Shown: positions 1 to 64,000 of the stretch, piece by piece | Layout: each line of letters opens with the position of its first letter | Numbering within the stretch: position 1 is the first letter of the stretch | DNA from: a virus | Reading direction: 5' to 3' (one strand) | Virus record (IMG/VR): IMGVR_UViG_3300049596_000182 | Location: 50,225-114,224 of that record | Length of the DNA: 64,000 bases | Program-made: the position numbers and the translations under genes | Notes under the pieces: generated by a model | Databases searched by the model: none | The model's input: only the letters and a program-made list of their open reading frames with translations | Told to the model about the DNA's origin: nothing

Positions 1-289
1 TGTTAGTTAAATGTCTCCATAAAGATGGGGTGTTTGTAGGTACAAACTCAATAGCTGCCACATCTGCAACACATAGTTGCTCTATAGGCATTTGTAATCT
101 TGTCTTACATTTCCCTATAGATTCAATAATAATAACCGTAACAGCATCACTAACCGAATAAGTAACTCCAGAAATAACTTGGCTCTTAGGAATATTAGTT
201 CCTAAGACATTTCCGTAGTTATCAGAAATCTTAAACGGTCCAGTTCTAATGCCAGCCTTTGTTAATCTTATTGTTATTACTTTAGACAT
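1..289 (-). CDS. Partial protein, N-terminus of a probable fibre/tail protein
   Basis: The reading frame starts at the ATG complementary to 287-289 and stays open to the left edge, so only about 96 residues are seen. The start MSKVITIRLTKAG...TGPFKI resembles the start of the Thr-rich protein at 8722-9297 (MTVLITLTTAG...TGPFSL), including a following T(Y/S)-V-rich stretch and a Cys near residue 59. This suggests a shared N-terminal module of a tail or fibre protein. It lies 12 bases downstream of the large tail gene and probably belongs to the same late operon. Function beyond this is unknown. Confidence 0.75.
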   Translation of the reverse strand, partial: MSKVITIRLTKAGIRTGPFKISDNYGNVLGTNIPKSQVISGVTYSVSDAVTVIIIESIGKCKTRLQMPIEQLCVADVAAIEFVPTNTPSLWRHLTN

Positions 290-301
290 ATCTTAAATTA
301 A

Positions 302-3300
302 TTACGAAGGACATTCTTCTACAGCTGTTCCATCTAATTCACACTCTGGTGCTGGTGGAGCAGTGGTAGTTGTAGTAGTTGTGCTAGTAGAAGTGCTACT
401 AGTGGTTGTTGTAGTTGTTGGTACAGGTGCTACAGTTGTAGTTGTTGTAGTGGTACTACTAGTTGTAGTAGTTGTAGTGGTACTACTAGTTGTAGTAGTT
501 GTAGTAGGTGTTACTGTCGTAGTGGTTGTAGTAGTAGTAGTTGGTCCAGGTGGGACAGTGGTTGTAGTGGTACTCGTGCTATTAGATGTTGTTGTGGTAG
601 TGGTAGATGAGCAATTTTCAACTGCTGTACCAAATATACAACAAGGATTAATTGCTGTTCCTATCAATGTACAATCTACACATAGATCAACTGCTGTACC
701 TACTATTCTACAATCTTTTGTTGTTGATGTGGTTGTGGTAGTGGTGCAAGGAATCTGAGAGAAAGTAATAGCCTCTAAATCACATCCACCATTTAATCCA
801 GAATAGAAGAAGTTATTCTCTGCTATGTAGAAGTTAGGAATATAGCTATGGAAGCTAATCCAACTCTTAGTGTTCATACTAAATGAAAGAGTCCATGACT
901 TATTACAGAAGTATTCTGAATCATAAACACTTACCACTGTTCTTATTACACTATTACCTAGAGTTTTCTCTATATAGAATTCTCTATTAGTAGCATCATA
1001 TTTAATATTTTTGCTATTAGGAATGTAATCTAGCTTAGATATAATTACCCTATCATATTTACTATCAAACACTCCATGTAAGCCAATACCATCATAATGG
1101 TTATCTGTGTTTACATTAGGATAGTAACGTAAGATTTCAAACGCTAAATGGTCTGTAAAGAACTTATTAAGTCCTGAACCAAATGCTGATAAATCAGTAG
1201 CCTGTAAACCCTCAATTAAAAACACCTGTCCTCTCTTAGCATCTATTGTAATCTGTCCCTGAGGAATCTTTAACAACATCTTATTTTGAGCTCCTACATA
1301 TCCAAGATCTGTTTCAGCAAAGTCAATTGGAGGAGCACTCTTAAATAATGTATCATTACCTAAATAAGCAGCTTGTGGGTTACTAGTTTGAACTGTAAGC
1401 ATTGTATTGTATAACAATGACTTGTTTTCAAACCTAGCCAATATAGCCTTATTCTGAATACCATCTAGTGATACAAGACCACCAAAGTTTTGAGGGAAAT
1501 CAAAGAACGATGTAGGTTTATAGATCAACCAACTATTCACCTTATTGTCAGCAAATACATCCTGAGGATTTGAGTAAATAGCTCTGAATGGATATTTGGT
1601 AAAACAAAGTTGTTCATTCCAATCTGCAGGTAAGTGAGTGAATACATTCTCTCTGTTTTGCTTTGAAAATGTTATATTGTAATAATATGTATTATCAAAT
1701 ACAATAGGAACTACAGACTCTTGTAACCAGTTATCAGGAATACCTGAGCTCACGTGTGGGAAGAAGTCACCTTCTAGATTATTGAATGCTTGACGTAAAT
1801 CCACATTATATGAACTTTCACAATAGAAAGAAGGAATACCATAAGCAAACATATACATTTTACCATCGTAGAATGTTCTGTTAGGATTTACTATAGGAGG
1901 ATTTGCTGCTGAGTTAGGTGCAGGATCTTGGTTATTAGGGCAATCAAAATTATGTGCCTTATAAGAAATCATATTCTTCAGCACGGGACCAGCACCTGCA
2001 TTTAAAGAATAGTCTTCTAATACAGATCTGGCTGAGTGCCAGTATTGTGGGTAAGCTACATTACCAATCTCATCATAGAATACATCACTATCATCAAGAC
2101 CATTCACTCTGTTATCGATAAAGAATGGAAGCTTAGTCTTAAATGCAAATCTACTAATAAATGTATCTCCACCAAATACAGTGGATGATTTAGGTGTAGA
2201 GAACATTAAATTGTTAGTGTCAATACTTTCTTGGAAACCTGTATCAATTGTATCGTAAGAATATATCTGACCCCATTGATTATTAAAGATGTTCTTCAAT
2301 GATCCATAGTAAGAAACTACATTAATTGCTTCATTCTTACTAGGTACAGAACAATTGTTCTTCTGTGATATAGTGAACCTTGATGTATCAGAGATACCAC
2401 TTACACCACCAACTAAAAGACTAGGAGTTTGATTAGGGAATGGTAGAGGTACCACTGATGAACCATCTCTGGTTTCAATAGTCTTTATGTATATAGATGA
2501 TTCTCTATTAAAGTTGTTGAAATCATGTAAATCACTTACAGACTGTACTCCAGGGAACACATATTGAGAGTTATCTAATTGTCTTTGCTTGATACCTAGA
2601 TTATTATTAATTGCCCCACTATAGTCATAACTAGCTATAGAGTTAAATGAATACCCGTAGTTTCTTCTAGTGATTCCATTTATGTAGATAGTTAGATAGG
2701 CTTGGTATGCAGCAAACATTGCTGATGCATTAAACGTTGGTGTGATAGCACCAATATCTTCACTAGACTCAAGAGCATCACGTTGAGCTTCTGCTGTGAG
2801 AAGCTTATACATAGCATTCTTCTTAACCTCTACGAAATGAGCTATACCTGCACCAAACATAACGTTCTCAAGCTTTAGAACAGTTCCTAAGAAAGGTTGT
2901 CCAAAAGATGTTTCAGGTGAGTTAAATACCATTCTGTATTTAGATTCATCTGTAGCAAACGCATCTAACTTATTAGGATAACAAAGTGAGTTCTTTGTTG
3001 CATCTGTTGTAATACTAAAACTAGTTGTTCCAGATAAGTATACAGGAAGCACTAATGAATTCACTTGTTGTAAACCATTACCCGTCACTGTGATTTGTTT
3101 AAATACAGTTGTTAATGGATCTTGATATTGGAATACAGTTGTTGAAGCACTAGTAAGATTATATGTGTTATAGACAACCACAGTGATTGTAGCTGTTCCA
3201 CTCATAACCAAAAGAGTGCTAAGAGAACATATCTTTTTTGTAGTTCCAACTACTAATGTTTCTATCTGTGTTGTATTTGAAAAACAATCAGTATATTGTA

Positions 3301-5179
3301 TAACACATGTTGTAGTGGCTATTACATTATAGGTAATACATTGATCAAGGTATGCATTATTATTATCAAGAAGGAACTCATCCTTATTAAGATCATTATA
3401 TGGATAGTTAGGGAAGTAGAATTCTGTTTCTTCTCTCTTATACTTACCTACGTTTCTAAGAATACCTTTACCTACAATAGATCTATTTGTACTTCTGTCC
3501 CCTCTTACAATCTTAAATCCTGCAACGCTTTCTTTCTGTGCTTGTGTAAGATTAGATGCATACACCAAGTATGCAACTTGTTGAACATCAATCTGTACAC
3601 CTATTGGGAATATAGCATCATTCTGCATCACTGGTGCAAATCCTGCTCCTAGTGTGTATGTAGGACTTTCGTATATAGGACTTACAAGAACATCAGGAAA
3701 CTTGTGATGTCTAATAGGTTGACCAGCAAGATCCCCCCATACATCTATATTACATGGATAGGTATCAGTTGATTCCCAGTAAGCAAACTCACCGTATTGA
3801 TAAGGTCCTTTATATGATTGACTTGTTGAATATCCAGGAGAAAATCCTGTTACAGAACCTGTGTTGTAAATCTTCCAATAAGGTGCACTTGTGCCCTCTC
3901 CAATAAAGTCAGGATTACTGCTTGGTACATCTGGTTGAGAACCTTCGTTAGCAGTAATCATTCTACCAGGAATATGGAAACCATCTGTTTGTTTACCATT
4001 ACTTAATAAGAAAACTATTTCAAATGCATACACCTCATCTCTTAGATAACCTCTAAGATTTGTAGCGTTTAGTTCATCAGCATAGTTTTCTGTACTAGGG
4101 ATTCTATAAGTTTCCCATTTAAGATCAATTTGACTAGCAATTGATTGATAGTTAATTCTATCTATAGAGGTAAGATTATCCCAGATAAGAATATCTTGGG
4201 CAGTGGTTAAGTCTTGAGCTACCTCATAATATGGATATTTCTCAAATATATCAGCAATAGCAAGACGGATTTGTGTAACATTCTGTCCTGTATAAGTTAC
4301 AGTTCTAGTGTCATCTTCAATAAAATATGTACCAACAAGCTCAACAGAAGCTATTGCATTTATTGTCTTTACTACAGCAAGATTGAAATACTGGAATTGT
4401 CCAGTGGTATCTAAGTTACTAATACTAACTACAATAGACTTACCCACTTGATAAGAGAACTCTGGTGTAGTAATTTTATTATTAGCAATAGGTGTAGGAT
4501 TGGTAACAGAGTAGAAAGATGTGTATGGGTTACCAGCAGCATCACAATACTGAATAGCAAACTGATATGTACCAGAAGTTAGATCACCACCAGTTACAAC
4601 ATCAGTTATATCTAATGCAGGAATGTTAAAATTAGGCTGAACGTTTAATTGATTACAATCAAGCTCAGTGGTATAAATAGGATCACATAAATCAGCGTTA
4701 GGAGCTAACTTGTAGGGAATGTTATTTAAGTCTATATATCTTCTAGGATTAAGACCATCTGTCCAATATACTTCTGTAGTGCAATTGGTAATCTTATGAA
4801 CAGCTTTAAGAATAGGATATTTTATATCAAAGCCTAAACATTTAGCACTTACGTACACACGATATACGCAATCATTATTATCCATATATCCAATCTGGCT
4901 ATCTTCTGTTTCAGGATTAGTTAAAAAGAATATATGTTTATTTTGCTCACCAATGAAATGAGTTCCTATCAAATGATAGTTTGTAGGAAAGTTTAGACAT
5001 AACTCATTACCTGGCTCATTCTGATAGTTAACAGAATCTGAGTCAAAGTTCTCAACACTAGCATTCAATGCATACGTAAGCTTACCCTTCTCAACCTGAT
5101 TTACAGATTGATCCATGTTTAAGCCAGATATAGCACTGTTATACTCCTGCTTAATATTAGTTGTTTCTTCTCCAGCCAT
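302..5179 (-). CDS. Large tail protein, P22 gp10-like stabilisation protein of crAss-like type, with Thr/Ser tail
   Basis: A protein of 1625 residues. The first ~160 residues carry the pattern typical of phage stabilisation proteins of crAss-like phages: an early G-x-N, YALNA, NEPGNELC, IGTH, IFFL and VYWTDGLNPRRY. The middle is rich in aromatic and beta-type sequence, as expected of a tail needle/hub-region protein. The last ~150 residues alternate Thr/Ser tracts with four Cys-bounded short units of form C-x3-GTA(V/I)-x2-C. It overlaps the upstream ring-protein gene by 23 bases. The family assignment is from remembered sequence pattern, not a search; the C-terminal repeat region is unusual and may be a surface-exposed extension. 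Confidence 0.7.
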   Translation of the reverse strand: MAGEETTNIKQEYNSAISGLNMDQSVNQVEKGKLTYALNASVENFDSDSVNYQNEPGNELCLNFPTNYHLIGTHFIGEQNKHIFFLTNPETEDSQIGYMDNNDCVYRVYVSAKCLGFDIKYPILKAVHKITNCTTEVYWTDGLNPRRYIDLNNIPYKLAPNADLCDPIYTTELDCNQLNVQPNFNIPALDITDVVTGGDLTSGTYQFAIQYCDAAGNPYTSFYSVTNPTPIANNKITTPEFSYQVGKSIVVSISNLDTTGQFQYFNLAVVKTINAIASVELVGTYFIEDDTRTVTYTGQNVTQIRLAIADIFEKYPYYEVAQDLTTAQDILIWDNLTSIDRINYQSIASQIDLKWETYRIPSTENYADELNATNLRGYLRDEVYAFEIVFLLSNGKQTDGFHIPGRMITANEGSQPDVPSSNPDFIGEGTSAPYWKIYNTGSVTGFSPGYSTSQSYKGPYQYGEFAYWESTDTYPCNIDVWGDLAGQPIRHHKFPDVLVSPIYESPTYTLGAGFAPVMQNDAIFPIGVQIDVQQVAYLVYASNLTQAQKESVAGFKIVRGDRSTNRSIVGKGILRNVGKYKREETEFYFPNYPYNDLNKDEFLLDNNNAYLDQCITYNVIATTTCVIQYTDCFSNTTQIETLVVGTTKKICSLSTLLVMSGTATITVVVYNTYNLTSASTTVFQYQDPLTTVFKQITVTGNGLQQVNSLVLPVYLSGTTSFSITTDATKNSLCYPNKLDAFATDESKYRMVFNSPETSFGQPFLGTVLKLENVMFGAGIAHFVEVKKNAMYKLLTAEAQRDALESSEDIGAITPTFNASAMFAAYQAYLTIYINGITRRNYGYSFNSIASYDYSGAINNNLGIKQRQLDNSQYVFPGVQSVSDLHDFNNFNRESSIYIKTIETRDGSSVVPLPFPNQTPSLLVGGVSGISDTSRFTISQKNNCSVPSKNEAINVVSYYGSLKNIFNNQWGQIYSYDTIDTGFQESIDTNNLMFSTPKSSTVFGGDTFISRFAFKTKLPFFIDNRVNGLDDSDVFYDEIGNVAYPQYWHSARSVLEDYSLNAGAGPVLKNMISYKAHNFDCPNNQDPAPNSAANPPIVNPNRTFYDGKMYMFAYGIPSFYCESSYNVDLRQAFNNLEGDFFPHVSSGIPDNWLQESVVPIVFDNTYYYNITFSKQNRENVFTHLPADWNEQLCFTKYPFRAIYSNPQDVFADNKVNSWLIYKPTSFFDFPQNFGGLVSLDGIQNKAILARFENKSLLYNTMLTVQTSNPQAAYLGNDTLFKSAPPIDFAETDLGYVGAQNKMLLKIPQGQITIDAKRGQVFLIEGLQATDLSAFGSGLNKFFTDHLAFEILRYYPNVNTDNHYDGIGLHGVFDSKYDRVIISKLDYIPNSKNIKYDATNREFYIEKTLGNSVIRTVVSVYDSEYFCNKSWTLSFSMNTKSWISFHSYIPNFYIAENNFFYSGLNGGCDLEAITFSQIPCTTTTTTSTTKDCRIVGTAVDLCVDCTLIGTAINPCCIFGTAVENCSSTTTTTTSNSTSTTTTTVPPGPTTTTTTTTTVTPTTTTTTSSTTTTTTTSSTTTTTTTVAPVPTTTTTTSSTSTSTTTTTTTAPPAPECELDGTAVEECPS

Positions 5180-6080
5180 ATCTGTAACTTCTATTTGGTA
5201 GTTCGTATCTGTTAAATCTGTTTAAGTCTTGGATGATTCTTCTTTGCTTAGCCCAAGCATCTTGCTTCTTCACCTCAATGTCAGCCATGATAAATGCTTC
5301 ATCAGCCATCTGTTTATAGTTTATCATCTTCCTCTCTAGCTGATTATATGTCTCATCGTTAGTTTGGTTAGTAAGTGTTTCCATCATTTTGTATTTGATG
5401 AAAGCCTCAACAAACTCTCTAACACGATAGTTATCTGGAATCAATTGGTTACCTATTCCATCATATGCTGTAGAATAGAATATCAAATGAACCACACCAT
5501 TTCTAAAATTGGTTACAAACTTGTTATCTCTAATGTCAAATGAATCAGCAGCAGAACTACCAAAGTTTGCACAGTCTAGTGCACAATGAGCTTGTACAGA
5601 GATGTTACCTGGTTTTAATAAGTATTGTCTATGATATTCTACAGCCACTTGTTGATTGGTCTTGTATACAGCTTGAATAAGCTCAGGCATGCACGTAGGA
5701 CAACCTGTTGTACATTCTAGATTGGTACAAGGAGCTCCTCCAGAAATAACAGGACTCACCTGTATTGTTGTTTGTGAAGCTGCTTGAGAATAGAATGAAT
5801 TAGCTGTTTGATAAGGATAGCCAGGGATTGATGTACATAACCAAGCCTCTCTCACAGCAAAGAAGTTATCAGGAAGCCTAGCTTCAAAGTCCTCAATATA
5901 TAGAAGCTGTTCGCTAATAACATAAGAAGACCTTCCTAGTTTCCTAAGACATTTATCCAGGTATGTAGGGAATAACAAATCATCTACAGCACCTGTATCG
6001 AAGTAGCTTTTAAACTCTTCTTTTACAGTCGAATAGACAGGCTCAGGGGAGATGAAGTTATACTTGTAGTAATATGACAT
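5157..6080 (-). CDS. Virion structural protein, probable connector/ring protein
   Basis: 307 residues. The N-terminal half reads like conserved portal-ring or tail-tubular proteins of crAss-like phages (LPDNFFAVREAWLC, then a small beta region with a Cys-rich insert CTNLECTTGCPTC). The C-terminal part is helical (about residues 215-295), with a motif VREFVEAFIKYKMMETL and many charged residues. It lies between the stabilisation-like gene, which it overlaps, and a basic conserved protein, so it most likely forms part of the neck or tail tube. Exact role is inferred from context. Confidence 0.6.
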   Translation of the reverse strand: MSYYYKYNFISPEPVYSTVKEEFKSYFDTGAVDDLLFPTYLDKCLRKLGRSSYVISEQLLYIEDFEARLPDNFFAVREAWLCTSIPGYPYQTANSFYSQAASQTTIQVSPVISGGAPCTNLECTTGCPTCMPELIQAVYKTNQQVAVEYHRQYLLKPGNISVQAHCALDCANFGSSAADSFDIRDNKFVTNFRNGVVHLIFYSTAYDGIGNQLIPDNYRVREFVEAFIKYKMMETLTNQTNDETYNQLERKMINYKQMADEAFIMADIEVKKQDAWAKQRRIIQDLNRFNRYELPNRSYRYGWRRNN

Positions 6081-6085
6081 TTATT

Positions 6086-6562
6086 TTATTTTTTCCATTC
6101 ACGATAAATATGTTGATATTGATCGTTGGTTTTTAGGTAGTGAGATAGTAACCTAGAGGTTGTACGAGATGGTTTGAAATACCAGAGTTTCATGTTCTTG
6201 AATCTGGCTGATTCTCTAAACCACATCCACCCAAAGAAATATCCTTCAGTGTGGTAATTAAAGTTGTAGATTATTTTACCCTTCTCTTTAGATCTTTTCC
6301 AATCAACTGGTAGGTTAACATATTCCTTACCATCAATTAGTTTCATCTTCTTCCTCTTCTTCTTATTGATTGAGAAGTCACCAAATCCAAAAGGAAGCTT
6401 AGCTTTCTCTCCAGTTTCTAGAATATAGTTTTTGAAGCTCTCATTATACAAATAGATGATGTTTCTCCATTGGTCAAATGAGATTTTTATAGAGGGGTTC
6501 TTTTTACAGAAATTATTGTAGTTTTCTTTACTGGAGCTTCTCCAATCAACTTTTGTTCGCAT
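6086..6562 (-). CDS. Conserved basic protein of the structural block
   Basis: 158 residues, strongly basic, with a cluster of lysines near residue 65-72 (INKKKRKKMK) and an aromatic C-terminal half (GYFFGWMWFRES, LWYFKPSRTTSR). No enzyme motif is visible. It starts on the base where the upstream gene's stop ends (6562 shared), which indicates coupled translation with the ring-protein gene at 6562-7290. Proteins of this pattern accompany tail genes in related Bacteroidota phages as far as I recall; a DNA-contacting neck or ejection role is possible but unproven. Confidence 0.6.
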   Translation of the reverse strand: MRTKVDWRSSSKENYNNFCKKNPSIKISFDQWRNIIYLYNESFKNYILETGEKAKLPFGFGDFSINKKKRKKMKLIDGKEYVNLPVDWKRSKEKGKIIYNFNYHTEGYFFGWMWFRESARFKNMKLWYFKPSRTTSRLLSHYLKTNDQYQHIYREWKK

Positions 6563-7290
6563 TAGTTATTGTTGGTTGTGTTTGGTGCTTGACCATCCAC
6601 CCCATCTGATGTTTGATCTGTTTTCAATCTAAAGTAGGTTGATAACAGCTTTTGAGATGTCAGTTCTAGCACTTGCTTTTCTAGATAACCAGGGCAGCCA
6701 TATTCTTTATCTAGAGGGTTTTTACAATAGTCTTCTAGATTAACATTATCACTGCAACAGCATTCAGCAAACATGATCTCATTAGGAACATCTTCTTCAA
6801 AGAAAGCAGAAATTCTAACAGCTTGTAACAAAGGATTATTTACATATAAATATCCTCCATTAGCAATCCAGTAGTATTGCTCATTCTTGATGATTGGAAG
6901 TTTTAAGAGATTGACATATCTATTGATAGTAACCTCTTTTAACTTTTTGCCTTGCCCACTCATAGCGTTTATTGAATAAACACCTTGAATGAGGTATTGA
7001 TAATTACCCTCGCATATACGAGGAAGTTTATATTTTGTTCTAGCTACAGTACAAGGATCCACATAATCACAACATTCAGAAATAGGAACTTCTACCAATT
7101 CCAAACAAGGAATGGTAGTAAACAAAGTATCAGTAGCCCAAAGCTTTCTGAGATTTGTTTCACGTTTTACTAATAAAAGTGTGTTGTTCTTAATCTCAGA
7201 TGCCACCACTCTATCAGTGATTAGGTTATCTGTTGATAACAATTTGTGCATTGCACGTACATCTGAAACTAATTTCCTTAAAGTTGCCAT
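6562..7290 (-). CDS. Virion structural protein, probable neck/tail ring component
   Basis: 242 residues. The N-terminus (LRKLVSDVRAMHKLL...) is helical, followed by LLVKRETNLRKLW and a Cys-containing stretch (IPCLELVEVP, CCDYVDPC), then a beta region with GGYLYV and a second Cys cluster (ECCCSD). This order fits a family of structural proteins found next to the stabilisation protein in crAss-like phages. The C-terminus is Thr/Asn rich and probably flexible. It overlaps both neighbours by one base. Role is inferred from position and pattern. Confidence 0.6.
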   Translation of the reverse strand: MATLRKLVSDVRAMHKLLSTDNLITDRVVASEIKNNTLLLVKRETNLRKLWATDTLFTTIPCLELVEVPISECCDYVDPCTVARTKYKLPRICEGNYQYLIQGVYSINAMSGQGKKLKEVTINRYVNLLKLPIIKNEQYYWIANGGYLYVNNPLLQAVRISAFFEEDVPNEIMFAECCCSDNVNLEDYCKNPLDKEYGCPGYLEKQVLELTSQKLLSTYFRLKTDQTSDGVDGQAPNTTNNN

Positions 7291-8540
7291 TATAAATACT
7301 GTTTGAATATATTTGTCATTCCCTCAGCTTGATCGATTAAGAATGCTGTCACTTCAGCCTTAGACATTGTGTGACCATTCTTATCATCCCAAAGGCTCTT
7401 AGCATTTGAGAAAGCTGGAATTTGGTAAAATTTAATACCGTTAAAATCATGACTCACTTCATGATGCTTATCTCCTGTGAATATATAGAAGTTATTATGG
7501 AATGACCATTGGTCTCTATATTCTATTGGGAACAGTCCTGCAAGTTTAGCTGGCTTAATAGCATCCCCATGATTGAACATTAATGCTGAATTGCCATAAC
7601 TTACATACTTTCTGTATTTAGGAGAGCTATCAATTGTAAGTCTGTCTGTATTTCTAAAATACGTTTGTAACCAGTTAACCATGTGCCATCCTACAAACTC
7701 ATCATGATTACCAGCTACATACACTACATTAACATGTTTAGCGTATTGTAATAACATTGTAATCATTAACACCTCATGGTCACATATATACTCAAATGAA
7801 GTTTGATATGTATGTGTATTCTGTTGAGGGGTTCCTTTTGTAGTTGCATTGGTGTACTCACTATTAAACTCATCTGAGCCAATAATGTATGTGATTTCTT
7901 CTAGGTTGTTTGAAAGTTGAGCTTGTGCAGCTATCAATTCCACCTTATACATAATCTTAGCTAATCTATCTAGTACATTGTTATTACCATCTACATCCCA
8001 TTTGTTTAAATGAGAGTCTTGTTTGTTGATAACCAACATACCATTTGGTCTCTCTGGGTCAAACTTAGGACTCATAACTTCCTGACTAACAGGTTGGTAT
8101 GATGCTAAAAAGTCTATAAAACTATCTTGAAAAACTTGTTCTGTAGACTTCTTTGCTAGCCAGGCTTTAACCTGCCAGTGGGGATTTCCACCATTCCCCC
8201 AGAAGTTCTGTACATATTTAGTTATTTCCCATTTATCTGTGTCTATGTGACACTTCTCAATTAGTTCGTCTAAGCTCTTAACCTCTTCGCTAAAATTAGC
8301 TACCACCTCACCAACACCCTTACTGATGTCCTCTGTAAACTTAACTATTACATTCTCTAGCTCAGCAATGTAATTTCCAACCTCAGCATCTTCCTCACTT
8401 TTCTCTTGATTTCTTAATTCTTTTAATAACTCATCCACCTCAAACTCTGTAATTCCAAGCTTATCAGCATAGAATTGTTTACTCTTTTTCCAATGTAGAA
8501 TCTCTTCTAGCTGTTGTAGCAACGATTGGTTTTCAGACAT
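7290..8540 (-). CDS. Calcineurin-like metallophosphoesterase with N-terminal helix-turn-helix-like segment
   Basis: 416 residues. The dinuclear-metal phosphoesterase motifs appear in order: DSH at 175-177 (DxH), GSDEFN at 221-226 (GDxx variant with Ser inserted), GNHD at 277-280, NHGD at 323-326 and GDKHHE at 356-361. Residues about 22-42 (ADKLGITEFEVDELLKEL) look like a small helix-turn-helix. The family hydrolyses phosphodiesters of nucleic acids or nucleotides using Mn or Fe/Zn. Its own promoter lies just upstream at 8569-8601, although it sits among virion genes. It could be a DNA-end processing nuclease or a virion-associated enzyme; substrate is unknown. Confidence 0.8.
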   Translation of the reverse strand: MSENQSLLQQLEEILHWKKSKQFYADKLGITEFEVDELLKELRNQEKSEEDAEVGNYIAELENVIVKFTEDISKGVGEVVANFSEEVKSLDELIEKCHIDTDKWEITKYVQNFWGNGGNPHWQVKAWLAKKSTEQVFQDSFIDFLASYQPVSQEVMSPKFDPERPNGMLVINKQDSHLNKWDVDGNNNVLDRLAKIMYKVELIAAQAQLSNNLEEITYIIGSDEFNSEYTNATTKGTPQQNTHTYQTSFEYICDHEVLMITMLLQYAKHVNVVYVAGNHDEFVGWHMVNWLQTYFRNTDRLTIDSSPKYRKYVSYGNSALMFNHGDAIKPAKLAGLFPIEYRDQWSFHNNFYIFTGDKHHEVSHDFNGIKFYQIPAFSNAKSLWDDKNGHTMSKAEVTAFLIDQAEGMTNIFKQYL

Positions 8541-8568
8541 ATATGGTTTAATTTAGTTAAAATTGGTG

Positions 8569-8601
8569 TAAAGGTACGAACTAATTTTGACATTTACAAA
8601 A
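8569..8601 (-). promoter_or_regulatory. Bacteroidota-type promoter (one mismatch) for the metallophosphoesterase gene
   Basis: On the minus strand a TTTTG (complement of 8597-8601) is followed after 20 bases by TACCTTTA (complement of 8569-8576), one base off the -7 consensus TAnnTTTG. The predicted leader to the ATG at 8540 is about 24 bases. It lies directly behind the terminator of the upstream fibre operon, which fits a separate transcription unit. Confidence 0.55.
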
Positions 8602-8650
8602 TTTAATTAACCAATTTAATTATATACATTAATCAATTTGATTAGAGTTT

Positions 8651-8711
8651 AAACAAAAACCCCCAGCCTAGAAAGGCCAGGGGATACCTTGTAAAACCAA
8701 CAAAACAAGGT
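8651..8711 (-). terminator. Rho-independent terminator with tandem hairpins
   Basis: Read on the minus strand, a first hairpin with arms ACCTTGT/ACAAGGT (8705-8711 and 8686-8692) is followed by a GC-rich hairpin CCCCTGGCC/GGCTGGGG (8660-8683) and a T-rich run. It ends transcription after the fibre gene that stops at 8722. Confidence 0.75.
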
Positions 8712-8721
8712 TTTTGATATT

Positions 8722-9297
8722 TTATGGACAAGTTACATAATTTGTAATCTCACCAGCTGTAGTGATTTCAACAGCATATGTACCTGATGGTCCAATTAAT
8801 TTGTGCCAACCTGGTGAACCAATGAATGGATTTGATAGAGGTGATTGTATTGTATAAAGTATCATTGTAACAAATGGTACAGTAAATCCAGGTTGAGCCC
8901 ATACTGATATTGTTGGGGATTGACCACAAGCCTCACCAGAAGTACCAGATGCTCCTGAATTAATTGTATACATCACTGGGCTTGAAGATGTGGTAGTTGT
9001 GGTTGTTGTTGGAGGAACTGTGGTTGTGGTTGTAGTGGTTGTAGATGTACTAGTACTAGTTGTAGTGGTTGTAGAACATGGCACTACAGATATATCTGTA
9101 TAGTTTGTACATGTTCCTGTAGACATAACACGAACGATTGTTGTACCGTTTGGAACTACTGTAGATGTATATCCAGCCAATAAGCTAGATCTTGATACAC
9201 CTGTTACAAATGGTGTAGAATACGAATCTACATTTGAATATAGACTAAATGGTCCTGTTGAGGTGCCAGCTGTCGTTAATGTAATTAATACTGTCAT
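8722..9297 (-). CDS. Small modular fibre/tail protein with Thr/Ser linker
   Basis: 191 residues in three parts: an N-terminal domain of about 70 residues related to the start of the partial protein at 1-289; a Thr/Ser/Pro tract at about 75-107; and a C-terminal domain of about 80 residues with beta-type sequence (SGEACGQSP, GWHKLIGPSG). The linker is encoded by near-repetitive ACT/ACA codons. It is the last gene before a strong terminator, downstream of two larger fibre genes. A receptor-contacting or decoration role is likely; the C-terminal fold was not recognised. Confidence 0.7.
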   Translation of the reverse strand: MTVLITLTTAGTSTGPFSLYSNVDSYSTPFVTGVSRSSLLAGYTSTVVPNGTTIVRVMSTGTCTNYTDISVVPCSTTTTTSTSTSTTTTTTTTVPPTTTTTTTSSSPVMYTINSGASGTSGEACGQSPTISVWAQPGFTVPFVTMILYTIQSPLSNPFIGSPGWHKLIGPSGTYAVEITTAGEITNYVTCP

Positions 9298-9319
9298 AAT
9301 TTATTTATTGATTTTAATA

Positions 9320-10675
9320 TTAGAAGCTTCTTATTGCTTTAGCACGATATGAATTAGACTTATTATCACCAAGTCCAGTTCCATTTAAAAAGTTTATAGC
9401 AGATGCAAAGTTTGCACTACCACTTGTAGAAGTCCAATATGGAACATTTGCATAAACACCAATTGCAACTTTATTTGGGTATATACGCTCTAGTTCCTGT
9501 TGGCTTGGTAAGTACCAATCGCTGTATCCACCTTCTACTAAATCTCCACATAGTCTAGCTGGAATTCCTGCAGTAGGACAGCCTGCCATGATATCAATTG
9601 TATTTTGATTACCTGTACCTAGTGCATATTGAGTTGATATAAGTGTACCAGTACATCCCCAGGCTGCACCTGTTGAAACATCTGATACAGCAGCTACTAG
9701 TCCATGTTGAGAAAGTGGATCATATCCTGGATCAAAAGATTGTAGAATATAAGCTATGATACCACCTAATGCTGCTTGACCAACTGTGTAAGTACCTGGT
9801 GGTATTGGAACAGAAGTAGTAGTTGTGGTTGTTGTTGGAGTAGCTGTAGTGGTTGTTGTAGTTGTGCTACTTGAAGTAGTTGTTGTGGTGGTAGTTGGAG
9901 TTATGGTAGTAGTAGTTGTTGTTGTAGAACCTGGACATCCAACAAATCCTGTTGCTGCAATTGCATACAACGTACCTCCTGGGTTTGTTGTCACAGATCC
10001 TGTAACTACCCATGTATTTCCTGGAGAGGTTACCCTATCATTAATTGCAAATGTTCCAAACGGATACTCTTCAGAATATGCTATAGAACTATCTTCACAG
10101 TTTGTTATTTGGTACCATATAGATAAAGGAGTAGCAGTGGTAGTAGTCGTTGTAGTGCTAGTAGATGTACTAGTAGATGTAGTAGTAGATGTACTAGTTG
10201 TTGTTGATGTAGAACTAGATGTAGATGTTGTAGTGGTTGTAATAGGAACAGCGGTAGTTGTTGTTGTTGTTGTACTGCTACTGCTGGTAGTAGATGTTGT
10301 AGTTGTTGGTGTTATTGTAGATGTGGTGGTTGTAGTTGTTATTGGTATAACAGTTGTAGATGTAGTAGTTGTAGTTGGAGTGATGGCACAAGAGTTTACC
10401 AATGTACAGAACATCACCTTTAAAGATGGGTTCTGATTAATTACAGTGATGAGGGTTTGTACTAACTCTATAGGTTCAAGTGCGTTATCTAGTTTCTGCA
10501 AAGCTAATGTCAATATATCCCCTGTATCAATTCCTGAGTTAGGAAGATCTGGGCCATTATATTGAACAGCTGATGTAGGAATAGGATAACCAGCAAATGC
10601 TCCATTATTACATTGCTGTGGATAATAGGCATTCACTGTATTCTCAAAGCAAGGGGTACCAGGTACGCAAGCCAT
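9320..10675 (-). CDS. Modular fibre protein with Thr/Ser linkers and C-terminal Lcl/DUF1566-like domain
   Basis: 451 residues. Residues 1-100 form an N-terminal module (CVPGTPC, then GPDLPNSGIDTGD) shared with the neighbour at 10695-11804. Long Thr/Ser tracts follow, split by a small domain of about 70 residues (YQITNCEDSS...GFVGCPG). The C-terminal ~150 residues show the Lcl/DUF1566 signature: GG(Y)SDWYLPSQQEL, YWTSTS and a final RAKAIRSF. This domain has a C-type-lectin-like character and is common in surface-binding proteins, so the protein is a likely receptor-binding fibre. It could also be a diversification target, but no reverse transcriptase or template repeat was seen in this window. 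Confidence 0.75.
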   Translation of the reverse strand: MACVPGTPCFENTVNAYYPQQCNNGAFAGYPIPTSAVQYNGPDLPNSGIDTGDILTLALQKLDNALEPIELVQTLITVINQNPSLKVMFCTLVNSCAITPTTTTTSTTVIPITTTTTTSTITPTTTTSTTSSSSTTTTTTTAVPITTTTTSTSSSTSTTTSTSTTTSTSTSTSTTTTTTTATPLSIWYQITNCEDSSIAYSEEYPFGTFAINDRVTSPGNTWVVTGSVTTNPGGTLYAIAATGFVGCPGSTTTTTTTITPTTTTTTTSSSTTTTTTTATPTTTTTTTSVPIPPGTYTVGQAALGGIIAYILQSFDPGYDPLSQHGLVAAVSDVSTGAAWGCTGTLISTQYALGTGNQNTIDIMAGCPTAGIPARLCGDLVEGGYSDWYLPSQQELERIYPNKVAIGVYANVPYWTSTSGSANFASAINFLNGTGLGDNKSNSYRAKAIRSF

Positions 10676-10694
10676 TATAATTTAGTTTAATCGA

Positions 10695-11804
10695 TTAAGG
10701 GATGTACATGATGTAGTAGCACGCGCGTACAGGTTGAATGTTAGCATGACCTAATCCACCACCTGTATTACCAACGGTTACATTTATACCTGTAGTGGCA
10801 GTTGCTGTATACTGAGGAGCAGTGAGTGCTGGATCACTATTTGTTAATTGTGTAGCAACACATTGTGTTCCACCAGAGTCATCTGTAGTTCTGTTACCTC
10901 TAAAGATAGAGCTACCAGGAGCATGTACGTGACCAGGATCAGTAACTACAACAGAGTGTGAGTGTGCAGGGATTTGTGTGCTGTTTAATATTATAGTGTT
11001 AACACCACCACCATCTCCAAGAGCATAGTTAGGGTTACCAACGTTAATAGGGTTAACAGCAGGATCTAAAGTTCCACCACCCATACCAACAATAGCACCT
11101 ACAGGAACACGTCCTCTTTTATCAGGAGTTCCATTTAAGCCATTACATAGATAGATTTTATCAAACCCGTCAGCAGCAATACCTGCTCCAGTGATATCAA
11201 AGTAGGTCAATGAACCATAGTATTCTACAGCTGTATAAGGAACCATCTTTGTATAGTTCTGTGTAGGAGCAAGACTATTTAAGTAAGCTTGGATTAAACC
11301 ATTTAGATCAGCAAGCTTTACGTAGTTTGTACTTACGTTTAAAGCTAATGCCGTTAAGTCTACACCTAATTGACAAAGCTTTGTAATAACAGCCTGAACA
11401 ACAGCATGTGTATCAGAAGAGGCTGTTACACCTGTAAGACAACCTATGTTATAATCTGCATTCAATACAGCAATATCAGCTTCTACAGCATCAACTTGTA
11501 CCTGTAAATCACACGCAGCTTTTACTAAAGCTGTAAATAAATCTAAAGCAGAAGGAGTTCCACACGTAGGGAAACAAGGAGGAAGATACTGTGTAACTAG
11601 ATTACAATAATCATCTAGATCTATATCGATAGAGATTCCTGTTCCATCTAGAAAACTAATCACTTTATTAATAAGAGCTTGCTCTACAACAAGAAGGTTA
11701 TCACCAGTATCTATTCCTAAAGAAGGGATAGGGTCTCCTGTATATCTAACACATTTATCAGAAACAATCTCTACACAACCGTTATAACAATTTGTACAAG
11801 ACAT
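10695..11804 (-). CDS. Tail-collar-like fibre protein
   Basis: 369 residues. The N-terminus (MSCTNCYNGC, GDPIPSLGIDTGD) matches the anchor module of the next gene at 9320. Residues about 100-190 are helical/coiled. The C-terminal half has phage tail-collar features: YLCNG, DKRGRVPVG, IPAHSHSV, HVH, and a terminal GGGLGHANIQPVRACYYIMYIP pattern with His pairs able to bind metal, as in short tail fibre and microcystin-dependent-protein-like families. It is expected to sit at the tail tip or on fibres and bind the host surface. Confidence 0.8.
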   Translation of the reverse strand: MSCTNCYNGCVEIVSDKCVRYTGDPIPSLGIDTGDNLLVVEQALINKVISFLDGTGISIDIDLDDYCNLVTQYLPPCFPTCGTPSALDLFTALVKAACDLQVQVDAVEADIAVLNADYNIGCLTGVTASSDTHAVVQAVITKLCQLGVDLTALALNVSTNYVKLADLNGLIQAYLNSLAPTQNYTKMVPYTAVEYYGSLTYFDITGAGIAADGFDKIYLCNGLNGTPDKRGRVPVGAIVGMGGGTLDPAVNPINVGNPNYALGDGGGVNTIILNSTQIPAHSHSVVVTDPGHVHAPGSSIFRGNRTTDDSGGTQCVATQLTNSDPALTAPQYTATATTGINVTVGNTGGGLGHANIQPVRACYYIMYIP

Positions 11805-11812
11805 TTTATAAA

Positions 11813-12079
11813 TTATTTATGAATTAAAAGTTTTACTTTACTCGCTATCATCTTCACAGTAAATTGACTACAGTAGTCAGGGTTACAATATTTGTAAACT
11901 AAGATTCTTTTATAGTTTAGTAAGTCACCAATTACAACTCCTGGTACAGGATAATTTAAAGAGAATACGATATTATTATATTGATTATTTGCCAAGTCTG
12001 TTAACTTGCAATCAATATCATTTAATAGTACAGGTATAGTTGTACAATCAATACAGTTTGTAAGCCTTGGTGATAACAT
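11813..12079 (-). CDS. Small protein of the fibre operon, unknown function
   Basis: 88 residues, with an N-terminal Cys pair (NCIDC) and further cysteines (DCKL, KYCNPDYC). Composition is beta-like with a basic C-terminal helix (VKMIASKVKLLIHK). It overlaps the end of the zinc-ribbon gene at 12048-12191 and precedes the collar-like gene by 8 bases. The start of the protein loosely resembles the Cys-containing anchors of the neighbouring fibres. No family recognised. Confidence 0.6.
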   Translation of the reverse strand: MLSPRLTNCIDCTTIPVLLNDIDCKLTDLANNQYNNIVFSLNYPVPGVVIGDLLNYKRILVYKYCNPDYCSQFTVKMIASKVKLLIHK

Positions 12080-12191
12080 TTTTTATTCTTTGAGTTGCTT
12101 GCTTCAGCTTATAATTACATGCTGAACATAAGCCATTAATTAATTGACATCCACATCCTACTTTGATGCCACATTCTCTACAGTTTGCCAT
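12048..12191 (-). CDS. Small zinc-ribbon-like protein
   Basis: A 47-residue frame from the ATG complementary to 12189-12191, ending at TGA (12048-12050). It has the spaced cysteines CRECG, GCGC and CSAC in the first 25 residues, followed by a basic helix. That is the look of a small zinc-binding protein. It fills the gap between 12079 and 12193 exactly and overlaps the next gene by 32 bases. No function assigned. Confidence 0.6.
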   Translation of the reverse strand: MANCRECGIKVGCGCQLINGLCSACNYKLKQATQRIKNVITKAYKLY

Positions 12192-12192
12192 T

Positions 12193-12750
12193 TTATTGAA
12201 AATTAATTATGTAGTTATTTCCTGAACAACCACAGTTGGTTCTAATAAAGTTGTTAAGCATTTTATCTGCTTGTATATACAGTTTGTTAGAAGTGTCTAC
12301 AGCACAGTTATTAGCTGCAGCAATAGAACCCTGAATCATGTAGTATACACTATTTAAATTTACCTTAGCCTGTGTCTTGATAGCAAGATCGCATTCCATC
12401 ATATCAAGCTTCATGAAAGCATTGTCAAACTTCTCTTGTAATTGGTCAACACGAATAATGGTTTTGGTAACATAGTTCAGATATGCAGGAGCAACAGAAT
12501 ATGTTAATGTATAGATTCCATCAGGTAGAGGAATCAATGGAGCTCCTACAACACTAAGTCCTAATGAGGCCGAATTAAATATATTAAAGTCATTAACATT
12601 AAATGGTAAAAATACAGGATCAAATCCAGGCATTGTTACTTCAAGAGTTGGAGAAGAAACAACAGGAGGATTTGTATTGTAGGTTGATGCATCAGCTACA
12701 CCTAATGTTAATGTGTTATAAGTTGGTACTACTAGTATATCTAAGGTCAT
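12193..12750 (-). CDS. Virion structural protein of unknown role
   Basis: 185 residues: the first ~95 are beta-rich (LEVTMPGF, PLPDGIYTLTYSV), the remainder is helical with DMMECDLAIKTQAK and a Cys-rich end (NCGCSGNN). The layout is typical of a small neck/tail protein of this phage group, and it lies between a terminator after the 387-residue structural gene and the fibre genes. It starts the sub-operon behind that terminator. Exact role unknown. Confidence 0.6.
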   Translation of the reverse strand: MTLDILVVPTYNTLTLGVADASTYNTNPPVVSSPTLEVTMPGFDPVFLPFNVNDFNIFNSASLGLSVVGAPLIPLPDGIYTLTYSVAPAYLNYVTKTIIRVDQLQEKFDNAFMKLDMMECDLAIKTQAKVNLNSVYYMIQGSIAAANNCAVDTSNKLYIQADKMLNNFIRTNCGCSGNNYIINFQ

Positions 12751-12751
12751 G

Positions 12752-12807
12752 TCTTTAAAATAAATATGCCAGAGGACTTGAGAAATATCCTCTCACCCTC
12801 TGGCATA
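12752..12807 (-). terminator. Rho-independent terminator with perfect 11-bp stem
   Basis: TATGCCAGAGG (12765-12775) is exactly complementary to 12797-12807, and the loop holds a smaller inverted repeat (GAGAGGATATTTCTC). On the minus strand the stem is followed by TTTATTTTAAA. It separates the structural gene at 12834-13997 from the downstream fibre group, probably reducing expression of the latter. Confidence 0.8.
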
Positions 12808-12833
12808 GGTTATATGATTCTACTTTTATTCTA

Positions 12834-13997
12834 TTAAGGAATCAAAGTAGTTGTTGTTGAAGTACTAGGCCAAACAGTAGTTGTAGTAGAAGTAGTACTT
12901 GTTACAGGACCGCTCTCATTAGTAACAGCACCTAAAGCAGCAACTAAAATTGCCTCGATTGCAGCAGTTGCACCACTAGGGATAGCAATGATTACAGTGC
13001 TATCTTCATAGATATAGTCGCCCCACTGATACTCAGACCTGTTATACTCATTAAACTTAATGTAATAAGTGTCATAAGTAGTACCATCAGTTACCCAAGA
13101 CTCAAAGTTCTCGTTGTAACCAACCATTCTGTACAAATGTTTAAGGTAACCAGCTTGATAGCTATAGAAGTTTTTCTCTAATTGCTTAATCTCATCTGAA
13201 GTACCAGATATGTAAGAAGCACGTTGAGTAACTACAGCCTCAGCAACGATGTTACAATTGTCAGCAACGATGAAGTCAGCAGTTGTAGCTGGTCCACTGT
13301 ACACAAAAGTACGGAAGTACATACGATCGTATTCCCAAGGGAAAGCAGCAACATCACATGGTTGACCATATTTAGTTAATGGTTTACCAGAGATAACTAA
13401 CTTAGCGTTTTGATCGTTACCAACTCTTTGGAATTGATAGAAAGTGTTGAAGCTAATGTTGTCAGGGTTGTTACCTGGAGCTTCTTGTTCAAACTTTAAG
13501 ATAGCTTGATCAATAAAAGCAGGAACATCAACTTCTGCACAAGGATCGCCACCACACTCTAAACAAGGAGCAACAACTGTAATAGAACGGGTGAAACCGT
13601 TGAAATACAATGTGTCAATGTAAGAAGAATGAGCACGTAATGTGAATGTTACAACCTCACCTGGCTTAACGTTAAAGTTACTAATCTGAGTTACTTGGTT
13701 AGCAGCAACTGGGTTACCAGTCACCTTGTACCATTCTGTAACGTTTGATTTGCAAGAAGAACCTGTAGGACATCCAGAAATTTTGTCTGAACGCTTAGAT
13801 CCTTGTAAATAAGTGTTAACTCTACCTTGAGCTAAATAGAAGTACGGTTTAGCAGCAATGTTACCTGCAGTAGCTACAGTGTAATCGCTTCTAAAGATAC
13901 CAAACTGACCTGCGGTCAAGTTTTGCGTAGAACCAGAGCTAGGTAGAGTGTTTCCTACTGGAACTACGAAGAGGGTAGTTAATGAAAAATCAGCCAT
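12834..13997 (-). CDS. Virion structural protein with short Thr/Ser C-terminal tail
   Basis: 387 residues. The N-terminus (FSLTTLFVVPVGNTLPSSG, LTAGQFGIF) and the central beta-rich region with FTLRAHSSYIDTLYFNG look like an abundant virion protein such as a tail-tube, sheath-like or capsid decoration protein. The C-terminal 30 residues are TSTTSTTTT-type sequence like the linkers of the fibres. It is followed by a strong terminator, which is typical of highly expressed structural genes. The precise role could not be settled from sequence alone. Confidence 0.65.
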   Translation of the reverse strand: MADFSLTTLFVVPVGNTLPSSGSTQNLTAGQFGIFRSDYTVATAGNIAAKPYFYLAQGRVNTYLQGSKRSDKISGCPTGSSCKSNVTEWYKVTGNPVAANQVTQISNFNVKPGEVVTFTLRAHSSYIDTLYFNGFTRSITVVAPCLECGGDPCAEVDVPAFIDQAILKFEQEAPGNNPDNISFNTFYQFQRVGNDQNAKLVISGKPLTKYGQPCDVAAFPWEYDRMYFRTFVYSGPATTADFIVADNCNIVAEAVVTQRASYISGTSDEIKQLEKNFYSYQAGYLKHLYRMVGYNENFESWVTDGTTYDTYYIKFNEYNRSEYQWGDYIYEDSTVIIAIPSGATAAIEAILVAALGAVTNESGPVTSTTSTTTTVWPSTSTTTTLIP

Positions 13998-14024
13998 TTT
14001 GTTTTATTTAAATTGTGAAAATAA

Positions 14025-14756
14025 CTATTCGTTTGTTTGAATTCTAAACTGAGCACTTTGAACTGCAGATTGATTCTCTGTATACATCGCTAGGTTTTGA
14101 ACTGTTAAGTCTAACAACTCATCTTCTAGGTATGTTTCTAGTTCACAGTCTTGATCATAAGAGTTCTGTCCGTCTAACATAACATATCCAGTCTTATTAA
14201 TATACACTGGGTATCTCATGTACGATACATATATTTGCTTAGGTGTAAATGTACCATCAGTAAATATAGAAATCTCATCAGAAGATATAGAATTAAACGT
14301 TTCTTGATATTCAAATGATGGTCTATAGTGAGTGTTAGTTAAGCAAAATTGTAAATCGCCATGCTTAGTAAGATCTCTATTAATCCATATTTTTCTATCT
14401 GTACATCTACCCTTATCTGCTAATACATAACTATCTATATAGAACATGTATTTTGGAGTGAGTAAATGAATATCTGCAGACCATTGATTTAACTCAGCAT
14501 TTAGTAGTGTTAAATTTAGGGGTTGATGGTTATAATTTACCACCAAACTTTGTAGGTCTTCGTAACGCTTTTTGAAAGCATCTAGACCTAAACCAGAAAC
14601 TGTGTTTTGACCGTCAACCTTCTGTTTAATCAACTTGATCTGAGCCTCATTCAAGGCTAAAATCTTATCTTCCAATTGAATTTGTTGATGCTCGTTAGTT
14701 GATAGTTTATTTAGTTTCTGGTCAATTTTATATAATAAACTATCTACGGGTATCAT
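14025..14756 (-). CDS. Structural protein, probable head-tail connector component
   Basis: 243 residues. The first ~75 residues form a predicted coiled coil (IDQKLNKLSTNEHQQIQLEDKI). The C-terminal region carries the pattern PKQIYVSYMRYP...DCELETYLEDELLDLTVQNLA, which I associate with connector or ring proteins of crAss-like phages, where D-CELP-x-H-EEIVDLAV is common. It overlaps the preceding gene by 4 bases (ATGA type). Its place two genes after the capsid gene supports a connector role. Confidence 0.6.
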   Translation of the reverse strand: MIPVDSLLYKIDQKLNKLSTNEHQQIQLEDKILALNEAQIKLIKQKVDGQNTVSGLGLDAFKKRYEDLQSLVVNYNHQPLNLTLLNAELNQWSADIHLLTPKYMFYIDSYVLADKGRCTDRKIWINRDLTKHGDLQFCLTNTHYRPSFEYQETFNSISSDEISIFTDGTFTPKQIYVSYMRYPVYINKTGYVMLDGQNSYDQDCELETYLEDELLDLTVQNLAMYTENQSAVQSAQFRIQTNE

Positions 14757-15721
14757 ACAGAAGCTATTTTCTTAGTTTTTAATTTTCCTTCCAAGGTTAA
14801 TAATTCGTCTTGGTTATCTTCATCAGCAAGGAATTTAACTAAATCATCTTCATCCTTAGCAATCTCAAACTCTCCTTCATACACCTTACCATTAGGTTTT
14901 AAACGATATACTGAGTGAGCAATAGCTTGCTTAACCAAGTCTTTAATATGGAGTAAGTTTTCCTTCATATCTGCAAATCTGCTGAACACCTCTACAGGGT
15001 TTAAACCAGCATGTTTACCATTCTTGAATTCTGTTTGTTTTAATAGGTTGTCTACCTGATTGTATACAGAGTCTTCTTTAGTATCTTCTGTAACAGGTAA
15101 TCCTAACAATCTTGCCACCTTGCGTTTCTTCTCAGGACTCATTGAATCAAACTTGACAATAGCCTTGTTGATCAATTGTTTCTTCTTGAATATCACTGCA
15201 TTTTCAATTTCATCATCAGCAACGTAAAATTGTGTATCTGCAGGAACTTCACCACGTTCCCAAGCCTGATAGCTAGAGGCAATTGTTGGATGAACTCTTA
15301 ACCATGCAAAAGCTAATTCTTGAAAAGGATTAGAGAAATCAAAGTAGTTATCACCATCCATCAACTTAACAGCTTGTACATGTAATGTATCATCTGTAGA
15401 TGTAGACAATCCATAGTTCCAGAAACTAGAACGAGGACCTAAATCAACATCACCTAAATTAGCTTCAAGTTTTTGTTTAAGTGCTGTAACTCTTTCAACT
15501 TCCATTTCTCTTTCAAGACTGTCACCCATTCTACGAATGTATGCAGCATTTGGATCTAATCCAGTTCTGTACTGTCCATCAAGTTCCTTGTAAGGATACT
15601 TAAATACACCTGTTCCAGGGATCCTGGTTAAACCTTTCTGTGCAAGTCCACCTTGCATAGTTTGTAACTGAGAGTTGTTGTAATCTTTCTTTAACGTAGA
15701 GATTTTTCCTATCTTACCCAT
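14753..15721 (-). CDS. Structural-block protein of unknown function
   Basis: 322 residues, mostly helical and charged. Visible parts: a basic start (MGKIGKISTLKKDYN), a region with DPNAAYIRRMGDSLEREMEVERV, an aromatic stretch (FWNYGL, YFDFSNPFQELAFAWLRV), and a Lys-rich helical second half (FKKKQLINKAIVKFDSMSPEKKRKVARLLG). It is the first gene after the structured region behind the capsid gene. It could be an internal head or connector protein. No family recognised. Confidence 0.6.
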   Translation of the reverse strand: MGKIGKISTLKKDYNNSQLQTMQGGLAQKGLTRIPGTGVFKYPYKELDGQYRTGLDPNAAYIRRMGDSLEREMEVERVTALKQKLEANLGDVDLGPRSSFWNYGLSTSTDDTLHVQAVKLMDGDNYFDFSNPFQELAFAWLRVHPTIASSYQAWERGEVPADTQFYVADDEIENAVIFKKKQLINKAIVKFDSMSPEKKRKVARLLGLPVTEDTKEDSVYNQVDNLLKQTEFKNGKHAGLNPVEVFSRFADMKENLLHIKDLVKQAIAHSVYRLKPNGKVYEGEFEIAKDEDDLVKFLADEDNQDELLTLEGKLKTKKIASV

Positions 15722-15751
15722 ATGTAGTTGTTTTTGTTTGGTTTATTTTTG

Positions 15752-15857
15752 CAGATGGGTTCTCAGCGAAGAGAGTGCCATACAGACATGTAATCTGTAT
15801 CCATCCATCTGTGTGAGAAGACTCCCCCACTTGGAGCAGTGGGGGGGAATTCTTCTC
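15752..15857 (-). ncRNA. Structured intergenic RNA element downstream of the capsid gene
   Basis: Between the capsid gene and 15721 the transcript can form three hairpins: 15815-15857 (GAGAAGA/TCTTCTC continued by CCCCCACT/AGTGGGGG), 15780-15800 (ATACAGA/TCTGTAT) and an enclosing stem 15752-15758 with 15805-15811 (CAGATGG/CCATCTG). No T-run follows the strongest hairpin on the minus strand, so this is not a standard terminator. It may stabilise the capsid mRNA 3' end or be a processing site. Confidence 0.6.
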
Positions 15858-15881
15858 GGTAGGTTATTTCTAATCCTTAGA

Positions 15882-17435
15882 TTAGAATTGTGGTATTTCT
15901 TCGATTAATACTGTACGTGATAAATCTTCAATGAATACATCACAACGGTCTTTCATCCAAATCTCATAACCAGGGAATTTGTTTGCAGAACTCATACCTT
16001 GAGACTTAGCAAAACCTAAGTGGTGACGAGTACCATCGATATAACCCCAAGTCATTGAAGGAGCACCCTTCATACGTACTTCACGGATGTTGTTTACCAT
16101 TGAACCATCGCTCATTGGAGATACATCAAACACCATGAATACAGGAGTAGATTTTTTGTTCTGACCGAATTCTAAGTTAGTTTGAGGAAGGTCTAATTCT
16201 TTTAAGTGAATTAGTTCAACACGACCTGTTTCACGTGTAACCATTGCATCGAATGCAAAGTTGTAAGTGATGTGTTGACCTTCTCCTTGCATGTAGCGAT
16301 TACCAGAATCAGCCATGAAAGTTAAACCAGAATTAAGTGCATCATTTTTAAGAGCTTGTTGGAACACATCAAAGCCAGCTTCGTTTGTGTACATTTTAAC
16401 TCTACGATCCTTAACATCAACACGTCTGTAGAATAAGTCACCAAACACTGAACGAATCAAGTTTGCAGTGAACTCACCACGGTTGTATTGTACTAAGTTA
16501 CCGTTATTACGCATTCTGTGGTAAACACCAGCAGATGTACGCTTTAATTCTTGCTTAGAACCATTAGTCTTCACGGTACCAGGCTTAGCCCAGATCATAC
16601 GCTTAACTTTTAATTCTAACATAGACTTACGCATCCAGAACTCAATAAATGGTTCCCATTTAACATCGTTACGAGTTAAAGGTAATTGGTTACGTCTTTG
16701 TGGAGCATATACTAAGATGTCAAGAGGCTTACCAGAAGCATCACGCATCATTTTATCATCAGCCCACTCAGTGATCTTGTGCTCATAACCATATGCAGAA
16801 CCTAAAGATTCAAACATAGTGATTTGCTCACCTAAACGAGGAAGACCTAATAAGTCTTGATCGAATTCACCGATAGCAGCATCAACTAATTCTAGTTCGA
16901 TACCAGTTTGTAAGAAAGTAGCACTTACGTAATCTACTTGAGGGTTGTCAGTCACAAGAGTGAATGTGTACAAGAAACCAGCGTTCCAAGGTTGAGGATC
17001 CTTGATAACGTAGAAACGAGGACCATACTGACGAGTACCTACAGAAACAATAGCGTTCTTAGAAAACTCATTTGTGTCAATTACAAGAGAAAATTCTTGA
17101 CCATCGATACCTGGCTTATCTAAAGCTAGAGTGGTATCAGGGATGTCAATGATTTTTGGAAACTTGTAAGGAACTTGTACTTGCCACTTCCAAGCATCAC
17201 TGTTATTATCGATATAGTAAGGAGTAGACTTGTTGATCATGTCTAGGAAATCATTACTGTAAAGAGAACTCTGAGTATACAAACTGATAATTTTCTTATC
17301 ATAATCTGCTGGCTCAGTTGAGTGAAAACTCTCCAAGTGGTTAGAATCTGTTAACTTACCTACTGCACGCTTGTCCATAGAAGCAACACGAGCATACGTA
17401 AATCCAGTTAAACCTGGGATTGTTTGAATTGCCAT
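15882..17435 (-). CDS. Major capsid protein
   Basis: 517 residues, placed directly after the acidic scaffold-like gene and four genes after the large terminase gene in transcription order, the usual location of the major capsid protein. Sequence is a mix of beta and helix with an extended N-terminus (TIPGLTGFTYARVASMDKRAVGKLTD), consistent with an HK97-fold capsid protein. It has features of the crAss-like type such as MFESLGSAYGYEHKITEW and DKMMRDASGKPLDILVYAPQ. The downstream structured RNA and compact spacing fit high expression. The call rests on context plus pattern. Confidence 0.75.
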   Translation of the reverse strand: MAIQTIPGLTGFTYARVASMDKRAVGKLTDSNHLESFHSTEPADYDKKIISLYTQSSLYSNDFLDMINKSTPYYIDNNSDAWKWQVQVPYKFPKIIDIPDTTLALDKPGIDGQEFSLVIDTNEFSKNAIVSVGTRQYGPRFYVIKDPQPWNAGFLYTFTLVTDNPQVDYVSATFLQTGIELELVDAAIGEFDQDLLGLPRLGEQITMFESLGSAYGYEHKITEWADDKMMRDASGKPLDILVYAPQRRNQLPLTRNDVKWEPFIEFWMRKSMLELKVKRMIWAKPGTVKTNGSKQELKRTSAGVYHRMRNNGNLVQYNRGEFTANLIRSVFGDLFYRRVDVKDRRVKMYTNEAGFDVFQQALKNDALNSGLTFMADSGNRYMQGEGQHITYNFAFDAMVTRETGRVELIHLKELDLPQTNLEFGQNKKSTPVFMVFDVSPMSDGSMVNNIREVRMKGAPSMTWGYIDGTRHHLGFAKSQGMSSANKFPGYEIWMKDRCDVFIEDLSRTVLIEEIPQF

Positions 17436-17469
17436 TTTGTTATTTTTTTAATTAATGTTTATAAATTGT

Positions 17470-18732
17470 TTATTGAAACCATGAAGTTGTAGGCTTAGGC
17501 TTATTTCCTGTTTTTGTAGAACTTTTGCTAACTTGTCTAGCAACTTCACCAAACAATTCATTTGACTTTTTGGTGATACCAGTCTTTTGTATTGTAGATA
17601 GAGTAGGATCCTTTTCTAAAATCTTTAGTAACAGTCCAATCTTAACCTTTGTTGCATGGTTTTCTGGACGTTTAAGTTCTAGAATAGTACGATCAAAATC
17701 TGTGAGAGTCTCACCAGATGCTGTCTTATACTTATCTACTAACAGGAAATCTTGTAGTTCACCAGCCAATTTAGGGTTCAGAGGAATACCGTCAAACTCT
17801 TTTGTTTTTAGTTTTTCTTGTAATACTGACTGAACGTTTTGAAAGTATTGCTGTTTAACAGCAGCTTGCTGTTGTAATCTTCTTTCATTCTCTTGCTCCA
17901 TTTCTTGAAGCTTTGCAGCTTCTTTCTTAACCAACACTTTGTGGTGTTTAGTAGCAACAGTTTCCAAATCACCGTAATTCTTAAGTCTTTCAACTTCTGT
18001 TGTAACATCCTCAGGATCAAATCCTTGATCGTTGAGTGCTTGTTTAATTACTGCAATTTGGTTAGCTTCGTCTGCTAAATCCATCTCAGCAAAACTCTTT
18101 ATATTATTAAAAGTACCGAAATACTCTTTTGGATCTACTCCTTTTACAAATATGGCATCAAACGCTTGTTGATAATCTTCTCCAAATTGACCAATGAAGT
18201 TGTTTACCACCTCAATAGCTCCTTTCTTCTTCTCAGCTTGGAAACGCTCAAGAAATTCTTCAGGAGTGGAAATTGCAACATCCTCTTCATCTTCATCGTT
18301 GGTAAATACACCAAGTTTGAAAAGATCTTTAGATAGAGATGTGAATGGACTAGCTGGTTCATCACCTTCTATTTCTTCATCATCTTCTGTATCTACAGGA
18401 GCTTTTGCTTTGGGAGCTGGAGCAGGAGAATCATCTTCATCCTCTTCCTCTTCATCATCTCCACCTAGTAAAAAGTCCTGTAAAGACTTTGCATTATCTT
18501 CTTTCTTTTCCTCATCATTCTCTTCTGAAGCATCAGCAGGAGCTGGTGTCTTTTTTGCAGGTTTAGGTGCAGGAGCAGGTTCATCTTTAATATCTTGGAT
18601 ATCATCAGGATTGGTAGTAGAAGTTTCAGGAGCAAATAAATCGCTTAAAAGTTCTTGGTTTCCCATACCCATTTCCATAGTATCTTGAATACTAAAGTTT
18701 CCCATTGATGGGTTTTCTAGATTTTCAGCCAT
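17470..18732 (-). CDS. Acidic scaffold-like protein
   Basis: 420 residues. The N-terminal ~130 residues are extremely acidic and Pro/Ala rich (repeated APAPKP, EEEEDEDD). The rest is helical, with a coiled-coil segment rich in Gln/Glu around residues 270-300 and a basic C-terminal tail (KSSTKTGNKPKPTTSWFQ). Acidic N-terminus, coiled coil and basic C-terminus immediately upstream of the capsid gene are the hallmarks of phage scaffolding proteins. A promoter match lies upstream at 18764-18794. Confidence 0.7.
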   Translation of the reverse strand: MAENLENPSMGNFSIQDTMEMGMGNQELLSDLFAPETSTTNPDDIQDIKDEPAPAPKPAKKTPAPADASEENDEEKKEDNAKSLQDFLLGGDDEEEEDEDDSPAPAPKAKAPVDTEDDEEIEGDEPASPFTSLSKDLFKLGVFTNDEDEEDVAISTPEEFLERFQAEKKKGAIEVVNNFIGQFGEDYQQAFDAIFVKGVDPKEYFGTFNNIKSFAEMDLADEANQIAVIKQALNDQGFDPEDVTTEVERLKNYGDLETVATKHHKVLVKKEAAKLQEMEQENERRLQQQAAVKQQYFQNVQSVLQEKLKTKEFDGIPLNPKLAGELQDFLLVDKYKTASGETLTDFDRTILELKRPENHATKVKIGLLLKILEKDPTLSTIQKTGITKKSNELFGEVARQVSKSSTKTGNKPKPTTSWFQ

Positions 18733-18763
18733 ATGTAGTTTATTTATTATTGGTTTTCAGATG

Positions 18764-18794
18764 TAAAAGTATATTATTATAAATTAATACCAAA
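18764..18794 (-). promoter_or_regulatory. Bacteroidota-type promoter (one mismatch) for scaffold and capsid genes
   Basis: On the minus strand TTTG (complement of 18791-18794) is followed after 19 bases by TACTTTTA (complement of 18764-18771), one base from TAnnTTTG. It lies in a 120-base gap before the scaffold-like gene, leaving a leader of about 27 bases. It would give the head genes extra transcription. Confidence 0.5.
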
Positions 18795-18852
18795 GAGGTA
18801 GTGCATTATAAGGCTCATTATTCACGATAATATAGCATTAATGTAATTCACT

Positions 18853-19383
18853 CTAATCAAGATTGTTTGTAATTGTGTCATTTATTAGCCTGTAACTCCT
18901 AATTGGAGCTAAATCAGTGAGTGTAACTTGTTGAATGTCAACACCCCACTTCCTTGCTTCAACCCTTACCTTCTTAGTTAATGTGTTATCAAGTTCTGCA
19001 TCTGTACATTCTTCCAGGGACATAGCCATGATTACATTTTTTATGACACTTTGTGACATGTCAGCTATTGCATCTTGGGCATCAAACACTTCTAGCAGGA
19101 ATGTTTTTACATCTGATATCTTGTATTTGATTACACCCTTGACAACAATGTTCTGTTTATCACTAGTATACAAAGATTGTGCTGGAAGACTTAATGTTGT
19201 CACAACGACATGTTGCTCAATCACCTCATCTGCAAACGGTATCTTTACATGGAATCCAGGTTTTAATAACTTTTTAAACTTGCCAAATCTTAGAAGCACA
19301 GCCTCCTCGTAATCCCTAATAATAATACCAGGGAGTACGTCTGAGCCAAATTGTAACACAACGTCAATTAGCCTATCTAACAT
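18853..19383 (-). CDS. SPFH/band-7 (stomatin/prohibitin-like) domain protein
   Basis: 176 residues. The region from about residue 20 reads as an SPFH domain: GIIIRDYEEAVLLRFGKFKKLLKPGFHVKIPFAD, then VVTTLSLPAQSLYTSDKQNIVVKGVIKYKI and a C-terminal helix with VRVEARKWGVDIQQVTLTDL. Stomatin-like proteins assemble at membranes into rings. Unlike cellular members it has no clear N-terminal transmembrane anchor, only a mildly hydrophobic start. It lies 2 bases from the portal gene, inside the packaging/head block, so it may act in head assembly at the membrane or as a virion component. Confidence 0.8.
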   Translation of the reverse strand: MLDRLIDVVLQFGSDVLPGIIIRDYEEAVLLRFGKFKKLLKPGFHVKIPFADEVIEQHVVVTTLSLPAQSLYTSDKQNIVVKGVIKYKISDVKTFLLEVFDAQDAIADMSQSVIKNVIMAMSLEECTDAELDNTLTKKVRVEARKWGVDIQQVTLTDLAPIRSYRLINDTITNNLD

Positions 19384-19385
19384 AA

Positions 19386-21971
19386 TTACTTAGTTTTCTT
19401 ATTTGCTCTACCTTTAGCATTTTCTTTAGCAACAGCTAAATCATTTGCTTGGTTTTCTCTAGCCACTTGTAACTTCTCTCTTTCCAATTGAAGTTTCTCA
19501 GCATCTTGTCTTGTTCTAGATTGAATCTCTTGAAGTCTTAATTGGTAATCATTGCTAGCTTTAGATTGCTCTAAACCTAACTTATTGATTTCCAATACAT
19601 CAGGAGCTCCAGACATATCAAGATCTGATAGAGGACCACTCTTTGATTCAGCAGCAATAAGTGCAATTTCTTTCTTATTGATTCTATCAAGTTCCTTCTG
19701 ATAGTCATCATGAGCCAATTGTTTCTCTTGAGCTTCTTGAGCTTGTTGGATTTGAGCCATAGCTTGCTCTTGCTGCTGTTGTTGCTGTTGCTGTTGCAGA
19801 TCCAACTGTTGTTGTTGCATAGCATCTTGCTTATCCTTAAGGCTCTTAAACACCTTCTTCATCTTACGTACAGAATCAGTGCTGTAGAGTTCAATGATAT
19901 CATGTAATGAACCACCATTTTGTATAACAGCTTGAGACAATCCACGTAATTCGTTAAACATTTTCTGATCTTCAGGGCGATTGGTTAAGAACACCTTAAG
20001 GTCACGGAATTTGAGATCAGTTCCATTCACCTGTACGAAAGCAGACTCTCCATCAGATGTAATGTATGATAGGGTGGATTGTGGTTTACTAGATTCTACA
20101 TATAAAGCAGCATCAATGATAGCTTGGTACAATTGACCAAGAACATATTCATGAGCTACAAATAAAGGTTCTGTTTGAGAATAAGATTGTGTAAGAGCTG
20201 CGTTTGTACCTGTGGCACTTTCACTAGCTGATACAGATCCCATTCTTTGTTTAGACATACCCACTAGTTCCCAACACTCTTGCTTAAGTTGCATAGCTAA
20301 CGTGTAACGAGATTGAATCTCCTGCGTACGTGTAAGGTCAATATCTCTAAACTGATTGAAGCTAGAAGGACTCTTTAAGTTTTCAGGAGAGTCATCAATA
20401 AATACAACTCCTCTATTACGAGCTTCTAGTTCCCATATATCTAAAGCATCTTGAGCATCACCGTCCTTAGGAACAGGGATGTGTCTGATGGATGTCAAAT
20501 ACACCTTACCAACTTCCTTCTCAAGAAGTGTGTAAAGCTGGTTCATACATACATTATATAACACTTGGAATGGTTTCATTAAGTCTACTAAGCTCTTAGC
20601 TTCTGTATTCTTAACTTCATGAACCAATCCAATGATAGGACAATAGCTTAATAGTTTGTATGGTTTAACATGGTAGATGTCTGGACCAATCTTAATGCCC
20701 TGATACCATTGGTTAATCCAACCCCATTCTAAAGAAATCTCTGTAGGAATTGTCTTACTCTTATAGTTTTCATCAACAAGCATAGATTGCTCATTGCCCA
20801 TTTCATCTGTGTAGACTAACTTACCAATCTTCTTCTTAGAGATCCAATAAGCTCTAACTACCACATACTTATAACCAAATGAGCTTACATTAGATGTAAG
20901 TCCCAAGAAGTCTTTAAGTCCATCATCGTTCTCTTTCATTTCTGATTCAATAATCATTCTTGTTTGTAGAACAAGAGGATCGTATGTATCATATTGTACT
21001 GAATCAATACCAGGTGTTGCATTTGGATTACCAAGATTTGATTCACGTACATTAATCAATCCATAGTCTTGTAAAGAACTACGTAAGTGATCTATTTCTT
21101 CTTTAGTTAGGTCAGGAATAGCTTCAATGATTTCAGATAGTTCCATCACCTGTACAATACCAGCAGCATATGCTCCTTGTGCTCTACCTGTAGGATCTGA
21201 AACATACTTTCTATCTGGTGTAGTTAGGAACCAAGTGTTTTTAGGGTTAGCCACCTCAATGTTAAATCCAAGCTTTGAGTTATCTTCATATATATGATAG
21301 AACTCTCTAGCTGAAATCAACATATCTCTGAATGCATCTTCTGATTTCTCCTTAAGATTAAACTCTGCTTTCTGACATGTAAGAATATGGTTGGCCCATT
21401 TCTCAGCAATAGATGTGTAGCTATCTAGCTCATCTTTCACTTGATCCATTGTCATTTGTTGAACCTCTTCATCTTCTAACTCTTGTCCATTTAACTGGGC
21501 TTTGGTTAATATCTTTTGTCTAGCTTCATTCATAATGTATTCCTGTAGAATACCAGTTTTGAATTCTAGTTCTTCAGCTTGACTATCATCATCAAATGCC
21601 TTCACACGGAAAGCATCTGGTCTTTTAGAAATCTCTCCAACTAACTCATTAAGAGGAGTGGTGATAATAGAATACATTTTTACATATGAAGGAAGGTTTA
21701 AGTTAGCTTCTAATGTTTGTGTAAAGCTACTTACAACAGGCTCTTGATAGAAATCCTCCATACGCAAAATACCCTTGACAAGATCATAGTTCTTGACAAA
21801 GGTGTCTCTGTTCTTCACATACTCAGCGTATGATTTGTTGGCAAAATAATCCATTGTGTTTTTAATCCAACTCTCATCTTGCTTCTCCTTCTCAGTTTTA
21901 AACTGATCAGGAAATATATTTAAATATGCATACCTAATCGTAGCATCTTTTGTATACCGTATAATTGCCAT
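19386..21971 (-). CDS. Portal protein
   Basis: 861 residues, between the terminase large subunit gene (1-base overlap) and head assembly genes, as expected for the portal. It contains a long helical central part with MGSVSASESATGTNAALTQSYSQTEPL, which resembles the portal wing/stem region, and a C-terminal ~160 residues dominated by a Gln run (QQQQLDLQQQQQQQQQEQ) and charged coiled coil. The length agrees with large portals of crAss-like phages. The Gln-rich barrel end probably points into the capsid. Confidence 0.8.
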   Translation of the reverse strand: MAIIRYTKDATIRYAYLNIFPDQFKTEKEKQDESWIKNTMDYFANKSYAEYVKNRDTFVKNYDLVKGILRMEDFYQEPVVSSFTQTLEANLNLPSYVKMYSIITTPLNELVGEISKRPDAFRVKAFDDDSQAEELEFKTGILQEYIMNEARQKILTKAQLNGQELEDEEVQQMTMDQVKDELDSYTSIAEKWANHILTCQKAEFNLKEKSEDAFRDMLISAREFYHIYEDNSKLGFNIEVANPKNTWFLTTPDRKYVSDPTGRAQGAYAAGIVQVMELSEIIEAIPDLTKEEIDHLRSSLQDYGLINVRESNLGNPNATPGIDSVQYDTYDPLVLQTRMIIESEMKENDDGLKDFLGLTSNVSSFGYKYVVVRAYWISKKKIGKLVYTDEMGNEQSMLVDENYKSKTIPTEISLEWGWINQWYQGIKIGPDIYHVKPYKLLSYCPIIGLVHEVKNTEAKSLVDLMKPFQVLYNVCMNQLYTLLEKEVGKVYLTSIRHIPVPKDGDAQDALDIWELEARNRGVVFIDDSPENLKSPSSFNQFRDIDLTRTQEIQSRYTLAMQLKQECWELVGMSKQRMGSVSASESATGTNAALTQSYSQTEPLFVAHEYVLGQLYQAIIDAALYVESSKPQSTLSYITSDGESAFVQVNGTDLKFRDLKVFLTNRPEDQKMFNELRGLSQAVIQNGGSLHDIIELYSTDSVRKMKKVFKSLKDKQDAMQQQQLDLQQQQQQQQQEQAMAQIQQAQEAQEKQLAHDDYQKELDRINKKEIALIAAESKSGPLSDLDMSGAPDVLEINKLGLEQSKASNDYQLRLQEIQSRTRQDAEKLQLEREKLQVARENQANDLAVAKENAKGRANKKTK

Positions 21972-23998
21972 TATGTAAAAAGTTTACGTTTTCTTTTATT
22001 AAATATTCCTCTTGATGTAGAAAATAAAGGGTTCTTTGGTGATCCTGAATGCATCGCTTTCACTCTATCATCACTAGACCCACCAATCTTTCCAAATATA
22101 GGATCCATTTTAAGTGCTTGAGCAATAGCTAATTCTGCAGCAATGATACGGTCAAAGTTACCTGAATCATTATATTGAATAACTTCTTCAAGTAATACAG
22201 GATCAAATATCTTACTTATTCCCAACACTTCTCTCACAATCTCACCAGCTTCATTTGTCTCTTTATATATTGTTCCTTCCAAATACTTCTTTAAACAGTT
22301 GTGAAGATAGTCAATTATCTTCTGACTTGAACGATGTATTCCATATTCACGTCTCACTGTTGTATTTGGAACAATCTCCATAAGCCATTGAGGTTGCTTT
22401 TCTAAATAGTGAGCATCCCCTTTAGCCTTCATATATTCTATAAATGATATGTCATCATTCTCACAAAGTGTTCTAGCATTGTAATACTTGATAAGTAGGC
22501 GAGCTTGTTCTTCCCAAGTTTCTTTCTTATCAGGTCTAGCACAATACGAAGCTACGAACATATCTTGATATTTCTCACCTGTTAGGTCATGCATTCTTTT
22601 ATAAACATAAACAGATCCTAATGAGCTTGAATATGCAGATTGTCCTTGTCTGTAAGGATCGACTCCTGCTACATATAATCCATATGGAGGATTATCAATA
22701 GGGAATTCATATATAACAACAGGAGCATTCTTTTGATCACTATTCTTTAGAGGGAAGTTAGATATAGGAAGTGTGTCTGTAAACTCGTGTGTTATCTTCT
22801 CTCCATCATTGAATAATATAATAGGTGTACCTGTTCTGTCTTGTTGTAATAGTTTACTCTTCTGCCTTTTAGCAGCCTCAATATCAAAGATGTTGGTATC
22901 TTCATTGAGGAATATGTCATCCACTTCCTGTGGGTAGTACATCTTTTCTTTTAGATAGGCAACTCTATCACCAGCTTTCTTAAGTCTTTCTAAGTTTTGC
23001 ATAGTGATTTGGTCAGCCTTTTCTTGGTCACTTACTAGCATCTCAATCTTGTGTAAGTCGGATGTATAAGGTTCATTTAGATAAGCCCCAAGAGAGCTTT
23101 TATCTTTGGCCTCCATTCTATATTTATTAGATATGAAGAGTCCATGTATACGAGATGTATCTTTCTCATTGTTATATGTAAGGAAATTAAAGTTGTCTAC
23201 ATCAAACATTAAGCTCTTTGCATCCATAAATTTCTTCATATCACCGCCCGTCCCAGTAAGAATAGGAGAACATCCCCAGCCATAGGGTGTAGTGAAGCCA
23301 GGAATAGCTGCCTGTAAACCTCGAAGGAAATTTCCTTTACCAATTTCATCTATAATTAATTTACGTGGTTTTGTACCTGCAATAGCTTCCTCATTATTAC
23401 CTTCATCAAGGTTACGAATTAAGATGGAAGAAAAGGGGATACGTTCTCCAGACTTAGTCTTGATACCAAGTGTAACTTGGTTTTTCCAGTTATCCTCAAT
23501 TCTCTGCCATCTCCAATATTCTGGAATGAAGTTAAGCCCCTTATCAATCTTATCTGTGATAAGCTTAATATCTGGAGCATTCAAACCAGCAATAATGTTT
23601 TGTGAGTTTTCATCAAATGTTGCACCCCATGCAATATAAGATGCCTCAATAACGGACTTAGCAAAACGTCTAATACCTAGAATGACTAAACCCTTTCTTT
23701 CTTTTTGGGCTCTGTCAATTTCGTTTGTTACCAGCCACTCGTTATCACGTAATAAAGGATTAGCATATTTCTGTGCAATCCTTCCATACTCATCAATAAT
23801 ATCCACCTCTGTATGCCAAATGTTTAGGTGCCAATATAAAAAGGGGTTAATATATACACCCCCCATCATACAGCCATTTAAACATAGGTCTTTGTGAAAA
23901 TCATAGAATTCCTTATATTCCTCAGATGCTCTGTCTGGCAGACGCTTCTGATTAATAAACCAGTCTTTGTAATCTATACTCTGTATGTGTACATTCAT
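21971..23998 (-). CDS. Terminase large subunit
   Basis: 675 residues. The ATPase part has a variant Walker A, GIRRFAKS at 108-115, after a hydrophobic strand (KGLVIL), and a Walker B, KLIIDEIGKG near residue 213-221. The C-terminal RNase H-like nuclease begins with YVAGVDPYRQG around residue 440, whose Asp is the expected first metal ligand. It drives DNA into the prohead through the portal encoded next to it. The Walker A lacks the second Gly of GKS/T (it has AKS), a variation seen in some terminases. Confidence 0.88.
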   Translation of the reverse strand: MNVHIQSIDYKDWFINQKRLPDRASEEYKEFYDFHKDLCLNGCMMGGVYINPFLYWHLNIWHTEVDIIDEYGRIAQKYANPLLRDNEWLVTNEIDRAQKERKGLVILGIRRFAKSVIEASYIAWGATFDENSQNIIAGLNAPDIKLITDKIDKGLNFIPEYWRWQRIEDNWKNQVTLGIKTKSGERIPFSSILIRNLDEGNNEEAIAGTKPRKLIIDEIGKGNFLRGLQAAIPGFTTPYGWGCSPILTGTGGDMKKFMDAKSLMFDVDNFNFLTYNNEKDTSRIHGLFISNKYRMEAKDKSSLGAYLNEPYTSDLHKIEMLVSDQEKADQITMQNLERLKKAGDRVAYLKEKMYYPQEVDDIFLNEDTNIFDIEAAKRQKSKLLQQDRTGTPIILFNDGEKITHEFTDTLPISNFPLKNSDQKNAPVVIYEFPIDNPPYGLYVAGVDPYRQGQSAYSSSLGSVYVYKRMHDLTGEKYQDMFVASYCARPDKKETWEEQARLLIKYYNARTLCENDDISFIEYMKAKGDAHYLEKQPQWLMEIVPNTTVRREYGIHRSSQKIIDYLHNCLKKYLEGTIYKETNEAGEIVREVLGISKIFDPVLLEEVIQYNDSGNFDRIIAAELAIAQALKMDPIFGKIGGSSDDRVKAMHSGSPKNPLFSTSRGIFNKRKRKLFT

Positions 23999-24333
23999 TA
24001 TCTTCTGTTCTTAAGAAACTCTTCTGCAGCACCAGATAATTCCCCTTTACCTCTCACTTCCACCTTTGCCTCTTCAACGCTTCTTAACTTGTCTACCACC
24101 TCAATAAGAGCTAGGTAGTTTTTCATTGTCTCTTGTACAAACTTACCTTGTGCCTCAATAGAAGCTATCACCATAGGTAACATACCTCCTTTAGCTGTAG
24201 GTTTCCACTCAATTCTGTCTTTTAGTTCATGAAGAGGGTTTGCATCTACATATTGTTTCCATGAAACAAGCTGTGTCTCAGCCCATTCAAGCTCTGTATT
24301 TATAAATGTAGTTTTTTTAATAGTTGTCGCCAT
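23998..24333 (-). CDS. Small protein next to terminase, possible small terminase subunit
   Basis: 111 residues, mainly helical, with a C-terminal half (VIASIEAQGKFVQETMKNYLALIEVVDKLRSVEEA) that could oligomerise through a coiled coil and a basic end. It overlaps the start of the large terminase gene by one base. The position and size would suit a small terminase subunit, but no DNA-binding motif is clear, so this remains a guess from context. Confidence 0.5.
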   Translation of the reverse strand: MATTIKKTTFINTELEWAETQLVSWKQYVDANPLHELKDRIEWKPTAKGGMLPMVIASIEAQGKFVQETMKNYLALIEVVDKLRSVEEAKVEVRGKGELSGAAEEFLKNRR

Positions 24334-24607
24334 AATCTTCGTCTTCTTCTTTTAGAATATTGTCTAAATCCATTCCCTCCTTGATAATCTTATCAAGCTC
24401 AGACTCATCTGTATGGGGAATATCCATTTCAAGCTTTGTTTTATATTTATCCATGGCAAATGCTAGCTCTTTGTCTGTCATTCCCCATATATCTCCATAT
24501 TCATCAAGAGCTGTGGCTATGTGTCTTCCCATGTTATACTCTGGGAATCCCTTATGTAGTTCTTGAAGGGTATGAATTACACTATTGTAATAATTCTTCT
24601 TACTCAC
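24317..24607 (-). CDS. Conserved small acidic protein
   Basis: 96 residues with an N-terminal helical part (VIHTLQELHKGFPEYNMGRHIATALDEYGDIWGMTDKEL) and a strongly acidic C-terminus (EEDEDYGDNY). It overlaps the next gene by 17 bases. I recall similar small proteins in Bacteroidota phages near the terminase but no function. Confidence 0.6.
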   Translation of the reverse strand: MSKKNYYNSVIHTLQELHKGFPEYNMGRHIATALDEYGDIWGMTDKELAFAMDKYKTKLEMDIPHTDESELDKIIKEGMDLDNILKEEDEDYGDNY

Positions 24608-24612
24608 TGTAT

Positions 24613-24861
24613 TTATAATAATTGGTTTAAGTCCTCATCGGACAGTTTTATGTTTATTTGTGACTCGTCTGGGTTTAGATTTGTATCTTCCTCAGGAGAC
24701 ATGTATGATGAGTTAAAGGAAATACCTATCTTATCCTGTTCTTCCCCATTAACACCAAGGATGTCAATGTAATCCACACCAGAATTGTATATTTCTGTTA
24801 GGTGGTCCAATAAGACTGATAAAGGAATCTTTCTTAATATAACATCATGGTTATTTTCCAT
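24613..24861 (-). CDS. Small hypothetical protein
   Basis: 82 residues, acidic, with helix-type start (VILRKIPLSVLLDHLTEIYNSGVDYIDILG) and an Asp/Glu/Asn-rich second half. Starts inside the end of the zinc-ribbon gene (11-base overlap), consistent with coupled translation in the regulatory start of the packaging operon. No family recognised. Confidence 0.55.
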   Translation of the reverse strand: MENNHDVILRKIPLSVLLDHLTEIYNSGVDYIDILGVNGEEQDKIGISFNSSYMSPEEDTNLNPDESQINIKLSDEDLNQLL

Positions 24862-25144
24862 CGATAGCTTGTTTTATTTCATCATATTCATCGTCTGTCA
24901 TCATCTCTTTCCACTTACCAATAGGGCAAGCACATGACAGACAACTTGTTTTGGCTGATAGTGTACATCCACAATCTATACAATGTACATCTGGTCTAAT
25001 AGACTTATGTTTTGTGGATATGTTCTCACAGGCATTACATATAGCCATTCTTTCCTCACTAACATTAGCGATTAAAGCTTTCATTTTAGCTGGAGGAAAC
25101 AGCTTGTTTCTCCATCCTTCATAAACCTTGGATAGATCAATCAT
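24851..25144 (-). CDS. Zinc-ribbon protein conserved in Bacteroidota phages
   Basis: 97 residues with eight cysteines in four pairs: CNAC, CIDCGC and CLSCAC spaced through residues 35-75, framed by YEGWRNKLFPP and SIRPDVHC. This is a double zinc-binding layout. It overlaps the HU/IHF-like gene by 8 bases, which suggests the two are translated together. A nucleic-acid or protein contact role in late gene expression or packaging is possible. Confidence 0.65.
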   Translation of the reverse strand: MIDLSKVYEGWRNKLFPPAKMKALIANVSEERMAICNACENISTKHKSIRPDVHCIDCGCTLSAKTSCLSCACPIGKWKEMMTDDEYDEIKQAIDGK

Positions 25145-25487
25145 ATCTGAGCTTTGGTTTTAATTGATTGATTGTTATATGTGTATTGGCTAATGTCACT
25201 GTAGCAGCATTTCTTCTCTGCTCTGTAATTGTGTCATCAGCCAGTATTTTTTCCATGGCTCCCACCTTAGCATATAAGGCTTCTAGCTTCTTAATGGCCT
25301 TTTTGTTGTTAAAGAGTAACTTACCAAACCCAGATATCTCTACACTGTGGTTGGTTTCAAGAGCCTCGTTAGCGGATTGGAACTGATGGTTGACAACAGC
25401 CTCAATTGTCTTCTCACTCGTAAGCATCTTAACAGCTAGCATCCTAATCAAATAGTCCTTGACGGACATGCTTATTGGCTTATCCAT
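25137..25487 (-). CDS. HU/IHF-like DNA-binding protein
   Basis: 116 residues. The segment from residue ~10 to 60 has the HU/IHF arrangement: two helices (KDYLIRMLAVKMLTSEKTIEAVVNHQFQSANEAL) followed by the strand motif SVEISGFGKLLF, equivalent to V-x-I-x-G-F-G in HU. The C-terminal half is an extra helical extension in place of the usual DNA-arm and terminal helix. An IHF-like gene near the packaging block is a feature of crAss-like phages. It may bend DNA during packaging or regulate late genes. Confidence 0.75.
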   Translation of the reverse strand: MDKPISMSVKDYLIRMLAVKMLTSEKTIEAVVNHQFQSANEALETNHSVEISGFGKLLFNNKKAIKKLEALYAKVGAMEKILADDTITEQRRNAATVTLANTHITINQLKPKLRYD

Positions 25488-25842
25488 GACTAAGGGTTAT
25501 TTGTAAGACTATATCGTTCTCGAAGTTGAGGATAATCATTGGGTTCACCTTCACCTTGGTTCCGTCCTTAACAAACACCCCTAGCTTCTTAAGCTTGGAG
25601 ATGATGTTGTTTATTGTAGGAGCTGTACTGTCATACTTCTCACAGAACTCTGTTCTGATGTTGGCATAGGAGATGTTACCCTTTATGGCTGTAAATGCCA
25701 CGAGCTGTATCTCCCTCTGTGTAAGCTTCAACCCATTCAATGATGACAATAGGGAATAATACTTCTCAGCTATAGCGAATTGATCCTCTACAGGCTTCTT
25801 TAGTTTCTGAACTATTGTCTTCTTGGTTGTTGGTTGTTCCAT
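25480..25842 (-). CDS. Winged-helix DNA-binding protein, probable regulator
   Basis: 120 residues. The middle region reads as a winged helix: GLKLTQREIQLVAFTAIKG, then an apparent recognition helix (DSTAPTINNIISKLKKLGVF) and a wing (VKDGTKVKVNP). A perfect Bacteroidota promoter lies only 12 bases ahead of its ATG, making it the first gene of the minus-strand packaging operon. It overlaps the HU/IHF-like gene by 8 bases. A role as late regulator or as DNA-recognising terminase partner is possible. Confidence 0.65.
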   Translation of the reverse strand: MEQPTTKKTIVQKLKKPVEDQFAIAEKYYSLLSSLNGLKLTQREIQLVAFTAIKGNISYANIRTEFCEKYDSTAPTINNIISKLKKLGVFVKDGTKVKVNPMIILNFENDIVLQITLSHG

Positions 25843-25854
25843 ATTTAATTAGGG

Positions 25855-25885
25855 CAAAGGTAATTGATTTACAATCATCTACAAA
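25855..25885 (-). promoter_or_regulatory. Perfect Bacteroidota promoter of the packaging/head operon
   Basis: On the minus strand TTTG (complement of 25882-25885) and TACCTTTG (complement of 25855-25862) are separated by 19 bases, an exact fit to TTTG-N19-TAnnTTTG. The ATG at 25842 is so close that the transcript would have a leader of only about 8 bases. Confidence 0.75.
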
Positions 25886-25921
25886 TAACTTAATTAGTTA
25901 TTTATAACACCTAATGCTATA

Positions 25922-26164
25922 TTATGCATCATTTCCTTCTTTCTCTATCCAGAACAGAATACTAATGTTTATGAAAAAGAAACCTATACGTAATTCTCTC
26001 TCTACATTCTTATCTTCTAGGACAAACTCTGTATACGATAAGCCTAGAAGGAAATAAGGAGTCATTAACAGGTTAATCTCTAATGCAAAATCTATTTCGT
26101 TATACCTGGAAAAACCATGTATTAAGGAAATAACAATCAGTAGTGTTACTATTATATATATCAT
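25922..26164 (-). CDS. Small membrane protein
   Basis: 80 residues from the ATG at 26164, which follows an A-rich stretch; an upstream ATG at 26191 in the same frame lies inside a GC-rich inverted repeat and is less likely. It has an N-terminal hydrophobic segment (IYIIVTLLIVISLIHGF), a second around residue 38-52 (LMTPYFLLGLSY) and a third near the end (IGFFFINISILFWI). Two to three membrane passes are predicted. It precedes the winged-helix gene but is transcribed from further upstream. Function unknown. Confidence 0.55.
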   Translation of the reverse strand: MIYIIVTLLIVISLIHGFSRYNEIDFALEINLLMTPYFLLGLSYTEFVLEDKNVERELRIGFFFINISILFWIEKEGNDA

Positions 26165-26191
26165 GTTGTTTGTTTTTAACCCACCCTCCAC

Positions 26192-26594
26192 CCCAAAGGT
26201 AAGGGGAGGGAATTCATATTAACAAATTTATTTTAAAATTGTGGATAACTTCTATAGCAAGATGTTATAATTCTGGTACAGCACTATATTATAATACATA
26301 TAATCTGTTGGAAATATCCATCACTATATGCCATAACATATCATAATGTGTTATAAAAGCAACATTGTCAAGCTGAGCATGTCCCTTATAAGACACATTA
26401 TGTAAAGCTATTCCTTTACAAAACGTAAAATAAGTAAAGCTATAACTTGACACTTTTGGCAGAATATAGACTTGTTATAACTTGCCAAATCAGGAAGTAA
26501 AACACAGCCAAACTAGGAAGTCTGTAACAAATAAGTATATAAATTTGTTACAAGAGTGTCACAAATATTTGAAAAAGTGTGACAAACCAGGAGG
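26192..26594. promoter_or_regulatory. Divergent switch region with clustered direct and inverted repeats
   Basis: No gene is seen here. Direct repeats: GCCAAATCAGGAAGT (26484-26498), GCCAAACTAGGAAGT (26507-26521) and a weaker GACAAACCAGGAGGC (26581-26595); TATAACTTG at 26441 and 26476; GTAAAGCTAT at 26402 and 26434. Perfect inverted repeats: TGTAAAG/CTTTACA (26401-26420), GTAACAAAT/ATTTGTTAC (26524-26551) and TGTCACA/TGTGACA (26557-26584). The region lies at the turnover between minus- and plus-strand genes, so operators or a replication origin with iterons are reasonable ideas. Confidence 0.55.
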
Positions 26595-26813
26595 CTAAAT
26601 AAACTCCACATCATCCCCCTTACCATTCATGGGATTGTCATACACCCTAATATCATCAGAATAGAAATGTTTAATAACCCCTCCAGGTAACCTAACCAGC
26701 CAGACCGTATTCACGTTTAGCCCATAGTCCATAATAAACATAGCCTCCCCTTCCCCATGTGCTTTACACCAAACAGGAATTGTTGGATTGAGCTGTAGCA
26801 TCATGCCATACAT
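26595..26813 (-). CDS. Small hypothetical protein
   Basis: 72 residues, beta-rich (IPVWCKAHGEGEAMFIMDYGLNVNTVWLVRLPGGVIKHFYSDDIRVYDNP), reminiscent of the small SH3-like or beta-barrel proteins common in Bacteroidota phages. A -7 promoter box match (TATATTTG, complement of 26835-26842) lies just upstream. It is a single gene within the regulatory region. No function assigned. Confidence 0.65.
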   Translation of the reverse strand: MYGMMLQLNPTIPVWCKAHGEGEAMFIMDYGLNVNTVWLVRLPGGVIKHFYSDDIRVYDNPMNGKGDDVEFI

Positions 26814-26834
26814 ATATTACATTTTTATTTAATA

Positions 26835-26842
26835 CAAATATA
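26835..26842 (-). promoter_or_regulatory. Candidate -7 box of the 26813 gene
   Basis: On the minus strand TATATTTG fits TAnnTTTG exactly, and the region 19 bases further upstream is a T-run without the final G of the -33 TTTG. The leader to the ATG would be about 17 bases. Confidence 0.4.
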
Positions 26843-26946
26843 CGTCATTCTGGTGAGATAAAAAAATTTTTCTAAAGCTAGGGATGTCTTGTATATATGG
26901 GGGAAGAGGGTACTTCATATTGCAACCCCGTGTACAGATTGGCAGG

Positions 26947-26975
26947 TTGACACTATCCCCTGCTTAATTTATAAT
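26947..26975 (+). promoter_or_regulatory. Perfect sigma70-type promoter match (TTGACA-N17-TATAAT)
   Basis: TTGACA at 26947-26952 and TATAAT at 26970-26975 with exactly 17 bases between, pointing at the gene starting at 27016. This is the E. coli-type consensus, unlike the TTTG/TAnnTTTG pattern seen elsewhere in this phage. Confidence 0.5.
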
Positions 26976-27015
26976 CAAAAGTGCTTGCGACACATTAAAC
27001 ACTGCAACAAACACC

Positions 27016-27408
27016 GTGAGACAAACTCAAATCTTATCAGGCAAGTTCTCAACAGGAACAGATTCAAAAGGTAATTTCTCTGGCTACAATGCTGGTGGTG
27101 AAAGAATCTTCATCCACAAGTCACAGATGGAATCAGTAGGCTTTGTTACAGCTGATGATGTTAAGTTCCCATTCTACGCATTGATTGCTAACAAGCCAAT
27201 CCAAACTCGCGATGCTAATGGAGACATCACAGATGTGGTGGTTGACAGATTGCAAGCATTAAGCTTGTTCAAGACTTCTGCCGAGTTAACAGCTGCTGTT
27301 AATGCAGACTTCGCATTAAGCTTGGATGCTGCAAAAGCTCGCAAAGAGATGGCAACAGCTGCTGGTCTCAATGAAGAGAGTGTTAACACACTTCTTCAAA
27401 TGGCATAA
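27016..27408 (+). CDS. Small protein with OB/cold-shock-like start, first early plus-strand gene
   Basis: 130 residues from a GTG start, chosen because the frame reaches upstream without another good ATG and conserved-looking sequence begins at once (QTQILSGKFSTGTDSKGNFSGYN). The first ~60 residues, with GERIFIHKSQMESVGF, resemble an OB-fold or cold-shock-like barrel; the second half is helical and Ala-rich (ALSLDAAKARKEMATAAGLNEESV). It has a consensus promoter 40 bases upstream and a terminator directly behind, so it forms its own transcription unit. Codon choice is regular, suggesting high expression. A nucleic-acid-binding role is only an inference. Confidence 0.7.
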   Translation: MRQTQILSGKFSTGTDSKGNFSGYNAGGERIFIHKSQMESVGFVTADDVKFPFYALIANKPIQTRDANGDITDVVVDRLQALSLFKTSAELTAAVNADFALSLDAAKARKEMATAAGLNEESVNTLLQMA

Positions 27409-27422
27409 GCCATTCATAATGG

Positions 27423-27460
27423 ACAACAGACTCTCAACTAATGAGAGTTTGTTGTTCTTT
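27423..27460 (+). terminator. Rho-independent terminator after the 27016 gene
   Basis: Arms ACAACAGACTCTCA (27423-27436) and TGAGAGTTTGTTGT (27442-27455) pair over 14 positions with one G-U pair, followed by TTCTTT. Confidence 0.85.
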
Positions 27461-27644
27461 ATATATATGGGTGGGCATAGAATGCATTAGGGTGGGGAAA
27501 ACAAAGACATAACACACTGATTTACAATATATTCTATGAATATATGTGAGAAGCTGTGTAACCACTCATGGATAAATAGCACATTTTTACAAACCGTTAT
27601 ATGTAAAACATAATACAATACATATAGCATTAAATACAAATAAC

Positions 27645-27809
27645 ATGAATAATAGCATTATTAGCAAGTATTATCTATTAGAAGGTTCTACACTAGTTAA
27701 ACATACTATTCACTCTAATGGTAATGTAGATTGTTGGTTTGATTCAGGTGATATCAGACAACATAGATGTTTATCATTAGAAGACTTTACTAATTATAAG
27801 AGCCTGTAA
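27645..27809 (+). CDS. Small hypothetical protein
   Basis: 54 residues from the ATG at 27645, which follows the A-rich leader AAATACAAATAAC typical of genes here. The sequence (YYLLEGSTLVKHTIHSNGNVDCWFDSGDIRQHRCLSLEDF) looks like a small beta protein. Its stop codon is inside a hairpin that probably ends transcription. The 235 bases before it contain the terminator of the preceding gene and nothing else recognised. Confidence 0.55.
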   Translation: MNNSIISKYYLLEGSTLVKHTIHSNGNVDCWFDSGDIRQHRCLSLEDFTNYKSL

Positions 27810-27826
27810 CAGGGCTCATTTGTTTC
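27800..27826 (+). terminator. Weak terminator overlapping the stop codon of the 27645 gene
   Basis: GAGCC (27800-27804) pairs with GGCTC (27813-27817) with extra pairing in the CTGT/ACAG part, followed by ATTTGTTTC. Confidence 0.5.
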
Positions 27827-28206
27827 TAGCGGTTGTTAGAAATCCCTTGTTGAACGGACTGTGGGTTAACAGAACGTATTAATGTACCATTTCAGCTTCC
27901 CAAGGGCTGACAGATGTATATAGATCTATGTAACTCCATATATTAGATTTTGTTTACTATATACATCTGAGTACAGAGGGATTTTATTCTAGTTATCATT
28001 CACAACGGTAATATGCCAGCTTAGACTACTGGTTTCCTATACTAGATAGGTTCTTATTGCTCACGCTAGTGGCTTGCGTGTAATAAATTAAGACTGCTTT
28101 ATGAAAGAAACATGTTGCATTATGACATACAACAGAATATACAAGCTTAGGCAACATATGGCTGTATATTCGCTTTTTACACACACATACACTAAAAAAC
28201 AAACAT
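27827..28206 (+). promoter_or_regulatory. Long structured leader with switchable terminator before the 28207 gene
   Basis: No gene is seen in these ~380 bases. A perfect 13-bp inverted repeat CAGATGTATATAG/CTATATACATCTG occupies 27911-27923 and 27957-27969, and CACGC/GCGTG lies near 28060-28079. At the 3' end GAATATACA (28135-28143) pairs with TGTATATTC (28163-28171), followed by TTTTT (28174-28178), which looks like an intrinsic terminator. ATGTTGC (28112-28118) can pair with GCAACAT (28151-28157) in that hairpin's loop, or with CAACA at 28130-28134. The competing pairings suggest attenuation or a riboswitch-like control. Confidence 0.5.
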
Positions 28207-28749
28207 ATGTATTACATTATCAACAGAACAACTAACCAAACAACAACACATTTTGGAGATTGGCCTAATCTCAATGAACAATTAACCAATGGTGAAGACA
28301 TCATTGTTGTTAGTCTTTATTCTAATACAATCAAAACTCCTTATATGGAGAATGATTGTTGGGAGTGGAAAGACTATGATGCTTCATTCTTATCTCCTGA
28401 TGCATATTTTCCTTGGGATGATTATAATGATAAGATAAATCAGGAGTATGATGAACAGGATTATAATGAGCCTGAAATCAGCACAGAGTATGTTATTGCT
28501 TCTACAAGCCAGATGATGGAAGAAACAATGGTGTTTCCTTCTAACGCTGATGGACATATTACAGATTATACTGATCTGAACTGTGTTGCATTAAGATATG
28601 GTCGTTATGATTGGGAAGATGCATTCTCAGCTGTTGCTGAATTAAACACTGATGAGTACAAATACATATATGTACGCACTCTTGAAAGTGATAAGAACGT
28701 TCACAATCTATTCAGGAGAATTGATACATCAGATGCAGTTGTAATATAA
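28207..28749 (+). CDS. Hypothetical early protein behind structured leader
   Basis: 180 residues, acidic, with many Asp, Tyr and Asn residues (DDYNDKINQEYDEQDYNEP) and a C-terminal region LRYGRYDWEDAFSAVAELNTDEYKYIYVRTLES. No motif recognised. It has its own long structured leader and a strong terminator, so it is a single-gene unit under separate control. The Tyr/Asp-rich composition and small size would suit a host take-over or anti-defence protein, but this is speculation. Confidence 0.65.
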   Translation: MYYIINRTTNQTTTHFGDWPNLNEQLTNGEDIIVVSLYSNTIKTPYMENDCWEWKDYDASFLSPDAYFPWDDYNDKINQEYDEQDYNEPEISTEYVIASTSQMMEETMVFPSNADGHITDYTDLNCVALRYGRYDWEDAFSAVAELNTDEYKYIYVRTLESDKNVHNLFRRIDTSDAVVI

Positions 28750-28754
28750 CAAAC

Positions 28755-28808
28755 ACATATCCTTTTGGATTAGCCTTCTACGGACAAAAGGTAAAGGATA
28801 TGTTTTTT
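28755..28808 (+). terminator. Rho-independent terminator after the 28207 gene
   Basis: ACATATCCTTT (28755-28765) is exactly complementary to AAAGGATATGT (28793-28803), followed by a run of six T. Confidence 0.88.
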
Positions 28809-28833
28809 CATTCACATATTAAATAACAATTAT

Positions 28834-29061
28834 ATGAAGATAATTAAATCAATCCTACTTACAATCAAAAAAACATTAGTTATAATCTGGCTCATCTGGA
28901 TAGTATTATTAGTAGGTGTTATGTTATTTCATTCAGGTCCAATTGATCTGAATATTACTAACACAATAGCTGCCACTTGGATATTCTATGGATTAACCTT
29001 TGGATTACCATTAATATTGGGGCTAGCTTCATCCTTAAATACTAAATCATCAAACACATGA
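28834..29061 (+). CDS. Small two-pass membrane protein, holin-like in shape
   Basis: 75 residues with a basic start (MKIIKSILLTIKK) and two hydrophobic stretches (about 14-33 and 46-66), separated by a short polar loop. The C-terminus is polar. It overlaps the lipoprotein gene behind it by 4 bases (ATGA). Size and topology would fit a holin, and the following lipoprotein would fit an outer-membrane spanin, but no endolysin was found nearby, so the lysis reading is weak. Confidence 0.6.
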   Translation: MKIIKSILLTIKKTLVIIWLIWIVLLVGVMLFHSGPIDLNITNTIAATWIFYGLTFGLPLILGLASSLNTKSSNT

Positions 29062-29255
29062 GAAAGATTACATTATTCCTTCTTATAACCACTATTGTTG
29101 GTTGTAAAATTAGTTCTCGTCCTTCTACTAATGGATATCAGATGACAGTTGATGCTGATTCTATTTACATATTTGATGGAGATAGATATGTTGGCTCATT
29201 AGCTTCTTCATCTGTTCCTGCATTAGATAGTCTTATTATAGAGGACAATAGATAA
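29058..29255 (+). CDS. Small lipoprotein
   Basis: 65 residues with a lipoprotein signal peptide: basic start (MRKI), hydrophobic core (TLFLLITTIV) and lipobox VGC with Cys at residue 16. The mature part is short and polar (SSRPSTNGYQMTVDADSIYIFDGDRYVG). It overlaps the membrane protein gene by 4 bases. It may sit in the inner or outer membrane; superinfection exclusion or an Rz1-like role are options. Confidence 0.65.
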   Translation: MRKITLFLLITTIVGCKISSRPSTNGYQMTVDADSIYIFDGDRYVGSLASSSVPALDSLIIEDNR

Positions 29256-29288
29256 CACATTATTAATCAAACACTTAAACACAATCAA

Positions 29289-29603
29289 ATGAAAATTTTA
29301 TTCGCATCATTATCTGTAATCACCTCAACATCAGGTGGTTATCTATTACTTACAGCACCAACACAATCACATGTAATGTTAGGTGTTATTTTTATCCTTA
29401 CAGCTATTATATGTCTGTTGTTCCTTATTATTAAGGAGCTTAGACAAGAATTAGATTTCTGGAAAGGAATTAAAACATTTATATTTGTAGCTGTAATGCT
29501 ATCATTAGGCTCTTGTGCTTCTAGTAAGCATTCATGTCCTACAAATGATAAGAACTATTTCTTCAAACAACAATCAGTTAAAGCATTTTATCACAGACAA
29601 TAA
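29289..29603 (+). CDS. Small membrane protein with internal lipobox-like motif
   Basis: 104 residues with hydrophobic segments at about 2-24, 29-49 and 63-78. The third is followed by LSLGSCASSKHSC, which looks like a lipobox, so the C-terminal part could be a lipoprotein in its own right if an internal start (ATG for Met 71 or earlier) is used. The end is basic and polar. No family recognised; it is one of several membrane proteins at the start of the plus-strand region. Confidence 0.55.
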   Translation: MKILFASLSVITSTSGGYLLLTAPTQSHVMLGVIFILTAIICLLFLIIKELRQELDFWKGIKTFIFVAVMLSLGSCASSKHSCPTNDKNYFFKQQSVKAFYHRQ

Positions 29604-29614
29604 TACACATATAC

Positions 29615-29755
29615 ATGAAAACAGTACAATTAACACCAAGAGAATGGGATACATTCAAAAAGATTGCTACATTTAACTATGTCATTGAGCTTATTAAGAA
29701 ACAAACAGTCTTTATTAGAGCTGATATAAAACAATTAGAAAGTCTAGGCTATTAA
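29615..29755 (+). CDS. Small hypothetical protein
   Basis: 46 residues (TPREWDTFKKIATFNYVIELIKKQTVFIRADIKQLESLGY), helical, preceded by the A-rich leader ACACATATAC. Its last codons and stop are part of the following terminator hairpin. No function known. Confidence 0.6.
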   Translation: MKTVQLTPREWDTFKKIATFNYVIELIKKQTVFIRADIKQLESLGY

Positions 29756-29771
29756 ACCTAGACTTTCTTTC
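29738..29771 (+). terminator. Terminator overlapping the end of the 29615 gene
   Basis: GAAAGTCTAGG (29738-29748) pairs perfectly with CCTAGACTTTC (29757-29767), followed by TTT. The stop codon lies in the loop. Confidence 0.75.
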
Positions 29772-29789
29772 ATATTAAACTATTATATT

Positions 29790-30332
29790 ATGTTTATAGA
29801 TTGCAAGCTCGTACTTAAATCATATGTACCTGAGAAATTAGAGAAGGGCATGTGGTTCGTAAGAGTTAAAACAGAAGTTATATACGGAGAGAAACAAGAA
29901 TATCTCTCCGTACATGAACTAGCATTAGTTCCAAGGGATATAGATACATATCTCACATACAATGGCTATCCTGTTAAGCCATATCTTGTATATCCAATGA
30001 TTAATCCTGATGATACAGAGGTGATTGCAGCCTATCCAGAAGAAATAGGTTGGTGGGATGAAGGTGATCACGTGGATGAATTAAGGGATATAACAGTGAA
30101 AGATATCAACAATATATTGGAGTGGGACAATTCAATGGTACAAATAGAGGTGTTTGATGATGAGGAAGATGAAGATGGTACACCAATTCCAATATTATAC
30201 AATGATAAGGTGACTCTCAGAGATGTACATACAATAGATCACGATGATGATGAAGATTGGGATGATGATGAGGATTATCTAGATGATGGAGATGATGATG
30301 TATGGGATGCTGAGGATCACAACACAGAATAA
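29790..30332 (+). CDS. Hypothetical protein with very acidic C-terminus
   Basis: 180 residues. The first ~125 residues are beta-rich and contain PEKLEKGMWFVRVKTEVIYGEKQEYLSVHELALVP; the last ~50 are dominated by Asp/Glu (HDDDEDWDDDEDYLDDGDDD). Such acidic tails mimic DNA or bind basic proteins in other phage proteins, so a DNA-mimic or inhibitor role is possible. It lies between two terminators together with the 30358 gene. Confidence 0.65.
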   Translation: MFIDCKLVLKSYVPEKLEKGMWFVRVKTEVIYGEKQEYLSVHELALVPRDIDTYLTYNGYPVKPYLVYPMINPDDTEVIAAYPEEIGWWDEGDHVDELRDITVKDINNILEWDNSMVQIEVFDDEEDEDGTPIPILYNDKVTLRDVHTIDHDDDEDWDDDEDYLDDGDDDVWDAEDHNTE

Positions 30333-30357
30333 CATTTATTAACCAACACACACAAAC

Positions 30358-30543
30358 ATGCAAGAATTACTAAACTTATTATCACAGGTGGTTAAAAACC
30401 AAGAACAGCCACCTAAGATTAAAATCAAATTTAACGTTGAGAAAGAAAGGGAAATGACATTTAATGACCCTGAATTTATTAAATGGTGTAATGACCACAA
30501 TGTTGGAATGCTTTGGGATCGCTCTGCGGTCCATCTTGGTTAG
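30358..30543 (+). CDS. Small hypothetical protein
   Basis: 61 residues with a helical start (LLNLLSQVVKNQ) and a beta segment (KIKIKFNVEKEREMTF), ending FIKWCNDHNVGMLWDRSAVHLG. It follows the acidic-tail gene by 25 bases and is closed by a terminator. No family recognised. Confidence 0.55.
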   Translation: MQELLNLLSQVVKNQEQPPKIKIKFNVEKEREMTFNDPEFIKWCNDHNVGMLWDRSAVHLG

Positions 30544-30557
30544 TGTTATGTGGTGGT

Positions 30558-30593
30558 AAAAAGGCTCTCAATTAAGTTTGAGGGCCTTTTTTA
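30558..30593 (+). terminator. Rho-independent terminator after the 30358 gene
   Basis: Arms at 30558-30571 and 30578-30591 (AAAAAGGCTCTCAA with TTGAGGGCCTTTTT, one G-U). TAAGTTTG at 30573-30580 in the loop also fits the -7 promoter box. Confidence 0.85.
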
Positions 30594-30632
30594 TTTATTG
30601 TCACTTATTTACTTATTATAAAAAACAAACAA

Positions 30633-30932
30633 ATGAAAAATCGTAAGAATTACACACAGACAGAACTTCAATTAATTGAAACAGCTTCTCAATCAAGAGG
30701 TACAGCTAAAAGAATAGCTAGAAGAGTAGCTAAGGAGTTAAAACGCTCAGAAACTGGTGTTTACATCCAGGTGAGAAAGTTCCGTAAAATGTACAAACCT
30801 GTTGCTACAACAACAGCTCCAATTGTTGCACAGCCAGCAAAACCAGCTGTTAAGACAACAAAAGATTTTGTATTAAACTTCACACCAAAGAAGACAGAGG
30901 TGTTCCAAGATCACGTTAGACTTTATTTCTAG
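30633..30932 (+). CDS. Small basic protein with helix-turn-helix-like N-terminus
   Basis: 99 residues. Residues 1-50 (YTQTELQLIETASQSRGTAKRIARRVAKELKRSETGVYIQVRKFR) look like a SANT/Myb-like or simple helix-turn-helix DNA-binding domain. A Thr/Ala/Pro linker follows (ATTTAPIVAQPAKPA), then a short beta end. It has its own transcription start region after a terminator. A regulator of early genes is a fair guess. Confidence 0.6.
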   Translation: MKNRKNYTQTELQLIETASQSRGTAKRIARRVAKELKRSETGVYIQVRKFRKMYKPVATTTAPIVAQPAKPAVKTTKDFVLNFTPKKTEVFQDHVRLYF

Positions 30933-30950
30933 TCATCAAAAACCATACAT

Positions 30951-31154
30951 ATGCCAAACGCTACATTAGTCTATTCATCAAGACTACATCCAAGAAATCA
31001 CATTACAGTGTATTATGCCAATAGTACAAACTGGAATGCTACAAAGCTTATTGATGCTATTATAGCTGCATCAAAACAACGTAGAGTTGTTCCCAAAGAT
31101 AATACATTTGTATTTATGGGTAAGGTTGTACGCAAAAAAAATGTTGGGCAGTAA
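30951..31154 (+). CDS. Small basic hypothetical protein
   Basis: 67 residues (LVYSSRLHPRNHITVYYANSTNWNATKLIDAIIAASKQRRVV...), mixed beta/helix and basic at the end. It lies 18 bases behind the helix-turn-helix gene and is followed by a terminator, so the two are probably co-transcribed. Function unknown. Confidence 0.6.
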   Translation: MPNATLVYSSRLHPRNHITVYYANSTNWNATKLIDAIIAASKQRRVVPKDNTFVFMGKVVRKKNVGQ

Positions 31155-31165
31155 GTAAAACAATG

Positions 31166-31204
31166 AGCCCTGTGTACTATCTTTGTACATGGGGCTTATT
31201 TTTA
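31166..31204 (+). terminator. Rho-independent terminator after the 30951 gene
   Basis: Arms AGCCCTGTGTAC and GTACATGGGGCT (31166-31177 and 31185-31196, two G-U pairs), then TATTTTT. The loop contains TATCTTTG (31178-31185), a -7 box match. Confidence 0.82.
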
Positions 31205-31221
31205 ACATTAAATAGACTAAT

Positions 31222-31533
31222 ATGAGCGTAGAATGCGTATGTATCAATGATGGTGGTAGACCAAAAGAAATACCAGCAAACAAATGGGTTAAGAAGGGTA
31301 ACACATACACAGTGATATTTACTGTCACTGTATTACCACAGAAGGAATTAGGTGTACAGCTAGCTGAAATAGAGCTAACAGACAGAGAATTACCATATGA
31401 ATACTTCTTAGCCAATAGATTTGCATTTACAGAGGAAGCATTAAAGAAACTAATTGAATTAATTAAAGACTGTTCTGATATAACGTTCTCAATGGATGAG
31501 TTATTGAAACAAACAGAATTAGTTGAAGCATAA
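31222..31533 (+). CDS. Conserved small hypothetical protein
   Basis: 103 residues. The N-terminal half is beta-rich (VCINDGGRPKEIPANKWVKKGNTYTVIFTVTVLP), then LTDRELPYEYFLANRFAF and a helical, acidic end. I recall similar small barrel proteins in many Bacteroidota phages and prophages; no function is established. It opens a long run of small genes leading to the polymerase. Confidence 0.65.
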   Translation: MSVECVCINDGGRPKEIPANKWVKKGNTYTVIFTVTVLPQKELGVQLAEIELTDRELPYEYFLANRFAFTEEALKKLIELIKDCSDITFSMDELLKQTELVEA

Positions 31534-31542
31534 ACATATTAT

Positions 31543-31746
31543 ATGCAAACAGCAATGCAAGAATTTATTGAGTATTTAGAAAAGGCTTATTACATTAACG
31601 AGTTGACAAATTTTGACGAAGATAAAATTCAATTTCTAGAAAAAGAAAAAGAGCAGATAATAGATGCTTACTATGGTAATATAGATGGAGTATATGGATA
31701 TAGAGAAGCAGGAGAAGAATACTACAACCAAACCTATAATCTATGA
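31543..31746 (+). CDS. Small hypothetical protein
   Basis: 67 residues, helical and acidic (MQEFIEYLEKAYYINELTNFDEDKIQFLEKEKEQIIDAYYGN). It overlaps the next gene by 4 bases (ATGA). The composition resembles small phage proteins of unknown role found next to DNA replication genes. Confidence 0.6.
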   Translation: MQTAMQEFIEYLEKAYYINELTNFDEDKIQFLEKEKEQIIDAYYGNIDGVYGYREAGEEYYNQTYNL

Positions 31747-31979
31747 GAAATATAATCATAGCCTTATCAGGAGTTATAAGTGTATTAGTTATTCTTATGG
31801 CTTTATTAATGAAGCAAAAGAATAATATAGAGCTTGAAATGTCTGCAATACAATCAAAATCAGATAGTTTATATGATGAGATTGTCCCATTAAAGTACCA
31901 AAATATGAGATATGAGTACATTTATGACCAGTTAAGCACAAATCCAGAGGTAATAAAAGCATTTAATGAAACCGAATAA
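31743..31979 (+). CDS. Small single-pass membrane protein with coiled coil
   Basis: 78 residues with an N-terminal membrane helix (IIIALSGVISVLVILMALLM) followed by a predicted coiled coil (KQKNNIELEMSAIQSKSDSLYDEIV). This N-in topology with a periplasmic coil is the shape of an inner-membrane spanin, but no partner is adjacent. It overlaps the preceding gene by 4 bases. Confidence 0.6.
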   Translation: MRNIIIALSGVISVLVILMALLMKQKNNIELEMSAIQSKSDSLYDEIVPLKYQNMRYEYIYDQLSTNPEVIKAFNETE

Positions 31980-31988
31980 ACAAATAAC

Positions 31989-32174
31989 ATGGAAGCTAAA
32001 ATACTAATAAACATTACAGACAACAAGGTGACACTTGATGTTGAAGGAGAAAACACAGCATTAATAGCAGGCTTAGCTTCTGTATTACTATCAGAAGAGG
32101 GTAATGAATTTAGAGAATTACTTATATCAGCATTTGAATTAGCAGACAGTGAAGTTGAAAAACTAAAAAAATAA
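31989..32174 (+). CDS. Small hypothetical protein
   Basis: 61 residues (ILINITDNKVTLDVEGENTALIAGLASVLLSEEGNEFRELLISAFELADSE), one beta hairpin followed by helices. It is 9 bases behind the membrane protein gene, with the usual ACAAATAAC leader. Function unknown. Confidence 0.6.
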   Translation: MEAKILINITDNKVTLDVEGENTALIAGLASVLLSEEGNEFRELLISAFELADSEVEKLKK

Positions 32175-32179
32175 TAGCC

Positions 32180-32368
32180 ATGGATCCACTATATGACTAT
32201 CTATTCCATTATAACCATTACCAAGGTTTATGGCATGCAATACCAAGAGCAAAATATTTAGACTATTGGACTAATGAGAATGTAGAAGGTGTATTAAAAT
32301 CAAAAGAAATACATGTTCTAATTGATTTGATTAGTCGTGGTCAAGAGTTTATTGACACTATTAACTAA
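32180..32368 (+). CDS. Small hypothetical protein
   Basis: 62 residues, aromatic-rich (YDYLFHYNHYQGLWHAIPRAKYLDYWTNENVEGVLKS), followed by a helical end (IHVLIDLISRGQEFIDTI). No family recognised. Confidence 0.55.
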   Translation: MDPLYDYLFHYNHYQGLWHAIPRAKYLDYWTNENVEGVLKSKEIHVLIDLISRGQEFIDTIN

Positions 32369-32375
32369 TTTAGTT

Positions 32376-32582
32376 ATGACAGTTATAGGTAAAATAATAA
32401 AACAACGATCCATAATGAATCAGAATGATTTTGATACATGGATATTAGAGAATTTAGACAATCTATTTGACGAAGAGAAACAAATGTTAACAGATGCTAT
32501 GATGTACGCTTTTGATGAAGATGGACATACAGGCACATGGAAACATGATGTAATTAATAAATATTACAATAAAATTAAATAA
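32376..32582 (+). CDS. Small acidic hypothetical protein
   Basis: 68 residues if the ATG at 32376 is used; the ATG at 32415 (MNQNDFDTWILENLDN...) is also plausible and better preceded by A-rich sequence. The conserved-looking part is acidic and helical (DFDTWILENLDNLFDEEKQMLTDAMMYAFDEDGHTGTWKHDV). An ATG further upstream would overlap the preceding gene. Function unknown. Confidence 0.55.
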   Translation: MTVIGKIIKQRSIMNQNDFDTWILENLDNLFDEEKQMLTDAMMYAFDEDGHTGTWKHDVINKYYNKIK

Positions 32583-32583
32583 G

Positions 32584-32793
32584 ATGCCTCCAAAAAAAGT
32601 TAAAGACAAAGAAAAAAAGTACATAGCGTTGTATGAGAATACAGACGTATGGATAATAGGTACAAAACAAGACATTATTGATGACTTTAATAAGGAACCT
32701 GATGCATATTTATCTGCTGATGGTATGCTTGAAATTTATGAATTAGGTGAACCTATAAAGTTTGGATTTGTTAAACCAGAAATACTATTTTAA
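32584..32793 (+). CDS. Small hypothetical protein
   Basis: 69 residues: a basic start (PPKKVKDKEKK), then a compact alpha/beta pattern (YIALYENTDVWIIGTKQDIIDDFNKEPDAYLSADGMLEIYEL). It begins one base after the preceding gene. No family recognised. Confidence 0.6.
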   Translation: MPPKKVKDKEKKYIALYENTDVWIIGTKQDIIDDFNKEPDAYLSADGMLEIYELGEPIKFGFVKPEILF

Positions 32794-32794
32794 C

Positions 32795-32881
32795 ATGACA
32801 GGAGTAATAATAATTTGAATTGTTGCTATTGTAGCAATATTAGGTGTTATAGATGTATTAAGACAAACTAAAAACAAATAA
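32795..32881 (+). pseudogene. Tiny membrane-protein frame interrupted by an in-frame TGA
   Basis: From the ATG at 32795, placed like its neighbours, the frame reads MTGVIII, then TGA (32816-32818), then IVAIVAILGVIDVLRQTKNK and TAA two bases before the next gene. With Trp at the TGA it would be a 28-residue single-pass membrane protein. TGG to TGA is a one-base change. TGA is a normal stop elsewhere here, so this is a broken gene, a sequence error, or a readthrough case. Confidence 0.45.
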
Positions 32882-32882
32882 C

Positions 32883-33119
32883 ATGGAAGAACAATTACAA
32901 AAACAAGAAGTTGGTATACCAGTAGAATATGAACCAAGTAAAAAAGAATTATTAAAACAGAATTCAATTAGGATAGTCTTTTGTTCAAGAGGCTGTTTAA
33001 TTGATATTGGGTGCAAATCAATTCCTTTTGAAACAATAGAAGCAGCAATGGAGGCATTAAATAAATACATTAATGACCCTTGGAATGAACAAAAGAAGTG
33101 GGAAAAAATCTTAAATTAA
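32883..33119 (+). CDS. Small hypothetical protein
   Basis: 78 residues, mixed charge (EEQLQKQEVGIPVEYEPSKKELLKQNSIRIVFCSRGCLIDIGCKSIPFETIEAAMEALNKYI). The part with SIRIVFCSRGCLIDIGCKSIPF is a beta hairpin with three cysteines. Function unknown; it is one of a chain of small genes upstream of the polymerase. Confidence 0.6.
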   Translation: MEEQLQKQEVGIPVEYEPSKKELLKQNSIRIVFCSRGCLIDIGCKSIPFETIEAAMEALNKYINDPWNEQKKWEKILN

Positions 33120-33130
33120 AGACAAATAAC

Positions 33131-33250
33131 ATGGAGTCAGTTTTAGTAGGAGCTCTAATATCTGTTATAGTGGCAACACCTATATCTATATTATGGGTGC
33201 ACTTAATTACCAAACAAAAAGAGTACGAAGATGAACATACTGATTTATGA
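33131..33250 (+). CDS. Tiny single-pass membrane protein
   Basis: 39 residues with a membrane helix (LVGALISVIVATPISILWVHLI) and a charged C-terminus. The stop (TGA, 33248-33250) lies 17 bases inside the polymerase gene, whose ATG is at 33231. The start has the usual ACAAATAAC leader. It may help couple translation of the polymerase. Confidence 0.55.
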   Translation: MESVLVGALISVIVATPISILWVHLITKQKEYEDEHTDL

Positions 33251-35183
33251 CATAGAGACTATGCAGGAGCTGTTTCTAATAGGTATATACAATCCTGATA
33301 CACAACAGTGGTATGAATTCCAGGTGAGTAGAAATATTAACCAATTAGATGCATTTCACAGGTTTACAGAGGAGCACGCTGATTACTATTGGGTTGGGTA
33401 TAACAATCTACGCTTTGATAGTCAGGTGGTTGAGTGGGTATTACGTAATCATGGTGACTGGTATGATCTAAGTGCATTAGAAGTGTGTGCTAAAATAGCA
33501 CAGAAAGCTGCTGATGTGATACATGATGCTAACTATGATGTATTTCCTGAGTATAGAGAAGAATGGCTCACCCTCAAACAGATAGACCTATTCAGAGTGA
33601 ATCACTATGATAATAAGAACAGACGTGTATCACTAAAAAGGTTAGAGTTTGAGATGGATCTTCCAAACATTGAAGAGATGCCTATTCATCATACTAAAAC
33701 TGATATGACTGATGAGGAGATACAGCTCACTGTTGACTATTGTCGTAATGATATATATGCTACATATGAATTCTATTTGGTAACTATTGGTCAAACAGAC
33801 CATCCTTTATACAAGGGTAATAATCAAATAGAGCTCAGACAGGATATATACAACGAGTTTGGTATTCCTTGCTTAAACTATTCTGACAGTAAGATAGGTG
33901 ATGAGATGATTAAGAAGTATTACTGTCAAGAGAAGAACATATCCTATGGTGATTTACCAAAGAAGGGATATTTTAGAAAGCAAGTGAGAGCCAAAGATTG
34001 TATTGCTCACTATGTGGATTTCCAGACACCAGAGCTACAAGCATTCTTAAAACATGTAAAGAAGCAGATATTCACACTCACTGATGATTTTAAAGAGTCA
34101 TTGGTATTTATGGATAACACTTACACATTTGCCAAGGGTGGGTTACATACAGAGAACAAGCCTAAGATATTTGAAGCTGATGAAGATAACATCATAGTTG
34201 ACTGGGATGTTAGTTCATACTATCCAGCTATCATCATTAACAATGGTAAATATCCACAACATTTGGGTAAAGAGTTTCTTAGAGGATACAAACAGATGTT
34301 TGAGAAGAGACTAGAACTTAAACCCTTGGCTAAGAAGGATAAGAAGATAGCTGGTATTGTTGGAGCATTAAAGCTTGCAGTTAACTCTGTATATGGTAAA
34401 AGCTCTGATATGCTATCCTGGCTTTATGATAGACAACTAACTATGTTCACCACTATTACAGGTGAGCTGAGCTTACTAATGCTTATTGAGGCATATGAAT
34501 TAGCTGGCATACGTGTAATATCTGCTAATACAGACGGAGTGACAATACTTGTAAAAAATGCAAGTTTTGATACTATGACTGCTATTAATAAGTGGTGGAT
34601 GGATGTAACTCAGTATGAGCTAGAACGCACTGATTATCAGAAGATTATATTCTCAACAGTAAATGACTATTTAGCAATTAAAACCAATGGAGAAATTAAA
34701 AAGAAAGGTGACTTCCTCACTGACTTTGAGTTACACAAAAATAAGTCAGCTAGGATTGTACCTATTGCTCTCGAGCATTATTTTGTTAATGATATCCCTG
34801 TGGCTGATACCATTCATAATCATACAAACATATATGATTTTTGTCTCAGGCAGAAAGCGAGCAAAGATTTCCATTATGAAGGAGTAGCCAATGGTAAGAA
34901 AACAGTGTACAATAAGCTAATCAGGTATTATGTGTCTAATAAGGGTGAGAAGCTGTTAAAGGTTAAGAACCCTGAATGTCAATCTAATGCTGCTGATGTT
35001 AGTCAAGTGGAAGCAGGTGAATGGGTGATGCATGTATGTAATCATCTACAACCAGATCATCCTCTGGATAACATTAATTATGCTTATTACATAGAACGTG
35101 CTGAACGTATTATCAGCAAAATACAGTTAGAAGGTAAAAAGAGAAAGATGACAATCAATCCTAATCAATTAAGTTTATTCTAA
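33231..35183 (+). CDS. Family B DNA polymerase
   Basis: 650 residues. The 3'-5' exonuclease begins with DIET at 7-10. Polymerase motifs: A, DVSSYYPAI near 326-334; B, KLAVNSVYGKSS near 381-392; C, NTDG near 433-436, where the usual D-T-D has Asn for the first Asp. The last residues QLSLF match the bacterial sliding-clamp binding motif. It is the replicative polymerase of the module that includes primase, helicase and SSB. Length is short for family B, as in small phage enzymes. The start at ATG 33231 overlaps the tiny membrane gene. Confidence 0.9.
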   Translation: MNILIYDIETMQELFLIGIYNPDTQQWYEFQVSRNINQLDAFHRFTEEHADYYWVGYNNLRFDSQVVEWVLRNHGDWYDLSALEVCAKIAQKAADVIHDANYDVFPEYREEWLTLKQIDLFRVNHYDNKNRRVSLKRLEFEMDLPNIEEMPIHHTKTDMTDEEIQLTVDYCRNDIYATYEFYLVTIGQTDHPLYKGNNQIELRQDIYNEFGIPCLNYSDSKIGDEMIKKYYCQEKNISYGDLPKKGYFRKQVRAKDCIAHYVDFQTPELQAFLKHVKKQIFTLTDDFKESLVFMDNTYTFAKGGLHTENKPKIFEADEDNIIVDWDVSSYYPAIIINNGKYPQHLGKEFLRGYKQMFEKRLELKPLAKKDKKIAGIVGALKLAVNSVYGKSSDMLSWLYDRQLTMFTTITGELSLLMLIEAYELAGIRVISANTDGVTILVKNASFDTMTAINKWWMDVTQYELERTDYQKIIFSTVNDYLAIKTNGEIKKKGDFLTDFELHKNKSARIVPIALEHYFVNDIPVADTIHNHTNIYDFCLRQKASKDFHYEGVANGKKTVYNKLIRYYVSNKGEKLLKVKNPECQSNAADVSQVEAGEWVMHVCNHLQPDHPLDNINYAYYIERAERIISKIQLEGKKRKMTINPNQLSLF

Positions 35184-35359
35184 TGGGAAAATCACAATTT
35201 AAAATAGCAGCAGATCTAGTAGTAGAAGACTGCAAAGAGAATGGATATACATATCCTTCAGCATCAAATTACTATTGTGCTTATGTAAAATTCTTTATAG
35301 AGATTAATAGTAATTTTGATATAGACAAATTCGATGATTACATAATAAAAAGAATCTAA
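35183..35359 (+). CDS. Small hypothetical protein coupled to polymerase gene
   Basis: 58 residues (KSQFKIAADLVVEDCKENGYTYPSASNYYCAYVKFFIEINSNFDIDKFDDYIIKRI), starting on the TAATG that also ends the polymerase gene. Helical, with two cysteines. No family recognised. Confidence 0.6.
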   Translation: MGKSQFKIAADLVVEDCKENGYTYPSASNYYCAYVKFFIEINSNFDIDKFDDYIIKRI

Positions 35360-35360
35360 C

Positions 35361-35618
35361 ATGATACAAGCACAATCACTCGAAGGCAGACAATTTTATA
35401 TTGATGCATGGGGAATGACTATGACCAGCAGAAGAGCATATGAACCAGAACTAAAACAAGTAGTAGAAGACAATGGTCCTACATGCATTATTGCTGAGGT
35501 TAAAGGTGGTAAACCTGTGGAACATTCTAGACAAGAATGGTCTAGAGAATCAATAGAGAACCAATTAAAGAGTTTTCCTGCATATAGACATATTAACGGA
35601 TATCAATTAACATTATAA
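35361..35618 (+). CDS. Small hypothetical protein
   Basis: 85 residues, alpha/beta, with RQFYIDAWGMTMTSRRAYEPELKQVVEDNGPTCIIAEVKGGK. It shares one base with the next gene (35618). Function unknown. Confidence 0.55.
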   Translation: MIQAQSLEGRQFYIDAWGMTMTSRRAYEPELKQVVEDNGPTCIIAEVKGGKPVEHSRQEWSRESIENQLKSFPAYRHINGYQLTL

Positions 35619-35872
35619 TGGCAAAGATTAATAGAGAAAATATTTCAGAGCACTTGCTTGATTATCAATTAGATATGATTGGTAAATCAATGCAAGAGGC
35701 TTATATGACAAGAGAATGGTACAATAAATGGACCTTGACACAAGAGCAACACGATCAGTTCAAAACTTATGCATTACCACTATTAAAGAAGGTGTTTAAA
35801 TGCAGTAAGTCAAAAGCTGAAAGCATATTTGACTTTTTTGATTTACAATTTGGATTACGTATAAAGGGATAG
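35618..35872 (+). CDS. Small hypothetical protein
   Basis: 84 residues, helical and aromatic (HLLDYQLDMIGKSMQEAYMTREWYNKWTLTQEQHDQFKTYALPLLKKVFKCSKSKAESIFDFFDL). Similar small proteins occur in Bacteroidota phages, as far as I recall, without known function. It starts on the last base of the preceding gene. Confidence 0.6.
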   Translation: MAKINRENISEHLLDYQLDMIGKSMQEAYMTREWYNKWTLTQEQHDQFKTYALPLLKKVFKCSKSKAESIFDFFDLQFGLRIKG

Positions 35873-35874
35873 TT

Positions 35875-36051
35875 ATGTCTGAACAAAAATATATAATAAG
35901 ACCTGTACATTTAAAACAACCGTATTCCCTTAATAATAGAACAGTTAACTGGTGGATATTTACTATGATTCCTAAGAAAAAGAAACATAGTGGTCCGTTT
36001 TATTCTAAGTGGGATGCACAACAAGAATTATATCAAATTTTAAACAGATAA
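35875..36051 (+). CDS. Small basic hypothetical protein
   Basis: 58 residues (YIIRPVHLKQPYSLNNRTVNWWIFTMIPKKKKHSGPFYSKWDAQQELYQILNR), beta-like then helical. It lies between 35872 and the next gene with 2-base gaps on both sides. Function unknown. Confidence 0.55.
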   Translation: MSEQKYIIRPVHLKQPYSLNNRTVNWWIFTMIPKKKKHSGPFYSKWDAQQELYQILNR

Positions 36052-36053
36052 TC

Positions 36054-36431
36054 ATGTTAGGTCTATCAAGAGATTATAAAGATATGATTGAGGATAAATA
36101 TATAGAAAACAAAGGCATATTTACAATTGAAATCAATAAACTACAAGACGAACTTAAACAACCATTAAAAGCCATACAGGTTTTAGAAAAGATGGATGTT
36201 CTTTCGTGTTATAAGAAAGTTATTGAGATGAAAGTTTGTTTTTTAGAAGTAAAATGTTCTAAATATCCTGATAACGTATATGTAAATGCTAGAACTGCTA
36301 TACATAAAGGAAAATACAACAGAGTGTGGGTTAATTATTATGTAGGTAAAAAAGAGGATGTTACAGACAATTTAAGAGAAGCTGCTAAAATAGAGCTAGC
36401 AAAAAAAGCAATTAAAAAATTATTAAAATAA
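36054..36431 (+). CDS. Small basic hypothetical protein
   Basis: 125 residues from ATG 36054; an earlier ATG at 36009 in the same frame would overlap the gene before it and is less likely. The first part is helical (YKDMIEDKYIENKGIFTIEINKLQDELKQPLKAIQVLEKM); the end is Lys-rich. No family recognised. Confidence 0.55.
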   Translation: MLGLSRDYKDMIEDKYIENKGIFTIEINKLQDELKQPLKAIQVLEKMDVLSCYKKVIEMKVCFLEVKCSKYPDNVYVNARTAIHKGKYNRVWVNYYVGKKEDVTDNLREAAKIELAKKAIKKLLK

Positions 36432-36437
36432 TCAATT

Positions 36438-36992
36438 ATGGGAGCAAGTTGGTTTCAACAAACGGGATATGGTAAAACATTAAACGATGCATACAATAGT
36501 GCTTGTGAAGAAGCAGAAGTAGAGTATGGACATCAGGAAGGATATAATGGTACAATCAGCACTACACATAGTGTTAGAGACATTACAGAGGAGTATAAGA
36601 GAAGTAAACTAGACTTAGAACCATTTGTACGTTCTAAGGTGGAAATATTAAACAAAAGAGACTGTTGTTCGATTTGCTTACAAGAGCCTGTTGGAAATAA
36701 GAACAAAACCAAATCTCAGGTGGAGCACCTTGTTACACCAGGTACAAAGAAATGGGTGCTTAAATATGTAGTGTACGATTCACATAATGATAGAATGATA
36801 GCTTCTTGTAATACAAAAGGTGAAGCTGTTACTAAAGCTAGAGCTTATACAGAGAAAACTACAACTCCTACAAATATATGTATGGAGAAGAGCCTTGAGA
36901 AAGGTAATAGAACAGTAGCTAAGATTACATACAAGAAAGCACCAACAGAAAGACCAGGTAAATGGATGTTCTTTGGTTGGGCTGCTGAATAA
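36438..36992 (+). CDS. Hypothetical protein of the replication region
   Basis: 184 residues. Starts GASWFQQTGYGKTLNDAYNSACEEAEVEYGHQEGYNGTI; contains a Cys pair (CCSICLQ) near residue 76-80 and a C-terminal repeat-like beta region (KKWVLKYVVYDSH, FFGW). The first part resembles small conserved phage proteins of unknown function. It precedes the 37003 gene by 10 bases. Confidence 0.6.
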   Translation: MGASWFQQTGYGKTLNDAYNSACEEAEVEYGHQEGYNGTISTTHSVRDITEEYKRSKLDLEPFVRSKVEILNKRDCCSICLQEPVGNKNKTKSQVEHLVTPGTKKWVLKYVVYDSHNDRMIASCNTKGEAVTKARAYTEKTTTPTNICMEKSLEKGNRTVAKITYKKAPTERPGKWMFFGWAAE

Positions 36993-37002
36993 AACAATAA
37001 AT

Positions 37003-37362
37003 ATGAAAAAAGAATTTCTACCGTATCAAGAAGCGTTAGAACTTAAAGAACTAGGCTTTAATGAGAAGTGTGCTGCACATTATTTAGATGTAGATGATTT
37101 AGAGTTAAAATGGCTCATATATAGAAATCTTTCTATTGATACTAATAAGTGTATACAAGCACCTTTATTTCAACAAGCATTTAGATTTTTCAGAGAGAAG
37201 TATGAACTAACTAGTTGGGTATATAATAGCGATAAAGATAATTATTTTTATAGTATATTGCAAAATGGTAGAATCATAAAAGCCCATAAAGATTTTATGG
37301 CTTATGAAGAAGCAGAACTTGCTTGTCTTAAGAACCTAATTGAAATGGTCAAAAACAAATAA
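37003..37362 (+). CDS. Small hypothetical protein
   Basis: 119 residues from ATG 37003, which follows ACAATAAAT; the ATG at 36973 in the same frame overlaps the preceding gene. It is helical (YQEALELKELGFNEKCAAHYLDVDDLELKWL) with a beta middle (FYSILQNGRIIKAHKDFMAYEEAELACLKNLIEM), a pattern I recall in small phage proteins of Bacteroidota. Function unknown. Confidence 0.6.
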   Translation: MKKEFLPYQEALELKELGFNEKCAAHYLDVDDLELKWLIYRNLSIDTNKCIQAPLFQQAFRFFREKYELTSWVYNSDKDNYFYSILQNGRIIKAHKDFMAYEEAELACLKNLIEMVKNK

Positions 37363-37365
37363 CCT

Positions 37366-37479
37366 ATGGCAACATCAACATGCTGTGGAGCACAAACCAC
37401 AATGCCTGAAATAGGTATATGCCCAGATTGCTTAGAACATTGTGATTGGGAAGAAGAAGAATCATATAAAACTAATTAA
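37366..37479 (+). CDS. Tiny zinc-finger-like protein
   Basis: 37 residues with CC at 6-7 and C-P-D-C-L-E-H-C around 19-26, which could bind one zinc ion. It fills the gap between 37362 and 37482 and has a CCTATGG start. Function unknown. Confidence 0.55.
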   Translation: MATSTCCGAQTTMPEIGICPDCLEHCDWEEEESYKTN

Positions 37480-37481
37480 TT

Positions 37482-37712
37482 ATGTCAGATATATCAGCAT
37501 GCAATGGTGGTAGTTGTCCATTAAGACTACACTGCCACAGATACACTTGCCCTAAAGAAGAATTAGGACAATCTTATTTTCAAGACCCTCCATATGAAAT
37601 GAGCATGATAACAAGTGAGCTATTTAACTCAGTTGGTGTTATGACATTCACATGCCCTTTCTTTTGGAACAATAAAGACTTTAAAGATGAAAGACCAAAG
37701 CTTGAAAATTAA
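37482..37712 (+). CDS. Cysteine-rich small protein
   Basis: 76 residues with CNGGSCPLRLHCHRYTC (residues 7-23) and a later CP; metal binding is likely. The C-terminus overlaps the next gene by 26 bases. I recall the sequence ISACNGGSCPLRLHCHRY as a small conserved protein of Bacteroidota phages and mobile elements, but no function. Confidence 0.6.
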   Translation: MSDISACNGGSCPLRLHCHRYTCPKEELGQSYFQDPPYEMSMITSELFNSVGVMTFTCPFFWNNKDFKDERPKLEN

Positions 37713-37893
37713 CGAAGATTTCGAGAGGGAATTTCTTAAAGATTTAGTATATTTGCAAGAAGAGAGCTATGAGCTTGATAAACAAATCCAGAAGGAGTTA
37801 AACAAGTTTAGAGAGCCAGCAGCTATATTTATTGTGGATACAGATAAAATCTTAGAGAGAGATGAAGTTAGACATAACGTACTTCCATTTTGA
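37687..37893 (+). CDS. Small acidic helical protein
   Basis: 68 residues (INEDFEREFLKDLVYLQEESYELDKQIQKELNKFREPAAIFIVDTDKIL), overlapping both neighbours (26 and 32 bases). A coiled coil is predicted. It sits directly before the replisome organiser, which it may help express or bind. Confidence 0.55.
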   Translation: MKDQSLKINEDFEREFLKDLVYLQEESYELDKQIQKELNKFREPAAIFIVDTDKILERDEVRHNVLPF

Positions 37894-38485
37894 GGAACTA
37901 CTTAAAAGAGGATACAATCTAGATGTTGTATTCCTATTAAAGCTTATAGAAGAGAATTATGATGTTCGTGCATTACGAACTGATAACATTAAGATAGAAG
38001 CTCTTTATCAGACGTTAGTTAGGAAAGGATTGATAACAGAAAAGGGACTAACGCTCACAGGTAAAGAGCTTCTAAAATTTATTAACATCAAAGAACCAAC
38101 TGTTAGAATACAGAAGAAGGTTGACATCACATCAGAGTTTGAAGAGTGGTGGAAAGCTTTTCCAGGTACAGATTCATTTACACACAAAGGGAAGAAGTTC
38201 TCAGGTGGTAGAACATTGAAAAGGACCAAGGAAGACTGTCAGTTGAAGTTTGATAAGATATTAGAGGAAGGAGAATATACAGCAAAAGACCTGATAGATT
38301 CATTGAATCTAGATGTGTTACAAAAGAAAGAGAATTCTGTAAAGACAGGGACTAACAGGCTAACATACATGCAAAATAGTCTCACTTATTTAAACCAGCG
38401 TTCTTTTGAACCCTTTATAGACCTATTAAAAGAGGGCTATAATGTGGAAGATAAAGCACCTACAAATGGAGGTACAGATATATGA
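37862..38485 (+). CDS. Replisome organiser/helicase loader-like protein
   Basis: 207 residues. The N-terminal ~75 residues look like a winged helix (IKIEALYQTLVRKGLITEKGLTLTGKELLKF). The C-terminal part has FEEWWKAFPGTDSFTHKGKKF and helical repeats (LKFDKILEEGEYTAKDLIDSL, LTYMQNSLTYLNQRSFEPFIDLL), a pattern known from DnaD-like and replication-organiser proteins. It lies two genes upstream of the DnaB-like helicase, the usual place for an origin-binding loader. Confidence 0.7.
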   Translation: MKLDITYFHFEELLKRGYNLDVVFLLKLIEENYDVRALRTDNIKIEALYQTLVRKGLITEKGLTLTGKELLKFINIKEPTVRIQKKVDITSEFEEWWKAFPGTDSFTHKGKKFSGGRTLKRTKEDCQLKFDKILEEGEYTAKDLIDSLNLDVLQKKENSVKTGTNRLTYMQNSLTYLNQRSFEPFIDLLKEGYNVEDKAPTNGGTDI

Positions 38486-38667
38486 AAAATGAAATTTTGG
38501 TATGTAAAGAATGTGGATCAGCAGATTCTATTCAAATAAAAGTTTGGCAGTATGTAAACTCTGGTGAGTTTGCAGCTGACTGTATAGAGGACAGAAATAA
38601 TGCATGGTGTGAAGATTGCGAAGAACACGTTGAGTTTATAGCAAAAGAAGAATATGAAAAAAAGTAA
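38482..38667 (+). CDS. Small zinc-ribbon protein
   Basis: 61 residues with C-K-E-C at 8-11 and C-E-D-C at 43-46, forming one zinc ribbon (VCKECGSADSI...WCEDCEEHVEF). It overlaps the loader-like gene by 4 bases (ATGA) and precedes the helicase by 3 bases. Function unknown. Confidence 0.65.
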   Translation: MKNEILVCKECGSADSIQIKVWQYVNSGEFAADCIEDRNNAWCEDCEEHVEFIAKEEYEKK

Positions 38668-38670
38668 TCT

Positions 38671-39735
38671 ATGAGTTTTGAAGACTTAAAAAAACAGGTA
38701 CAGGCAGGCTTAGAGGGTAGGAATGGTGGTATACCTATGGGGTTTGATAGACTTAATAGATATATTGGTATTAGAAAGTCCATATATACGCTTATAGGTG
38801 GTCTCACAGGTTCTGGTAAGACTAGCTTTATTGATGATGCATACGTGCTTAATCCATTTGATTGGTATATAAGCAAAGAGAATAAAACAAACATCAAGCT
38901 AAGGATTATATACAGATCCATGGAGAGAAGCAGAACCTATAAGATGGCTAAATGGGTAGGTAGAAGAATATTCATCGATCATGGTATAACTATCACAGTT
39001 AATAAACTGTTGGGCTGGAATGATAGAATGACCAAAGATGAGCATGATCTATTTCTAATGTATGAAGACTATATAGGAGAAATGAGCGAAGTGATTACAA
39101 TTATTGATGGTCCAGAGAATGCTGTTGGTATTGCCAAAGAGTTAAAGGCACATGCTTTACAGAATGGAACTATTGAGCAGCTGGATGAATACAATAAGAA
39201 GTATGTCCCCACAAATGAGAATGAAATCACTATGGTTGTTATCGATCATATAGGTTTATTAAAAACTACACAAGCCCAGCCTACAAAGAAAGATGCTATT
39301 GATAAGATGAGTGATGAGCTCAGATATGCTAGAGACTTCTATGGATATAGTCCTGTTGTTGTTAGTCAGTTCAATAGGAGCATTTCTAACATGGCAAGAT
39401 TAAAGAGTGGTGATGTAGAACCACAACTAGAAGACTTTGCAGAGAGTTCAAGCACGCAGAATGATGCTGATGTTGTACTAGGATTGTTTGACCCAATGAG
39501 ATATAAAGTGGCTGATCCATCAGGCTATGAATTAGATAAGCTAAAAGATGGATATGGTGCCAAGTATTTTAGATCTCTCAGGCTAATTAAGAATAGCTAT
39601 GGTGAAGATGATGTTAGAATAGGCTTAGGCTTCTTAGGAAGCATTGGTATGTTCAAAGAACTGCCTAGAGTGAGAGACATTACAGAAGCGGATTATACAG
39701 CAGTCGTGAATAAATCATTTTTCCTAAACAAATAA
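38671..39735 (+). CDS. Replicative DnaB-like helicase
   Basis: 354 residues. RecA-like core with Walker A GGLTGSGKTS at 43-52, Walker B MVVIDHIG near 192-199, SQFNR (sensor/arginine region) and PQLEDFAESSSTQNDADVVLGLFDP, a typical DnaB pattern. The N-terminal helical domain of cellular DnaB is absent, as in the short helicases of many phages. It unwinds DNA at the fork together with the loader-like protein, primase and PolB encoded around it. Confidence 0.88.
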   Translation: MSFEDLKKQVQAGLEGRNGGIPMGFDRLNRYIGIRKSIYTLIGGLTGSGKTSFIDDAYVLNPFDWYISKENKTNIKLRIIYRSMERSRTYKMAKWVGRRIFIDHGITITVNKLLGWNDRMTKDEHDLFLMYEDYIGEMSEVITIIDGPENAVGIAKELKAHALQNGTIEQLDEYNKKYVPTNENEITMVVIDHIGLLKTTQAQPTKKDAIDKMSDELRYARDFYGYSPVVVSQFNRSISNMARLKSGDVEPQLEDFAESSSTQNDADVVLGLFDPMRYKVADPSGYELDKLKDGYGAKYFRSLRLIKNSYGEDDVRIGLGFLGSIGMFKELPRVRDITEADYTAVVNKSFFLNK

Positions 39736-39737
39736 AC

Positions 39738-39938
39738 ATGAGTATAAAAACAAAAGTATATAACACGCTACCAAGTAAAAAAGACCATTGGTGGCAGGTT
39801 GTAGTATTGCCTACAGTTAGTATTATGAACAACATACAGAAATATGATCCATACGTGGCTATCAATTTTGAATGGTTATTTTGGTCATTTACTACAATTA
39901 TAAGCTATGGCAAAAAAGGAAATCTCTTTACGAGATAA
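39738..39938 (+). CDS. Small hypothetical protein
   Basis: 66 residues, aromatic (PSKKDHWWQVVVLPTVSIMNNIQKYDPYVAINFEWLFWSFTTIISY), with a strongly hydrophobic second half that could be membrane associated. It overlaps the SF2 helicase gene by 32 bases. The sequence pattern is familiar from Bacteroidota phages; no function is known. Confidence 0.6.
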   Translation: MSIKTKVYNTLPSKKDHWWQVVVLPTVSIMNNIQKYDPYVAINFEWLFWSFTTIISYGKKGNLFTR

Positions 39939-40995
39939 GAGGCAACAGGAGTTTGCTGAGGTGTTCCTAAAACATGGAAAGTTTGGTATTCTAAACTTAT
40001 GTCCTAGATTTGGGAAGATCTATACAACTATCAACATATTAGAGAAACTAGACAAAGATATCAACATCCTGATAGCCTATCCAGATCTTAAGATTAAAGA
40101 GGCTTGGGAAGCTGATTTCAAGACTAGAAAATACAAGAATCCCTACATAACGTACACTACACACTTATCTATTAAAAAGCACACAGGGGGTGTATTTGAC
40201 CTAGTAATACTAGATGAGATACATTTGCTGTCAGAAGCACAAATAGAGGCTGTAAAGGAGCTAAAATGCGTAAGTGTGCTTGGTCTTACAGGAACATTAG
40301 CTAGTAATACAGAAAGGACCCTCAATGAGGAGCTTGGACTGAATGTATTAGCTACCTATCCAATAGAACAAGCTATTGCAGAAGGTGTTATTACAGACTA
40401 TGAAATCACTGTGATAAAAGTGTCTTTGGATGATAAGCGTATTAACGATTATAAAGGGAAGAAGCGTACAGAGAAGAAACAATTTGATAGCTATGCATGG
40501 GTGATTGATCAGCTAGAAAGACAAGGAAAAGCAACAATGTTCCTACGTCTAGCTAGAATGAGAATCATACAGAACAGTGTAGCTAAAATGGAGAAGACAA
40601 GAGAAATCTTAGCTAAATACAAGCAAGATAGAATCTTGGTATTTTGTGGTGTTACTAAAATAGCTGACACACTTGGTATTCCTTCCTATCACAGTAAATC
40701 TACGGAGAAAGAAATCTTTACAGATTTTGCTGCAGGTAAGGGAAATCATTTGGCTGTTGTTAAGATAGGTAACACAGGTGTAACTTACAAACCACTTAAC
40801 AAGGTGATTATCAATTACTTTGATAGTAATGCAGAAAACCTTGCTCAGAAGATTAATAGATGTATGGCTATGGAATACAACACTCCAGACAAGAAAGCCC
40901 ATATATACATCATATCTTCTAATGAGGAAGTGGAATTAAAATGGCTCAAGAAAGCTCTTGAGTTCTTTGACAAATCAAAAATTAAGTATCTATGA
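39907..40995 (+). CDS. SF2 DNA helicase/translocase (UvsW-like)
   Basis: 362 residues. Motif I is PRFGKIYTT at 33-41, where the usual Thr after Lys is Ile; motif II is DEIH at 103-106; motif III GLTGT around 130; motif VI is a weak QKINRCM near 325. It looks like a short SF2 protein of the UvsW/RAD25 type that acts in replication restart and branch migration. The Walker A variation may lower ATPase activity. It overlaps genes on both sides by a few bases. Confidence 0.8.
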   Translation: MAKKEISLRDKRQQEFAEVFLKHGKFGILNLCPRFGKIYTTINILEKLDKDINILIAYPDLKIKEAWEADFKTRKYKNPYITYTTHLSIKKHTGGVFDLVILDEIHLLSEAQIEAVKELKCVSVLGLTGTLASNTERTLNEELGLNVLATYPIEQAIAEGVITDYEITVIKVSLDDKRINDYKGKKRTEKKQFDSYAWVIDQLERQGKATMFLRLARMRIIQNSVAKMEKTREILAKYKQDRILVFCGVTKIADTLGIPSYHSKSTEKEIFTDFAAGKGNHLAVVKIGNTGVTYKPLNKVIINYFDSNAENLAQKINRCMAMEYNTPDKKAHIYIISSNEEVELKWLKKALEFFDKSKIKYL

Positions 40996-41204
40996 ATTTA
41001 GAATTATTAGAAGAAACCACTCCAGGAAGCGGTACAATGTATGTAGTTAGATTAGATGGTTCAGCTGTTAAATGGTTTGCTCACAAAGCTGATGCAGATA
41101 AGTATTATGAAGAAATTGTTGCTAATCCAGATTTATTAAAACCTCAAAAAAATATTTTGAAATCTCAGGAAATTACCTTATCTTTGGAGCAAACAAATAA
41201 CTAA
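40992..41204 (+). CDS. Small hypothetical protein
   Basis: 70 residues, beta-rich first half (LEETTPGSGTMYVVRLDGSAVKWFAHKADADKYYEEI). It overlaps the helicase gene by 4 bases. The second half looks unstructured. No family recognised. Confidence 0.55.
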   Translation: MNLELLEETTPGSGTMYVVRLDGSAVKWFAHKADADKYYEEIVANPDLLKPQKNILKSQEITLSLEQTNN

Positions 41205-41213
41205 ATATTAAAC

Positions 41214-41885
41214 ATGGCAAGCAAATTAATTGGTATTGTTGGTCCAACAGGGACTGGCAAGTCAACATCAGTGAAACATTTAGACCACAAAGAAACATTC
41301 ATCATTAACGTAGCAAAGAAAGAGCTTCCATTCAAAGGAGCAGAAAAGCTATACAATGCTGAGAACAAGAATTACAAAGAGATGGATGATGCCATCGCTA
41401 TCGTTCAACAGTTAGTGAAGATATCAGAAGGGCAACCACACATCAAGAACGTTATTATTGAAGACTCTAATTACATTATGGGTTTCAATATTGTATCAAA
41501 AGCTGACCAAGTGGGCTTTACCAAATTTAGCTTAATGGCTAAGGACATGGTAGAACTATTTAGAACAGCAAGAAAGTTAAGAAATGATCTTAAAGTGTTC
41601 TACTTTACACACCCAGAGACTATTGAAGACTCAGGTGAGATTGTAGGATACAAGATTAAGACAGCAGGTAAGTTAATTGACAACCAAATTGTATTGGAAG
41701 GATTATTAACCATCTGTTTATATACACACGTGGAAGAGTCAAAAGATGGCACAGCCACATATAATTTTGTAACTAACAGATTCAAGAAGTATCCAGCAAA
41801 GAGTCCAGATGGTATGTTTGCTGACATCAAGATTCCAAATAACTTACAGCTTGTAGTAGACACAATTGACGAATATTATAAATAA
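41214..41885 (+). CDS. Sak4-like RecA-type ATPase
   Basis: 223 residues. Walker A GPTGTGKST at 10-18 and a Walker B-type IIEDSN near 79-84. The length, the PFKG motif after the first helix, and the neighbouring SSB-like gene fit the Sak4 family of phage ATPases that promote single-strand annealing recombination. It probably works with the SSB encoded 20 bases behind it. Confidence 0.75.
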   Translation: MASKLIGIVGPTGTGKSTSVKHLDHKETFIINVAKKELPFKGAEKLYNAENKNYKEMDDAIAIVQQLVKISEGQPHIKNVIIEDSNYIMGFNIVSKADQVGFTKFSLMAKDMVELFRTARKLRNDLKVFYFTHPETIEDSGEIVGYKIKTAGKLIDNQIVLEGLLTICLYTHVEESKDGTATYNFVTNRFKKYPAKSPDGMFADIKIPNNLQLVVDTIDEYYK

Positions 41886-41905
41886 CAATTAAAACTAGAA
41901 AAACA

Positions 41906-42778
41906 ATGTCAGGAATCGGTGGAAACAAAAGACAGCAATCAAGTGGAGAATCAAACTTCTCAAAGAAGGTAGGTTTATTTGAAGCTAATGTGATTGCAAT
42001 TAACCCAACAATTGAAGAGTTCAAAGACAAATTAGGTATTGAACTTAAAGAAGACAGCAAAGCAGCTGACTATTTGGGAACAAGTCAAGATGGTAACAAA
42101 ACACTACGTGTGGACATCTGGCTTGAAGAAGTTAAGAGTAAGGATAAGTTTAAAGCTGTATTCTTCCTTGAGAACAAAGAAAGAGAAAACAAAGATGGTA
42201 CTAAGAAGCAATATATCAACTCTGTTGGTAGTTGTTCTTGGGCTGATGATGAAAACAATCTCCCTAAATGGTTTACAGAGCGTGAAGTTCGTGTAGCTTA
42301 TATGGGTGAAGAAGACCTTTACAATTTCATGCGTACATGGTTAGGTAATTTAGATTATCGTGATGCTGAAACCACTCTACAATTAGACTGGAGCAAGCTT
42401 ATGAAGGGTAATGTTAAAGACCTAAGAGACCAAATCAATGGTGAATGGTGTACAAGTGTTGTTGCTTTAGCTACAGTGAAGACTGTTGAGAAAGATGGTG
42501 ACATTAAAGAATATCAGGGTGTATATAACAAAGGATTCCTACCTGCTTATACATTGAAGCAATTTAGACTAGTAGATTTCAGTAGCTCTACAATCCTTAA
42601 AGGATTACGTGAGAAGAAATCTAAAGATCTAAAGCCTCATGAGCGTTTTGTGTTAAACATTACAGGTGAGTATGGATGTAAAGAATTCTATACATTTAGA
42701 GACTTAGCAGAGTATAACGCGGATGATAATCTTGTAGCCTCTGATAAGGTGCTAGAAGAAGATGATAGCGACTTTTAA
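41906..42778 (+). CDS. Single-stranded DNA-binding protein
   Basis: 290 residues. OB-like core with conserved blocks VDIWLEEVKSKDKFKAVFFLE and VGSCSWADDENNLPKWF. The C-terminus ends VLEEDDSDF, an acidic tail with a terminal Phe, as in SSB proteins where it binds partner proteins. It lies directly after the Sak4-like ATPase, a pairing known from crAss-like and other phages. A terminator follows it. Confidence 0.75.
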   Translation: MSGIGGNKRQQSSGESNFSKKVGLFEANVIAINPTIEEFKDKLGIELKEDSKAADYLGTSQDGNKTLRVDIWLEEVKSKDKFKAVFFLENKERENKDGTKKQYINSVGSCSWADDENNLPKWFTEREVRVAYMGEEDLYNFMRTWLGNLDYRDAETTLQLDWSKLMKGNVKDLRDQINGEWCTSVVALATVKTVEKDGDIKEYQGVYNKGFLPAYTLKQFRLVDFSSSTILKGLREKKSKDLKPHERFVLNITGEYGCKEFYTFRDLAEYNADDNLVASDKVLEEDDSDF

Positions 42779-42797
42779 TTTTGTCCCCTCCCCCTAT

Positions 42798-42838
42798 AAA
42801 AGCCCCTCATCTGTAAAAAGGTGGGGGGTTTTAACTTT
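42798..42838 (+). terminator. Rho-independent terminator after the SSB gene
   Basis: CCCCTCATCT (42803-42812) pairs with AGGTGGGGGG (42819-42828) through several G-U pairs, flanked by AAAA and TTTT. It separates the recombination unit from the primase gene. Confidence 0.75.
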
Positions 42839-42844
42839 ATATAT

Positions 42845-43843
42845 ATGATAAACGGAAAAAGAAGAACAAAGCTTACACCAGAGTCCGTACTAGATAAGAT
42901 AACTGATTATGATATATTTAGGTTCTATATGCCTGATAAGACATGGAAGCTTAACAGAGTGACCTTCTCTCCATTCAGGAATGAGAACAATCCTTCCTTT
43001 GTAATAGGGAATAAAAGGGGTTTTATATCATTTATTGACTTTGCTGATACCAGTAAAAGAGGTGATTGTTTTGAGTTTGTTAAGCTCCTACACAATCTAT
43101 CTAGTATGAATGATGTGTTAAAGCTTATAGACAGAGATTTTGGACTAGGAATAACTACCAAGGGTACAGAGGAATACAAGAAAATAACAGCTGAATACAA
43201 ACAACCTGAAGCTGTTAAGAGGTATTCTCTCATCCAGGTGGTTACAAAGAAGTTTACACAAGAGGAGTTAGCCTATTGGAATCAATATCATATAGATATA
43301 GAGGACCTAAAGAGTAACAACGTCTATTCTATCAAGAAGGTGTATTTGAACAAAAGTTTGTTCTACACTAATGGTCAGGAAATGAGGTTTGGTTATTTCT
43401 ATGATGGACATTGGAAGATTTACACACCGTTTGGAGATAAGAAAACTAAATGGTTGCCTAATAATGTTCCTATCACCGCTATGGATGGTAAAGAGGACAT
43501 AAAGAATTGTAATGTTGCATTCATCAACAAGAGTAAGAAAGACTATATGGTTATGAAAAAGATCTTTCCATGTAGTTGTGCTGTACAGAATGAAGGTGTT
43601 GGATGTTTCTCTCCAGAGAACCTAGAATATCTTAAAGCTAATTCTGACAGACAAATCCTCAGCTTTGATAGCGATGTTACAGGTGTAACTAACTCACAAC
43701 AGATTACCAAGCTATTTGATTTTGATTATGCTAATGTTCCCCGTAAGTATCTAGCAGAAGGAATTAAAGATTGGGCTGATTTAGCAAAAGCTCATGGTTT
43801 GGAATCAATAGAATCTTATTTAAAACAAAAACACATTTTATGA
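42845..43843 (+). CDS. Toprim DNA primase (DnaG-like) with altered zinc domain
   Basis: 332 residues from ATG 42845 (a GTG at 42821 lies in the terminator stem and is rejected). N-terminal part corresponds to the zinc-binding domain, with SPFRNENNPSFVIGNKRGFISFIDFADTSKRGDCFEF; the usual first Cys pair is replaced by Ser/Phe, so zinc binding is doubtful. The Toprim part has FINKSKKDYMVMKK and LSFDSDVTG (DxD). It synthesises primers for the PolB. It ends in TGA, which overlaps the start of the next gene (ATGA). Confidence 0.8.
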   Translation: MINGKRRTKLTPESVLDKITDYDIFRFYMPDKTWKLNRVTFSPFRNENNPSFVIGNKRGFISFIDFADTSKRGDCFEFVKLLHNLSSMNDVLKLIDRDFGLGITTKGTEEYKKITAEYKQPEAVKRYSLIQVVTKKFTQEELAYWNQYHIDIEDLKSNNVYSIKKVYLNKSLFYTNGQEMRFGYFYDGHWKIYTPFGDKKTKWLPNNVPITAMDGKEDIKNCNVAFINKSKKDYMVMKKIFPCSCAVQNEGVGCFSPENLEYLKANSDRQILSFDSDVTGVTNSQQITKLFDFDYANVPRKYLAEGIKDWADLAKAHGLESIESYLKQKHIL

Positions 43844-44001
43844 CACTGCATGAATTAAAAGAAGCTATTCAAAGCGAAATAGAATTTCTTGAAACAACAG
43901 AAGGAGATGAGATAGAGTGCATTGGTATTGAGAACCTGGAAGGTATATTATCAAAATATTTTAAAACAGAAATCAAATTAACAGAAGAGTATGACTACTG
44001 A
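43840..44001 (+). CDS. Small acidic hypothetical protein
   Basis: 53 residues (LHELKEAIQSEIEFLETTEGDEIECIGIENLEGILSKYFKTEIKLTEEYDY), helical. Its ATG is in the ATGA that ends the primase gene, and its own TGA (43999-44001) lies within the DUF932 gene. No family recognised. Confidence 0.6.
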   Translation: MTLHELKEAIQSEIEFLETTEGDEIECIGIENLEGILSKYFKTEIKLTEEYDY

Positions 44002-44797
44002 GAACTACAACACAACGAAAGAATTGATTCTTGCAGCAGATATTCCTGCACAGACAAGAACTTACAAACCAGTTAGCCACGGTCAATTGATTGATCTTAC
44101 AATGGATGGCATTCAGAAGGCTGGGTTTGTATTAGACAGAGAAACTTATTCAGCAGCTCAACAAGGACAGATTGCTAATGGTAGATTTACTATCAAGAAT
44201 GTAATGGATAGTGAGATGCAATTAGAGATTGGCTGGCAGAATAGCTACAACAAGCAACTTACATTAAAGTTTGCCCTAGGTACACGCATTATGATTTGTC
44301 AGAATGGTTGTGTATCAGGTGATTATGGTGCATTTAAGAAGAAACACGTAGGTGAAATACAATCATTTACACCAAATGCTATTAGTGAATACATCAAAGC
44401 TGCAGGAGAAAGCTTTAGAACTATTCAGTTCCAGAGAGATCAAATGAAGCAGGTGGAAGTTACTAAGCGTGTTAAAGCTGAATTGATTGGTAGAATGATG
44501 ATTGAAGAGCAGTTTATTACATCTACACAATTGAATATTATTACCAGAGAATTAAATAGCCCTACACATGATTATGGTGCACCTGATAGCTTATGGGAGT
44601 TATATAACTACACAACATTTGCTATGAAGGAAACACATCCTGCAAACTGGATGAGTAGTCACATCAAAGCACATTCATTCTTTGTTAACAACAGTGGTAT
44701 ATTAGTTCCACCTGTAGTTAAAGCAGCATCAATCATGGCTATGAGTGGAGATACACAACAAGAAATAGAGGAGTTCACACAATTATCAATATTTTAA
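43991..44797 (+). CDS. DUF932-like phage/plasmid protein
   Basis: 268 residues. The pattern IGWQNSYNKQLTLKFALGTRIMICQNGCVSGDYGAFKKKH and a helical second half match DUF932 (phage/plasmid-like protein TIGR03299 type), whose role is not settled. The last five residues, QLSIF, look like a sliding-clamp binding motif, as in the PolB (QLSLF). This would link it to the replisome. It lies between primase and UDG genes. Confidence 0.7.
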   Translation: MTTENYNTTKELILAADIPAQTRTYKPVSHGQLIDLTMDGIQKAGFVLDRETYSAAQQGQIANGRFTIKNVMDSEMQLEIGWQNSYNKQLTLKFALGTRIMICQNGCVSGDYGAFKKKHVGEIQSFTPNAISEYIKAAGESFRTIQFQRDQMKQVEVTKRVKAELIGRMMIEEQFITSTQLNIITRELNSPTHDYGAPDSLWELYNYTTFAMKETHPANWMSSHIKAHSFFVNNSGILVPPVVKAASIMAMSGDTQQEIEEFTQLSIF

Positions 44798-44798
44798 T

Positions 44799-45515
44799 AT
44801 GAATTGGAACAAATTTGAATCACAATTTCACCCATCATGGCATAGACTTATACAGCCATTCATTGAAAGTGAAGCTTGTGATAACATCTATAAATTCCTA
44901 AAATCAGAGAGTCAGAGGGGCAAGAAGATTGCTCCTCTTTCTCCTAATGTTTATAGATGCTTTTTAGAGACTTCACTAGATGACCTAAAGATGGTTATGG
45001 TGGGTATGTGTCCTTACCACACATTAAAGAATGGTAGTCCTATAGCAGAAGGTTTGTTGATGGGTTGTTCTACAACAGGTATATTGCAGCCATCTCTAAC
45101 AAAGTTCTATGATGGAATAGAAAAAGAGTTGTATCAGGGATTAAACCTCACTATACTAAAGAATCCAGATGTTACCTATTTGGCTAAACAAGGAGTTCTT
45201 ATGTATAACGCAGCTTTAACCACTGAAATCAACAAAGCAGGTTCACATATTGATATCTGGGAACCTTTTACTAAGTATCTATTTGAAGAGGTTCTATCCT
45301 ATACAGGAGTGCCTATTCTGTTCTTAGGGAAAGATGCTTCCAAGTATGAGAGATATGTACCACCGTTTAGTTGGTCATTCACTGTAAGTCATCCAGCCAG
45401 TGCTTCTTACAAGCAAACTGATTGGGATACAGAAGGTGTATTCACCAAGCTAAACAAGATACTAAAAGAAAACAATAATACAGAAATCGATTGGCTAGAA
45501 AAAGTGCCATTCTAA
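44799..45515 (+). CDS. Uracil-DNA glycosylase family protein with Cys in the catalytic Asp position
   Basis: 238 residues. UDG family 1-type motifs: GMCPYH at about 69-74 (standard GQDPYH), GVLMYNAALTTE (standard LLLNTVLT), FLGKDA and HPASAS near 197 (standard HPSPLS). The Asp that activates water is Cys here, while the Asn and His are kept. UDG is known in crAss-like phages. This member may be weakly active, use another base, or act as a DNA-binding protein. It starts 2 bases after the DUF932 gene. Confidence 0.8.
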   Translation: MNWNKFESQFHPSWHRLIQPFIESEACDNIYKFLKSESQRGKKIAPLSPNVYRCFLETSLDDLKMVMVGMCPYHTLKNGSPIAEGLLMGCSTTGILQPSLTKFYDGIEKELYQGLNLTILKNPDVTYLAKQGVLMYNAALTTEINKAGSHIDIWEPFTKYLFEEVLSYTGVPILFLGKDASKYERYVPPFSWSFTVSHPASASYKQTDWDTEGVFTKLNKILKENNNTEIDWLEKVPF

Positions 45516-45528
45516 AAACACAAACACT

Positions 45529-45894
45529 ATGTACAACGTTAGATTTGGAGAAACAATTGAAAAGGGAGACCTCATTGCTATTGCTAATGGTAATGATTTC
45601 TCATTAGGTATTTATTTTGGAAGAGGAATGGGAGGAACTGTTCAGTATTACATGCCTAATGCTGTTAAGCATTGTATGGAACGTTTTAACGTAAAAACAG
45701 CAGAATTAGTTGCTGAAGGAAAACCTACAGAACCTCTTAAGTTAAATAGATTTTGGAAATGCTATGTTAACACACCAAGAGACACACGAATAATGAAATT
45801 AAACAGAGAAAACATTACAAGTCAAAAAGACATAGAAGAAATTATGGTAGCAAAAGAAGCACTAAAAAACTTTAACATTGACGTAAAATACTAA
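45529..45894 (+). CDS. Hypothetical protein of the replication block
   Basis: 121 residues, beta-rich (YNVRFGETIEKGDLIAIANGNDFSLGIYFGRGMGGTVQYYMPNAV), with a helical end (SQKDIEEIMVAKEALKNF). It looks like a small barrel domain. It lies 3 bases before the rIIA-like gene. No function assigned. Confidence 0.6.
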   Translation: MYNVRFGETIEKGDLIAIANGNDFSLGIYFGRGMGGTVQYYMPNAVKHCMERFNVKTAELVAEGKPTEPLKLNRFWKCYVNTPRDTRIMKLNRENITSQKDIEEIMVAKEALKNFNIDVKY

Positions 45895-45896
45895 TC

Positions 45897-48215
45897 ATGA
45901 TACTAGAAAAACAGACAGAAGCAACTATCCTACAAGAAGGAGAATCACAAGAATCAATTGGAATGTCATTAGATCTGGACTCAGCTCAGGTGCTAATGCA
46001 AATGTTAAGTAAGAATTTATATTCAGATGCAATAGGTTCCACTATTCGTGAGTGTGCCTCTAATGCATTAGACAGTCACAGAAGAGCAGGTATTGATAAA
46101 CCAATCATCGTTAGCCTTAATAGGAATAACCATGATAACTATGAATTCTCTGTAGAGGATTTTGGTATTGGTCTAGATGCAGATGATGTAGTTAATATCA
46201 TCAGCAAATACGGTAAGAGTACAAAACGTGATAGCAACACAGAATTAGGCATGATGGGTCTTGGTTTCAAGGCCCCACTAGCATACACATCTACCTTCTA
46301 TTTCACTGCAAGGAAAAATGGAATGGAAAGAAAATACATGATGTATGAGGGAGAAGAAGTTAATTCAATTGATTTACTTCATGAGACTCCCACAGATCAG
46401 CCAAACGGTGTTAAGATAACTATACCAGTTGACTATTACGACAGACATGATTTTGTACGTAAAATTAGAGAACAGCTAGCTTATTTTGAGAATGTATATT
46501 TCAATGTACTAGATAATGAGGTGAAGAATGATTTCACCATCCATAGATCTGAGTACTATCAAGCTTCTAGCTTATCTAGAGATAGCTATTTACATGTTTG
46601 TTTAGATAACGTGTATTATCCATTGGATTTCAGCAAGTTAGGTATTGATAGAATATCTATTCCTGTAGGTTTGAGATTCAGTCTTACAGATGGTTTGTTC
46701 CCTACACCAAACAGAGAATCCATCAGATATACCAAGGAAGCAAAAGATATCATCCTGGCTAAGATTGGTAAGATGGTTGATCATTTTATTACCAAATACA
46801 ATGAAACTGTTGCTGATTCTGATGATTTCATGGCTGTATTGAGATATCATGCTACAAACAGAAGATATGTTAATGTTCCTGGTAAGGATAATCATAACTT
46901 TGATCTAACTGATATAGTTAAACACGGTACTGTTCTAATCGCTTCTCCTAAAGTGAGCAGTCTAAAGAAGCTTGACTTACAAAAACTTGTCAGAAACAGA
47001 GAATACATTCTTGGTGAGTATGATAAGAAGTTTGAGCTTTACAATGGTAGAATGTCTCAAGTGAAGAGTTATTGGAGAACTGGTGTTGATATTATAAACA
47101 GGAATGATGAACCACACTATTTTTATTCTGAGAAGATTAGTGGTGCTATGAAGGATTATATTAAGAGTATAGCCCCAAGAGGTAGACATGCATATTTCAT
47201 TAGAAAAGTGAAGACATTTAAATTGGGTAGTCTTACAAGGATGAATGATTATGATACTTACATGAAGCTTCTTGACTTACAGAATTATCCAAGAACTGAG
47301 TGGAGAGAACTTATTGCAGAGTTTCAAACTGTATTAGCTTCTCTTACAAAGACATTCATCAACCTTGATGAAATGGTAATACCACAAGCTTTCCTAGATT
47401 CTAGGAAGAAGCAAAAGGGAATCACTGTTACTGTTGGTGGAACAAAGGTGAGACGTATTAAGTTAGAAGGTGAGGTGATTGGTAGACAATTAGTGGATTT
47501 AGAAAGAAGTGTAGATGGTAAGAATTCTAAACTGGTTAGCAAGATTTATGGCCTTGCTGAAATGCATAAGTATAACAAGCTTGTTATCTATGGTACCCAG
47601 GCAGATATTGCTACTATGGACAAACTATATTCAATTATCAATAAGAGTAAGATAGAACTAGCTGTATTTTCTGAGAGAGAGCTTAAGACACTATCTACCA
47701 TTAATATACACAATCTAATCCCTTTAAGCAAGTTTATGGAAGGTAAAAACAAACCATTCAAGAGAATTCTAACAGCCTATCTAATTAATGAATTACATAA
47801 TAAGTTTAGTAGATCATTCATTAGAAGAGAAAAAATAAGTCTCATCTCTACAGATTTATATGAAAAGATGAAAAAACTAAATGACTACAAGAATGAACAT
47901 CATTGCCATGGTAATGCTACAGTGCATTTAGCTATGCTAGAAGTGGCTCAAACACACAACTTATTTGATATGGAGATATATCATGAGTATGTGGAAGTGA
48001 AGAACCTTCTAGAAAGATTACCATTCATTGAAGCTATGTCAGACAAAATACAGAGTTATGATAATGATAACTCTCCGATAATCAGTGCATTTCGTGATCT
48101 ATTCAAGTATCATGGACATAGAATTGACTGGAAACACTACAACATTCGTATTAACGAAGAGGTTGTAGAAGAGTTAACAGAAGCTTCTGTAGAGCAGTTG
48201 GTAGAGAATTTATAA
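45897..48215 (+). CDS. rIIA-like GHKL ATPase
   Basis: 772 residues. The N-terminal ~210 residues form a GHKL ATP-binding domain: RECASNALDSHRR (N-box) near 51-63, DFGIGLDAD (G1 box) near 88-96, and GLGFKAPLAYTS (G2 box) near 121-132. This N-terminus and length agree with T4 rIIA, which protects T4 from exclusion and early lysis. It is followed by the rIIB-like gene, the usual pair. The remainder is helical with no recognised domain. It probably counters host defence at the membrane or DNA. Confidence 0.8.
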   Translation: MILEKQTEATILQEGESQESIGMSLDLDSAQVLMQMLSKNLYSDAIGSTIRECASNALDSHRRAGIDKPIIVSLNRNNHDNYEFSVEDFGIGLDADDVVNIISKYGKSTKRDSNTELGMMGLGFKAPLAYTSTFYFTARKNGMERKYMMYEGEEVNSIDLLHETPTDQPNGVKITIPVDYYDRHDFVRKIREQLAYFENVYFNVLDNEVKNDFTIHRSEYYQASSLSRDSYLHVCLDNVYYPLDFSKLGIDRISIPVGLRFSLTDGLFPTPNRESIRYTKEAKDIILAKIGKMVDHFITKYNETVADSDDFMAVLRYHATNRRYVNVPGKDNHNFDLTDIVKHGTVLIASPKVSSLKKLDLQKLVRNREYILGEYDKKFELYNGRMSQVKSYWRTGVDIINRNDEPHYFYSEKISGAMKDYIKSIAPRGRHAYFIRKVKTFKLGSLTRMNDYDTYMKLLDLQNYPRTEWRELIAEFQTVLASLTKTFINLDEMVIPQAFLDSRKKQKGITVTVGGTKVRRIKLEGEVIGRQLVDLERSVDGKNSKLVSKIYGLAEMHKYNKLVIYGTQADIATMDKLYSIINKSKIELAVFSERELKTLSTINIHNLIPLSKFMEGKNKPFKRILTAYLINELHNKFSRSFIRREKISLISTDLYEKMKKLNDYKNEHHCHGNATVHLAMLEVAQTHNLFDMEIYHEYVEVKNLLERLPFIEAMSDKIQSYDNDNSPIISAFRDLFKYHGHRIDWKHYNIRINEEVVEELTEASVEQLVENL

Positions 48216-48222
48216 CAAAAAA

Positions 48223-48297
48223 GGAAATATATTGCTTATTTGCATGAATTTTTCTAAAATTTCATGCATTTTCCCTCCAAATGAGCAATATATTTCC
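48223..48297 (+). other. Large nested stem-loop between rIIA- and rIIB-like genes
   Basis: Outer arms of 19 bases (48223-48241 and 48279-48297) pair with one G-U; an inner stem GCATGAA/TTCATGC (48242-48248 and 48261-48267) extends through AATTTTTC-type sequence. An 11-base piece (48268-48278) bulges on one side. There is no T-run after it, so it is not a plain terminator. An RNA-processing or regulatory site for the rIIB transcript is likely. Confidence 0.65.
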
Positions 48298-48336
48298 AAT
48301 TTTAATACATTATTTTAAAACAAAAAACAAAACAAA

Positions 48337-49941
48337 ATGGGACTATTCAGTTTAAGCTGGTTCAAGAGCCAGAAACAAAAGCAATTAGATGAATTACAAC
48401 ATGAGATTGAGCTTAAAAGGTTAGAGAAGACACTAGAAAGATTGGATCAACAAGAGAAACCTTCTACTTACACAATAGGGGTTAGTAATCCATGGGTAGC
48501 ACCCACTGCACCAGTTTGTGTACCTGCCCCTAAGCCTTATTCCAACATTAAGATTGTGAATGATGTGCTTACAGTGGTGCTTAACGATGGTTCTATCATT
48601 ACTAAGTCTAAAGCTACAGCAGAAGACTTTAATAATGCCAGAGAATGTAAGACAGAAGCTTGTTTATTGAGCCTTGTAGGTTCTCCAGATATACTAAAGG
48701 AGAAGCAGGAAGCACAGGCTGCATATGAGAAAGCTAAGGCTATTCAGAAAGGTGTTGAGTATCTAGCTAAGTTTGATGATTTTCAGATGAAAGACGGATC
48801 TCTTTATATCAAGGGAATCAACAGAAGCATCCCACCTTTGATGGTAGATGAGTTCTTACGCATCATTGGATTTCACAGTTACAACTCTATGGACAATGTA
48901 ACAGATAGAGAAATAGATGAGGTAAATGAGCTTATCCAGCAAGACGAAGAGTATCAATCTCTTAAGCGTTTCTTTATGTGGTGTTGCTTAAATCCAAGAG
49001 CTGAGGTGGCTGACAAGCTATACAACTTCTTAAAGAAGAATAGCTTCCGTATCACTAAGCAAGGATTCTTTGTAGCATTGCGTAACGTTGTAACATTACA
49101 TGGATCTACAGAGCTAGTACAATTCATCAGCAATGCTTACAACAAGACTAAAGCTGTATGGAAGAAGAACCCATCTGACTATTTAGTATTCTTACAAGAT
49201 GGTCAATACAAAATGGTTCACAAATCTATATTTGAAGAAAAAGAAACATGCACATATTGTGATGGTTCAGGAACAGTTCCTTGTGAAGCTGATGAATATG
49301 ATGAAGACTATGATTGTTATGATGAAGATAGCTGTGATTGTCCAGAGTGTGATGGTACAGGTGAAGTTTACAAATATGATAAATCTAATTATGGTGAAGA
49401 GATTGGTAACCTAACTGAACTCTATCTTGATTTGCCTAATAGAGCAGAGAATAGATTTACAGATGCTCACACAAGAACATTTGACATCAGAATTGGTAGA
49501 CCAGTGAACATGCCTATGGAGCAGTGTAGATGGAATACTGATGATTGTGGTGCTGAAGGTTTACACTTCACATCTGATGAGATTCATTATGTAGGTTGTG
49601 GTGACACATCTGTGCTTGTACTTATCAATCCAATGAAGGTTGTAGGTATTGGTGAGAGTAAAGGTAGATGCTATGAGTATTTACCAATTATGACTGTTCC
49701 TCGTGAAGAAGCAACAACCATCTTACATGATCTAGACTTTGATACAATGGAGCTTGATGAGAGCTATGCAGTTCGCGAATTGGAAAATCTAAGTACAAAA
49801 GCTAGAGAAGGTTTTATTGCAGAAGCTAAGAAGTATGAGTTTAATCTCCCTGCTTTATCTGCTGTAGAAGTACTTAAAATTGTTAAGAGTCTTGATGAAA
49901 TAAGACAAGAAATCTCTAAGAGAATCGTAAATATTGATTAA
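48337..49941 (+). CDS. rIIB-like protein with DnaJ-type zinc motifs
   Basis: 534 residues. The region from ~65 to 110 (VLTVVLNDGSIITKSKATAEDFNNARE) matches the rIIB-like pattern, and the gene follows the rIIA-like gene. Around residues 305-341 it carries CTYCDGSG and CPECDGTG repeats as in the DnaJ zinc finger, separated by an acidic loop. N-terminus contains a coiled coil (KQKQLDELQHEIELKRLEKTLERLDQQ). Two proteins of this pair are needed together in T4. The zinc motifs suggest a chaperone-like or nucleic-acid contact. Confidence 0.75.
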   Translation: MGLFSLSWFKSQKQKQLDELQHEIELKRLEKTLERLDQQEKPSTYTIGVSNPWVAPTAPVCVPAPKPYSNIKIVNDVLTVVLNDGSIITKSKATAEDFNNARECKTEACLLSLVGSPDILKEKQEAQAAYEKAKAIQKGVEYLAKFDDFQMKDGSLYIKGINRSIPPLMVDEFLRIIGFHSYNSMDNVTDREIDEVNELIQQDEEYQSLKRFFMWCCLNPRAEVADKLYNFLKKNSFRITKQGFFVALRNVVTLHGSTELVQFISNAYNKTKAVWKKNPSDYLVFLQDGQYKMVHKSIFEEKETCTYCDGSGTVPCEADEYDEDYDCYDEDSCDCPECDGTGEVYKYDKSNYGEEIGNLTELYLDLPNRAENRFTDAHTRTFDIRIGRPVNMPMEQCRWNTDDCGAEGLHFTSDEIHYVGCGDTSVLVLINPMKVVGIGESKGRCYEYLPIMTVPREEATTILHDLDFDTMELDESYAVRELENLSTKAREGFIAEAKKYEFNLPALSAVEVLKIVKSLDEIRQEISKRIVNID

Positions 49942-49980
49942 CTTTGTAGGACCAGGGGCTAAAATCCCTGGTCTTATATT
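49939..49980 (+). terminator. Hairpin and -7 box match between rIIB-like and HNH genes
   Basis: ACCAGGG (49951-49957) pairs with CCCTGGT (49966-49972), followed by CTTATATT, a weak terminator. TAACTTTG (49939-49946) at the rIIB stop fits the -7 consensus, but no -33 TTTG is at the right distance. Confidence 0.5.
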
Positions 49981-49986
49981 AAGCTT

Positions 49987-50388
49987 ATGAAAAAGAACGC
50001 AACAAAGAGAAGAGCAAAAATACCTAGAGCTAAGTCTGTTAAGGTGAGAAATGCTGGTACTATGACAGAATCAGCATTTTGGAGCTTCATTAGGAGTGCT
50101 TTGAGACAGAAATCTAGATGGTGGAAACCTATTACAGAATGCAAGATGAAAGCTCGTAGGGCATATAAAGGTCCCAGTAAGAGACAAAAGTTTGAGTATC
50201 AATGCAATAGCTGTAAAGCATGGTTTCCAGAAAAACAAATTAACGTAGATCACATTAAGCCTGCAGGTAGTCTTAACTGTAAAGAGGACTTATCAGGATT
50301 TGTAGAGCGTCTGTTCTGTGAACTAGATAATCTACAGGTATTATGTGAATCTTGTCATGATGTAAAAACTAAATTAGAGAAAAAATGA
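49987..50388 (+). CDS. HNH endonuclease
   Basis: 133 residues with a basic N-terminus. HNH motif: C73-x2-C76, VDHIKPAG around 87-94, N115 and C120-x2-C123 followed by HDVK. The two Cys pairs bind zinc and the HNH His/Asn act on DNA. Free-standing HNH genes are common in phages, either as homing endonucleases or in packaging. It overlaps the next gene by 4 bases, so it is part of the operon and not an obvious recent insertion. Confidence 0.85.
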   Translation: MKKNATKRRAKIPRAKSVKVRNAGTMTESAFWSFIRSALRQKSRWWKPITECKMKARRAYKGPSKRQKFEYQCNSCKAWFPEKQINVDHIKPAGSLNCKEDLSGFVERLFCELDNLQVLCESCHDVKTKLEKK

Positions 50389-50654
50389 GTGATTTAGAGA
50401 TAACAATCAATAAAGAACCATCGTTCACAGAGATATGGCATGAGGGATATATTACGTATAACTCAGAGAAGCACTATTTCTGGTTAATCCATCCAAAGAA
50501 TGTAGATGATAAGGGAGATCCTTATGAACTAGAGGTGAGATGGTTCTTTCAAAGAGTACCAAGGGAGGTGAGAGCAATGCATCCCTATATTATAGAATCT
50601 TTTAAACAAACACTAAATGATACAAGGACCAAACAGAACAGAAGCAGCTTATAG
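50385..50654 (+). CDS. Small hypothetical protein
   Basis: 89 residues, aromatic and acidic (FTEIWHEGYITYNSEKHYFWLIHPKNVDDKGDPYELEVRWFFQRVPREVRAMHPYIIESF). It overlaps the nuclease gene behind by 38 bases. A small alpha/beta fold is likely; function unknown. Confidence 0.6.
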   Translation: MSDLEITINKEPSFTEIWHEGYITYNSEKHYFWLIHPKNVDDKGDPYELEVRWFFQRVPREVRAMHPYIIESFKQTLNDTRTKQNRSSL

Positions 50655-51660
50655 GGCTGTAGTAATGGACAGTTCATCAAGCTTGAAGGACTTTTCCATG
50701 GACAGAAAGAAATACCACAAGAAGTATGTCCTAAATGAGAAGGTGGAAGAGAAAGACACAGCAGCATCAGTTATTGGTAGACTGGTAGAGACACAACTTA
50801 TGGAACCAGAACTCTTTGATGAGAGGTTTTATATGTCAACCATCACTAGTGCACCAACCAATCTTATGCTAGAATTTGTAGAAGCATTGTATAGACATAC
50901 AGCTGCAGCTACAAATGAAGATGGTGTAGTTACAAGAGAGATGGAAGACATCATGAAAGATGCATATGTAGATTCTGGATTCAAGATTAAGCTTGATGCT
51001 GTTCTTGCTAAATTCATAGGATCTGATGCAGAAATCTATTACAAAGAAATCCGTGAGGTGAGAAGCAAGGGCTTAACTGTCGTTACTACACAGGATATAA
51101 CCAATGCAGAGAAGATTGTAGAAGAGCTTAAGACTAATGACTTTACAGCACCAATTGTAAACCTAGTTAATAGTTCACGCTACAATGTATATAATCAGCT
51201 CCAAGTGGAAGGATATGTTGTATATGGACATATGTTCAAGAGTATGATGGATAAGGTGATTGTTGACCATACAGAGAAGACAATCCAGGTGTATGATCTT
51301 AAATGCACATGGTCCGTAGAGAATTTCTATGAAGAGTATTATCTCTATCGTAGAGCTTATATACAGGGCTATTTGTATTTCTATGCAGCAAAGCAAATGT
51401 TTGATGAGTTAGTAGCTGTAGGATATGAGATATTACCTCCTAGATTTATTGTATGTGACAGCACAAACTATGCATGTCCATTAGTATTTACAATGGATGA
51501 TAAGTCATTCCAAGATGCTGAACAAGGATTTGAGCACAAAGGAAGAAAGTATCCTGGTGTTAAAAGTCTTGTTGATGACCTCAAATGGGCTATCAAGAAT
51601 GATAAATGGAATATTTCAAAAGAGAATTATTTAAATAACGGGTTAGTAAAATTAGGCTAA
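50617..51660 (+). CDS. PD-(D/E)XK nuclease
   Basis: 347 residues. The start has MDSSSSLKDFSMDRKKYHKKYVL and a long helical region. The nuclease core shows MDKVIVDHTEKTIQVYDLKCT (D...DxK) near residue 206-227, followed by YLYRRAYIQGYLYFYAA, the helix with the Q/Y motif typical of RecB/Cas4-type exonucleases. It probably processes DNA ends for the Sak4/SSB recombination system. PD-(D/E)XK nucleases are usual in crAss-like phages. Confidence 0.8.
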   Translation: MIQGPNRTEAAYRAVVMDSSSSLKDFSMDRKKYHKKYVLNEKVEEKDTAASVIGRLVETQLMEPELFDERFYMSTITSAPTNLMLEFVEALYRHTAAATNEDGVVTREMEDIMKDAYVDSGFKIKLDAVLAKFIGSDAEIYYKEIREVRSKGLTVVTTQDITNAEKIVEELKTNDFTAPIVNLVNSSRYNVYNQLQVEGYVVYGHMFKSMMDKVIVDHTEKTIQVYDLKCTWSVENFYEEYYLYRRAYIQGYLYFYAAKQMFDELVAVGYEILPPRFIVCDSTNYACPLVFTMDDKSFQDAEQGFEHKGRKYPGVKSLVDDLKWAIKNDKWNISKENYLNNGLVKLG

Positions 51661-52211
51661 TGGATACAATAAAGACGATTACCACTATATTCATTGTTCC
51701 AATATTCAGTATTGACAAAGAAAAACTAAAAACTAATGGGTTCGTCAATGGTTTTATAAAAGATATCAGAAAAGATGTACAATACAAGGATTCTGTTTAT
51801 CTTTTATTTAAGCCTGAAGATCTAGATAAGTTTAAGGTGTTTCTAGACAGTGAGTATGAACGTACAAAACAAATCATTGATGATTATGATTATGAAGAGG
51901 GGTATGTTGTTGTAGTTTATCAAATCAATCCAAGGCTAATGCCTGATATAGAATTGGTAAAACAGGGCAAATATTCCCAAACTTCTACCAAATTCCAGCA
52001 GATTTTCCCTAAAATTATCAAAATTAACAAACATGGCTTCCAAAAAGATGAACTCTCTCTTCAATACCGAGTCTTTAATAAGACAGAAGATTTAAAGCAG
52101 TTCTGGGAAGAAAAGTTTGATGTAGTATTTGATGATGATATGGAAGTTTGGTCTGGTTTTTCAGAAGACTATGAAACTCTTAACCTAGATAAAATCAAAG
52201 AAAATGTATAA
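51660..52211 (+). CDS. Hypothetical protein
   Basis: 183 residues beginning DTIKTITTIFIVPIFSIDKEKLKTNGFVNGFIKDI; beta-rich with an acidic C-terminus (DVVFDDDMEVWSGFSEDYETLNLDKI). It overlaps neighbours by 1 and 8 bases. No motif recognised. Confidence 0.6.
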   Translation: MDTIKTITTIFIVPIFSIDKEKLKTNGFVNGFIKDIRKDVQYKDSVYLLFKPEDLDKFKVFLDSEYERTKQIIDDYDYEEGYVVVVYQINPRLMPDIELVKQGKYSQTSTKFQQIFPKIIKINKHGFQKDELSLQYRVFNKTEDLKQFWEEKFDVVFDDDMEVWSGFSEDYETLNLDKIKENV

Positions 52212-52416
52212 CAAAGAAGTGTTAGAAGAACTAGTAAAGAAGTTTGGTATAGAAAATACCATTCTGTTCTGTAAAATGGAAGCTCTAAAGAATGCTGTTC
52301 TATACGAGGATTGTATTAAGAATGATCAAAATACAACCGATTGTGTAGAATTTGATTTTGAGAGGGACTGGTGGCAGAACAAATATGAAGAACTAAATAA
52401 AACAAATTCGTTATGA
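52204..52416 (+). CDS. Small hypothetical protein
   Basis: 70 residues, acidic and helical, with EVLEELVKKFGIENTILFCKMEALKNAVLYEDC and DFERDWWQNKYEEL. It overlaps the next gene by 4 bases (ATGA). Similar small proteins with DWWQ motifs occur in Bacteroidota phages; role unknown. Confidence 0.6.
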   Translation: MYNKEVLEELVKKFGIENTILFCKMEALKNAVLYEDCIKNDQNTTDCVEFDFERDWWQNKYEELNKTNSL

Positions 52417-52775
52417 CAGGATTAGAACTATTAGAAAAGTATGACAAAGCAGCTATTGTTATCAAGCAGTATTATTTGAATAGCATGTTAGAGTCTCTGA
52501 AGGATGATAATCTTCCAGAGAACTTCAAAGAATATGCTCGTCAAACAACTATTGATAATGATAAGATAGGTAAGCTCATAGATGTACAGCCTAGAGGATT
52601 ATTTGATGTGTTTGATACCAACAAGATATACATTGGAATTACTCCTAATATATTAATTGGTGGTATGGAATTCAAATACACCATAGGTGACATCACTGGT
52701 GAGCAGCCTACAAGAAAGGAAGTTGAGAAAATAGCTGTTGAAAAAGCATTTGAAATCTTAAACAATAAGTTATGA
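52413..52775 (+). CDS. Hypothetical protein
   Basis: 120 residues, helical start (LELLEKYDKAAIVIKQYYLNSMLESLKDDNLPENFKEYAR) and a beta middle (GLFDVFDTNKIYIGITPNILIGGMEFKYTIGDI). It overlaps the next gene by 4 bases. No family recognised. Confidence 0.6.
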   Translation: MTGLELLEKYDKAAIVIKQYYLNSMLESLKDDNLPENFKEYARQTTIDNDKIGKLIDVQPRGLFDVFDTNKIYIGITPNILIGGMEFKYTIGDITGEQPTRKEVEKIAVEKAFEILNNKL

Positions 52776-53023
52776 CAGATAGTATAGTTGACCAAGTTGT
52801 CCGTAAGTATGAGATTAGAAGTGCTGTAGGTATCAATAAGTATGGCACCACTCTACAAACTAACAATAAGGACAATTTTCTTAACCATCTGCAGGAAGAA
52901 CTAATGGATGCAACGCTCTATATAGAGAAGCTTATGACTCTTGAAAAGGAAATAACTAATCTAGTTAGAAAGCATCCTAATGATGCAGAACTTGGTTGGA
53001 AAATAAGAGATTTAGTTAAGTAG
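52772..53023 (+). CDS. Conserved small helical protein
   Basis: 83 residues (SIVDQVVRKYEIRSAVGINKYGTTLQTNNKDNFLNHLQEELMDATLYIEKLM). The pattern R-x6-GIxKYGT-xL...L-x2-A-Q/EEL-D-A-x2-Y resembles small phage proteins of the dATP/dGTP pyrophosphohydrolase-like or MazG-like type, but key acidic pairs are not certain. It ends the operon before the RNR promoter. Confidence 0.6.
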   Translation: MTDSIVDQVVRKYEIRSAVGINKYGTTLQTNNKDNFLNHLQEELMDATLYIEKLMTLEKEITNLVRKHPNDAELGWKIRDLVK

Positions 53024-53038
53024 AATTTTTGAAATGTC

Positions 53039-53069
53039 TTGGTTTATAAGAAGGGCGGTTGTACATTTG
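53039..53069 (+). promoter_or_regulatory. Bacteroidota-type promoter of the RNR gene
   Basis: TTG (53039-53041), 20 bases, then TACATTTG (53062-53069), an exact TAnnTTTG. It lies 40 bases ahead of the RNR start and overlaps the hairpin at 53053-53077. Confidence 0.65.
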
Positions 53070-53084
53070 CAACCCCCTTTTTTT
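53053..53084 (+). terminator. Terminator-like hairpin overlapping the RNR promoter
   Basis: GGG-GGTTG pairs with CAACC-CCC around 53053-53077 with a bulged C, then a run of seven to eight T. The loop is the -7 box TACATTTG. Confidence 0.7.
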
Positions 53085-53108
53085 AACTAATTAAAAACAA
53101 AACAAAAC

Positions 53109-54965
53109 ATGGATTTAGGATTAGATGCGTTAAGTAAAATAACGATTTTTAGTAAGTATGCAAAGTATGTTCCAGAACTAAAGAGAAGAGAAACCTGGGA
53201 TGAGATAGTAGATAGATATCAGACAATGATGATCAAGAAATATCCTAAATTACAAGATGCTATTATAGAGAGTGCCAAGTTTATCAGAGATAAGAAGGTG
53301 TTACCATCTATGAGGGCTCTTCAGTTTGCTGGTCCAGCTATGGAAGTAAATAACGCTAGGGGATATAACTGTGCTTATCTGCCAGTGGATAGTCTGTATA
53401 GCTTCAGTGAGACTATGTTCTTATTATTAGGTGGTTCAGGTGTTGGTTTTTCTGTACAGAAGCACCATGTAGCTCAATTACCAGCTATTAAGAAGCAACA
53501 GAGCTACAAACAAAAGAACTATCTTATTGAGGATAGTATTATGGGATGGGCTGATGCTGTGAAGGTGTTAGTTAAGTTCTATTTTGAGGGTGGTTATAAG
53601 CCTAAGTTTGACTTTAGAGCCATTCGTGAGAAAGGAGCTAGACTGGTAACAGCTGGTGGTAAAGCACCTGGTCCTGAACCATTAAAGATTGCATTAGCTC
53701 ACATTGATGCTATTATGGAGCGTAAAGAAGATGGTAGTAAACTATCTCCTCTAGAATGCCATGATATTATGTGTCACATTGCTAACAGTGTCCTTGCAGG
53801 TGGTATTAGAAGAAGTGCTATGATTAGCCTATTCAGCCATGATGATGAGGAAATGATTACATGTAAGTATGGTAACTGGTGGGAGCTTAATGAACAGCGT
53901 GGTAGAAGTAATAACTCAGCTGTCCTTAAAAGAGGTGAGGTGAGTGAAGAAGAATTCCAAGCCCTATGGAAAAGAATTGAAGCATCAGGAAGTGGTGAAC
54001 CAGGAATCTATTGGACTAATGACCTAGATTGGGGAACTAATCCTTGTTGTGAGATCGGCTTACGTCCATTCCAATTCTGTAACTTATGTGAGGTGAATGT
54101 ATCTGATATCAAGGATCAAGACGATCTTAATGAAAGAGTGGCAATTGCTTCATTCTTTGGTACATTACAGGCAGGATTCTTTGACTTTCACTACTTACGT
54201 CCTATCTGGCAAAAGACTACACAGAAAGATGCTCTATTGGGTATTGGTATGACTGGTATTGGTTCAGGAGAAATCTTGAAGTATGACCTAGAACTAGTGG
54301 CTAATACAGCTAAAACAATGAACAGAGATCTATCAGCTCTTATTGGTACTAATGAAGCAGCTCGTATTACATGTATTAAACCTTCTGGTACAACATCATT
54401 GGTGTTAGGTACAGCTAGTGGTATACATGCTTGGCATGCTCCTCACTATTTACGTACAATGAGATTTAACAAGAATGAAGACATTGCTATGTACTTAGAG
54501 ATTAACCATCCTGAACTATGTGAAGATGATGTATTACGTCCTAAGGATACAGTGTGTGTACGCATTCCAGTTCAAGCTCCTGAAGGATCTATATTTAGAA
54601 CTGAGTCTCCACTAGATACATTAGAGCGTGTTAAGAAGTTCTCTACAGAATGGATTAAACCAGGTCATAGCAATGGAGCCAATACACACAACGTAAGTGC
54701 TACTATTTCTATTGCAGATGAGTGGGAAGCTGTAGGTAATTGGATGTGGGACAATAGAGAGGTGTATAATGGTTTATCTGTATTACCATTCTTTGGTGGT
54801 ACGTATAAACAAGCTCCTTTTGAAGACATCACAGAAGAGGAATACAACAACCGCATTAAATCATTGAAATCCATTGACTTAACAAAGGTGATGGAGATAG
54901 ATGATACTGTAGACTTTGGTGCTATCCAAGCTTGCGGAGGTGGTGCTTGTGAAGTGAACATCTAA
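53109..54965 (+). CDS. nrdJ: Class II (adenosylcobalamin-dependent) ribonucleotide reductase
   Basis: 618 residues. Features: RGYNCAYLPVD near 85-95 and a Gly-rich GGSGVGFS; active-site NPCCEIGL around 311-318, radical Cys expected there; TCIKPSGTTSLVLGTASGIHAWHAP; and a C-terminal cysteine pair C609/C614 (CGGGAC) for re-reduction. The layout is that of the monomeric B12-dependent enzyme; it makes deoxynucleotides without oxygen. It is shorter than the ~739-residue Lactobacillus enzyme. It has its own promoter. The host must supply cobalamin and thioredoxin. Confidence 0.92.
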   Translation: MDLGLDALSKITIFSKYAKYVPELKRRETWDEIVDRYQTMMIKKYPKLQDAIIESAKFIRDKKVLPSMRALQFAGPAMEVNNARGYNCAYLPVDSLYSFSETMFLLLGGSGVGFSVQKHHVAQLPAIKKQQSYKQKNYLIEDSIMGWADAVKVLVKFYFEGGYKPKFDFRAIREKGARLVTAGGKAPGPEPLKIALAHIDAIMERKEDGSKLSPLECHDIMCHIANSVLAGGIRRSAMISLFSHDDEEMITCKYGNWWELNEQRGRSNNSAVLKRGEVSEEEFQALWKRIEASGSGEPGIYWTNDLDWGTNPCCEIGLRPFQFCNLCEVNVSDIKDQDDLNERVAIASFFGTLQAGFFDFHYLRPIWQKTTQKDALLGIGMTGIGSGEILKYDLELVANTAKTMNRDLSALIGTNEAARITCIKPSGTTSLVLGTASGIHAWHAPHYLRTMRFNKNEDIAMYLEINHPELCEDDVLRPKDTVCVRIPVQAPEGSIFRTESPLDTLERVKKFSTEWIKPGHSNGANTHNVSATISIADEWEAVGNWMWDNREVYNGLSVLPFFGGTYKQAPFEDITEEEYNNRIKSLKSIDLTKVMEIDDTVDFGAIQACGGGACEVNI

Positions 54966-55144
54966 TGGAAAAGAAAGAACTCATAAAAGATAAACATTAC
55001 TACTTGGAGGGAGATAGAGTTGTATTTACATCTCTGTTTCTCATCCAACGTGGTGAATGTTGTGCAAACGGGTGTAAACACTGTCCATATACCAAACCAA
55101 GAAAAAAAGGTAATACTCTTCTAGAAGAAGAGAAAAAAATATAG
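54965..55144 (+). CDS. Small DUF5522-like Cys-rich protein
   Basis: 59 residues. The block HYYLEGDRVVFTSLFLIQRGECCANGCKHCPY matches the small DUF5522 pattern of Bacteroidota (Cys-Cys, then C-x2-CP). It starts on the TAATG that ends the RNR gene and stops with TAG. Metal or cofactor binding is suspected but unknown; it may be linked to RNR. Confidence 0.7.
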   Translation: MEKKELIKDKHYYLEGDRVVFTSLFLIQRGECCANGCKHCPYTKPRKKGNTLLEEEKKI

Positions 55145-55171
55145 TGTTCTGTGTTCTGTTTTGATTATGAA

Positions 55172-55216
55172 AGCCCTGGTATATCTATACTGGGGCTATT
55201 TTTTATTTTTTATTTT
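55172..55216 (+). terminator. Rho-independent terminator after RNR operon
   Basis: AGCCCTGGTATA (55172-55183) pairs with TATACTGGGGCT (55186-55197) with G-U pairs, followed by ATTTTTTATTTTTTATTTT. Confidence 0.85.
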
Positions 55217-55229
55217 GTAAAATTATTCG

Positions 55230-55237
55230 TAAATTTG
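55230..55237 (+). promoter_or_regulatory. Candidate -7 box of the RecA gene
   Basis: TAAATTTG fits TAnnTTTG exactly; the -33 position 20 bases upstream is a T-run without the G. It is 21 bases before the RecA ATG at 55258. Confidence 0.45.
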
Positions 55238-55257
55238 TATCTATAAAACCAACAATT

Positions 55258-56292
55258 ATGGCAAAAGCAAAGGAAACCTCAGAGGGCAAAAGTAAATATC
55301 AAGAAGCCCTTGAGAAATTAAACAAAGCTTACGGTGTAGGAACAATCCTAACACTAGAAAGCAAAACAGATGGTGAGTATGACATTATCAGTACAGGGAG
55401 TATTGGTTTTGATTATATCACTTTAGGAACTGGAGGATTTGTAAAAGGTAAGATGTATGAACTAATGGGCTGGGAAGGCTCAGGTAAGTCTACAATTTGT
55501 GGTCATGCTGTAGCAGAGTGTCAAAAGAAAGGAGGCACTGTGTTATATATAGATGGCGAGCATGCTGTAGATAAACAATACTTCCAAGCTCTAGGTGTAG
55601 ACACTACCAAGATGTTAATTGCTCAACCAAGCTGCGGTGAGGAGGGTTTTAACATTGCTATGGAAATGATTCAAACAGGAGATGTTGATCTTGTTATCAT
55701 TGACTCTGATAGCTCATTGATTCCTAAGAAACAATTAGATGGTGATGTGGGTGATAGCACTATCGGTTACAAAGCTAGATTGAATAGCAATGCATATCCA
55801 AAACTAAAAGGTGCCCTATCACAACATAATGTATGTGTTATTGTTGTAAGTCAATATCGTGAGAAGATTGGTGTCATGTTTGGTAACCCTACAACAACTC
55901 AGGGTGGTCATGCATTGAAGTTTTACACTGATGTAAGAATAGAAGTGAGCAAGAGCTTAGCTAAGGAAGGTGATGTAAACTATGGTAATATTACCAAGGT
56001 GAAAGCTGTAAAGAACAAGATGAGTTCTCCTTATAAGCTACATGCATTTGATATTGTATATGGTGAGGGTATTGATAAGGTGGGTGAGATTATGGAACTT
56101 CTTAATGAGTTTGAACTTGGTAGGAAGTATGGTAAGACATTCACATTCAATGAAATAAAGTATGATCTTGACCAGTTTAAAGCTATGTTGTTAGACAACG
56201 AAGAGTTTTACAATGAAATCAAGACTAGTATTATTAACAAAATTAATCAAACTGAAATTAAAATCGAAGAAGATGTTACAAGTGAAATTTAA
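55258..56292 (+). CDS. recA: RecA-like recombinase
   Basis: 344 residues. It follows the bacterial RecA pattern: ISTGSIGFD, Walker A GWEGSGKST near 70-78, YIDGEHAVD, LVIIDSDSSLIPK (Walker B), VVSQYREKIGVMFGNPTTTQGGHALKFY (loop 2 region), and the C-terminal domain. In E. coli RecA the Walker A is GPESSGKTT, so GWEGSGKST is a moderate variant. It carries out strand exchange and repair together with SSB. The start has an acceptable leader and a -7 box. It overlaps dut by 20 bases. Confidence 0.93.
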   Translation: MAKAKETSEGKSKYQEALEKLNKAYGVGTILTLESKTDGEYDIISTGSIGFDYITLGTGGFVKGKMYELMGWEGSGKSTICGHAVAECQKKGGTVLYIDGEHAVDKQYFQALGVDTTKMLIAQPSCGEEGFNIAMEMIQTGDVDLVIIDSDSSLIPKKQLDGDVGDSTIGYKARLNSNAYPKLKGALSQHNVCVIVVSQYREKIGVMFGNPTTTQGGHALKFYTDVRIEVSKSLAKEGDVNYGNITKVKAVKNKMSSPYKLHAFDIVYGEGIDKVGEIMELLNEFELGRKYGKTFTFNEIKYDLDQFKAMLLDNEEFYNEIKTSIINKINQTEIKIEEDVTSEI

Positions 56293-56704
56293 AAAGATTT
56301 CTGACAACACTATTGTTCCAGCAAGAGCAAGTTTAGATGCAGCATGTTATGATGTGTATGCACATTCCATTGTACATAAAGATGATGGTAAAGTTGTTGT
56401 TGGATTAGGGTTTAAGACAGAAATTCCTACAGGTTATAAAGCTGTATTAGTTCCCCGTAGTAACTTAACTAAATACCACTGGGTGATGAACAACTCCATA
56501 GGTATTATTGACTCTGATTACCGTGGTGAGTGGATATGTATATTCACCACTACAAAAGAAGGAGAAGATTTTCCTTATAATGTAGGTGATAGAGTGGCAC
56601 AGTTCTATCTAGATGAGGTGTATAACATTGCATTCTTAGAAGTTGCAGCCCTATCAGATACAGATAGAGGTGATGGTGGATTTGGATCAACTGGTCTTAA
56701 GTAA
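56273..56704 (+). CDS. dut: dUTPase
   Basis: 143 residues from ATG 56273; the upstream ATG at 56213 reads into the RecA gene and gives no conserved sequence. All five motifs are visible: SLDAACYDVYA, PRSNLTK, GIIDSDYRGEW, GDRVAQFYL and RGDGGFGSTG. It hydrolyses dUTP to dUMP, keeping uracil out of phage DNA, together with the UDG-like protein. Confidence 0.92.
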   Translation: MLQVKFKKISDNTIVPARASLDAACYDVYAHSIVHKDDGKVVVGLGFKTEIPTGYKAVLVPRSNLTKYHWVMNNSIGIIDSDYRGEWICIFTTTKEGEDFPYNVGDRVAQFYLDEVYNIAFLEVAALSDTDRGDGGFGSTGLK

Positions 56705-57102
56705 TGGCTACATGTAAAACCTGTGGTAAGAAATGTGATGGAGAATACTGTTTTATGCACAAACCTAGAAAACCTTTATCCTCTGCGAAAGGATTTAAGG
56801 TGAAGGTCCCTGATAAACATCCTATTACAGAGATTAATCCTATGAAGGATTTGTTTCTGCGTATATGGAAAACAAGACCTCGTAAATCAGAGGTTAGTGG
56901 GGATTATTTAATAGGTAGTGTGTCAACAGCATTCTTCCATCACATTTTACCAAAAGAAAAATATCCTCAAGCTGCATTAGATGAAGAAAATATCATACTT
57001 TTGACATTAGATGAACATACTAATGTAGAAAGTGATATGTACAGGTATGAGGAAGTAAACAATAGACGTGAACATTTAAAACAAAAGTATGAAATTAGCT
57101 GA
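56704..57102 (+). CDS. Putative HNH-type zinc nuclease
   Basis: 132 residues. N-terminal zinc motif CKTCGKKCDGEYCFMHKP, then a C-terminal region FHHILPKEKYPQAALDEENIILLTLDEHTNVES, with the spacing H-H...N...H of HNH-like nucleases (NinG-type). It shares one base with dut (TAATG). A recombination/repair nuclease is likely. The HNH assignment is from the pattern and is uncertain. Confidence 0.6.
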   Translation: MATCKTCGKKCDGEYCFMHKPRKPLSSAKGFKVKVPDKHPITEINPMKDLFLRIWKTRPRKSEVSGDYLIGSVSTAFFHHILPKEKYPQAALDEENIILLTLDEHTNVESDMYRYEEVNNRREHLKQKYEIS

Positions 57103-57538
57103 GACAATAATAATAGGTGTATCTATAGGATGCATGTTAGCTACAGCTGTTTGGACAATGGACAAAAAGCCTGTTGATCCTCATCACAAGGTGTATACAA
57201 TCCCTGCTGGGACATTTGACTTAGATGTACAAATCATTGTTACAGAGGATACAGCATTTGCTGCTAAGTATATAACTACCAACTTTGATAGTAGTATTAA
57301 GAGTCCTAATTTAGACGCTAGGGCTGTAACATTTGGTACAGCTAATGGCAAACCTCCTATCATATGGTTCTCAGATATTGAGGACTCATCTATTGTACAA
57401 CATGAACTACTCCATGTAACAATAGACATGATGAAATGGGCAGGTATTGAGCTAAATGATGAAACAGAAGAGGTGTACACCTACCAGTTACAATACTTAA
57501 CAAAACAATTTTATAAACAAGTAAACCAAAACAAATGA
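57089..57538 (+). CDS. Membrane-anchored HExxH metallopeptidase-like protein
   Basis: 149 residues. N-terminal hydrophobic segment (ETIIIGVSIGCMLATAVW) for export or anchoring, then an extracytoplasmic domain with HELLH near residue 110-114, the zinc-peptidase signature HExxH, followed by a helix with ETEE. A glutamate downstream could be the third ligand. It might cut peptidoglycan-linked or envelope proteins, or be a lysis helper. It ends in TGA, overlapping the next ATG. Confidence 0.7.
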   Translation: MKLAETIIIGVSIGCMLATAVWTMDKKPVDPHHKVYTIPAGTFDLDVQIIVTEDTAFAAKYITTNFDSSIKSPNLDARAVTFGTANGKPPIIWFSDIEDSSIVQHELLHVTIDMMKWAGIELNDETEEVYTYQLQYLTKQFYKQVNQNK

Positions 57539-57804
57539 GCAATTTATTCTTTTACACAAGAAAAGAAGGTGAGAACACCTTTACAGAATGTTTTAACTTA
57601 AACAAAGTTATTAGATCAATTGCAGGTGCTGAACCTGGAAAACTTATCATTTTATTAGATGATATGTACGAAACTTCTAGAGATATACAAACTCCAAATC
57701 TTAAAACAAACAAATTAGAAGTGAAGAGAGTAAGAGAATCAATGCAATCTCAAATCTTTTTAGAAGGAGAAGACGTTACAAGATTTAACAATTTAAACAA
57801 ATAA
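57535..57804 (+). CDS. Small hypothetical protein
   Basis: 89 residues, beta-rich first half (LFFYTRKEGENTFTECFNLNKVIRSIAGAEPGKLIILLDDMYE) and a basic second half (TNKLEVKRVRESMQSQIFLEGEDV). It starts in the ATGA of the peptidase gene. No family recognised. Confidence 0.6.
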   Translation: MSNLFFYTRKEGENTFTECFNLNKVIRSIAGAEPGKLIILLDDMYETSRDIQTPNLKTNKLEVKRVRESMQSQIFLEGEDVTRFNNLNK

Positions 57805-57806
57805 TC

Positions 57807-58094
57807 ATGGCAAAGTTATTAGGAAACAGAGTGTTATTACAATTACCTCCACAAGATGAGGAAAGCAAGATTGTTGTAGATGAAAACACTAAAGAAGCAT
57901 TACAAAGAGAATTGCTTAACAAGATGTCAAAGTTAAAGGTGCTACAAGTTGGTACTATTGTTACAGAGATTAAAGCAGGAGACTGGGTATTAGCAGATCC
58001 AGCAGCTCTAAACAAAGCTACACTAGTTCCAATTAATGATAATGATGACCGTGCAATATTAGTTTCACCATTTGATATTATTCAAATCTGGTAA
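57807..58094 (+). CDS. GroES-like co-chaperonin
   Basis: 95 residues with the small barrel pattern of GroES: LLGNRVLLQLPPQDE at the start, VLQVGTIVTEIKAGDWVLAD in the middle, and AILVSPFDIIQIW at the end. The mobile loop region (about 17-35, rich in Glu/Lys/Leu) differs from E. coli GroES, as in phage T4 gp31. It would cap host GroEL for folding the phage capsid protein. No GroEL gene is seen here. Confidence 0.72.
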   Translation: MAKLLGNRVLLQLPPQDEESKIVVDENTKEALQRELLNKMSKLKVLQVGTIVTEIKAGDWVLADPAALNKATLVPINDNDDRAILVSPFDIIQIW

Positions 58095-58095
58095 T

Positions 58096-58773
58096 ATGAA
58101 AATAAAAGCATTCATAATAATGTATAATAGGTTGACTATTCCTAAGAAGCTAGCTGAAAATCTAGCTGATACAGGATGTGAACCTATTTTATTGGATAAC
58201 AGTTCTAGCTATCCTCCGTTATTAGAATGGTACAAAAGCTGCCCTTTCAAAGTCCATACTTTTAATCAAAGGTATGGCGAAAGGGTTTTTTGGGATTCAG
58301 GACTATTTAAAGAGTATGATGATGAGTATTACATTGTAACAGATCATGATTTAGATATATCTAATGTTCCTCTAGACTACACAGAGGTGTTAATAAAAGG
58401 GTTAGAAAACAAAGATATAACTAAATGTGGTTTGTCTTTAGATATAGATGATTTACCAGATACACCTTATGGAAAAGATGTAATAGGTTGTGAATTAAAG
58501 TATTGGGGAGATAAAGACTTTTTAGGAAACTATATAGCAGGAGTAGACACTACGTTTGCTATGTATGACAGAAAAAGACAAACTCTAGGATGGGATCATG
58601 GAGATAAATTCTACTATGGTAGCAGACTTCCTAAACCTTATACAGCAAAACATATGCCTTGGTATCTCACTGAAGAATCTTTTGCATCAAACGAAGAAGA
58701 AAAATATTACCACACAGGATGTACCAACTTTTGGTCCACCGTATTTAAAAGAAGACACAATATAAAAATATGA
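58096..58773 (+). CDS. Glycosyltransferase (GT-A type)
   Basis: 225 residues from ATG 58096; an earlier in-frame ATG at 58072 overlaps the GroES-like gene. It starts KIKAFIIMYNRLTIPKKLAENL, a nucleotide-sugar binding Rossmann-like start, and has VTDHDLDIS with the DxD motif around residue 86. Other conserved part: GGVDTTFAMYDR-type acceptor region. It is one of three consecutive glycosyltransferase genes. Targets could be host surface sugars, phage DNA bases or virion proteins. Confidence 0.8.
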   Translation: MKIKAFIIMYNRLTIPKKLAENLADTGCEPILLDNSSSYPPLLEWYKSCPFKVHTFNQRYGERVFWDSGLFKEYDDEYYIVTDHDLDISNVPLDYTEVLIKGLENKDITKCGLSLDIDDLPDTPYGKDVIGCELKYWGDKDFLGNYIAGVDTTFAMYDRKRQTLGWDHGDKFYYGSRLPKPYTAKHMPWYLTEESFASNEEEKYYHTGCTNFWSTVFKRRHNIKI

Positions 58774-59636
58774 AAATAATAAACGCAACTTATGGGGGTG
58801 TTGATTGTACAAGTATTTTACAATCTAAAGTTAAAAACAATGCGTTAATCATTAGAGCAACCAATGATATTATTGGTGATCCTTCTCCAGGAAACGTTAA
58901 AGAACTTATTGTAGACATGGAGATAGATGGTAACACCTTTACACATAGCGTAAAAGAACATCAATTGTTTGTCTATCCTAAAACTAAAAAAGATAGATTA
59001 GGCATATTTTATTCTAACAATGATACACCTGTTATCTATCCTGCTATCAGAGCATCTTTAGCATCTATTCAAAAAGCTGCAGAAGAAAAAGCAGATATAT
59101 ATACATGTATGTGGTATCATGAGCCTTCTAATCCTTTTACAGAATATATAGCTTGGACAAAAACATCTTCTCATTTGAATCAATTGTTGCAAGTTATGCA
59201 ACTGTTATACAACGCTAGACAAGTTAATAACTATACGTATGTATCTTTCTTAGAACATGATGTATTATATCCAGAAGGATACTTTGATTATCCTGAGTTT
59301 GGTGCAGGTGAAGTTTGGACTAACATGAACTATATGGGAATTAATAAAGACGGTTACCAACCACAAGGTGCCAAGCATGAACCTTTCCACCAAATGACTA
59401 TGAGATTTGATGATGCAATAAAGCATTGCGAATCTATTTTTGAGAATGCATTAATAACTAACAGTGGATTAATGGAACAACAAAATAATAGACATCAATG
59501 GGAGTGTGTAAATCCTGCTATTCACATCAATCATGGTTATCACTTTACATCTCATAATAGCATCTATCTTAAAGAAGGAATCTATCAAGACCATCCGTAT
59601 TGGGGAAGTTTTGAAAAATGGAAACATTTGTTCTAA
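58770..59636 (+). CDS. DUF3395-like domain fused to glycosyltransferase
   Basis: 288 residues. Residues 1-75 match the DUF3395 pattern: INATYGGVDCTSILQSKVKN, then GDPSPGNVKELIVD and HSVKEHQLFVYP. The rest is a glycosyltransferase-like domain with FLEHDVLYPEGYF, where HDVLYP takes the place of a DxD. It overlaps the preceding gene by 4 bases and shares one base (TAATG) with the next. The fusion suggests a carbohydrate or protein-binding module steering the transferase. Confidence 0.7.
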   Translation: MKIINATYGGVDCTSILQSKVKNNALIIRATNDIIGDPSPGNVKELIVDMEIDGNTFTHSVKEHQLFVYPKTKKDRLGIFYSNNDTPVIYPAIRASLASIQKAAEEKADIYTCMWYHEPSNPFTEYIAWTKTSSHLNQLLQVMQLLYNARQVNNYTYVSFLEHDVLYPEGYFDYPEFGAGEVWTNMNYMGINKDGYQPQGAKHEPFHQMTMRFDDAIKHCESIFENALITNSGLMEQQNNRHQWECVNPAIHINHGYHFTSHNSIYLKEGIYQDHPYWGSFEKWKHLF

Positions 59637-60274
59637 TGAAAGTATTAGTATTTACATCCTCTTACAACAGACCTTACATGTTAAGACAGTGTATTCTTAG
59701 TGTAAAGAACCAGAGTGTTAAAAAAATTAAACACAGCGTAAACATTACATCAGAGATGCCATTAGATGCACTGTTATTAATAAATGATTTAGATGACATT
59801 ACTATATCTATTACAGAAAATAATCATACCCATTTTAATAACATAGCAGCTATTAAAGCTGTTGAGAACTACGAGGACTATGATTTGTTTATTAAGATGG
59901 ACGATGATGATATATACAAATCAGATTATGTAAAGAACATAATTGCTTTCTTTAAAACTAATCCTGATGTAGATATAGTGTCTTCAGAAATTAAGTTCCA
60001 ACTTAATGGTACAGAAGTGTATAGTGTAGACGCTAAAGATTTAGGAGGTAACATAGATGTAGAATACAAAATGCCTATGACATATGCTTTTAATAAGAAA
60101 GCCCTTGATGCTATTATCAATCTAGAGAAGAAAGATATTTTTGGATTTGATGATATGACATGGAGGATTATCTGGAAAGCTTATAAATTAAAACATGCAG
60201 TTGTAAACAACTCACAAGAAGTTATATGGCACATACATGGAAAGAATGTATCTACAGCAAGCTTCTTAAAATAA
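59636..60274 (+). CDS. Glycosyltransferase family 2-like protein
   Basis: 212 residues from ATG 59636 (TAATG); an ATG at 59618 inside the previous gene is less likely. GT2 features: VLVFTSSYNRPYMLRQCILSVKNQ at the start and KMDDDDIYKSDYV with the DxD near residue 84-88. It is the last gene of the plus-strand block, ended by a bidirectional terminator. Confidence 0.85.
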   Translation: MKVLVFTSSYNRPYMLRQCILSVKNQSVKKIKHSVNITSEMPLDALLLINDLDDITISITENNHTHFNNIAAIKAVENYEDYDLFIKMDDDDIYKSDYVKNIIAFFKTNPDVDIVSSEIKFQLNGTEVYSVDAKDLGGNIDVEYKMPMTYAFNKKALDAIINLEKKDIFGFDDMTWRIIWKAYKLKHAVVNNSQEVIWHIHGKNVSTASFLK

Positions 60275-60299
60275 GAACTCCCTTTTGTTTTTTGCTCAT

Positions 60300-60335
60300 A
60301 AAAAAAGCCCTCCATTTCTGGGGGGCTTTTTATTA
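60300..60335. terminator. Bidirectional terminator between convergent blocks
   Basis: AAAAAGCCCTCC (60302-60313) pairs with GGGGGGCTTTTT (60320-60331), with runs of T on both strands. It ends both the glycosyltransferase operon (plus) and the basic-protein cluster (minus). Confidence 0.9.
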
Positions 60336-60473
60336 TTTTGATAATTTCTTACCAGTCATAGGAGCCATAGGGCTCTTACCTTTGTTTCTAGTATTATCTG
60401 ATTCCCTCATATAAGGCTTATTAGGCTTAGGGTTCTTAACCTTAGGAGCTAAACGTGGTTTACCTGATTTCAT
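60333..60473 (-). CDS. Small basic protein
   Basis: 46 residues (KSGKPRLAPKVKNPKPNKPYMRESDNTRNKGKSPMAPMTGKKLSK), Lys/Pro-rich, ending in the bidirectional terminator. It begins on the base where the upstream gene stops (TAATG type). Part of the basic-protein cluster; no motif recognised. Confidence 0.65.
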   Translation of the reverse strand: MKSGKPRLAPKVKNPKPNKPYMRESDNTRNKGKSPMAPMTGKKLSK

Positions 60474-61024
60474 TAGCAACCATATTTACATTTGCTCATA
60501 GACTTACCCATCTTAGCTTTACCACTGTAGTTCTTACCAGGTTGTCTACCATAACTACCAAGTTGCATAGATACAGTTTTACCAGACTTAGCAGCAGGGG
60601 CTTTTTTAGCAGCTCTAGCAGCTTTACGTTCTGCTCTAGCTTCTTGACGCTCTTCTTTAGTTTTACCACCAGTTAAGACATTTTTGATAGCTTGACCAGC
60701 TTTTTGAAGAGGACTAGGTCCACCTTGGAAATATCTTTGTCTTTGAGCACCAGTCATGTTTGATACACATCCGCCTCTTTGAGCTTTCTTAATAGTTTTA
60801 CCAGCTTTAGCCTCAGGAGCAGATTTAGCAGCTTTTTTAGCAGCTCTTTTTTCAACTCTTTCTTCTTTGCGTTCTGCTCTTGCATTTTCACGCATTTGCT
60901 TGTTACCAGCTCTTCTTAATTGACCTTCAGTACCACCTCTAAAGAAATTAGTTCTCTCTTGAGAAGACATGTTTGATACACAACCACCCCTTTGGGCTTT
61001 TTTAACCTTTTTAACAGTTGCCAT
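60473..61024 (-). CDS. Lys/Arg/Ala-rich basic protein with two KKAQRGG repeats
   Basis: 183 residues. Two copies of a module beginning KKAQRGGCVSNM (about residues 7-40 and 78-112), with S-x-Q-ER-x2-F-x-GG or similar after each, separated by Lys/Ala helices. The end has a Cys pair (KCKYGC). Charge is very high, so DNA binding or packing in the virion is probable. It resembles the other two KKAQxG proteins in this cluster. No family recognised. Confidence 0.7.
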   Translation of the reverse strand: MATVKKVKKAQRGGCVSNMSSQERTNFFRGGTEGQLRRAGNKQMRENARAERKEERVEKRAAKKAAKSAPEAKAGKTIKKAQRGGCVSNMTGAQRQRYFQGGPSPLQKAGQAIKNVLTGGKTKEERQEARAERKAARAAKKAPAAKSGKTVSMQLGSYGRQPGKNYSGKAKMGKSMSKCKYGC

Positions 61025-61036
61025 TTTTATAAGTTT

Positions 61037-61537
61037 TTATTTTTTAACAATTTTTTTACTAACTTTACCACCAGCTTTTTTCTTTGGTGTTGCACCTTTA
61101 GCATTTATGATTGATTTTACAATCTTTCTGCCATATTTTTTAGGTTTTGCAGGATAATCTTTATATACACCTGATTCTAATCCTTCTAAATACCTACCAG
61201 TACCTTTGAATGTTTTCTTACCACCAGCATAGCCAGTGGTATCAACAGCTAGTCTTCTTTTTGGATAACGAACACCTTTAGTTTCATAAACTAATGAGTC
61301 ACCAGACTGAGCTTTTTTTGCTCTTGCAGCTTTTGCACGCTCTCTTAATGGTATAGACATTTTGCTTGGTGGCTTAACTGAACTTGGTTTAACTGAACGT
61401 AAAGCTCTTTTTTGTACACGAGCAGCTACTCTTTCAGCCCTTTCAGGGTCTTTCTTTTCTATTCTGTGTATTCTGTCATCTTGTGATTTTCTTTTAACAA
61501 GATGATCACCAAGTTGTGCTTTTTTTACCTTTGCCAT
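61037..61537 (-). CDS. Basic protein with KKAQxG motifs
   Basis: 166 residues from ATG 61537; an upstream ATG at 61588 would overlap the next gene and adds no conserved sequence. The start MAKVKKAQLGD is like the starts of its neighbours; a second copy KKAQSGD is near residue 76. A segment with IEKKDPERAERVAARVQKRA aligns with the protein at 62142-62888. Tail is Lys-rich. A virion or nucleoprotein role is suspected. Confidence 0.7.
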   Translation of the reverse strand: MAKVKKAQLGDHLVKRKSQDDRIHRIEKKDPERAERVAARVQKRALRSVKPSSVKPPSKMSIPLRERAKAARAKKAQSGDSLVYETKGVRYPKRRLAVDTTGYAGGKKTFKGTGRYLEGLESGVYKDYPAKPKKYGRKIVKSIINAKGATPKKKAGGKVSKKIVKK

Positions 61538-61538
61538 T

Positions 61539-61979
61539 TTAACAGTTCCATTTACGAAGTGATTTATTAATTCTGCTGTTAGGGTCATTAGCCGTTTTAG
61601 CAGACGTGAGTTTCTTTTTCATACCTGACATTCTAGAACAGAAAGACTTACGTCTACTTGCTGCTTTAGAACCAGCTTTGAGTTTTGAAGGTTTAGTAGT
61701 AACAGCTGTCTTCAGCTTACTACCTGGATTAGCTTTTCTATAAGAAGCTACACCCTTAGCGTTTAAACCACCTTCAGGATTCTTACCTTCTTTTCTTTGC
61801 CATGCTGGGCTAACCTTACCACCGTCCTTTAATGTAGAGCCTTTAAACTCTCCCTTCTTTTTAACAAGAGGACCATTAGGAACAGGAGTGATTTTACCAC
61901 CAGTTCTAAGAACTCCCTTACCAACATAGGCTTCAGCCTTTTGTGGGTTATATACCTTTGTTTTAGGAATTCTAGCCAT
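61539..61979 (-). CDS. DUF6321-like basic protein
   Basis: 146 residues. The block GGLNAKGVASYRKANPGSKLKTAV and KAASRRKSFCSRMSGMKKKLTSA...NDPNSRINKSLRKWNC matches small basic phage proteins known as DUF6321, often found in T4-like phages of water bacteria as virion-associated or unknown. Very basic with two cysteines. It lies 1 base from the preceding KKAQ gene. Confidence 0.72.
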   Translation of the reverse strand: MARIPKTKVYNPQKAEAYVGKGVLRTGGKITPVPNGPLVKKKGEFKGSTLKDGGKVSPAWQRKEGKNPEGGLNAKGVASYRKANPGSKLKTAVTTKPSKLKAGSKAASRRKSFCSRMSGMKKKLTSAKTANDPNSRINKSLRKWNC

Positions 61980-61980
61980 G

Positions 61981-62142
61981 TTATTTACCTTTACGCTTTG
62001 CAGCTATCTTCTTAAATGTTTTAGCAAGAGCTTTAGCCCTACCTGTACAACCAGGTTTTGTGATAGGAGTGCATTTGCCTTCTGTACCTCTAGCCTTAAT
62101 AGACTTAGTTACTTTCTGCATCCACTTTTTATCTGTAGCCAT
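61981..62142 (-). CDS. Small basic protein
   Basis: 53 residues (TDKKWMQKVTKSIKARGTEGKCTPITKPGCTGRAKALAKTFKKIAAKRKGK) with two cysteines in a CTPITKPGC loop. It follows the pattern of short basic phage proteins found with DUF6321 members. Shares a base with its upstream neighbour (TAATG). Confidence 0.65.
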   Translation of the reverse strand: MATDKKWMQKVTKSIKARGTEGKCTPITKPGCTGRAKALAKTFKKIAAKRKGK

Positions 62143-62888
62143 TATTTTTTCTTTTTCATTTTACCACCCATCTTCATCTTTGTAGCACCTAACTGTTTGT
62201 CCTTCTTAAGACTTACAGAGGTTTTAACGTTACGAGGAGGTAAGTTCATTTCTTGAACCTTAGTCCAAGCACCTTTAGGATCAACAGGTCCTACACGCTT
62301 ATTAGAAGCAGTTAATCCAGCCTGAGCTTTCTTAATCTTTCCACCAAGTTTCATACCACCAACTTTATTAACAGAAGATTTTCTTGGTTTTTCTAAACTC
62401 TTCATCATCATTTCTCTCCTTCTAGCAGCATCACTGTCCTTACTCATAGAACGAATAGATAATCTATCTCTTCTAGATCTATCAAATAAATCACCTTCTA
62501 TTCCTCCTGCCATACCAGTTCTTCCTTTAGGTGTAAGAACAGGTGGTTTTTGAACTTGTGTTGTATCACCATCTTGAGCCTTCTTAACTTTAGCACCCTT
62601 CTTAGCAATAACACCACGTCCTTTAAGGATGTCAGCCTTAGTAATCTTACCATCCTTGTTTAAGTCTGGGAATGATTTACCATCTTTAGCTTTAGGTAGC
62701 ATGTTGGAAGCTCTAGAGCCACTGCTCTGAGCAACTCTTTTACCACGTTCTAAACGTGTAGCTCTTTCCTTCATGCGATCAGATACTTTATCAGCTCTGT
62801 CAGGATTTTTTTCTGCTATTCTACCAAGTCTTTTGTATTGTCCTCTTCTAAGTTTAATACCAGATTGGGCTTTTTTAACTTTTGTCAT
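62142..62888 (-). CDS. Basic protein with three KKAQxG motifs and an EF-hand-like loop
   Basis: 248 residues. KKAQSGI starts at about residue 5, KKAQDGD near 103, and KKAQAGL near 187. A loop DLNKDGKITKAD (about 75-86) has the calcium-binding EF-hand spacing D-x-N-x-D-G-x-I-x3-D. IAEKNPDRADKVSDRMKERA (about 23-42) aligns with the protein at 61037. The end is almost pure Lys/Met/Gly. Its role is unknown; calcium-dependent binding in a virion or nucleoprotein complex is possible. Confidence 0.7.
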   Translation of the reverse strand: MTKVKKAQSGIKLRRGQYKRLGRIAEKNPDRADKVSDRMKERATRLERGKRVAQSSGSRASNMLPKAKDGKSFPDLNKDGKITKADILKGRGVIAKKGAKVKKAQDGDTTQVQKPPVLTPKGRTGMAGGIEGDLFDRSRRDRLSIRSMSKDSDAARRREMMMKSLEKPRKSSVNKVGGMKLGGKIKKAQAGLTASNKRVGPVDPKGAWTKVQEMNLPPRNVKTSVSLKKDKQLGATKMKMGGKMKKKK

Positions 62889-62893
62889 CTTAT

Positions 62894-62974
62894 TTATATA
62901 TTAGATTGTTCTAGACATTTAGGACATTGTCCTTCCTCAAGAGCTATTTCATGTATGGAGCAATGATCGTTCAT
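62894..62974 (-). CDS. Tiny zinc-binding-like protein
   Basis: 26 residues (NDHCSIHEIALEEGQCPKCLEQSNI) with C-x2-H and C-P-x-C, enough for one zinc ion. It starts on TAATG with the preceding gene and is followed by the 62888 gene after 5 bases. Too short for certainty. Confidence 0.45.
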   Translation of the reverse strand: MNDHCSIHEIALEEGQCPKCLEQSNI

Positions 62975-63123
62975 TACTTCTTACTCTTAGCCTTGATTTT
63001 CTTTTCCTGCTTAAGCATAGCAGCTGTAGGTTTCTTACCTGAGCCTTTAGCAGCACGAATGTTATCCCACAACCCACGTTGTGAAACAGAACCATCCTTG
63101 CGTTTAATCATTTCTTTTGCCAT
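62974..63123 (-). CDS. Small basic protein
   Basis: 49 residues (AKEMIKRKDGSVSQRGLWDNIRAAKGSGKKPTAAMLKQEKKIKAKSKK). The pattern RKDGSVSQRGLWDNIRA..GSGKKPT is common in small proteins near DUF6321 genes in phages. Very basic. The role is unknown. Confidence 0.65.
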   Translation of the reverse strand: MAKEMIKRKDGSVSQRGLWDNIRAAKGSGKKPTAAMLKQEKKIKAKSKK

Positions 63124-63126
63124 AAC

Positions 63127-63420
63127 TTATTGATTTTCAGCTTCTTTAATAACACCAGCTTCTACTGATCTAGCTAAAACTTGCTCAACCGTATTGTTAG
63201 CTCTGTTAGCTAAAAGGATACGAGCAGCTTCTTCTGTAGCTAATTGTGCACGTAGTGAGTTAAGGATTACACCAAACTCAGCACCGTTGATAACAAAGAT
63301 ATCATCTGTATTCCAGGTGTATTTCTTGTTAGGATCGTACTTAATGGGCTCTTGAACAGGTTCTTGAATATTTACTTCTTCTTGACCTGGAGTTACTTCT
63401 TGTACTAATTCTTCTGACAT
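63127..63420 (-). CDS. Conserved small protein, first gene of the basic-protein cluster
   Basis: 97 residues. Acidic and Gln/Pro-rich N-terminus (EEVNIQEPVQEPIKYDPNKKYTW) then a conserved helix-rich part NTDDIFVINGAEFGVILNSLRAQLATEEAARILLANRANNTVEQVL, common in Bacteroidota phages as far as I recall. A perfect promoter is just upstream (63446-63477), so this begins the operon. Confidence 0.65.
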   Translation of the reverse strand: MSEELVQEVTPGQEEVNIQEPVQEPIKYDPNKKYTWNTDDIFVINGAEFGVILNSLRAQLATEEAARILLANRANNTVEQVLARSVEAGVIKEAENQ

Positions 63421-63445
63421 ATTATATATTTTTTGGTTTTACGAA

Positions 63446-63477
63446 CAAAGATATGTATTTCTACAATATCTACCAAA
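63446..63477 (-). promoter_or_regulatory. Perfect Bacteroidota promoter of the basic-protein cluster
   Basis: On the minus strand TTTG (complement of 63474-63477), 20 bases, then TATCTTTG (complement of 63446-63453), an exact fit to TTTG-N20-TAnnTTTG. The leader to the ATG at 63420 is about 20 bases. Confidence 0.75.
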
Positions 63478-63486
63478 TTTATTTTA

Positions 63487-64000
63487 CTATCTGAACACCT
63501 TCTTTTCCTTCCAAGCTTGATCGTAGTGTATATTCTTATGTGCACCATCATAAACAAGTCCAAAATGGTTTGATAACTTAGTTAAAAAGACATTTTTAGC
63601 ATCTTTATCACATACAAATCCACCTGAATATCTATGTTGTAAGATTCTAGATCCGTTATAATCCCCTAAAGATATTTCCTTACTACGAGGATTAAGATTG
63701 TATCCTTTATGTAGGAACGCTTGACCTAACACTGTAGGACCTGTAACATCTAATGAACTAATGCCATGATTATTAGTCCTAATATTTTTAGCACTTATGT
63801 CAATAGCTTTTGCAATTATTTCATCTCCTGGTTTAGCACACATTACAGCATTATATAAGAAAGACTTATTAGAAGGATCATCTCTAACAAACACTCGATC
63901 AACCCCTTCTGTAAGTTCATCATACGATACTAGAGGAATCTGTGAGAAATCACCGTAACATCCTCCATATACATTTAATATACAATATCTCCAGAAGTCA
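63487..64000 (-). CDS. Partial GT32-like glycosyltransferase
   Basis: The frame is open from the stop at 63487 to the right edge, beyond the GTG at 63894. The upstream residues DFWRYCILNVYGGCYGDFSQ match the GT32/OCH1-type core (D-x2-RY-x-ILY-x-YGG-x-Y-x-D), with YGDFS where the DxD normally lies. Downstream it has GPTVLGQAF. It probably transfers a sugar onto a lipid, glycan or protein. Only the C-terminal ~170 residues are seen. It reads into the promoter of the basic-protein cluster. Confidence 0.75.
   Translation of the reverse strand, partial: DFWRYCILNVYGGCYGDFSQIPLVSYDELTEGVDRVFVRDDPSNKSFLYNAVMCAKPGDEIIAKAIDISAKNIRTNNHGISSLDVTGPTVLGQAFLHKGYNLNPRSKEISLGDYNGSRILQHRYSGGFVCDKDAKNVFLTKLSNHFGLVYDGAHKNIHYDQAWKEKKVFR

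Follow-up and report, generated by a model that had tools for sequence, protein, structure and literature searches.

A KKAQxG tag on unrelated small basic proteins of environmental Crassvirales, a possible address label for virion cargo

Introduction

Why should one short motif, KKAQxG, recur at the N-termini and in the interior of adjacent small proteins of a phage? The question is raised by a gene cluster at positions 60333-63420 of a 64,000-nucleotide stretch (the window), the terminal part of the 114-kb Crassvirales record IMGVR_UViG_3300049596_000182. The virus is crAss-like, has a bacterial host and is represented solely by environmental DNA. Its placement follows from a Crassvirus major capsid protein (MCP), portal, TerL, ring proteins and giant RNA-polymerase proteins, with Pfam matches to PF23898 (E=5.6e-29) and PF24228 (E=1.4e-10), PHROG matches to phrog_6547 and phrog_6681, and hhalign alignments of its proteins to gp47/gp50; a portal is present in 35 of 36 long relatives. 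A sequence-only reading of the cluster had suggested an undescribed family of phage nucleoproteins or virion-packed proteins, with the motif as a targeting, cleavage or binding signal.

Results

The cluster comprises eight genes on the minus strand. It opens with gene H (63127-63420), whose 97-aa product is acidic (pI 4.3), conserved (dN/dS 0.23-0.39) and without the tag. Gene G (62974-63123) encodes a basic 49-aa QRGLW module (SxRGLWDNIRA; dN/dS 0.07-0.09) with at least 381 relatives among viral contigs. The product of gene F (62142-62888; 248 aa, basic) contains an N-terminal tag, a helical RLGRIAEKNP module, an EF-hand-like loop DLNKDGKITKAD and a GPVDP module, the last of which is a stand-alone N-tagged gene in one relative (L034). 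Its three KKAQxG copies are the N-terminal KKAQSG (62859-62876), KKAQDG at the joint after the EF-like module (62568-62585) and KKAQAG at the joint before the GPVDP module (62316-62333), all on the minus strand. The loop fits the 12-residue DxNxDGxIxxxD pattern of Dockerin and EF-hand proteins; because the Dockerin_1 profile matches F at E=0.04, under the cut-off, we regard it as a loop-like motif only. AlphaFold2 places helices at residues 15-55 of F and models the remainder mostly with low confidence.

Gene E (61981-62142) encodes a basic 53-aa KWMQK module (dN/dS 0.07-0.10), and gene D (61539-61979) a basic 146-aa protein joining an NPQKA/PVPNG module to a DUF6321 domain (dN/dS 0.00-0.05). 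Gene C (61037-61537; 166 aa, basic) carries the N-terminal KKAQLG (61508-61525, minus strand), a segment common to F, RIHRIEKKDPERA, and an internal KKAQSG (61301-61318, minus strand). We place its start at 61537: relatives begin with MAKVKKAQ, and an ORF extended to 61588 runs into the neighbouring gene. Gene B (60473-61024; 183 aa, basic; dN/dS 0.36-0.76) has KKAQRG twice on the minus strand, N-terminally (60986-61003) and internally (60773-60790), together with two KKAQRGGCVSNM repeats and a C-terminal GRQPGKNY..KCKYGC module. The set is closed by gene A (60333-60473), encoding a basic 46-aa protein (dN/dS 0.09-0.22) that is kept in relatives and is 95-100% identical in close ones. Seven of the eight proteins have a pI of 10.7-11.1 and a net charge of +12 to +47; the acidic product of the first gene (63127-63420) is the exception, a correction to the earlier description of the cluster as one of basic proteins. 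Neither profile nor fold searches, the latter made with the DUF6321 model only, matched a known DNA-binding fold such as HU/IHF.

The seven copies first noticed are real (three in F, two in C and two in B, all in minus-strand ORFs), and each protein bears its first copy at the N-terminus: MTKVKKAQSG in F, MAKVKKAQLG in C and MATVKKVKKAQRG in B. Composition shuffles gave a mean of 0.0098 copies and a maximum of 1. The longer segment said to be shared by two of the proteins was also borne out, RLGRIAEKNPDRADKVSDRMKERATR and RIHRIEKKDPERAERVAARVQKRALR being matched by BLAST. A tblastn search of 50,697 phage records, with two motif proteins out of the three, the QRGLW module of 49 aa and a composite as queries, returned no match, and the tag was therefore studied in IMG/VR; we found no paper pairing KKAQ with phage. 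Across 196 related loci, 155 copies of [IV]KKAQxG occur in 123 of 443 non-redundant proteins (0.8 in shuffled sequence), and KKAQ is the commonest tetrapeptide before xG in that protein set. The tag, with the consensus M-x-x-[IV]-K-K-A-Q-x-G, stands at the N-terminus of 80 proteins, whose BLAST-separable bodies number about 41 and are unrelated to one another. Bodies were counted from clusters of the 60 residues that follow the tag, since single linkage on whole tagged proteins collapsed them into one group through shared modules. The motif is abundant and conserved in relatives and the genes are conserved too, so that neither of these refuting conditions named with the original idea holds, and the proposal of undescribed phage proteins with a common motif is supported; the set is not one homologous family but a mosaic in which unrelated bodies and mobile modules share one tag.

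About half of the KKAQxG copies are internal and are located at module joints, which is consistent with fusions of tagged genes. Among 29 cases of adjacent modules in fusions, exact KKAQxG lies between the two in 10 (0.04 in shuffled sequence), and any joint-class motif in 28 of 29 (10 in shuffled sequence); we put weight on the exact form because the broad class (KxGG and the like) is partly expected in lysine- and glycine-rich sequence. KKAQ is encoded by 21 different DNA 12-mers with codon use near background, which indicates selection at the protein level. The cluster ORFs are mosaic and reshuffled among relatives whose MCPs are 95-100% identical.

A Bacteroidota-type promoter, TTTG-N20-TATCTTTG (63446-63477, minus strand), lies 26 nt upstream of H, and TTTG-N19-21-TAnnTTTG precedes the H counterpart in 11 of 15 compared loci, the window's own sequence counted in; promoter-like patterns number 8 in the window against 2.7 expected. 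The single promoter first proposed is partly borne out: a promoter is present and conserved, but in relatives the cluster also runs on continuously from upstream late genes. The proposed terminator is present as a hairpin (60302-60331); the genes on either side converge on it, and it can act for either strand. Within the window's lineage, the late operon closes with this cluster, which follows the lysis genes and lies outside the head block. In a second Crassvirales lineage it lies within the head-gene block, flanked by homologues of w14753 and of the ring-protein-like w14025; most of these clusters have KYQxGG or KMKxGG instead of KKAQxG, indicating that the modules do not need the tag everywhere.

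The portal-MCP block consists of an SPFH protein, an acidic scaffold-like protein and the MCP. Where a maturation protease was looked for among the structural genes, the portal-MCP gene proved to encode the acidic scaffold-like protein; the scaffold candidate, w17470 (17470-18732), is strongly acidic. Profile searches detected no maturation protease in the structural genes scanned, an absence that is no proof, and the sole pointer to a protease is the HEVKH zincin-like motif of P0002 (DUF6782, under the cut-off).

The motif also occurs in P0001, a large late protein of ~1100 aa, in which KKAQxG or a one-residue variant occupies a fixed site in 17 of 18 homologues (exact KKAQxG in 10, KKA[AEK]MG in 7, an insertion at the site in the remaining one). 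FMKxHGKAF precedes this site, which comes right behind a short N-terminal domain. The P0001 gene stands between the tail or muzzle gene and the gp47-type RNA-polymerase genes, the muzzle gene being assigned from its position and PHROG 'virion structural' matches; the crAss001 cargo genes gp45/gp46 occupy the same place (PMC10172136). Comparison of P0001-P0003 with gp45/gp46 as single sequences (phmmer, hhalign) detected no homology, and among the 50,697 phage records P0001 had no match and P0002 a marginal one only.

The assignment of DUF6321 to gene D was right: D matches PF19846 at E=4.7e-20 with 72.4 bits against a gathering cut-off of 28.5, and PHROGs 727/4689/3477. In D and its relatives the domain reaches 86% identity to a sequence from a marine virus. 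DUF6321 modules are widespread in marine phages, where they lie within structural gene blocks, including those of pelagiphage HTVC115P and cyanophage P-HM2. The Crassvirales domain differs from its marine counterparts in being one module of a mosaic cluster of basic proteins, often beside KKAQxG-tagged genes. A fold search with the predicted DUF6321 model gave no PDB relative, and we found no paper mentioning DUF6321. DUF6321 forms the C-terminal end of cyanophage S-CREM2 gp137, which was detected in CsCl-purified virions by 4 unique peptides (PMC10665884), the sole virion detection, at low coverage and for an untagged protein of an unrelated myovirus.

Discussion

We tentatively propose that this late gene set of environmental Crassvirales encodes virion cargo proteins that are small, highly basic, modular and quick to recombine, and that the tag is their N-terminal address label. 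Some component within the head under assembly would recognise the tag, most naturally an acidic scaffold or a cargo complex near the portal, and unrelated bodies could in this way be loaded there; the loaded proteins would probably leave with the DNA and enter the host. Fusion of tagged genes would leave the tag as an internal joint. The motif, its N-terminal place on unrelated bodies, the joints, the selection on the protein, the synteny with late and head genes and the P0001 site are observations; packaging, ejection, the receptor and possible effects in the host are what we infer from them. Context in three unrelated phage groups, the DUF6321 virion protein and the fixed site in the P0001 family lend indirect support to the virion-packed half of the original suggestion; the nucleoprotein half has high positive charge as its one basis. 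Among the functions suggested for the motif, targeting fits best because unrelated bodies carry a common N-terminal tag. Several observations weigh against the packaging reading: about half the copies are internal, most second-lineage clusters in the head block dispense with KKAQxG, P0001 showed no sequence homology to gp45/gp46, the window's cluster follows the lysis genes instead of lying among the head genes, and the one virion detection is of an untagged DUF6321 protein in an unrelated myovirus.

The internal proteins IPI-IPIII of T4 have an N-terminal capsid targeting sequence (CTS), are small and basic, and vary as a set between related phages (PMC9026906; PMC7697877). Here, likewise, 80 proteins with 41 distinguishable bodies share a short tag at the N-terminus, and the cluster proteins are small, basic and variable as a set (pI 10.7-11.1, reshuffled where the MCP is 95-100% identical); in contrast to the T4 case, KKAQxG has internal copies as well and occurs in a protein of ~1100 aa, the search for a maturation protease yielded none, and packaging is a proposal. 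Compared by eye, the tag shows no resemblance in sequence to the T4 CTS, and we do not class the proteins as members of the T4 group. Polyvalent proteins are multi-domain phage proteins that are injected; we take the many fused modules, and P0002 with its enzyme-like pieces, to be a likeness to them, and the small, basic cluster proteins, with no recognised enzyme domain, to be a difference. To our knowledge the KKAQ cluster genes have no known counterpart in crAss001. P0001-P0003 stand at the same place as gp45/gp46, between tail and RNA-polymerase genes, without detectable sequence similarity to them. Large internal cargo has been reported for crassviruses (PMC10172136).

The charge of the proteins could also mean non-specific DNA condensation of a nucleoid-like kind, in which lysine-rich bodies bind phage or host DNA, KKAQxG is a repeated DNA- or RNA-binding element and any packaging occurs via DNA. 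The pI and net charge of seven of the eight proteins, the two invariant lysines of the motif and the long low-confidence stretches in predicted structures agree with this; charge alone, however, explains neither why A-Q-x-G is exact nor why the motif stands at the N-termini of unrelated bodies and at a fixed site in P0001, and no known DNA-binding domain emerged from profile searches or from the fold search with the DUF6321 model, so that we consider it unlikely. Action in the infected cell as unpackaged host-takeover or early proteins, with the tag serving for localisation or for binding a partner and the host-type promoter being read by the RNA polymerase of the host, would suit the conserved Bacteroidota-type promoter ahead of the set and the fast turnover of the bodies. 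The position of the cluster at the late operon end or within the head block, the motif in the late P0001 family and the presence of DUF6321 among the structural genes of other phages make it quite unlikely.

The motif might instead be a proteolytic maturation site, cut by a phage protease within [IVFL]KKA-[Q]-x-G, which would separate fused modules and trim off an N-terminal leader, some 36 residues long in P0001. It does lie between modules and directly behind the short N-terminal domain of P0001, and a maturation protease also removes the T4 tags (PMC7697877); but no protease was detected in the portal-MCP block by profile search, and the terms 'protease' and 'cleav' are absent from the text of the crAss001 structure paper (PMC10172136). 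Cleavage, possible but unsupported since no maturation protease was found, is in our judgement very unlikely. Least credible, indeed highly improbable, is an artefact without protein function, in which MA[TK][IV]KK is an A-rich start aiding translation or a DNA joint promoting module shuffling: the N-terminal copies are A-rich and modules recombine frequently, yet synonymous codons vary (21 12-mers) and the internal and P0001 copies are not starts.

Returning to the address-label reading, it is possible, if rather doubtful, that KKAQxG is an independently arisen packaging tag of the T4 kind, common to small cargo and a large ejection-type protein, which loads dozens of unrelated, rapidly exchanged proteins for delivery to the host. 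A tag carried by some 40 unrelated bodies would allow cargo to be predicted directly from the sequences of hundreds of uncultured phages, and the widespread DUF6321 family would gain a testable role as a virion protein.

The gene cluster and its phage

The phage is a member of the Crassvirales. The MCP matches PF23898, and the portal, the large terminase and the ring protein were also identified in the window, which covers the final 64 kb of the 114,224-base record; lysin and giant RNA-polymerase proteins are encoded further left. The record is classed as linear, and its two ends carry a common direct repeat of 172 bases with 97.7% identity (bases 1-172 in whole-record numbering and window 63829-64000); the genome is therefore probably either circular or circularly permuted, with the late operon of the left end continuing into the cluster, which lies at the right end. 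Operon continuity is confirmed in relatives, in which LE3824-LE3366-LE2664-LE2241-LE1960, left-end genes here, lie immediately upstream of the cluster and its first gene.

That gene (63127-63420, minus strand) encodes an acidic protein and is preceded by TTTG-N20-TATCTTTG, a Bacteroidota-type promoter by sequence, with a match at the equivalent place in 11 of the 15 loci compared (the window's own included); a terminator closes the cluster at the 3' end of the gene set. All seven basic proteins have a pI of 10.7-11.1. The sequence-only reading had counted seven copies of KKAQxG in three proteins, and the count is borne out, with 7 copies in 3 ORFs (60473-61024, 61037-61537 and 62142-62888) against 0.01 expected by shuffling. 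The cluster genes are genuine and under constraint, since dN/dS is 0.00-0.10 for the untagged QRGLW, KWMQK and DUF6321 (61539-61979) genes, and the tagged ones have values of about 0.3-0.8. The 62142-62888 product has a low-confidence predicted structure over most of its length, one helical module excepted. It also carries an EF-hand-like loop, DLNKDGKITKAD, followed by ILKGRGVI, as do about 50 relatives; this module is among the most frequent in these phages (at least 531 matches).

Between portal and MCP, in both lineages discussed here, lies a strongly acidic protein (17470-18732), probably a coiled coil and likely the scaffolding protein. A gene between the portal and scaffold-like genes (18853-19383) encodes an SPFH/Band_7 domain (E=1.5e-25), an odd location for a protein of membrane-scaffold type.

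The motif among relatives

About 200 loci were gathered through five scans of viral contigs; since the retrieval used this cluster's own modules, these are over-represented in the sample, and the counts apply to the family, not to Crassvirales overall. Against shuffled controls, which preserve composition and not relatedness, KKAQxG occurs 56 times (once as KRAQxG) in 100 non-redundant cluster ORFs (0.2 expected), and 155 times in 123 of 443 proteins of the wider set (0.8 expected), where KKAQ is the most frequent tetrapeptide preceding xG. N-terminal copies follow the consensus M-x-x-[IV]-KKAQ-x-G, and internal ones G-x-K-[IV]-KKAQ-x-G. The N-terminal form stands on 80 proteins, whose bodies (60 residues after the tag) fall into an estimated 41 that BLAST could not join, its limit of detection setting that number. 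KKAQ is encoded by 21 different 12-mers with differing codons, and this diversity, together with the unrelated bodies, argues that the motif is not merely common descent. Every tag-bearing sequence comes from an uncultured virus, and the annotated phage collection yielded no isolate bearing the tag.

A single history accommodates N-terminal and internal copies alike: the GPVDP module is a separate 67-aa gene starting MKKVKKAQAG in one relative and, in the window, the C-terminal part of the 248-aa protein, linked via GGKIKKAQAG. Exact KKAQxG stands between the two modules in 10 of 29 adjacent module pairs within fused proteins (0.04 expected).

Among 36 long relatives, 35 have a Crassvirales portal and 33 the DUF6321 domain. 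The portal matches of three relatives (G027, G028 and G030) each contain one in-frame TAA, which could be an assembly error, an intron or frameshift, or stop reassignment. In a second lineage, with an MCP just ~20-26% identical, the module cluster lies within the head block, flanked by homologues of 14753-15721 and 14025-14756, which are neighbours in the window; its joints are mainly KYQxGG or KMKxGG, and KKAQxG is rare.

DUF6321 occurs in more than 500 phage records, chiefly marine cyanophages and pelagiphages, and its genes adjoin capsid and terminase genes in the records inspected. Marine phage proteins bearing or neighbouring DUF6321 in two fetched loci start with MKTFEQFTEG, MKNLFQFLAEAG or MQTFSMFFSEDAG (L041 7140-8504 and 3981-5231; L044 2302-3015), starts that presumably resemble the T4 capsid targeting sequence. 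S-CREM2 gp137 carries the domain (E=3.5e-10); four unique peptides of it were recovered from purified virions, in which gp136 was likewise detected (PMC10665884, Table 3). The domain is predicted with moderate confidence to be small and helical, and a fold search with this model found no PDB relative.

Large late proteins

P0001 (1087 aa), encoded left of the window between the tail gene block and RNA-polymerase genes, belongs to a family that carries the motif at a single fixed site, following an N-terminal domain that ends in FMKxHGKAF; in 18 homologues the site reads KKAQxG exactly in 10 and KKA[AEK]MG in 7, with an insertion in 1. Additional copies occur deeper in the protein, such as GGKLKKAQVG ahead of a glycine-rich, membrane-segment-like stretch. 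The cargo proteins gp45 and gp46 of crAss001 occupy the matching position (PMC10172136); the comparison is a positional argument, as no sequence homology to P0001 was detected. Another late protein, P0002 (whole-record 45829-49647, 1272 aa), repeats DGGWL/AQKGK motifs, has a zincin-like HEVKH motif and a DUF6782 match under the cut-off, and differs strongly among relatives.

Proposed role of the motif

Plain DNA binding by the basic cluster proteins is a rival reading that accounts for their positive charge and leaves the exact AQxG, its N-terminal position and the fixed site in P0001 unexplained. The motif is possibly a cleavage site; a phage protease was searched for in the structural gene block and not found. 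Predicted structures of DUF6321 and the 62142-62888 protein contribute little to the question of mechanism.

We propose that M-x-x-[IV]KKAQxG is a cargo tag, by analogy with the T4 capsid targeting sequence, which yields a like pattern: a single short element at the N-terminus, shared by many small basic bodies unrelated to one another, and fast exchange; the present cluster is exchanged rapidly between phages with 95-100% identical capsid protein. As a guess, the acidic scaffold-like protein encoded at 17470-18732 would be a natural candidate for the tag receptor. The tagged proteins would then be packaged, injected and act in the host.
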